From positions 1 through 21,895 of the IMG/VR virus record IMGVR_UViG_3300034082_001305: a DNA stretch of 21,895 nt, one strand, 5' to 3'. The position numbers were made by a program, and so were the translations under genes. Shown here piece by piece: positions 1 through 21,895 of this stretch. The notes beneath the pieces were generated by a model. It was not told the DNA's origin. It made no database searches and worked only from the letters and a program-made list of their open reading frames with translations. Every line of letters begins with the position of its first letter. Position 1 is the stretch's first letter. This stretch comes from a virus.

Positions 1-90
1 GATGGATAATATCCATCCATTCAGTCGGACCGCAAAATTTTTTAGAGACTATTTTTACACACATACCCCACACAAAAAGATTCAATATAA

Positions 91-122
91 TTTGGTAGAT
101 TAAATAAATTATCGTATCTTAG
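91..122 (+). promoter_or_regulatory. Bacteroidota-type promoter, P1
   Basis: TTTG at 91-94 is followed after 20 nt by TATCTTAG at 115-122, close to the Bacteroidota -33/-7 pattern TTTG...TAnnTTTG. Transcription would begin near 126-129, exactly where the 5' arm of the folded leader (127-137) starts. Seen: the two boxes and spacing. Inferred: activity. Confidence 0.55.
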
Positions 123-126
123 TTAT

Positions 127-220
127 AACGGGTTAGGACAGAATAAATACTATTCTCAAATGGTTGCTTGGTTACTCCCTTTATACTTACCCCTTCAAAA
201 TAGCGACCACCTAACCCGTT
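127..220 (+). ncRNA. Structured 5' leader RNA, three-way-junction-like
   Basis: A perfect 11-bp closing stem (127-137 AACGGGTTAGG with 210-220 CCTAACCCGTT) encloses two further helices: 140-145/151-156 (AGAATA/TATTCT, 5-nt loop) and 161-167/203-209 (TGGTTGC/GCGACCA, one wobble pair). The predicted start from P1 lies at the base of the outer stem, so the whole domain would form the first ~95 nt of the mRNA for the metalloprotease-like gene at 240. There is no poly-T tract after it, so it is not a simple terminator. It could be a cis-regulatory leader, a 5'-protecting structure or a separate small RNA. I do not recognise a known class. Confidence 0.55.
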
Positions 221-239
221 TATTTTAAAACTGACCGAA

Positions 240-605
240 ATGACAATAAAACAATTCAAAAGAAAGGATGCTCTAAGAGTTATGAATTGGTGCAAACGTA
301 ATGCTGGTCTGAATTATAGAAGACACACTTTGCCGGCATTAGAGTGGGCAACGATTGCAGAGGACGATAGTAGTGGTGATTATGATTTCGAAGATAATAT
401 AATTTCAGTTTATAAAAGCAATCATAAATCTGTAATTGATATCATTCATACTATTATACATGAATGGGCACACTACAAACAAAGTACAAAGAAATACTAC
501 GAATACGATGAAAAATTTGATTACCATGAAAATCCATTTGAGATTCAAGCCAATGAACTCGCGGATAAATTGAAATGGAAATGTAAACGAGATTTGTTTC
601 GTTAG
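240..605 (+). CDS. HExxH zinc metalloprotease-like protein
   Basis: This 121-residue protein carries the gluzincin motif HEWAH at residues 74-78 (His74 and His78 as zinc ligands, Glu75 as catalytic base), followed by a Phe-Glu-Ile-Gln-Ala-Asn segment at 100-105 whose Glu101 is placed like the third zinc ligand of ImmA/IrrE- or SprT-like minimal metalloproteases. There is no signal peptide or membrane segment, so it is probably a cytosolic single-domain enzyme. The length suits a minimal protease fold. It is the only gene directly behind the structured leader 127-220 and promoter P1, suggesting separately controlled early expression. ImmA-like proteases often cleave repressors, but no repressor gene is adjacent, so substrate and role remain unknown. 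Metal-site assignment is good; family is tentative. Confidence 0.75.
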   Translation: MTIKQFKRKDALRVMNWCKRNAGLNYRRHTLPALEWATIAEDDSSGDYDFEDNIISVYKSNHKSVIDIIHTIIHEWAHYKQSTKKYYEYDEKFDYHENPFEIQANELADKLKWKCKRDLFR

Positions 606-695
606 ATATTATTTAAAATAGCACCGCTTTGAAATGAAAATTATCTAATAAAATTGAATATATTTAGATTTTTTCTAATATGAAGGGGTGAAATA

Positions 696-751
696 CATAA
701 GTCATTGATTTTCAGTAGCATATGTAAGTGGTTCAGCGTCAATGACTTATG
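696..751. repeat. 13-bp perfect inverted repeat with 30-nt loop
   Basis: CATAAGTCATTGA at 696-708 is exactly complementary to TCAATGACTTATG at 739-751. The 30-nt intervening sequence contains the palindrome CATATG and two copies of TTCAG. It could be an RNA stem-loop (small RNA or leader) or a protein-binding site. No T-run follows it, so it is not an intrinsic terminator. Confidence 0.6.
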
Positions 752-824
752 CCGGTCCCACATATTTGGTGACGTAACTCGTTGATAGTCAATAAAGAAT
801 TTTTAAAATAGTACCTAAAACGTG

Positions 825-854
825 TTAAAAGTCCACGAAAAAGGGTTATCTTTA
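825..854 (+). promoter_or_regulatory. Candidate promoter for the 902 gene, P2
   Basis: TTA at 825-827 and TATCTTTA at 847-854 are 19 nt apart and match the local promoter form, with TTA instead of TTG. Transcription would start about 40 nt before ATG 902. Confidence 0.4.
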
Positions 855-901
855 TGTATTGAGTCGAAGGTTTGACTCCTCACATAACAAAAATTTTATA
901 T

Positions 902-1276
902 ATGAATAACAAAATGACAAATGAATTTACTGACAAAGCTTATAGTACTGCTCGTAACGAGAGACCTGTTTATGTTAATTTTTCTGCTACTAAAATGAGT
1001 AACGCGGTAAAACCTAATTCAATAGTAATGTTTAAGGATTTTATGGGTCGTATGCATAAGGTAGTATGTAGAAACAAACCCGAAATTTTAAAGGCGTGTG
1101 CGTTTTTTAGTATGTTGAAAAAAGAGTCTGCTCAAATTACTCGTATCATTTCTGACTACCCTATGAGCTACGGGCAGATTGATAAGAAATTTATACCATC
1201 GGTTAAACGTGAATTGAAGGCGATGGGATTAGGTAATAAGCAGGTCGAGAATATCCTTATAATGTACTGGGCTTAA
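902..1276 (+). CDS. Hypothetical small basic protein
   Basis: A 124-residue, basic protein that I do not recognise. The frame is open from a TTG at 872, but ATG 902 is preferred because it is preceded by an AT-rich leader and lies downstream of candidate promoter P2; ATG 914 is also possible. The middle (VNFSATKMSNAVKPNSIVMF) has alternating hydrophobic residues suggesting a small beta-rich N-terminal part, and the C-terminal half (about residues 70-124) reads as several short helices with many Lys and Met residues, including KRELKAMGLGNKQVEN. No catalytic motif, signal peptide or Cys cluster is visible. Coding status is supported by codon use, position in a co-directional run and clean junction with the next small gene. 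Function unknown. Confidence 0.65.
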   Translation: MNNKMTNEFTDKAYSTARNERPVYVNFSATKMSNAVKPNSIVMFKDFMGRMHKVVCRNKPEILKACAFFSMLKKESAQITRIISDYPMSYGQIDKKFIPSVKRELKAMGLGNKQVENILIMYWA

Positions 1277-1308
1277 TCAATTTTTTAATCAATCAATTTT
1301 TATCAACT

Positions 1309-1413
1309 ATGGGTCAATCAATTTCAATTTTAGAGTTTATCATTATCACCGCACTTTGTTTATTCGGGTCGGTATTAATCAAAACAATTATTCAAACAAT
1401 TAAAAGCAAGTAA
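1309..1413 (+). CDS. Small single-span membrane protein (34 aa)
   Basis: ATG 1309 to TAA 1411-1413 encodes 34 residues: a polar start (MGQSIS), one hydrophobic segment of about 20 residues (from Ile5 to about Ile25, including FIIITALCLFGSVLI) and a basic tail ending IKSK. This is the profile of a single-pass membrane miniprotein with its positive end inside. It sits between two genes of the same strand and its stop is one nucleotide from the ATG at 1415. Such proteins in phages include holin-like, lysis-regulatory and exclusion peptides, but nothing here distinguishes these. Coding status rests on the hydrophobic profile and tight packing. Confidence 0.5.
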   Translation: MGQSISILEFIIITALCLFGSVLIKTIIQTIKSK

Positions 1414-1414
1414 T

Positions 1415-1744
1415 ATGGTTAAGACAAGAAAGGATAGCAAGCACTTAATATACGAAATAGAAAACACTATCACTGGTGCGTGTTATATAGGTGTTACTAG
1501 TTTATCACAATTTTATCATACTAAGTCGGTCCGATATGCAGCTAATCGTAGATTTCAAAAACATATGAGTAAAGCTAGGACCGGTGAATGTACTTGGTTA
1601 TTACATAAGGACATGCGTAAGTATGGTGCTGATGTTTACAATGTATGGATACTGGATGTAGTCAAAGGTAAGAAACTAGCACATACAATAGAGACTGAGT
1701 TCTTACAACAAAAATCTTATAAATTAAATTCAACACATAAATAA
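1415..1744 (+). CDS. GIY-YIG domain endonuclease-like protein
   Basis: The 109-residue protein has the layout of a minimal GIY-YIG nuclease: LIYEI at 11-15 stands for the GIY strand, CYIGVTS at 23-29 for the YIG strand, Arg46 in RFQKH is the usual catalytic arginine position, and an acidic residue in IETEF (Glu93 or Glu95) matches the metal-binding glutamate near the end of the domain. No DNA-binding C-terminal domain follows, so it is a stand-alone module, as found in free-standing phage homing endonucleases and in small nucleases that degrade or edit DNA. No intron or split gene is visible next to it. It follows a 34-aa membrane protein and precedes a 59-aa ORF with 5-nt spacing, so it is probably co-transcribed. 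The domain call is good; the biological role is open. Confidence 0.78.
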   Translation: MVKTRKDSKHLIYEIENTITGACYIGVTSLSQFYHTKSVRYAANRRFQKHMSKARTGECTWLLHKDMRKYGADVYNVWILDVVKGKKLAHTIETEFLQQKSYKLNSTHK

Positions 1745-1749
1745 TCAAC

Positions 1750-1929
1750 ATGAAAAGAAGCGACATCACAATTACAATGAGTAAGAAGCAATTGAAAATG
1801 GTAGTATTAACAATGGGTATAGCATTAGAATCAGATTGTAAAGCAATGAACAATTTGAGCAATGAGCAATTGGATAAGCTATTAAACTTATACACTGCAT
1901 TACAAACAATGAGTAAAACTATAAAATAA
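1750..1929 (+). CDS. Hypothetical small protein (59 aa)
   Basis: ATG 1750 to TAA 1927-1929 encodes 59 residues that I do not recognise. It opens MKRSDITITMSKKQLKMVVL, has a hydrophobic stretch around residues 17-26, and then a helical segment rich in Leu, Asn and Gln (NNLSNEQLDKLLNLYTALQT), suggesting a two-helix mini-domain. It starts 5 nt after the GIY-YIG gene and ends 6 nt before the next ATG, with an A-rich leader (AATCAAC). The compact placement and codon use fit a real phage gene. A Met at residue 10 is an alternative start. Confidence 0.55.
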   Translation: MKRSDITITMSKKQLKMVVLTMGIALESDCKAMNNLSNEQLDKLLNLYTALQTMSKTIK

Positions 1930-1935
1930 TAACAT

Positions 1936-2226
1936 ATGAGTAAAAGAGAACTAACAAACGAACAAAATGCAATAAGCCAATTGTATTCAGTATTAGTAGC
2001 AATAGTACATAGTGACAGGACACCTAAACATACCGCCGAAGCTACGATACAAACACTTGAAAAATTATTCAATGATGAAAATGGTCCCTTTCAATCGACT
2101 CCCGAAATGATGGGTATGACTATGGCAATGGGTGAGGCAATGAATGATGTAGTAAAGCAACGTAACAAAAAAATAGAGCGGGTAGCTGAAGGCAATAACA
2201 TATTAACACAATACGGACTTAACTAA
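1936..2226 (+). CDS. Hypothetical helical protein (96 aa)
   Basis: An unrecognised 96-residue protein with no Cys and no membrane segment. Residues 1-45 look like two amphipathic helices (NEQNAISQLYSVLVAIVHS, then HTAEATIQTLEKLFND). A Met-rich stretch follows at about 55-70 (PEMMGMTMAMGEAMND, seven Met in 16 residues), then a basic/acidic helix to the end. The Met-rich part could mediate hydrophobic packing or metal contact, but that is only a guess. It is spaced 6 nt after the 59-aa gene and preceded by an AT-rich leader; the gene after it starts 56 nt later. Function unknown. Confidence 0.6.
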   Translation: MSKRELTNEQNAISQLYSVLVAIVHSDRTPKHTAEATIQTLEKLFNDENGPFQSTPEMMGMTMAMGEAMNDVVKQRNKKIERVAEGNNILTQYGLN

Positions 2227-2282
2227 TAGGACCGGTAACAAAAATAAATTCTTTAAAACAATAACATATAAACAATAACATT

Positions 2283-2738
2283 ATGAGTAAGAAAGTAACA
2301 ATGAAAGCAAAGAAAGTAACTAAGTCAGTAACAAAGAAAGCAACACCTAAAAAGAAGGTAGTAGCAAAGAAAGTAGTAGCTAAGAAGGTAGTAAAGAAAG
2401 CAGTACCTAAGAAAAAAGTTGTAGCTAAAAAAGTAGTAGCTAAGAAACAAACAAAGGCGGTAGCTAAAAAACAAATAGCTAAGAAACTAACAAAGAGAGA
2501 GACAATAAGACAAAAGTACGAAAAACTATATAAGATAGTAAGTAACTACTCAGAAAACTTAATGCAAGACGTATATAGTGTAGTATATAAGAGTAGAACA
2601 CTAAAGAGATTTGTAAACGAGAATCTAGCCAATAGGTACATAGGACAAGAGATTTTACTAAGAACTAACGAACACGCTATAACAACTGCTAAAAAGAGCA
2701 GAGCAGTAGCTAAGGAAATAGAAGCAGAGTTTGAATAG
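2283..2738 (+). CDS. Lys-rich histone H1-like DNA-binding protein
   Basis: The 151-residue protein is bipartite. Residues 1-~78 consist almost only of Lys, Val, Ala, Thr and Pro in a degenerate repeat KK-V-V-A-KK, including two near-identical copies of PKKKVVAKKVVAKK (about residues 22-35 and 42-55). Residues ~79-151 form a mixed helical domain (QKYEKLYKIVSNYSENLMQD and onward). This matches the known design of bacterial and phage histone H1-like/HctB-like proteins: a disordered polycationic arm that coats DNA or RNA, attached to a small folded part. It would act on the phage or host chromosome in the cytoplasm. The repeat is also visible in the DNA and could expand or contract by slippage. 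It is the last gene before the terminator at 2773-2800. Confidence 0.7.
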   Translation: MSKKVTMKAKKVTKSVTKKATPKKKVVAKKVVAKKVVKKAVPKKKVVAKKVVAKKQTKAVAKKQIAKKLTKRETIRQKYEKLYKIVSNYSENLMQDVYSVVYKSRTLKRFVNENLANRYIGQEILLRTNEHAITTAKKSRAVAKEIEAEFE

Positions 2739-2772
2739 AAATTTTATTGGTTAGTTTTTCATAGTGTAAGGG

Positions 2773-2800
2773 CCGGGTAGAGAAATCTATCCGGTTTTTT
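2773..2800 (+). terminator. Intrinsic terminator
   Basis: CCGGGTAG at 2773-2780 pairs with CTATCCGG at 2787-2794 (8 bp, one G-T wobble) around a 6-nt loop, followed by six T at 2795-2800. It lies 35 nt after the histone-like gene and closes the first gene block. Confidence 0.85.
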
Positions 2801-2811
2801 CATGCCCAAAA

Positions 2812-2840
2812 TTTTGATGTCACAAAATGTGATATCAAAA
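2812..2840. repeat. 13-bp inverted repeat, AT-rich hairpin
   Basis: TTTTGATGTCACA (2812-2824) and TGTGATATCAAAA (2828-2840) are complementary except for one G-T pair, with a 3-nt loop. It sits 11 nt after the terminator T-run. It may be an operator-like palindrome or a second hairpin at the mRNA end; there is no T-run after it on the + strand. Confidence 0.55.
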
Positions 2841-2884
2841 ATACGACTTCTCCATTTCTTGTAATGCGACAAATTAAATTTTTT

Positions 2885-2970
2885 TTATATGTGAGCCTAG
2901 TACACAAATATTGTAAGGTTAAAATTTTCACGTATAGGAAAATCATATACTTATATGTGTAGTACACAAA
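2885..2970 (+). repeat. Split direct repeat upstream of the 2985 gene
   Basis: TTATATGTG followed by TAGTACACAAA occurs twice: 2885-2893 plus 2898-2908 (separated by 4 extra bases, AGCC), and 2951-2970 (contiguous). The copies are 66 bp apart by their left part and 62 bp by their right part, and flank the start region of the next gene. It may be a regulatory repeat or the trace of a short duplication. Confidence 0.5.
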
Positions 2971-2984
2971 CTAAATATGTTACA

Positions 2985-4241
2985 ATGAAGAAAATAAATT
3001 TCTATCAACGGCAGGATAATGGGTTACTTTTCACATACGCAGAATTGGATGAAATCAAAGACCTTACCAAAAATTTTATGGAACAAAAATGTGAGTGGGG
3101 TGGATATACCATTGAGCACGTTGTAGGTAAACCTATACCTGATACGGATTTATGTAGTGACACAATTCATATTATAAAGATAGGAATGTTTGCAGAGGAT
3201 TATCAACCATTATGTGATTTAGTAAACAAATATATCAATACGGACGTAAAAATTATAATCATTGGGGGTAATTTAGAACAAAACATATTTAGTATTAGAG
3301 GTGAGATTGAGGATATAATGTTTGATAAAATTTCTAAATGTAATAATATAAAGGTTATACATAACGCACCATTGATTAATACAGAGACGGCAGTGTTTGA
3401 ACCTAAAATATATTTCTACGATTATATTAATTTACAAAAAGAAATGAGTGGGGATGGTATTACTAATTTCTATTATAACAAAGATGTATTCAGTAGATTA
3501 AAAAAAGATAAACGAATTGGGTTTCATATGGGTACAATCGGTAATGGTATCGGTGAAAGGTATAGACTGGTTAAACTATTTGTTACTACGGATTATATAT
3601 CACATCCTAAAATGTTTTTAACTATTAACTATAAACATCAGTTCGTACATCATAATAGATTATTAAGTGAAACTAATTATCCATTAGAAAAGTATATGGA
3701 GCATGATTCTTACTTTATAGAACGAAGTAGTACACTAAGGTACAATCCAAACAAAAACGCAGAGCATGGGTATCACCCACCAAATTATTTCTTAGGGTTA
3801 GCTAAACTATTTATCAATTCAGATATCGATATAGTATATGAAACTAATACCAAAGAAACATCAAAGGCACATAGAAAACCTACTGAAAAAATATTAAAGA
3901 ATATTTTATTAGGTAAACCTTTTATTAATACTGATCCTGTTATGTATCATTTAGTAAAAGAGTATGGGTTTAAACAATATGATTGCTTATTAGGACCGGA
4001 GTTATTACAAATGTATAATGCTAGTTATTTCAATAAAGATACTTACATAGAGGTAGGTAACACAATGTGGTTAGATTTATTGTTTGAGAGAATCCAACAA
4101 TTGTTAGATATGGATGAAATGGAATATAACGATTTGATAAATGAGGCAAACCTTATCGCTAAAGAAAATATTAAACACTTCGAAGATGTATATTATAACA
4201 CCTCAATATTTGGTAGGATAAAAGAATTAGGATGGATATAA
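2985..4241 (+). CDS. Glycosyltransferase-like protein, paralog A
   Basis: A 418-residue protein starting at ATG 2985 in this model. The frame is open from ATG 2955, but that ATG is inside the repeat 2951-2970, while 2985 begins MKKINFYQ after an A-rich leader. The C-terminal third contains VYETNTKET...KPTEKILKNILLGKPFINTDP, followed by an aromatic/hydrophobic helix region. This matches the pattern E/K-K-x-x-K-x-x-x-x-G-x-P-F-I/V shared with the proteins at 4232 and 13377 and resembles the donor-binding segment of GT-B glycosyltransferases of the GT10/exostosin-like kind (ITEK...GxPxV). The N-terminal 100 residues include beta-alpha alternation (HIIKIGMFAEDYQPL, KIIIIGGN), consistent with a Rossmann-like half. 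There is no signal peptide. It overlaps the next gene by 10 nt, so the paralogs are translationally coupled. The glycosyltransferase call is inferred from motif resemblance; substrate unknown. Confidence 0.55.
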   Translation: MKKINFYQRQDNGLLFTYAELDEIKDLTKNFMEQKCEWGGYTIEHVVGKPIPDTDLCSDTIHIIKIGMFAEDYQPLCDLVNKYINTDVKIIIIGGNLEQNIFSIRGEIEDIMFDKISKCNNIKVIHNAPLINTETAVFEPKIYFYDYINLQKEMSGDGITNFYYNKDVFSRLKKDKRIGFHMGTIGNGIGERYRLVKLFVTTDYISHPKMFLTINYKHQFVHHNRLLSETNYPLEKYMEHDSYFIERSSTLRYNPNKNAEHGYHPPNYFLGLAKLFINSDIDIVYETNTKETSKAHRKPTEKILKNILLGKPFINTDPVMYHLVKEYGFKQYDCLLGPELLQMYNASYFNKDTYIEVGNTMWLDLLFERIQQLLDMDEMEYNDLINEANLIAKENIKHFEDVYYNTSIFGRIKELGWI

Positions 4242-5425
4242 ATGTAAACTTCATTGCGGATTGGCAATCAATAGAACCCTATTTTTGGACAAAGGATGAG
4301 ATAAAAAATATATCCCGTCTCTGGTCCTCTAACCATACTACCCGTAATTTTAGATTAGATGGGTATAACTTCTTATGGGAATATAATAATCTAACACATA
4401 TCACTACAAGCACATTTAGACCGGGTTGGGTTAATGTATTACTCATATCTATCGGTGTAATGGAATCGGATTACCTTCCTCTATTAGATAGGTTAGAGGG
4501 TTTAGATGAAACTACAAAGGTCCTAATTGTTGTAGCAAAACATACCGAAGATTATTTTATGTTGAATGAAACAAGAACATCAACTACTTTATTAGAACGA
4601 ATAGAGAAAATGAAGGGTGTAAAGATAATTTGGGATATACCCCTAATCAAATACAATAATTTTATCTTTTCTAATAAGGTAGCATTACAAAGCTATTATA
4701 ACAATGGCCAATTTCCGGGTGAGATATTTTTCTATGGTAGTGAGGTATTTAAACATCATCCTAAAAAGCATAGAGTAGGTCTACATATTAATAAGTTGAC
4801 GGATAGGGTAAGGATAGGATTAGCAAAACACTTTCTCCAAAATGATAAGGTAGAATTAAAGTTTACAACGAATACTATACCTACATATAATAAAGTACAC
4901 TTGCCGTTATTAAACTACACTTCTCCCCATTTTAATCCTCAGTTAGCTAATCCTAATCAAAACAATGGAGTGAATGGAAACACATATACACATCAATTTT
5001 TAGAACATACTATACACTCTCAGATGGAAGTAGTGTATGAAACATTCCCTATTATATCTCCCCATTTACATCTTATTAAGTTCAATGAGAAAACTATTAA
5101 GCTATTATACTTAGGTAAACCCTTTATACATACTGACCCTCTAGCACATAAGTTAATGGAAAGCAATTTACTTACTCCCTATCGTTCTCTATATACGGAT
5201 GAGTTATGGGATATATACTTTAATTGGGATATTTCAAAACGGATTGAACAATACGATAGTAGTTGGATTCCCGCTTTAATCCGTAATATAGAGTGGCTAA
5301 GGGATATGAGTGATAGTGAGTGGAAAGAACGTATTGAGGTTGCTATGGGTATCGCGGATGAGAATAGAGAGTATTGTAATGGGCTTATATTTGATACACA
5401 CTTACGAGAACACTTAAAGTTTTAG
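4232..5425 (+). CDS. Glycosyltransferase-like protein, paralog B
   Basis: A 397-residue protein, paralogous to its upstream neighbour. Shared landmarks in order are an N-terminal segment with a W/F-rich start (IEPYFWTKDEI), a Rossmann-like strand pair (NVLLISIGVMESDYLPLLDRL, then KVLIVVAKHTEDYF), an IIWDIPLI strand where A has VIHNAPLI, and the C-terminal block VVYETFPI...NEKTIKLLYLGKPFIHTDP. Identity between the two is low outside these blocks, so the duplication is old or they were gathered as separate members of one family. The likely role is sugar transfer to DNA, a virion protein or host surface glycan, inferred only from the GT-B-like motif. ATG 4232 overlaps gene A by 10 nt. A possible promoter at 5436-5466 starts the next unit, so this is probably the end of a two-gene operon. 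Confidence 0.55.
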   Translation: MDINVNFIADWQSIEPYFWTKDEIKNISRLWSSNHTTRNFRLDGYNFLWEYNNLTHITTSTFRPGWVNVLLISIGVMESDYLPLLDRLEGLDETTKVLIVVAKHTEDYFMLNETRTSTTLLERIEKMKGVKIIWDIPLIKYNNFIFSNKVALQSYYNNGQFPGEIFFYGSEVFKHHPKKHRVGLHINKLTDRVRIGLAKHFLQNDKVELKFTTNTIPTYNKVHLPLLNYTSPHFNPQLANPNQNNGVNGNTYTHQFLEHTIHSQMEVVYETFPIISPHLHLIKFNEKTIKLLYLGKPFIHTDPLAHKLMESNLLTPYRSLYTDELWDIYFNWDISKRIEQYDSSWIPALIRNIEWLRDMSDSEWKERIEVAMGIADENREYCNGLIFDTHLREHLKF

Positions 5426-5435
5426 AGTATTTTAT

Positions 5436-5466
5436 TTTTTTATTCCATTTCTTTTCACTATCTTTA
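5436..5466 (+). promoter_or_regulatory. Weak candidate promoter, P3
   Basis: TATCTTTA at 5459-5466 matches the -7 box used elsewhere in the window; the -33 side is only a T-rich tract near 5436-5440. Transcription would start about 17 nt before ATG 5488. Confidence 0.35.
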
Positions 5467-5487
5467 TAGTAACATAAAAATACTATA

Positions 5488-6549
5488 ATGATATATTCTA
5501 ACACACCCAACCCACCCGCTAAGTTTACCGCTTCTATGTATGGTAAAACTGTAACTATTGAATTAGACCACTCCGATTTTGATTTAAGTGAATTAATGGA
5601 AATTTTTAAAGGTCTCACCATTGCTTCCGGCTTTGAAATGAGTTCTTGGAATGATGTAATCAAACAACTTTCCGCCGATATTCACGACAACGAAAGAGAA
5701 GACCTAAAAGAAAAATTAGAGGAATGGAAGTTTGATGATGAGGATACATATACGGACCTTCGTCATAGTACCCCTAAAGATAGATTAGATGAATGGAAAG
5801 CTAAAAATGGTTTTGGTAGTTGGACCGCCGATAGTGAAGGACACGAATTTAAAGAATGGGGTGATGAAGATGATGAAATGATAGATGAAAATGATAAAGA
5901 AGATTACGAAGGTCAATTTAAAGATTGGGAAAGTGAAACACCAATAGAAGAAGAACGTAATATAGATGCCGTTGAAGAAATGAGAAAGTATGCCGAAGAC
6001 GAAATGGAAAGGGAAGCGGAACGAAGAATGGATATCATTGGTCAAAATGGTAACGAAGGTACACACTACACTTACGATTGGGATGATAACATTAAAGGAT
6101 ATGATTATGAATCGAATACAATCCTTAATAGTATCAATGATTCCATTGCACTTATCAAAGACCGAATGGTAGATATTGATTTAAAAATGGATAACATCGA
6201 TGAGCAATTAGGTATCTTAAACGCCGATGTAGCAAATATAGAATTCAATATCGAAAATCCAATCAAAGAAAAGTTAATCAAAGCGGTAGCGAGATATAAT
6301 GAAGAAGTAAAAGAGAAACACCAACCCGTTAAGTTTGCTAATGATGTAGTAGATATGGAAAGTGGTGAGGTATCTAATGATGGTGGATTTGATGGTAAAG
6401 CAATTTTTGCACCATATGCAAAGAAACCAAACCAAAAGGTAACCGAAAAGGTAATGGGTAAATGGCAAATTGATAATAAAACTAAAGAGGTAGTTAAGTT
6501 AGATAAAACAAAAGTGCGTAAAGGAAAGATTAAAGACCTAAAGAAATAA
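5488..6549 (+). CDS. Acidic coiled-coil protein with Trp repeats
   Basis: A 353-residue protein not matched to a named family. Residues ~1-55 form a small folded part (ASMYGKTVTIELDHSDFDLSEL). Residues ~70-175 are very acidic with a recurring (L/F)-x-(E/D)-W unit: LEEWKFDDED, LDEWKAKNGFGSW, FKEWGDEDDE and FKDWESETP. Residues ~210-270 show heptad-like spacing of Ile/Leu/Met (IKDRMVDIDLKMDNIDEQLG) typical of a coiled coil, and the last ~50 residues are strongly basic (KTKVRKGKIKDLKK). Such acid-coil-base architecture is seen in phage scaffolding or prohead-core proteins and in DNA-mimic or bridging proteins; which applies here cannot be decided. No Cys, no signal peptide. It may head the unit running to 8442. 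Confidence 0.6.
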   Translation: MIYSNTPNPPAKFTASMYGKTVTIELDHSDFDLSELMEIFKGLTIASGFEMSSWNDVIKQLSADIHDNEREDLKEKLEEWKFDDEDTYTDLRHSTPKDRLDEWKAKNGFGSWTADSEGHEFKEWGDEDDEMIDENDKEDYEGQFKDWESETPIEEERNIDAVEEMRKYAEDEMEREAERRMDIIGQNGNEGTHYTYDWDDNIKGYDYESNTILNSINDSIALIKDRMVDIDLKMDNIDEQLGILNADVANIEFNIENPIKEKLIKAVARYNEEVKEKHQPVKFANDVVDMESGEVSNDGGFDGKAIFAPYAKKPNQKVTEKVMGKWQIDNKTKEVVKLDKTKVRKGKIKDLKK

Positions 6550-6620
6550 TATATACAAATACGATTTACGAAAAAAGCTAAAAACGACTACTCTCACCCC
6601 CAACCCCCTCTCTCAATCCT

Positions 6621-6893
6621 ATGTTCGGAAATTCAATACCAATCCCGCCACCAATGAGTGTGAATCCAAATATCGTCCATAAACCTAAACCAATATTCGT
6701 AATGAGGTTTAGAGCTTCAATGGATGATGCTGAATTTGGATATGTTAAAGATGTAATATACAAATCGGATATGAATAATGAATATCATATCATTTGTTTA
6801 AGAAACGATAAGGATAAGGATGAATTTGAAATGTATAACGCAGATAAGATAGAAAGACAAGAATTTAATACAATCATTAATAAAATAAAATAA
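6621..6893 (+). CDS. Hypothetical small protein (90 aa)
   Basis: An unrecognised 90-residue protein. It begins with a proline-rich, flexible segment (MFGNSIPIPPPMSVNPNI) and continues as a compact acidic domain with alternating strands (IFVMRFRASMDDAEFGYVKDVIY; EYHIICLRNDKDKDEFEMYN) and a final helix. ATG 6621 is preceded by an unusual C-rich tract (6588-6620) and no purine-rich ribosome site, which is different from every neighbour; ATG 6654 or 6702 (after the Pro-rich part) are alternatives. The stop is 3 nt from the next ATG. Function unknown. Confidence 0.6.
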   Translation: MFGNSIPIPPPMSVNPNIVHKPKPIFVMRFRASMDDAEFGYVKDVIYKSDMNNEYHIICLRNDKDKDEFEMYNADKIERQEFNTIINKIK

Positions 6894-6895
6894 AA

Positions 6896-7141
6896 ATGGC
6901 AAAGAAAAAAGAATTAGAACAATTAGAGTTGTTTCCAATTGAAGAAACACAGGTACAAGAACCACAACCGACACCTCAACCTATTAACTGGTATGAGTTT
7001 GATTGGGATAACAAAATTCAAACAATAGATGATTTAAAAGTTATCTTTAGTAGTTTGAGAATGACAGTATCAGAAAAAGCAGAGGAGTTCGATACACTTA
7101 AGAAATACCTTAAAGATGAAGTAGCTTATACAACGAATTAA
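6896..7141 (+). CDS. Hypothetical small protein (81 aa)
   Basis: An unrecognised 81-residue protein. A Lys/Glu-rich start (MAKKKELEQLELFPIEE) leads into a Pro/Gln linker (TQVQEPQPTPQP at about 23-35) and a helical C-terminal part (KIQTIDDLKVIFSSLRMTVS and following). The segment NWYEFDWDNKIQ resembles the aspartate/tryptophan-rich FDWDNK segment in the membrane coiled-coil protein at 19631, possibly only by chance. It starts 3 nt after its upstream neighbour. Probably a linker-plus-helix phage protein of structural or assembly role, but nothing in the sequence proves this. Confidence 0.6.
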   Translation: MAKKKELEQLELFPIEETQVQEPQPTPQPINWYEFDWDNKIQTIDDLKVIFSSLRMTVSEKAEEFDTLKKYLKDEVAYTTN

Positions 7142-7150
7142 TTATTTCCA

Positions 7151-7174
7151 TATATTTATTCCTAAACAAAGGAG
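7151..7174 (+). promoter_or_regulatory. Candidate late-type box and Shine-Dalgarno site
   Basis: TATATTTAT at 7151-7159 lies 24 nt before ATG 7184, and AAAGGAG at 7168-7174 lies 9 nt before it. The same 9-mer occurs at 8443-8451 upstream of the 8479 gene and TATATTAAT at 9992-10000 upstream of the 10021 ORF. A real Shine-Dalgarno sequence is unusual here, where most genes have A-rich leaders. Function as a promoter is inferred. Confidence 0.4.
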
Positions 7175-7183
7175 TAACAATTT

Positions 7184-7309
7184 ATGGCAAAGAAAGGTTC
7201 ATTAACATCATCAAAGGTTTCATTTGGTTCTCGTAAATCCGGTTCGGCAAAGAAATCTTATAACAAACACAGTCCACGTCCAAAGGCGTACAAAGGACAA
7301 GGAAGATAA
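7184..7309 (+). CDS. Tiny very basic protein (41 aa)
   Basis: ATG 7184 to TAA 7307-7309 encodes 41 residues dominated by Lys, Ser, Gly and Arg: it opens MAKKGSLTSSKVSFGSRKSG and ends PKAYKGQGR. There are no acidic residues, no Cys and one aromatic-containing patch (SVSF-like KVSFG and KAYKG). It has the best Shine-Dalgarno sequence of the window (AAAGGAG, 9-nt spacing), which implies efficient translation, and the next gene starts one nucleotide after the stop. These facts suggest an abundant nucleic-acid-binding or virion-internal peptide. An overlapping longer frame exists upstream of the next gene's true start, but this small gene's signals are stronger. Confidence 0.7.
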   Translation: MAKKGSLTSSKVSFGSRKSGSAKKSYNKHSPRPKAYKGQGR

Positions 7310-7310
7310 A

Positions 7311-8039
7311 ATGTTTAGTAGAGAAATAGTAAATGATTATGGTAGTTATTCAATAAAGAATAAATCAACTGCACTTTTAACGGGTGTGTTTGACAAAAAC
7401 TTTATTGAATTACCGACCATAGACCCTAATACTATTACCTATAAAGTGTTTGATTCTAATAATATTAATTTTACTATAAGTGTAGGTAATTCAATTTACA
7501 TACCATCTCATATATTTTCCGCATTAAAGAAAGCGTATGATGAAGGCAATCCATATTATACTATTAAAGATATAATTTCAGTCCAATTAGATATATCTAG
7601 AGCTATAGCATATAATAAAAATAAGTTTGCATCTGATGTAGAAACAAATACAATTTCGTATAGTGGTAGTATTGTTACCGCCGCCAATCCATCGGGTTCA
7701 GTTAGTGGTTCAGTATCAACAATTCAAGTCAATTCAGTTAGTAAAGCAGGGGTGGGTAGTAGATTTACTCAAGCGGGTGTACAAAGTGTAGAATATCAAT
7801 TTTACATTAATAATGATTCAACAATTTTAAATGATGAAGCTATTATAAATCAAATTAGATTTCTATTCGAAGATACTACTACAAGAGTTACTGGAATTTC
7901 AAAAATACAAACTTATCAAAACAAAGATGGTAGTGTAATAGTAGAAAATTTACCAGCTTCAACCGATGTAGTAAAGCCGGTAACAACTAGAGTTACGAGT
8001 ATGGATGATTATTTAAAAGATGTAGTTCGTACAAATTAA
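7311..8039 (+). CDS. Putative phage structural protein (242 aa)
   Basis: The start is placed at ATG 7311, one nucleotide after the 41-aa gene and behind GGAAG, rather than at codons further upstream in the same frame, which overlap the 41-aa gene completely. The 242-residue product has a folded N-terminal part with beta-strand character (YGSYSIKNKSTALLTGVFD; SIYIPSHIFSALKKAYDEG), then a low-complexity Ser/Gly/Val/Thr stretch at about 115-150 (TAANPSGSVSGSVSTIQVNS), then another mixed domain ending RTN. No catalytic residues, Cys or signal peptide are visible. The Ser/Gly/Thr linker and strand-rich composition fit a virion decoration, tail or fibre-associated protein. This is inference from composition and strong translation signals; I recognise no named family. 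Confidence 0.55.
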   Translation: MFSREIVNDYGSYSIKNKSTALLTGVFDKNFIELPTIDPNTITYKVFDSNNINFTISVGNSIYIPSHIFSALKKAYDEGNPYYTIKDIISVQLDISRAIAYNKNKFASDVETNTISYSGSIVTAANPSGSVSGSVSTIQVNSVSKAGVGSRFTQAGVQSVEYQFYINNDSTILNDEAIINQIRFLFEDTTTRVTGISKIQTYQNKDGSVIVENLPASTDVVKPVTTRVTSMDDYLKDVVRTN

Positions 8040-8049
8040 ATAGTTATAC

Positions 8050-8442
8050 ATGGATATTAACAAATTATTAAAAATTACCGATATGTACGCAAAAACTAAT
8101 TGGAGAAAATACTTTGATGAAGATGCATCTCCCGCTGTTTCTAACTATATTTCTATGAATGGTGATACCTTATATCCCTGGATTTTACAAATATTAAAAG
8201 GTGCAATTGAAGAAAATTTAGAAGAAGTTGCTATCATTAAGTTCACCGATAGTAAAATGTTTGCTACTATCGATAAGAGTGAATATAAGGACCTTCTAAA
8301 TAAAATGATGGATTACTTTGTATCTAAAGAGCAATACGAACAATGTGGTGCAATAAGGGATTTAATCACATCTATTGATAATTCATCGCTACCAAAACCA
8401 AAAAGAAAATATACTAAAAGAACTACTAAATTACAAAGTTAG
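8050..8442 (+). CDS. Small protein with UVR-motif-like helix pair
   Basis: A 130-residue protein. The N-terminal two thirds is helical (DINKLLKITDMYAKTNWRKY; TLYPWILQILKGAIEENLEE), and residues about 78-112 (SEYKDLLNKMMDYFVSKEQYEQCGAIRDLI) read as two helices in which the second contains Y-E-Q-C-G-A-I-R-D, the kind of E-x-A-A-x-x-R-D core of the UVR (UvrB/UvrC interaction) motif. The C-terminal 20 residues are basic and unstructured (KPKRKYTKRTTKLQS). In known families the UVR motif is a protein-docking helical hairpin, so an adaptor role is possible. It starts 10 nt after the preceding gene. No enzyme motif seen. Confidence 0.6.
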   Translation: MDINKLLKITDMYAKTNWRKYFDEDASPAVSNYISMNGDTLYPWILQILKGAIEENLEEVAIIKFTDSKMFATIDKSEYKDLLNKMMDYFVSKEQYEQCGAIRDLITSIDNSSLPKPKRKYTKRTTKLQS

Positions 8443-8451
8443 TATATTTAT
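8443..8451 (+). promoter_or_regulatory. Candidate late-type promoter box
   Basis: TATATTTAT lies directly after the 8050 gene and 27 nt before ATG 8479. It is identical to the box at 7151-7159. No clear -33 TTG is present at either site, unlike the other promoters in the window, so they may be read by a different polymerase form. Confidence 0.35.
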
Positions 8452-8478
8452 AAGAAATAATAAGGAAAAAATAAAATT

Positions 8479-9969
8479 ATGAGAACAGTATTAATAGGTT
8501 CGGACTTTATGTACGACAAAGATGGTAATTTAAAACCAATTGAAATCAATACAGCGGTAGGTTGGGATGGCCCTGAAAAAGTAGAAGAAGATATCGATTG
8601 TTTAGATTTAACAGCACTTGACGCGTTTATTAAAGCCAATAATTTTACATCTATTCATTACATCGGACAGTTAGAAAAATTGGATGCAAAACTAAAAACG
8701 TATTGTGATAATAATAGTATAATATACGCATTTCATATAGTTGGTGAATCGGCAATTACTATTCCATATATTGATGATAATGCAGAAACTTTAATTATTA
8801 GAAGTGCATATGATACAACCGCATTAGTAGATGATACATATTGTAGAGATAAAGTGAACTTTATGAATTTAATAAAGGATTCAACCTTTGGTTCACAATT
8901 TGCATATATGAATGAATCAAACACATTAGTTAATAATATTACAAATATTAATGATAATGGAGAGCATCCTAATTTTATTTTAAAAGCTAGATATCCGGGA
9001 TATGATAAAGAACAATATCCTAAATTTTATAAAGTATCAAATCAAACAGAATTAGATGTAGTATTAGAAAACGTAACATCTGATTATTTTTTAATGGAAT
9101 ATCTATATAACCCTACTAAAAAATGGGAGGGACATTCGTTTGTATTAAGAAGTTTAAATATTTTATATCCAGCAACATTAGAGTCAATTCAAATAGGACA
9201 ATATACAAAATTAAATCAAAATATGTTATTAGATAATGTAACATATAATTCAACTACATTTGAAGTAGATACAAACTTTAAATCAAGCTATAACACAGTG
9301 GCAAATACACCATGGTTACCTAAATTAGTAGATACCGATGAAGTTGAACTATCCGATGGTACATTTAAAACCGCATTAGAATTGCAGATTGGTGACGTTA
9401 TTAAAACAATAGAGATACCAAATGAAAATGGACTTAACATTGATAGGTATATAACAAATACATTTGGTTCATTAGACTATAATACATTAGCATCAACCGC
9501 AATTTATTCTAATAATATTGTTACTAATAAACAAAAAGTAAATGTTTTAACTTTTTTAAATACACTAACATTTGAAGATAATAGTACTTGGGAAGATACT
9601 ATGGGTTCAAGATATTTAATAGAAAGAGAAGGTATAGTTGTGTTTCACGCTTTATTTAATTTAATAGCGGGTGATGTGGTATTATTATTAGATACAACTG
9701 ATGGTAATATTTCGTTTGTAAGAAAAACGATAGTATCTAATATACAATCCAAACGAGTATTTTCAGGATGGTTTATTTCGGTTGATAAGGCTATGTTATT
9801 TCTAACAAAAACAACGGGTTCAACCAATAACCAATCATACGTTTCAATAGAACATAATTCAGTATCTTGTCCGGGGGCGGCGTGTAGTTCCTGTTATAGC
9901 GCATGTGAATCGTGTCCTAAAAATGACCCGTATTGTTATTACAGCACGTGTGTTTCATTCACCTGCTAA
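8479..9969 (+). CDS. ATP-grasp-like / Hint multidomain protein, Cys-rich tail
   Basis: This 496-residue protein has three parts. Residues 1-~245 carry ATP-grasp-like motifs in unusual order: DFMYDKDGNLKPIEINTAVG at 9-28 (the E-x-N metal/ATP motif, normally last), then DKVNFMNLI at 124-132, FILKARYPG at 166-174 (Lys169) and YFLMEYL at 203-209. Residues ~280-460 look like a Hint (hedgehog/intein) domain: DTDEVELSDGTFKTALELQI with GD at 285-306, a second AGDVVLL at 397-403, VFSGWFISVDKAMLFL at 427-442, ending HN|S at 459-461 as intein C-termini do. The Cys/Ser expected at intein position 1 and the block-B His (Arg378 here) are missing. Residues 461-496 hold eight Cys (464, 469, 472, 476, 479, 486, 491, 496). 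If C-terminal Asn cleavage occurs, a 36-residue peptide would be freed. It may be a tail/virion protein or a modifying enzyme; the domain calls are by motif only. Confidence 0.6.
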   Translation: MRTVLIGSDFMYDKDGNLKPIEINTAVGWDGPEKVEEDIDCLDLTALDAFIKANNFTSIHYIGQLEKLDAKLKTYCDNNSIIYAFHIVGESAITIPYIDDNAETLIIRSAYDTTALVDDTYCRDKVNFMNLIKDSTFGSQFAYMNESNTLVNNITNINDNGEHPNFILKARYPGYDKEQYPKFYKVSNQTELDVVLENVTSDYFLMEYLYNPTKKWEGHSFVLRSLNILYPATLESIQIGQYTKLNQNMLLDNVTYNSTTFEVDTNFKSSYNTVANTPWLPKLVDTDEVELSDGTFKTALELQIGDVIKTIEIPNENGLNIDRYITNTFGSLDYNTLASTAIYSNNIVTNKQKVNVLTFLNTLTFEDNSTWEDTMGSRYLIEREGIVVFHALFNLIAGDVVLLLDTTDGNISFVRKTIVSNIQSKRVFSGWFISVDKAMLFLTKTTGSTNNQSYVSIEHNSVSCPGAACSSCYSACESCPKNDPYCYYSTCVSFTC

Positions 9970-9991
9970 TAAAAAGAATCAACTAAAAAAA

Positions 9992-10000
9992 TATATTAAT
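9992..10000 (+). promoter_or_regulatory. Candidate late-type box before the 10021 ORF
   Basis: TATATTAAT, one base different from the boxes at 7151 and 8443, precedes an A-rich leader and ATG 10021 by 20 nt. Confidence 0.25.
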
Positions 10001-10020
10001 ATAGTATAAAATAAAATAAA

Positions 10021-10110
10021 ATGGCAAACATAATATCAAATACAGACATCAATACTTTAAATACCACAATGACAACAATTGGTAATTTAATAGTAATCGC
10101 AAACTCATAG
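10021..10110 (+). CDS. Possible 29-residue peptide gene
   Basis: ATG 10021 to TAG 10108-10110 encodes 29 residues opening MANIISNTDINTLNTTMTTI and ending with a hydrophobic IGNLIVIANS. It is rich in Thr, Asn and Ile and has no charged residue except one Asp. It stands alone in the 170 nt between the Cys-rich multidomain gene and the first 2OG oxygenase, behind an A-rich leader typical of the window. It could be a small substrate or precursor peptide for the downstream enzymes, a small membrane-active peptide, or a non-translated leader. There is no family to compare it with; coding status is uncertain. Confidence 0.4.
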   Translation: MANIISNTDINTLNTTMTTIGNLIVIANS

Positions 10111-10140
10111 TGATTTAATAATCATCTAATAATTAGTTAT

Positions 10141-10671
10141 ATGATACACCTTATAAAAGGTATATTAACAAAAGAAGAATGTATTAATCTTACAAACCAA
10201 TTCGATATTGAAAAAAAGATTAACGCTTCTTTTGATATACCAAAAGATACTGGTTATTCGTATGGATTCGAACCTTCGTACATATTCAACACATATTTGG
10301 ATACGTTAAAATCAAAAATTTTAGAAATTAATTGTAATATAGATGATTTAACAAATGTTAACACATATGTTAGACAATATAAAAATAATTCTTATTTAGA
10401 AAAACACATAGATAGAACGGATATTAGTGTTACAATGTCTATATGTTTAGAATCCACTATTGATAAAGAATGGCCCATTTGTGCGGAAATTAATAACCAA
10501 CCACATTGTTTTAATATAAATGCAGGCGATGGTATCCTATTATTTGATGCGGATAAAACAATACATTGGAGAGACATATTAATTTGTAATGAAAATGAAA
10601 GAGTGTTACAATTTTTTTTACATTGGATGCCGGTTAACTATAACACCAAAAAAACAAAATCATTATTATAA
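10141..10671 (+). CDS. 2OG-Fe(II) oxygenase 1
   Basis: The 176-residue protein begins with the LTKEECINL helix typical of prolyl-4-hydroxylase-like 2-oxoglutarate oxygenases, has the iron-binding H-x-D at His89 and Asp91 (EKHIDRTDI), the distal His142 (IHWRDIL) and Arg154 to hold 2-oxoglutarate (NERVLQFFLHW). The double-stranded beta-helix core spans about 70-163. Such enzymes hydroxylate proteins, peptides or small molecules using O2 and 2OG. It opens the tightly packed cassette 10141-16400, and its C-terminus KKTKSLL is the first copy of the shared K-T/S-x-L tail. An exact TATAAATA at 10672-10679 follows its stop. It has no export signal, so it acts in the cytoplasm. The substrate is unknown; neighbours suggest a peptide, glycan or virion protein. 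Confidence 0.8.
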   Translation: MIHLIKGILTKEECINLTNQFDIEKKINASFDIPKDTGYSYGFEPSYIFNTYLDTLKSKILEINCNIDDLTNVNTYVRQYKNNSYLEKHIDRTDISVTMSICLESTIDKEWPICAEINNQPHCFNINAGDGILLFDADKTIHWRDILICNENERVLQFFLHWMPVNYNTKKTKSLL

Positions 10672-10683
10672 TATAAATAAGTT

Positions 10684-11265
10684 ATGGCATTTACATATAC
10701 AATAGAACCCACCTTCTTAACAAAAGAAGAATGTAATCAGATATTAGATTTTTCATTAAAAGAATTAGAATTAGTCCCATCAAAAATTGTTACCGATTAT
10801 ATGGACGATAATATTAACACAGATGTTAGAAAATCAAATCAAGTATTTTACCCATACTATAAAAAATTTCCATTTTTATTAGAAAAAATGAGTAAATTAT
10901 TAAATAAACATATTTTTGTTAAGGGGTTTGATTTAGATTTTGAAGAAAGTCAATTTCAGTTTACTGAATATCATCCGGGTGGACATTTTAATTGGCACAA
11001 AGATGTGATTGAAGATAAGGTATCAGATTATGATAGATATTGTTCATTAGTAATACAATTAAATGATGATTATAAAGAAGGTGATTTACAAATAAAAGAT
11101 GAAAAAAATGAAATATTAACAATTGAAAAGGGTACGGGTAATTTAATACTATTTTTATCTAATATTGAACATAGGGTACAGATGATAAAAAGTGGCACTC
11201 GTTATACTTTAGTTAATTGGGTAAAATTGATAGAAAAAAAAGATTACAAAAAAACATTATTATAA
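10684..11265 (+). CDS. 2OG-Fe(II) oxygenase 2
   Basis: A 193-residue oxygenase related to PKHD/PiuC-like and P4H-like enzymes: FLTKEECNQIL at the start, YHPGGHFNWHKD containing the H-x-D pair His105 and Asp107, SLVIQLNDDYKEGDLQI, distal His163 (NIEHRVQMI) and 2OG-binding Arg173 (GTRYTLVNWV). The Y-H-P-G-G-H-F-x-W-H-x-D stretch is a very typical family signature, so this is the surest of the three. The gene starts 12 nt after oxygenase 1 and is followed directly by the zinc-ribbon gene (1 nt apart). Its C-terminus is YKKTLL, a full copy of the tail. Probably hydroxylates a protein side chain; target unknown. Confidence 0.87.
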   Translation: MAFTYTIEPTFLTKEECNQILDFSLKELELVPSKIVTDYMDDNINTDVRKSNQVFYPYYKKFPFLLEKMSKLLNKHIFVKGFDLDFEESQFQFTEYHPGGHFNWHKDVIEDKVSDYDRYCSLVIQLNDDYKEGDLQIKDEKNEILTIEKGTGNLILFLSNIEHRVQMIKSGTRYTLVNWVKLIEKKDYKKTLL

Positions 11266-11266
11266 T

Positions 11267-11584
11267 ATGAAATTAGATTTTAAAGAAATTATAGGTGCGT
11301 GGTATAGTAAAATAAATCATACACCAGAACAAAAGGAATTAGCAGATAATAGATTTGCAATATGTATAACGTGTCCACATAAACAGGAAATTTTAAATGG
11401 AAAAGAGTGGTCATTAAAATGTGGTCAATGTGGATGTCCACTATCCGCAAAAGTATATACTAAAAAAACACATTTAGATAAAAAAGGTTCATGTCCATTA
11501 CATAAGTGGAAGGATGTAGAAACAGAACATTTTATTAAATATGGATATATCACTAATTCTAAAAACAATAAAACAATGTTATAA
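11267..11584 (+). CDS. Cys-rich zinc-ribbon-like protein
   Basis: The 105-residue protein contains six Cys arranged as C33-x2-C36, C52-x2-C55-x-C57 and C76 (ICITCPHK; KCGQCGCPLSAKVY; GSCPLHKW), a zinc-ribbon or knuckle-like pattern that I know from small proteins beside oxygenase genes in large phages. The N-terminal 30 residues are a helix (KEIIGAWYSKI), and the C-terminus is a linker carrying the tail NNKTML. It is one base after oxygenase 2 and two bases before the sulfotransferase-like gene. A role as adaptor, metal carrier or partner of an oxygenase is plausible but not shown. Cys count would also permit an Fe-S site, though the spacing favours zinc. Confidence 0.65.
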   Translation: MKLDFKEIIGAWYSKINHTPEQKELADNRFAICITCPHKQEILNGKEWSLKCGQCGCPLSAKVYTKKTHLDKKGSCPLHKWKDVETEHFIKYGYITNSKNNKTML

Positions 11585-11586
11585 TA

Positions 11587-12279
11587 ATGTCTTATTTAAT
11601 AAATGATAATATTATATGGATAATTACACCTAAGTGTGCTAGTGTTTCAATAGAAAACGCAATATTAGATTCTAAAATAAAATCAGAAAAATACCATAGA
11701 GAATCAACACATAATAAACATATTCACGTATCGTTAGATGCATCTTTAAAATATTTTGGAAATAAAGAAAGTGTGTGTATTACTAGAGATTGGTTTGATA
11801 AATGGTTGAGTTCAATAAACCATATTTGGGATATAATTGAATATGAACTTCCATTTGAACCAATATGTAAATGGGAAGATTTAACTAACGAAATTATTTA
11901 TACCATATTTGACAATAATTTTATTAATAATTTACATTTAGCAACAGAAACCGGAACTTTAAAATGTATTAACAATTTTTTAAAACCGGGACAAGAGAAA
12001 TTAGTAGAAATTAACAATATGCCTAACTTATTAATTAGTACCACATTGATTTCTGAACAATATTGGAAAAGTAATAAAAAATGTACATATGAGTTTGATA
12101 TTAAAGACATAGATAAATTTGTAGATTTTATTGAAAATAAATTTGGTGAAAGATTGATATTAGAAAATAAAAACAAATCAACAAAAAGAACAAATAAATT
12201 AATAATAAATGATGAATTAAAATCGTTTGTTTGGGAAAAATTTGAAAAACCATTTGAGAAAAGAAACCAATTAATATAG
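11587..12279 (+). CDS. Sulfotransferase-like protein
   Basis: A 230-residue protein with the two PAPS-binding landmarks of the sulfotransferase superfamily: WIITPKCASVSIENAI at 11-26 (5'-phosphosulfate loop, normally TPKxGSTS/ASTS) and SVCITRDWFDKWLSSINHIW at about 61-80 (3'-phosphate motif, normally RDPxxRxxS). The Ser of the second motif and the Lys of the first are kept. No catalytic His is obvious from position alone. The protein would transfer sulfate from PAPS to a hydroxyl or amine, in keeping with neighbours that create hydroxyls. Its C-terminus, KRNQLI, is the weakest copy of the shared tail (Q in place of T). Related proteins are known in marine phages, with uncertain substrates. 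A 2OG-oxygenase relic follows 3 nt later. Confidence 0.72.
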   Translation: MSYLINDNIIWIITPKCASVSIENAILDSKIKSEKYHRESTHNKHIHVSLDASLKYFGNKESVCITRDWFDKWLSSINHIWDIIEYELPFEPICKWEDLTNEIIYTIFDNNFINNLHLATETGTLKCINNFLKPGQEKLVEINNMPNLLISTTLISEQYWKSNKKCTYEFDIKDIDKFVDFIENKFGERLILENKNKSTKRTNKLIINDELKSFVWEKFEKPFEKRNQLI

Positions 12280-12282
12280 TAT

Positions 12283-12339
12283 ATGACAATATATAAAAAG
12301 ATATTAACAAATGATTTTTGTGATACTATATTATGGTAG
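12283..12339 (+). pseudogene. N-terminal relic of a 2OG oxygenase
   Basis: ATG 12283 to TAG 12337-12339 encodes 18 residues, MTIYKKILTNDFCDTILW, matching the first helix of the 2OG oxygenases in this cassette (compare LIKGILTKEECINLT at 10141 and EPTFLTKEECNQIL at 10684). The rest of the gene is absent: the radical SAM gene starts inside the last codons at ATG 12333 in another frame. This looks like a deletion scar of a lost oxygenase gene whose first codons are still used to bring ribosomes to the next start. Confidence 0.6.
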
Positions 12340-13376
12340 ATTTAAAAAATTATACATGTAACGTACCATTCACCTCATTAGAAATACATAATAATGTTTG
12401 TTTTGTTTGTTGTCCATCTTGGTTATCAAACAAAGTAGAACTTAGTGAAATACCACTAAAAGATGTTTATAATAGTAAACCGGTTGTAGATATTAGAAAT
12501 TCTATTTTAGACGGTTCGTTTAAATATTGTAGTAAAGAGCTTTGTCCTTATTTAAATAAATTAGTAAATTTTGGAGTGACATCAGGCCCAGTTATTTTAA
12601 AATCAAATTCAAACATTAATAGTCCAATTATAAAAAATAATACACCTGAATATTTGGTAATGAATTTCGATAGAACTTGTAATTACAAATGTCCATCATG
12701 TAGAGTTGATTTGATTGTTGAAAATAGTGAAGGTATAAAGCGAGTTGAAAAAACGATTGAAGATATTGATACATATTATTCAAAACACGTGAAAACTTTA
12801 TACATTACAGGTTCAGGAGACCCATTTGTTTCAGTTGGATTTAGAAACTATTTAAGAAATTTTAATCCTAAAAAATATCCTCAATTAGTAAGAATACATT
12901 TACATACAAACGCATCTATGTGGAATAAAGAAATGTGGGATAGTATGCCAAATGTGCACAAATATGTAACAAGTTGTGAAATTAGTATAGATGCTGGGAC
13001 TAAAGACACATATGAAAATAAAACAAGGATAGGTGGTAATTGGGAAAACTTAATGAACAATTTAAAATTCATTAATACCTTACCAAAAATAAGTGTAAAG
13101 ACATCTTTTGTTGTACAAGATAGTAACTATATGGAGATGGAAACATTTTATAATTTAATGTATTCTATTTTTGGTAAAAAAGTAAATGTGTTTTTTGGTA
13201 AGATAACTAATTGGGGAACATTTTCTGAGGGTGAATTCAAATTAAAACAGGTATGGGATACGGAACATCCGGAACATGAATTATTTAAAAAAGAATTTAA
13301 TAAAATATGGAAAAATCAAAATCTATTCCATAATTTATATGAGTTTATTGATACTACAAATAAAACTTTAATATAA
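12333..13376 (+). CDS. Twitch-type radical SAM protein
   Basis: A 347-residue enzyme. The radical SAM motif is C116-x3-C120-x2-C123 (TCNYKCPSC), followed by the S-adenosylmethionine 'GE'-like region ITGSGDPF at about 154-161 and an EISIDAGTKDTYE segment. Before the barrel, at residues 9-71, Cys9, Cys23, Cys26, Cys27, Cys66 and Cys71 form a pattern C-x-x-P-F-x-x-L-x-I...C-x-x-C-C-P-x-W (the first at Cys9) known for N-terminal twitch domains that bind an auxiliary [4Fe-4S] cluster. Radical SAM enzymes of this kind modify peptides, sugars or nucleotides by H-abstraction. The gene overlaps the oxygenase relic, follows the sulfotransferase-like gene, abuts the GT-like gene with zero spacing, and ends TNKTLI (shared tail). 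Cluster supply could come from the IscU and ferredoxin genes near 20744-21895. Confidence 0.8.
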   Translation: MVDLKNYTCNVPFTSLEIHNNVCFVCCPSWLSNKVELSEIPLKDVYNSKPVVDIRNSILDGSFKYCSKELCPYLNKLVNFGVTSGPVILKSNSNINSPIIKNNTPEYLVMNFDRTCNYKCPSCRVDLIVENSEGIKRVEKTIEDIDTYYSKHVKTLYITGSGDPFVSVGFRNYLRNFNPKKYPQLVRIHLHTNASMWNKEMWDSMPNVHKYVTSCEISIDAGTKDTYENKTRIGGNWENLMNNLKFINTLPKISVKTSFVVQDSNYMEMETFYNLMYSIFGKKVNVFFGKITNWGTFSEGEFKLKQVWDTEHPEHELFKKEFNKIWKNQNLFHNLYEFIDTTNKTLI

Positions 13377-14552
13377 ATGAAAATTCAATTTTGGTATAGT
13401 GATATTCTACCAAATACAAACATTAGAAATTCAATTGAAAAAATAGATAATAGTATCTTATTCAATAATATTGATACCAATACCATAGACACTACAAAAT
13501 TAAATTTTTTAGTTTTTTTATTAGAAAACGAATGGACGGTTCCACATAATAAAAACACAGCACATACACATTCTATTGAATTTATAGCATTGTTAACTAA
13601 ATTACAAAGTAAAAATTTTTATTTTATTGCAGATGGAGGCGAGGCCGAGCTTTTTAAAGATGAAGTATTTTCAAAGTTTCTTAATATATTAAACAATAAT
13701 AAATTTGATATTAATAAATTAATTGTTATAAACAATGATTTTTCTAAAGTTGGGTTTCACAAAATAAAATATGATAAATTTGTATTGAATACTTTATTTT
13801 TTCCACATTTTTTCTTAGCAACATATGATAACCTAAACAAATATATTAAAGATATTGTAACCAATAATAAAACAATACCTAATAAAAAATTCTTATGTTT
13901 AAATAGAAGAATGACTGATAAAAAATATAAAATTATTGAAGAATTGTATAATAGGGGATTACTAAATGATACCAGATTTACTTGGATAAAGAATTTCGTA
14001 TCCATCAATAATATAAATAAAGAATTGATATTAGAATACAATATAGACGTAAATGCTTTTAAATCAATTCAATTGGAAGATGATGTATCATACACTACTG
14101 ATGTAATTATGCAGGAAGAGAATTTACATATAATAAATCCAAACTGGTATTATCAAAGTAAAGTTAATATTATAAGTGAAACGATGTTATATGACAATAG
14201 AATTCATATTACGGAAAAAACATGGAAACCAATTTATTTAGGCGTTCCCTTTGTTATATATGCGCCATCAAAACACTATCTTAAAACATTAAGAGATATG
14301 GGATTTAAAACATTTAATTCAGTAATCAACGAGGATTATGATGAAATGAATGGTAAAGATAAAATAAAAAAAATTATAGATAGTGCATTAGAATTATCAA
14401 ATGTTTATAATAGTAAAGAGGTTTTGGATATATGTAAATTTAATCAAAAATTATATTTTGATTTTCAATATAGAAAACAAATATATAAAGAACTTTTTTT
14501 AAATAAAATATGTGATGTTCAAAATTTAACAATTCCTAAAACTTTAATTTAA
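13377..14552 (+). CDS. Glycosyltransferase-like protein, paralog C
   Basis: A 391-residue protein sharing with paralogs A (2985) and B (4232) the C-terminal block: SETMLYDNRIHITEKTWKPI followed by YLGVPFVIYAPSKHYLKTLR and GFKTF. The strongest feature is HITEKTWKPIYLGVPFVIY, which is the typical donor-site stretch of GT10-like and related GT-B enzymes; it also resembles many uncharacterised marine phage and giant-virus proteins. The N-terminal half (LNFLVFLLENEW, SKNFYFIADGGEAELF, KLIVINNDF) has Rossmann-like strands. It starts right after the radical SAM stop (0 nt) and its stop overlaps the next ATG (TAATG). C-terminus IPKTLI is a full copy of the shared tail. Unlike A and B it carries the tail and has a lower GC composition, so it belongs to this cassette. 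Acceptor and donor unknown. Confidence 0.6.
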   Translation: MKIQFWYSDILPNTNIRNSIEKIDNSILFNNIDTNTIDTTKLNFLVFLLENEWTVPHNKNTAHTHSIEFIALLTKLQSKNFYFIADGGEAELFKDEVFSKFLNILNNNKFDINKLIVINNDFSKVGFHKIKYDKFVLNTLFFPHFFLATYDNLNKYIKDIVTNNKTIPNKKFLCLNRRMTDKKYKIIEELYNRGLLNDTRFTWIKNFVSINNINKELILEYNIDVNAFKSIQLEDDVSYTTDVIMQEENLHIINPNWYYQSKVNIISETMLYDNRIHITEKTWKPIYLGVPFVIYAPSKHYLKTLRDMGFKTFNSVINEDYDEMNGKDKIKKIIDSALELSNVYNSKEVLDICKFNQKLYFDFQYRKQIYKELFLNKICDVQNLTIPKTLI

Positions 14553-15073
14553 TGAAAATCGTATTTAGTAAAGAGGAATGTACTTACATAATCAATTTAT
14601 CAAAGGAATTAGAACAATTAGATTCTTTTGGTAAACATGAATATTCCAATAATGATAAAACTTTTAAGGTAAACTATGATGTGTGGTTAATTAATAGAAA
14701 CGAAAAAACTCAATGGGTATTTGATAAAATTCACATGTATTTTACAAATAAAACTAATTTAAAAATAAAAAAAGAATTAGATAAAATATACATACACAAA
14801 TATATTGAAGGCCAACAATTTGAAAAACACACCGACACATATTATAAAACACAAATACACAATGTGGGAGTATGTTTAAACAATGATTATGATGGAGGAG
14901 AATTTGTTTTATATAATCCAAAAGAACAATTACCAAAAGAAACAGGTAACATATATACTTTTCCTAGTCAAAGAATGCATGAAGTAAAAAAAATAATAAA
15001 AGGTGAAAGATGGAGTATAATTGGATTTTTACATATTAATAATTTAGATTTCCCAAAAACGTCACTAATATGA
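14552..15073 (+). CDS. 2OG-Fe(II) oxygenase 3
   Basis: A 173-residue oxygenase: KEECTYIINL at 7-16, IHKYIEGQQFEKHTDTYY with the H-x-D pair His93 and Asp95, GVCLNNDYDGGEFVLY at 106-121 (typical DYxGGEF core), distal His143 (RMHEVKKII) and 2OG-binding Arg153 (GERWSIIGFLH). The DYDGGEF motif places it in the P4Hc/Rps23-like group. It overlaps the preceding gene by one base and the next by four (ATGA), which implies translational coupling. The C-terminus FPKTSLI is a copy of the tail with one inserted Ser. The three oxygenases differ in sequence, so they are probably not recent duplicates but have separate substrates or steps. Confidence 0.83.
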   Translation: MKIVFSKEECTYIINLSKELEQLDSFGKHEYSNNDKTFKVNYDVWLINRNEKTQWVFDKIHMYFTNKTNLKIKKELDKIYIHKYIEGQQFEKHTDTYYKTQIHNVGVCLNNDYDGGEFVLYNPKEQLPKETGNIYTFPSQRMHEVKKIIKGERWSIIGFLHINNLDFPKTSLI

Positions 15074-15627
15074 AAATTGCAATCACAGGCCACTCAGAGG
15101 GAATTGGAAATGATATTTATTTAAATTTAATAAAAGAATACGATGTTATAGGATTTAGTAGAAGTAATGGTTTTAATATAAAAACCCCAAATAAAATTAT
15201 TGAACAATTAGAAAATTGTGATGTTTTTATAAACAACGCATATGAAAAAAATTATCAAACAATATTATTTGAATTAATTTTTGACAAATGGAAATTTTTA
15301 CCAAAAACAATTATTAATATGAATAGTAGTTGTGTTTATCATTCATCCGATTGGTCTCCTGAATATGCAAATAATAAAAAAGAATTAAAAAAAGTATCTT
15401 TAAATACCATTACAAATTATAAAAATAAAAAAGTTAGAGTTATAAATTTATATCCATCTACACTATCAACACATACGGGGTTTGAAAGTTTAAATAAATT
15501 AGATACTGAAAATCTTGCAAAAATGATAAATTGGTTAATAAAACAACCTCAGGAAATTGAAATTAGAGAAATGAGTATATATTGTACAACATTAGAGAAA
15601 GAATTTAAAATAGATAAATTAATATGA
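15070..15627 (+). CDS. SDR-like NAD(P)-dependent oxidoreductase
   Basis: A 185-residue short-chain dehydrogenase-like protein: nucleotide-binding TGHSEGIG at 6-13 (TGxxxGIG), INNAY at 54-58 (NNAG-like), catalytic-type Ser86/Ser87 (NMNSSCVYH) and Y-x3-K at Tyr99 and Lys103 (EYANNKKEL), then VINLYPSTLST at about 124-134 in place of the PG motif. It is shorter than usual SDRs (about 250), lacking much of the substrate-binding C-terminus, so it may be a trimmed enzyme acting on a nucleotide sugar or an oxidised alcohol made by the oxygenases. Start overlaps oxygenase 3 by four bases and its end overlaps the SGNH gene by four. C-terminus KIDKLI is a weaker tail copy (Lys in the Thr position). Confidence 0.75.
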   Translation: MKIAITGHSEGIGNDIYLNLIKEYDVIGFSRSNGFNIKTPNKIIEQLENCDVFINNAYEKNYQTILFELIFDKWKFLPKTIINMNSSCVYHSSDWSPEYANNKKELKKVSLNTITNYKNKKVRVINLYPSTLSTHTGFESLNKLDTENLAKMINWLIKQPQEIEIREMSIYCTTLEKEFKIDKLI

Positions 15628-16400
15628 AACCATTAGAATATTGGAATCCTGAAGGATTTGAAATATCATCGTTTAGAAACAATTTAAGTGAAAGAGTTAA
15701 TCAAACATATAAAGATTCGGGTTCAGATATTACAGGAAATTGCACTTACACTTATAATGAATTGGGGTTTAGAGGAGCTAGTATAAAAAAAGAAGGGTTT
15801 AAGGTAATGTCATTAGGTTGTTCTATTACTGAGGGAGTTGGTGTAAATGATAACGAAACATGGTCACATCAATTGTGTAAATTAATACCAAATGGAGTTG
15901 ATTTAAATTTCGGATGTGGTGGTAGAAGTAATGATTATATCACCCGTTGTTTGATGACATATTACGATTTAGTAAAACCTGATTTAGTTTTAATTATGTA
16001 TACCGAATCACATAGACGAGAATTTTATACCAATGAAGGTGGTATAGAACCATTCCACCATAAAAGTTGGGGGTATTTTAAAGAAACCGAAAATGGTGTA
16101 AATGAACATAATGCACATCTTACTTTATTAAATAAATCAAACAATTTTATCAATTGGTATAAAAACCATCAATTAATAAAATTATTTTTAGAATCAAAAC
16201 AATGTAATTGGGTTTGGAATGGATGGTATGCAACTAATGATTATAATGATAATAATAGATTTGATGGTGAATTTTATCCATTTATAGATTATGGTATTGA
16301 TGGTGCACATCCAGGATACATACATAATAAAGAATATTCAAAAAAATTATATACATATCTTGTTAATAATCAATTAATTACAACAAATATTCTAAAATAA
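15624..16400 (+). CDS. SGNH/GDSL hydrolase-like protein 1
   Basis: A 258-residue protein with the SGNH blocks: LGCSITEG at 64-71 (Ser67 as nucleophile), FGCGGRSND at 96-104 (Gly and Asn of blocks II and III), and DGAHPG at 226-231 (Asp226 and His229 of block V). The block order and spacing fit a cytosolic SGNH esterase or acyl/acetyl-transferase domain, often involved in adding or removing acetyl groups on glycans. The middle contains an aromatic/His-rich stretch (HRREFYTNEGGIEPFHHKSW). It overlaps the SDR gene by four bases and ends the cassette before the lipoprotein promoter. It ends NNQLITTNILK rather than with the shared tail, although an NQLI string precedes the last six residues. Confidence 0.77.
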   Translation: MKPLEYWNPEGFEISSFRNNLSERVNQTYKDSGSDITGNCTYTYNELGFRGASIKKEGFKVMSLGCSITEGVGVNDNETWSHQLCKLIPNGVDLNFGCGGRSNDYITRCLMTYYDLVKPDLVLIMYTESHRREFYTNEGGIEPFHHKSWGYFKETENGVNEHNAHLTLLNKSNNFINWYKNHQLIKLFLESKQCNWVWNGWYATNDYNDNNRFDGEFYPFIDYGIDGAHPGYIHNKEYSKKLYTYLVNNQLITTNILK

Positions 16401-16431
16401 TTGGTAAAGTCCTAATAATTTCGTATCTTTA
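16401..16431 (+). promoter_or_regulatory. Bacteroidota-type promoter for the lipoprotein, P4
   Basis: TTG at 16401-16403 and TATCTTTA at 16424-16431 are 20 nt apart. Transcription would begin about 20 nt before ATG 16456, giving the lipoprotein its own expression separate from the enzyme cassette. Confidence 0.6.
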
Positions 16432-16455
16432 AGTATAAACATTAAACCCTAAGAT

Positions 16456-17064
16456 ATGAAGATTTTATCCTTAATTGGCATAGTTTTACTATGTTCGTGT
16501 AATAAAGATATTGTTACACCTATTCCACCACAACACACTATTTCATTTACAATTGATTCAGCATTAAATTCAAATGGTAAACAAAGTTTATTATTGGATA
16601 ATAATGGATTTTATCATTTAGTATTATCTACAACAACAAATCAAACGTTAAGTAGAATTACTGGTAAATTTTTAGTAGATGGTAAACCTAATCAAATACC
16701 TTCACCTGTTACAGGTAGAATAGAATGGAGTAGTTCTCACTATTGGCTTTTAAAAGCCGGTGATTCGGTTGGTAGTATCGTTAAAACCTATTTTAATCCA
16801 TACACCGGTCAATTACAAATATCACAATTGCCGACATTAATTAATCAAAAAGATGAATTAATTCCTATTGTAAATGGTACATCACAATTAGGATATTTTT
16901 CAGGTGAGGTAAATACAATGGGTGCACCAATATATAAAATGAAAGGTGATACGATTACAATTATAGGAAAAGCAAAATTCACAATTGAAATACCAAACTC
17001 AAAATTATTTTCAGATGTAAAAATAGATTCAATACAAAAATCTATTAGAATAATTTGTGATTAG
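16456..17064 (+). CDS. Surface-type lipoprotein (202 aa)
   Basis: The first 15 residues, MKILSLIGIVLLCSC, form a lipoprotein signal with lipobox L-C-S-C and Cys15 as the lipidated residue. The mature start C-N-K-D followed by a Pro-rich linker (VTPIPPQ) is typical of Bacteroidota lipoproteins; Lys-acidic residues right after the Cys resemble surface-export signals known in this phylum. The mature ~185 residues are predicted strand-rich (HTISFTIDSAL; TGRIEWSSSHYWLLKAGDSV; KFTIEIPNS) with no catalytic motif. It is separately promoted by P4. In phages, lipoproteins of this size can block receptors against superinfection; that role is inferred. The phage origin of a host-type signal fits adaptation to, or capture from, a Bacteroidota host. 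Confidence 0.72.
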   Translation: MKILSLIGIVLLCSCNKDIVTPIPPQHTISFTIDSALNSNGKQSLLLDNNGFYHLVLSTTTNQTLSRITGKFLVDGKPNQIPSPVTGRIEWSSSHYWLLKAGDSVGSIVKTYFNPYTGQLQISQLPTLINQKDELIPIVNGTSQLGYFSGEVNTMGAPIYKMKGDTITIIGKAKFTIEIPNSKLFSDVKIDSIQKSIRIICD

Positions 17065-17084
17065 GAAAAAAAGTTGTATATTTG
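17054..17084 (+). promoter_or_regulatory. Bacteroidota-type promoter, P5
   Basis: TTTG at 17054-17057 and TATATTTG at 17077-17084 are 19 nt apart, a full match to the Bacteroidota consensus. The -33 box lies inside the end of the lipoprotein gene. The start of transcription falls at about 17088-17091, at or next to the first ATG. Confidence 0.7.
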
Positions 17085-17088
17085 ATTT

Positions 17089-17394
17089 ATGATAACAATG
17101 CCACAAACACCAATTACCGACCATTCTTTTAAAAGATGGAATGCAATTAAAATAGAAGAAAGTGATGGTGAAAATAATTATTATTATTGGATTATACCAC
17201 TACCCAATGGTGATGAGCTTAAAACTATTAATAGACCTACAATGATATCTATCGCAAGTGACGAGTGGAAAGCTATGGAAATAAATGAAGGTGAATATTT
17301 AATAACCCTATTTGATAATTTACCAATGTTAGAAACCGAAGAAGAAATTGAACTTTTATATAAAATCTTAACAAAAGAAAATTTAACAAAATGA
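17089..17394 (+). CDS. Hypothetical protein (101 aa), near-leaderless
   Basis: An unrecognised 101-residue acidic protein with strand-turn composition (YYYWIIPLPNGDELK) and a helical end (ETEEEIELLYKILTKENLTK). ATG 17089 coincides with the predicted transcription start of P5, so either the mRNA is leaderless or the true start is ATG 17098 (MPQTPITDHSFKRW, 98 aa). The stop overlaps the next start as ATGA, coupling it to the HD hydrolase, suggesting that the two proteins work together. No Cys, signal peptide or catalytic motif visible. Confidence 0.65.
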   Translation: MITMPQTPITDHSFKRWNAIKIEESDGENNYYYWIIPLPNGDELKTINRPTMISIASDEWKAMEINEGEYLITLFDNLPMLETEEEIELLYKILTKENLTK

Positions 17395-18065
17395 AAAAAA
17401 CAGAAGCAGAATTAAAAGCAAACTACGATAAGTTTCTAGCCATCGTTAACAAATATTTTACAGGCGAAAGATTAGAAAAACTTTTGTTTATGTACTCGGA
17501 TGATGAATTAGGTGGAAACTTAATGGTATCACCTGCAAGTGGTAATAAAAACTATCACAATGCATATGAGGGTGGGTATATTGACCATATCTTTAATGTA
17601 TGTAAGAACGCATTAAAAATGAAAAAAACATTTGAAGAAGCGGGTGGAGTATGTGATTTCACCGAAGAAGAATTACTATTTGTTGCAATACATCATGATT
17701 TGGGTAAATTGGGTACTAAAGAAGAACTACATTATGCACCAAATGATTCTAAATGGCATATTGAAAATAGAGGTGAGTTATACAAAAGAAATGAAAAAAA
17801 CTCTTTTATGGCAATAACTGATAGAACATTATTTACATTATCCAAATATGGTATTGTAATTAATGAGAACGAATATTTTGGTATAAAACTTACGGATGGT
17901 CTATACGATGAGGACAATGAAAAATATTATAAAGTATATGATACATCAAAATATCTTAAATCAAATATTCAGTATATTATGCATTGGGCAGACCATATGA
18001 GTACGGTAATTGAAAGACAGTCGGTAAAAGATGACAAATTTTCATTTAATGTTGGTAAATTCTAA
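17391..18065 (+). CDS. HD-domain phosphohydrolase
   Basis: A 224-residue protein with the HD superfamily metal ligands: His66 (GGYIDHIFNV), His102-Asp103 (AIHHDLGKLG) and Asp201 (WADHMST). The HHDLGK motif is highly typical. HD proteins hydrolyse phosphate esters, often nucleotides (dNTPs, cyclic or alarmone nucleotides); versions of this kind are common accessory genes in large aquatic phages. A middle insertion (about 110-190) with many charged and aromatic residues probably shapes substrate choice. No regulatory or second catalytic domain. It overlaps the 17089 gene by four bases. Substrate uncertain; nucleotide hydrolysis to manage host pools or signalling is the best guess. Confidence 0.8.
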   Translation: MKKTEAELKANYDKFLAIVNKYFTGERLEKLLFMYSDDELGGNLMVSPASGNKNYHNAYEGGYIDHIFNVCKNALKMKKTFEEAGGVCDFTEEELLFVAIHHDLGKLGTKEELHYAPNDSKWHIENRGELYKRNEKNSFMAITDRTLFTLSKYGIVINENEYFGIKLTDGLYDEDNEKYYKVYDTSKYLKSNIQYIMHWADHMSTVIERQSVKDDKFSFNVGKF

Positions 18066-18069
18066 CAAA

Positions 18070-18101
18070 TTGTCAGATTAAACCCAATGGTATAGTATTT
18101 G
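18070..18101 (+). promoter_or_regulatory. Weak candidate promoter before the sHsp gene
   Basis: TTG at 18070-18072 and TAGTATTTG at 18093-18101 are 20 nt apart; the second box has one base too many compared with TAnnTTTG. A 30-40 nt A-rich leader would precede ATG 18140. Confidence 0.3.
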
Positions 18102-18139
18102 AACTATATAGAATATTATTAACAAAAAAAAATTAAATT

Positions 18140-18547
18140 ATGATTATTAATGAATTTGACAGATTATTAAACGATTGGTTTGTAGATGATGCATACCAAA
18201 ACTGGACAGCGGCCAGAAAAACAAGAACAGCTACTTCAAATCACAAACAAGTAGTAGTTGATATAAACGAAGATATCTTACGAATTGGATTAGCAGTTCC
18301 TGGCCAAACAAAGGAAACATTAGAAATTACAATTGAGCAAAACTTTATTAAAGTAAAATCAATAGAAAAAGAAACCGATGATAAAATTTGGAATGCAATT
18401 GCACTTCCTGTTGATGAAATGTTAAATATTGGAACTAATTGGGACCTTAGTGCTACATTAGCAACGGTAAAAGATGGTATATTACATATCTCTTTACCTA
18501 AGATAGAAGAAAAGAAGCCAAAAAAAGTATCCATTAAAGTTGGATAA
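18140..18547 (+). CDS. Small heat-shock protein (Hsp20 / alpha-crystallin)
   Basis: A 135-residue Hsp20-family chaperone. Residues about 1-35 are the variable N-terminal arm (FDRLLNDWF), the alpha-crystallin domain spans about 36-125 (VVVDINEDILRIGLAVPGQT; LEITIEQNFIKVKSIE), and DGILHISLPK at about 113-122 is the family's end-of-domain signature. The tail (EKKPKKVSIKVG) contains an I-x-V element (IKV), which in this family docks subunits into oligomers. It would hold unfolding proteins in the cytoplasm without ATP. Phage Hsp20 genes are well known from aquatic T4-like phages. It is separated from the HD gene by 74 nt with a weak promoter, and its 3' end overlaps promoter P6. Confidence 0.85.
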   Translation: MIINEFDRLLNDWFVDDAYQNWTAARKTRTATSNHKQVVVDINEDILRIGLAVPGQTKETLEITIEQNFIKVKSIEKETDDKIWNAIALPVDEMLNIGTNWDLSATLATVKDGILHISLPKIEEKKPKKVSIKVG

Positions 18548-18570
18548 CTCAGTTATATTTCGTATATTTG
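18540..18570 (+). promoter_or_regulatory. Bacteroidota-type promoter, P6
   Basis: TTG at 18540-18542 and TATATTTG at 18563-18570, 20 nt apart, form the best promoter match in the window. It overlaps the end of the sHsp gene. Transcription would start around 18574-18577, inside the 5' arm of the terminator stem that follows. Confidence 0.7.
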
Positions 18571-18599
18571 AAAGGTAGTCACAAAGACTACCTTTTTTT
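18571..18599 (+). terminator. Intrinsic terminator overlapping the P6 start
   Basis: AAAGGTAGTC (18571-18580) and GACTACCTTT (18586-18595) form a perfect 10-bp stem with loop ACAAA, and T runs from 18593 to 18599. ATG 18600 follows at once. It would stop transcripts coming from the sHsp gene, while transcripts starting at P6 would lack most of the 5' arm. Confidence 0.85.
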
Positions 18600-19436
18600 A
18601 TGATACAAGATAAATTTAATCAAATATATTTTAATGGTTGCTCGTTTACCGAAGGTGGTGGATTTGAAGCAAAGAAAGAACACGTTAGAGCAGCATATAA
18701 AGAACAATACGGATTCGAATATGAATCACAAGTAGATGTTTGTTATCCTACATTAGTTGGAAAGCAATTGGCGATTAAAATAATAAATGATGCAAAGTGT
18801 GGTAGTGGTACGGATAGAATTATTAGAAAAGTATATGATTACATTCTAAAAAATACATTAGATGAAGTTAAAAAAACCCTATTCATATTAGAATTACCTG
18901 ATGCGATAAATAGATTAGATGTGTTTTCAAACAAATACAATAAATATTTAATTGCAAATACTAATTATGATAGTAATGGAAAAGTAGAAGGTGTACACAC
19001 TGCATTCAATTGGATTAATGAGGGTCAAATAAAAGATGAATTCTACAAAGATACTATTACTCCTATAATTAAACAATATTCAAATAATTTTATAAATCCA
19101 ATTCAATGGGAGTTAGAAACTGCTAAAAAATATTTAGGATTATGTTCATTTTTTGAATTACATAATATAGAATATTACATATCGGGTAATTACACTTATT
19201 TTATTAGCCAAATTGATTTTAATAAATTTATTCCAAATTTTCGTAATAATAGAATTTTAAAATTACAAATTAATGGTGAAATTGAAAATAATATCGTTAC
19301 ATTAAGTGAAAAAACTAAAACAAGAATATTCGATGAAATTGGGGTTGATGTAATAAATGATGGACATCCTGGCTTTCAAGCTCACCAACTATGGGCGAAT
19401 GGTATAGTTGGATTTCTAAATAACAAATATTTATAA
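18600..19436 (+). CDS. SGNH/GDSL hydrolase-like protein 2
   Basis: A 278-residue protein with FNGCSFTEG at 11-19 (Ser15, block I), a GSGTDRI segment at about 63-69 (block II/III-like) and NDGHPG at 253-258 (Asp254, His256 of block V). The Asp-His spacing is one residue shorter than usual, so hydrolytic activity should be checked. It is not a close copy of SGNH protein 1 and is much less AT-skewed. Long insert at ~100-230 (VHTAFNWINEGQIKDEFYKD) suggests a specific ligand. Related stand-alone SGNH-like proteins recur in large phages with unknown jobs. It is driven by P6 and starts directly after a terminator T-run, so its mRNA leader is only about 25 nt. The last residues are NNKYL, not the shared tail. 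Confidence 0.75.
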   Translation: MIQDKFNQIYFNGCSFTEGGGFEAKKEHVRAAYKEQYGFEYESQVDVCYPTLVGKQLAIKIINDAKCGSGTDRIIRKVYDYILKNTLDEVKKTLFILELPDAINRLDVFSNKYNKYLIANTNYDSNGKVEGVHTAFNWINEGQIKDEFYKDTITPIIKQYSNNFINPIQWELETAKKYLGLCSFFELHNIEYYISGNYTYFISQIDFNKFIPNFRNNRILKLQINGEIENNIVTLSEKTKTRIFDEIGVDVINDGHPGFQAHQLWANGIVGFLNNKYL

Positions 19437-19448
19437 AAAATAAAGTGT

Positions 19449-19631
19449 ATGAGATACAAAGAACAAATCAGAAAAAGTTTAGAAGCAATTGAAATTAGAA
19501 CAAACTTCTTAAAACAAGCAGCAGAAGGTAGTAAACAAATCACAAACATAGATGCAGTCAAAATGTTTGATGAAGTATTGTTTGCATTAGGCAAGGTTAA
19601 TGATTTAATTGACTTAGAAAGAGAGGGATAA
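19449..19631 (+). CDS. Hypothetical small helical protein (60 aa)
   Basis: A 60-residue, mostly helical protein (MRYKEQIRKSLEAIEIRTNF; VKMFDEVLFALGKVNDLIDL) with heptad-like hydrophobic spacing, consistent with a small coiled-coil adaptor. It follows the SGNH gene by 12 nt, and its TAA overlaps the ATG of the membrane coiled-coil protein (TAATG at 19629-19633), so it is translationally coupled to it and may bind its coiled coil. A GAGAGGG element near its end serves as ribosome site for the next gene. I do not recognise a family. Confidence 0.65.
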   Translation: MRYKEQIRKSLEAIEIRTNFLKQAAEGSKQITNIDAVKMFDEVLFALGKVNDLIDLEREG

Positions 19632-20737
19632 TGAATTGGTTAAAATGGTTAGTAGGAATATCCGCATTAATCATTGCTGGGTGTGCTGCGTACTTTTCAG
19701 TAACGGGATTGGGTGTTCTATTTAGTGGAGCAGCTTTATCTGTAATGGTAATGGCAGGTTCATTGGAATTTGCCAAATTAGTAGCAGCAACTTATCTAAA
19801 ACAAAAGTGGAATGATATAGGTGGATTTAATAAGTGGTATTTGGTATCGGCAGTTGCATTATTGATGGTAATTACATCGGCGGGTATATTTGGTTATCTT
19901 TCAAATGCGTTCCAACAACAGAACTTAAAATTACAACAGGTAGATAGAGAGATTGCGGTATATTCTACTAAGATTACCACTAACGATGCTCAAATCGGAC
20001 AGTTGTCGGCACAATTAGGACAATTGTCGGCAACTCAGAACACAATTTTAGATAAAGGTAAGGTGAGTAGCCGACTTTTACGTTCAATTGATAGTAAAGA
20101 TAGACAGGTTGTAAATATTAATAAGCAAATTAGTAGTTTACAAAAAGAAAATGCTAAAAGTAACGATGAAATCAATAAAATCAAAGTGACAAACTTAGAT
20201 TTAGAGAAAGAAGTGGGTGGATTTAGGTTTGTTGCTGAAGCGTTTGGTATGGAATTGAAAAATGTAGTAAAATTCTTCATATTTTTGATTGTAATTGTGT
20301 TTGACCCATTGGCAGTTGCGTTAATTATTGCATTTAACGGAATGATTGATAATAAAAAGACAAAACAAAGAAAATTATTAGGTGAAATAATAGAAAATGA
20401 CGAAAAATTGGGATTATATGATAATTTAGACGATTTGATGGAAGAAAACTACAAAAATTACCAAATATACGGAGATAGTGGAAAATATTCTACAAAAAAG
20501 AATAAAAATGAAGGTATAGTAGAAAATATTCCTCAAAATGAACCAATAGAACCCTTACTAATACCATATTACGCCGAACCTACGTTTGATTGGGATAATA
20601 AGAATCTATGGATAAACAACCCCTCAGCAGTGAAATATTGGATGAATAATGGTAATTCTATACACAAATACAATAAATTATATAGAGACCATCTAAACGA
20701 AGTAGATAACAAAGATGATTTAACAAAAACATACTAA
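19631..20737 (+). CDS. Four-helix membrane protein with cytoplasmic coiled coil
   Basis: A 368-residue membrane protein. Hydrophobic segments are at about 5-24, 28-50, 70-91 and 213-236. Between the third and fourth lies a long heptad-rich coiled coil (~93-195; QQQNLKLQQVDREIAVYSTK and QISSLQKENAKSNDEINKIK). After the fourth span, FDPLAVALIIAFNG is strongly conserved-looking, and residues 240-368 are a polar tail with an Asp/Trp-rich segment (PTFDWDNKNLW). There is no enzymatic motif. I have seen this arrangement in large marine phages as an uncharacterised inner-membrane protein; possible roles are lysis control, infection-time membrane remodelling or exclusion. Translationally coupled to the 60-aa gene and followed by the IscU-like gene after 6 nt. 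Confidence 0.68.
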   Translation: MNWLKWLVGISALIIAGCAAYFSVTGLGVLFSGAALSVMVMAGSLEFAKLVAATYLKQKWNDIGGFNKWYLVSAVALLMVITSAGIFGYLSNAFQQQNLKLQQVDREIAVYSTKITTNDAQIGQLSAQLGQLSATQNTILDKGKVSSRLLRSIDSKDRQVVNINKQISSLQKENAKSNDEINKIKVTNLDLEKEVGGFRFVAEAFGMELKNVVKFFIFLIVIVFDPLAVALIIAFNGMIDNKKTKQRKLLGEIIENDEKLGLYDNLDDLMEENYKNYQIYGDSGKYSTKKNKNEGIVENIPQNEPIEPLLIPYYAEPTFDWDNKNLWINNPSAVKYWMNNGNSIHKYNKLYRDHLNEVDNKDDLTKTY

Positions 20738-20743
20738 AATAAT

Positions 20744-21154
20744 ATGGCATATTCAGAAAAGGTAATTGACCATTACCAAAACCCAAAAAACGTAGGAACT
20801 TTAGATAAAAGTAAATCTAACGTGGGTACAGGTCTAGTAGGAGCACCCGAATGTGGTGATGTAATGAGATTACAAATAGAAGTTGAAGATAACAAAATTA
20901 TTGATGCAAAATTTAAAACATTTGGTTGTGGAAGTGCAATAGCAGCATCTTCATTAGCAACGGAGTGGTTAAAAGGTATGACATTGGAAGATGCGGTTAA
21001 ATTAGATAATATGGAATTGGTAGAGGAATTAAACCTACCACCAGTTAAAATACATTGTTCGGTACTAGCTGAAGATGCGATTAAATCTGCAATAAATGAT
21101 TATAGACAAAAGCAAGGATTAGAACAACTAATCTTTGATGAATCACATATATAA
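20744..21154 (+). CDS. iscU: IscU/NifU-like Fe-S cluster scaffold
   Basis: A 136-residue IscU-type scaffold. The three ligand cysteines are Cys37 (PECGD, with Asp39), Cys62 (FGCGSAIA) and Cys105 (IHCSVLAEDAI, with His104), and LPPVKIHC holds the LPPVK peptide by which IscU binds the HscA chaperone. N-terminal MAYSEKVIDHYQNPKNVG is typical. It assembles [2Fe-2S]/[4Fe-4S] clusters from a cysteine desulfurase and passes them to apoproteins. No iscS, hscA or iscA gene is visible here, so it would rely on host partners. Its length and motifs are complete, so it is probably functional. Neighbouring ferredoxin and the radical SAM gene are likely clients. Phage IscU-like genes are known from aquatic myoviruses. 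Confidence 0.9.
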   Translation: MAYSEKVIDHYQNPKNVGTLDKSKSNVGTGLVGAPECGDVMRLQIEVEDNKIIDAKFKTFGCGSAIAASSLATEWLKGMTLEDAVKLDNMELVEELNLPPVKIHCSVLAEDAIKSAINDYRQKQGLEQLIFDESHI

Positions 21155-21167
21155 AAAATTAAAAAAC

Positions 21168-21674
21168 ATGCATCCAACAGCTTACATAAATGCGGAAAAA
21201 TTCTATCACAAATATTGTGAAGATAATATTGAAAATAAAAAAATACTTGATATTGGTTCACACGATGTGAATGGGACAATGAAACCAATTTTCCAAAAAG
21301 GTCAATATATTGGGATGGATATGGCACCTGGACCAAATGTTGATATCGTGGGAGTTTCTTATGAAATACCATTTGAAAAAAATGAGTTTGATGTTGTGAT
21401 TTCATCATCTTGTTTTGAACATGATGATTTCTTTTGGTTAACGTTTTTAGAAATGTGTAGGATAGTAAAATCAGGCGGATTTATTTATATTAATGCACCA
21501 TCATCGGGAGAATATCATGGACATCCGGGTGATAATTGGCGGTTTTATAAAGATAGTTGGAATTCTTTAAATAAATGGGGGATTAGAAATAACTATGAAA
21601 TTGAATTAATTGAAACATACATTGATGAAGAAGACCGTTGGAAAGATTCGATTGGTATTTTTAAAAAGAAGTAA
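21168..21674 (+). CDS. SAM-dependent methyltransferase (class I)
   Basis: A 168-residue class I methyltransferase. Motif I is KKILDIGSHDVNG at about 28-40, YIGMDMAPGPNVDIVG at 53-68 provides the acidic end of strand 2, FDVVISSSCFEHDDF at about 79-93 is the motif IV region (commonly SxxxFEH in small phage and sugar-related enzymes), and IVKSGGFIYINAPS at ~105-118 is the post-motif strand. The start is put at ATG 21168 (MHPTAYIN) after an A-rich leader. The frame is open to TTG 21135 and ATG 21138, which would overlap the IscU gene, but MHPTA is a common start in this kind of phage methyltransferase. Substrate unknown; sugar, nucleotide or small-molecule methylation are all possible. Confidence 0.78.
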   Translation: MHPTAYINAEKFYHKYCEDNIENKKILDIGSHDVNGTMKPIFQKGQYIGMDMAPGPNVDIVGVSYEIPFEKNEFDVVISSSCFEHDDFFWLTFLEMCRIVKSGGFIYINAPSSGEYHGHPGDNWRFYKDSWNSLNKWGIRNNYEIELIETYIDEEDRWKDSIGIFKKK

Positions 21675-21693
21675 AAATAAAAAAAAATAAATT

Positions 21694-21895
21694 ATGAGTT
21701 TTATAATTGGTAAAAGTTGTGTTGATTGTATGGATACTGCGTGTGCTAGTGCATGCCCGGTAGATTGTATTCACGGACCTATTGATATGGAAGGTTCAGG
21801 TGGTGAAATTGAAAGAGATGGTAGAGCTGCATTTCCCGGTGGGCAGATGTATATCAATCCGGATACTTGTATAAATTGTGGAGCGTGTGTTCCAG
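21694..21895 (+). CDS. Seven-iron-type ferredoxin, cut by the window edge
   Basis: ATG 21694 opens a ferredoxin of which 67 codons are visible. Cys9-x2-Cys12-x4-Cys17-x3-Cys21-Pro-x2-Cys25 (SCVDCMDTACASACPVDC) is the pattern of the first cluster region in [3Fe-4S][4Fe-4S] seven-iron ferredoxins of the Azotobacter FdI kind, and CINCGACVP near the end starts the second cluster motif. Cytoplasmic electron carrier. A 20-nt A-rich leader follows the methyltransferase stop. Its position after an IscU-like scaffold fits a phage Fe-S module that could provide electrons and clusters to the radical SAM enzyme. The C-terminus lies outside the window. Confidence 0.87.
   Translation, partial: MSFIIGKSCVDCMDTACASACPVDCIHGPIDMEGSGGEIERDGRAAFPGGQMYINPDTCINCGACVP

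Follow-up and report, generated by a model that had tools for sequence, protein, structure and literature searches.

Conotoxin-type precursors combine a conserved carrier with a hypervariable mature peptide containing an even number of Cys residues, and are accompanied by hydroxylating and sulfating enzymes. Among self-cleaving modules, BIL domains, which lack a nucleophile at the +1 position, mostly cleave (PMC7664689), and intein-like self-cleavage between the Asn and the Pro of an NPTH motif has been reported for FlhB, YscU and EscU (PMC3189125). Peptidase_S74-type C-terminal chaperones of phage fibres are reported to cleave themselves off (PMC4690869 and related papers). Here, a phage protein was analysed in which one chain unites a ligase fold, a predicted self-cleaving domain and a hypervariable even-Cys payload. 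It is encoded by an ORF with an ATG start (8479-9969, + strand, 496 aa) in a 21.9-kb viral record, the whole stretch of which (21,895 nucleotides) is called the window, and is referred to as the precursor. Our preferred reading, held with moderate confidence, is that the precursor processes itself, with Asn cyclisation cutting off an even-Cys, probably disulfide-rich peptide, which is probably the substrate of a set of enzymes sharing a C-terminal tag. The features of the precursor gene are as follows:

8479-9318, + strand: ATP-grasp domain of glutathione synthetase / glutathionylspermidine synthetase type (residues 1-280; AF2, Foldseek and VIA)
9319-9858, + strand: degenerate Hint (Hedgehog/intein) domain (residues 281-460, starting Pro281-Lys282 and ending I-E-H459-N460)
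9856-9861, + strand: predicted cleavage junction Asn460/Ser461 (Asn codon 9856-9858)
9859-9966, + strand: hypervariable tail S461-C496, 36 aa with 8 Cys, the predicted released peptide (ORF translation)

A 95-kb contig (L002/L036) holds sequence nearly identical to the window. Viral contigs, scanned with one common profile, supplied all 145 unique relatives, of which 142 were aligned; searches of GenBank phages and of cellular genomes found none. The contigs that carry relatives are up to 335 kb long. Of 15 examined, 6 encode a major capsid protein of T4 type that matches Gp23 strongly, and 3 more gave short partial matches only; the viruses that carry the precursor gene are large and T4-like, with freshwater bacteria as hosts. 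On one 211-kb contig, two paralogues of the precursor (L188 and L191) have tails that are unrelated to each other. The 496-aa protein had no usable match in Pfam, NCBIfam, PHROGs or PADLOC, and a search of the open-licence full-text literature found nothing on the combination of ATP-grasp, Hint and phage, nor on the combination of enzymes described below. The precursor family is apparently undescribed and the phage gene system apparently widespread.

Since profile searches against PDB sequences returned nothing for either the ATP-grasp or the Hint domain, the fold assignments rest on structure comparison. A full-length AlphaFold2 (AF2) model built from 26 homologues had a pLDDT of 77, and its residues 278-461 matched inteins, BIL domains and Hedgehog, with 44 PDB matches at E<=0.001 in Foldseek and VIA Z scores of 12.8 to the inteins 7oec and 4o1s, 12.4 to the BIL domain 2lwy and 12.1 to Hedgehog 1at0. 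As modelled, this region is a member of the HINT superfamily (Hedgehog/intein fold). In the structure alignment, residue 282 pairs with intein residue 1 and residues 459/460 with the intein end. No Pfam Hint profile matched this domain (the first Hint of the family) above cut-off, and PT-HINT gave no match in 26 members at E<=1.

Intein position 1 is occupied by Lys282 in the window, the block-B His is missing, and no Cys occurs anywhere in residues 281-460. Among the 142 aligned relatives, which span divergent clades, position 1 is H in 73, K in 56, I in 6, S in 5 and D in 2, and never Cys. The terminal Asn is present in 142/142 and the preceding His in 141/142, the exception being relative L370 with Ser-Asn. 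The +1 residue (Ser461 in the window) is of 13 kinds (S, G, A, Y, P, V, T, L, N, F, I, E and R), mostly not C, S or T. A class 1 intein was rejected on account of position 1 (Lys282; H/K/I/S/D in the family) and the lack of a conserved Cys/Ser/Thr at +1, and classes 2 and 3 were rejected because the +1 nucleophile is not conserved and the Hint has no Cys to provide the block-F Cys of class 3. The terminal His-Asn without a conserved +1 nucleophile (HN in 141/142) agrees with BIL / C-cleaving Hint domains, and the Cys found at position 1 of known BIL domains is absent. Asn-only C-terminal cleavage needs no +1 nucleophile, since BIL domains lack it and FlhB/EscU cut between Asn and Pro; the latter case also means that Pro at +1, found in 14 sequences, does not exclude cleavage, and it may slow Asn cyclisation there. 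Counted against cleavage are the loss of the block-B His from this first Hint and the state of the block-F His, which is Met439 in the window and H in 24 of 36 close relatives, otherwise M, R or K. Because pLDDT is below 50 at residues 456-484, the active-site geometry is not given by the model.

The sequence-only reading of this DNA had described a Hint-like region at about residues 280-460, ending in EHN/S, lacking the N-terminal nucleophile and the block-B His and followed by a 36-residue tail with eight Cys. All of these observations were borne out, with the domain at 281-460, Lys282 at position 1, the tail at 9859-9966 and, in the predicted structure, a Hint fold (Z 12.8 over 278-461); that reading had missed the ATP-grasp domain at the N-terminus and the tags in which the cassette enzymes end. 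It had further taken Asn-Ser as the junction and held that homologues keeping the tail without Asn-Ser would speak against it; such homologues exist as far as the Ser is concerned, and the Asn never changes.

Residues 1-280, modelled separately by AF2 (pLDDT 87, pTM 0.83), matched eukaryotic glutathione synthetases (GSS) in Foldseek (E 1.7e-5 and 2.8e-5) and yeast and human GSS and E. coli YjfC in VIA (Z 9.3). This predicted fold, which extends across the entire domain, places it with ATP-grasp proteins of the glutathione synthetase type. The precursor also shares with the GSS / glutathionylspermidine synthetase family an S-D-[FY]-M ... E-I-N-T motif, seen near its N-terminus as SDFMYDKDG..IEINT and presumably present in human GSS. 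It differs from that family in having no Pfam or NCBIfam match above cut-off, in a structural identity of 10-15%, and in showing no evidence of a glutathione-like substrate. Seven residues, D9, E22, N24, R108, D112, K169 and R224, are invariant in 142/142 aligned relatives, which suggests that the domain is active; by analogy, they are candidate ATP/metal-binding positions.

Among 36 close relatives, median identity is 28% for the tail, 48% for the Hint and 56% for the N-terminal part, as was foreseen when a search for homologues with a varying tail behind a conserved Hint was proposed. The tail consists of about 19% Cys, is rich in Gly, Ser, Pro and Tyr with scarce charges, and gave no confident AF2 model. 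Its Cys number is even (4, 6, 8 or 10) in 128 of 129 short tails, the odd one being L273 with 9 Cys, and even in all 49 tail clusters (<50% identity); in the remainder of the protein both parities occur. The chance of 49 even clusters would be near 2^-49 if the draws were independent, a weight that is lowered by shared descent. Gain and loss of Cys in pairs is what disulfide pairing predicts, and the tail is probably a disulfide-rich peptide with paired Cys; unless the peptide is exported or the cell lyses, disulfides are unlikely to form, given the cytoplasmic setting. It is rather improbable that these Cys instead bind Zn or Fe-S, with the precursor serving the cassette as a cofactor or amino-group-carrier-like scaffold comparable to LysX/LysW. 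LysX and ArgX (of LysW complexes) are indeed among the weaker Foldseek matches of the ATP-grasp domain, CxxC spacings occur in tails, a zinc-ribbon-like protein adjoins the precursor and an IscU-like gene lies in the window, but the Cys number rises pairwise (4/6/8/10/12) with no conserved spacing, and six or ten Cys misfit single 4-Cys sites.

In some relatives the chain continues beyond the Cys peptide:

L235:1488-3362, L238:2076-3998, L241:7451-9367, L246:6343-8286 and L362: relatives with a second Hint domain
L252:3908-5815, L364, L365, L366, L367 and L368: relatives with a Peptidase_S74-like module after the Cys segment

The second Hint is canonical in all five relatives, with Cys1, the block-B His and a terminal HN followed by a short tail, and exactly 6 Cys lie between the HN of the first Hint and Cys1 of the second (5/5). 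In the four of these five clade D relatives that were scanned with Pfam, it matched PT-HINT (3.8e-14) and Intein_splicing (about 1e-10 to 1e-12) above cut-off. With no nucleophile at its own +1 position, this second Hint is expected to cleave and not to splice. The junctions of the two Hint domains that flank the peptide are complementary. In the six S74-like forms, a Cys-rich segment of 67-108 aa with 6, 8 or 10 Cys stands before the module, which was recognised by motif in 6/142 relatives and scored 20.1 against a 22-bit cut-off in the one member scanned with Pfam; the window protein has no C-terminal Peptidase_S74. The order of a Hint that could cut only at its C-terminus, a payload and, where needed, a module able to cut at its own N-terminus makes the strongest case that the peptide is set free, a case drawn from comparative anatomy, not chemistry. 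GenBank phage matches of the two-Hint form align to the second Hint only and include RHS/pretoxin-like proteins as well as genes with helicase or terminase annotations, the latter probably being inteins. The genome that carries relative L080 also contains a 1598-aa fibre-like ORF (L094:4111-8907, - strand) ending in a canonical Hint (CLAKGTKI ... VHN/VLGPGGKITP).

These arrangements also bear on two other roles for the tail. It could remain attached as a diversifying virion or surface tip decorated by the cassette, with the Hint acting as a dead adaptor: the tail diversifies like receptor-binding tips, Hint and S74 modules are also C-terminal in phage fibres (as in the 1598-aa ORF), the +1 residue is unconstrained, and the block-B His and some block-F His are lost. 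Such uncleaved display is unlikely in our judgement, since HN is kept in 141-142/142 relatives against a background of drift at the remaining catalytic positions of the Hint, which is unexpected for a dead adaptor, two unrelated kinds of second cutter are placed precisely at the distal end of the peptide, and no virion gene evidence was found. Alternatively, the Hint-released peptide could act on competing or host bacteria in the manner of polymorphic toxins with pretoxin Hint domains. The closeness of the second Hint of five relatives to PT-HINT, the RHS/pretoxin-like GenBank matches and the variable C-terminus behind a conserved carrier would fit such an effector, to which we nevertheless give little credence, as no secretion apparatus, immunity gene or toxin domain was found, PADLOC was negative, and the modifying-enzyme cassette is unlike known toxin loci.

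The cassette downstream of the precursor gene in the window comprises:

10141-10671, + strand: F8, 2OG-Fe(II)-oxygenase-like (HxD...H read from sequence), tag KSLL at 10657-10668
10684-11265, + strand: F0, 2OG-Fe(II) oxygenase (Pfam 2OG-FeII_Oxy_3, E 2.2e-14), tag KTLL at 11251-11262
11267-11584, + strand: F3, 105-aa six-Cys zinc-ribbon-like partner (motif reading), tag KTML at 11570-11581
11587-12279, + strand: F4, sulfotransferase-like (PKCASxS and RDW motifs in alignment), ending NQLI at 12265-12276
12333-13376, + strand: F6, radical SAM enzyme (Pfam Radical_SAM, E 6.5e-8), tag KTLI at 13362-13373
13377-14552, + strand: F7, probable glycosyltransferase-like (cassette position and tag; no Pfam match), tag KTLI at 14538-14549
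14552-15073, + strand: F0 paralogue, 2OG-Fe(II) oxygenase (Pfam 2OG-FeII_Oxy_3, E 4.6e-11), tag TSLI at 15059-15070
15070-15627, + strand: F41, short-chain-dehydrogenase-like (Pfam adh_short, E 2.1e-5, score slightly under the curated cut-off), ending DKLI at 15613-15624
15624-16400, + strand: F2, weakly GDSL/SGNH-like (Pfam Lipase_GDSL_2, E 0.0063, under cut-off), untagged here and tagged in other phages

The link between the precursor and the downstream oxygenases and radical SAM enzyme, formerly drawn from position, recurs: the same cassette families surround the precursor in many independent contigs and in differing genomic contexts. F3, with the motif CxxCP..CxxCGC..CPxxKW and no confident family, lies beside a homologue of the precursor in almost every locus found with F3 as query, the exceptions being L234, L275 and L277. 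F8 matches PHROG 2954/3531, families labelled 'ferrochelatase'. F4 and F5 are putative sulfotransferases by their motifs, and Pfam gave no support for this in F4. Further cassette genes in other contigs encode, according to Pfam, an Asp/Asn beta-hydroxylase (3.6e-12), APS kinase (3.6e-17), carbamoyltransferase and DUF2061, additions that fit sulfation. Genes of the following types often lie directly upstream of the precursor, which suggests a supply of PAPS for sulfation:

L041:8438-8872, L051:8769-9152, L079:9758-9973 and L079:7115-8782: APS kinase, nucleotidyltransferase-like, DUF2061 and carbamoyltransferase genes

In the window, a 29-codon ORF (10021-10110; MANIISNTDINTLNTTMTTIGNLIVIANS) follows the precursor gene and precedes that of the first oxygenase. 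An HSP20 chaperone gene (18140-18547; Pfam E 4.6e-11) and, by sequence reading, an IscU/NifU-like Fe-S scaffold gene (20744-21154) lie near the cassette.

The cassette enzymes, which are of unrelated folds, end in a shared tag, K-[T/S]-L-[I/L], found in about 15 enzyme families and dozens of phages; in the window, eight consecutive unrelated genes end in KSLL, KTLL, KTML, NQLI, KTLI, KTLI, TSLI and DKLI. The pattern K-[T/S/N/K]-[L/I]-[I/L] occurs in 176 of 250 distinct cassette C-termini (13 of 14 tagged for F8), compared with 28 of 379 C-termini outside these families, several of the 28 belonging to additional cassette members, and with none of 37 precursors. On a 335-kb contig, the loose pattern was found in 19 of 405 ORFs, 7 of which cluster just downstream of the precursor. 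The tag was absent from four cyanophage 2OG oxygenases examined, three of them F0 matches. A ribosome-binding or codon artefact was rejected: within the tag, Leu, Thr and Ser are spelled by many synonymous codons (Ser by TCN and AGT alike), and the next gene may overlap or lie more than 50 bases away, so it is the peptide that is under selection. The simplest reading is that the tag is a docking signal, and a possible receptor is the precursor, the one constant component, which carries no tag. That the tag is a ligation site rather than a docking motif, with the ATP-grasp domain ligating the freed Cys peptide, which would have a new N-terminus, to the tag carboxylates of the cassette in the way of tubulin-tyrosine-ligase or Pup, is very improbable.

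In the self-processing mechanism that we prefer, the chain begins with a domain of ATP-grasp ligase fold, joined to a Hint that has lost N-terminal junction chemistry and retains the C-terminal His-Asn. Asn460 would cyclise and cut the chain after itself, which would free the hypervariable even-Cys peptide; where the chain extends past the peptide, its other end would be cut by the Cys1 Hint or Peptidase_S74. The tagged 2OG oxygenases, Asp/Asn-hydroxylase, radical SAM and sulfotransferase-like enzymes would probably dock via K-[T/S]-L-[I/L] and probably modify the peptide while it is attached to the precursor, and the product may finally be displayed or released at the cell or virion surface. 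The sequence-only reading had proposed Asn460 cyclisation yielding a self-maturing effector, a virion adhesion tip or a substrate of the downstream enzymes, an interpretation that on the whole is supported in part. If the mechanism is correct, it would represent a new route to self-released modified mini-proteins and a new use of Hint domains, placed naturally at both ends of a peptide, and K-[T/S]-L-[I/L] would be a new C-terminal assembly signal.

The precursor and its tagged enzymes have the look of a viral factory whose products would be modified mini-proteins that release themselves, a system whose component parts belong to known folds. Like BIL / C-cleaving Hint domains, the precursor has a Hint fold with terminal His-Asn, no conserved +1 nucleophile and expected cleavage (PMC7664689), but its position 1 is never Cys (K/H/I/S/D), the block-B His is lost, and the Hint is fused to an ATP-grasp domain and an even-Cys peptide. 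Engineered cyclic-peptide inteins likewise have a Hint at both ends of a peptide, an arrangement that is natural in five relatives. PT-HINT pretoxins likewise carry a variable payload C-terminal to a conserved Hint, whereas the payload here is a Cys peptide of 23-62 aa rather than an enzyme toxin, the carrier is ATP-grasp, and neither an immunity gene nor a secretion system accompanies it. Borosins (OphMA-type RiPP precursors) also link a modifying enzyme, in one chain, to a variable core peptide at the C-terminus (PMC7878506); the precursor differs in having ATP-grasp instead of a methyltransferase, a built-in Hint for predicted self-cleavage and an even-Cys core, in its separate and tagged modifying enzymes, and in being phage-borne. 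Judged by its architecture, the precursor is compatible with the RiPP precursor class. By analogy only, it is like conotoxin-type precursors in its carrier, its even-Cys peptide and its enzymes, from which it differs in being non-homologous, of phage origin and equipped with a putatively self-cleaving Hint.
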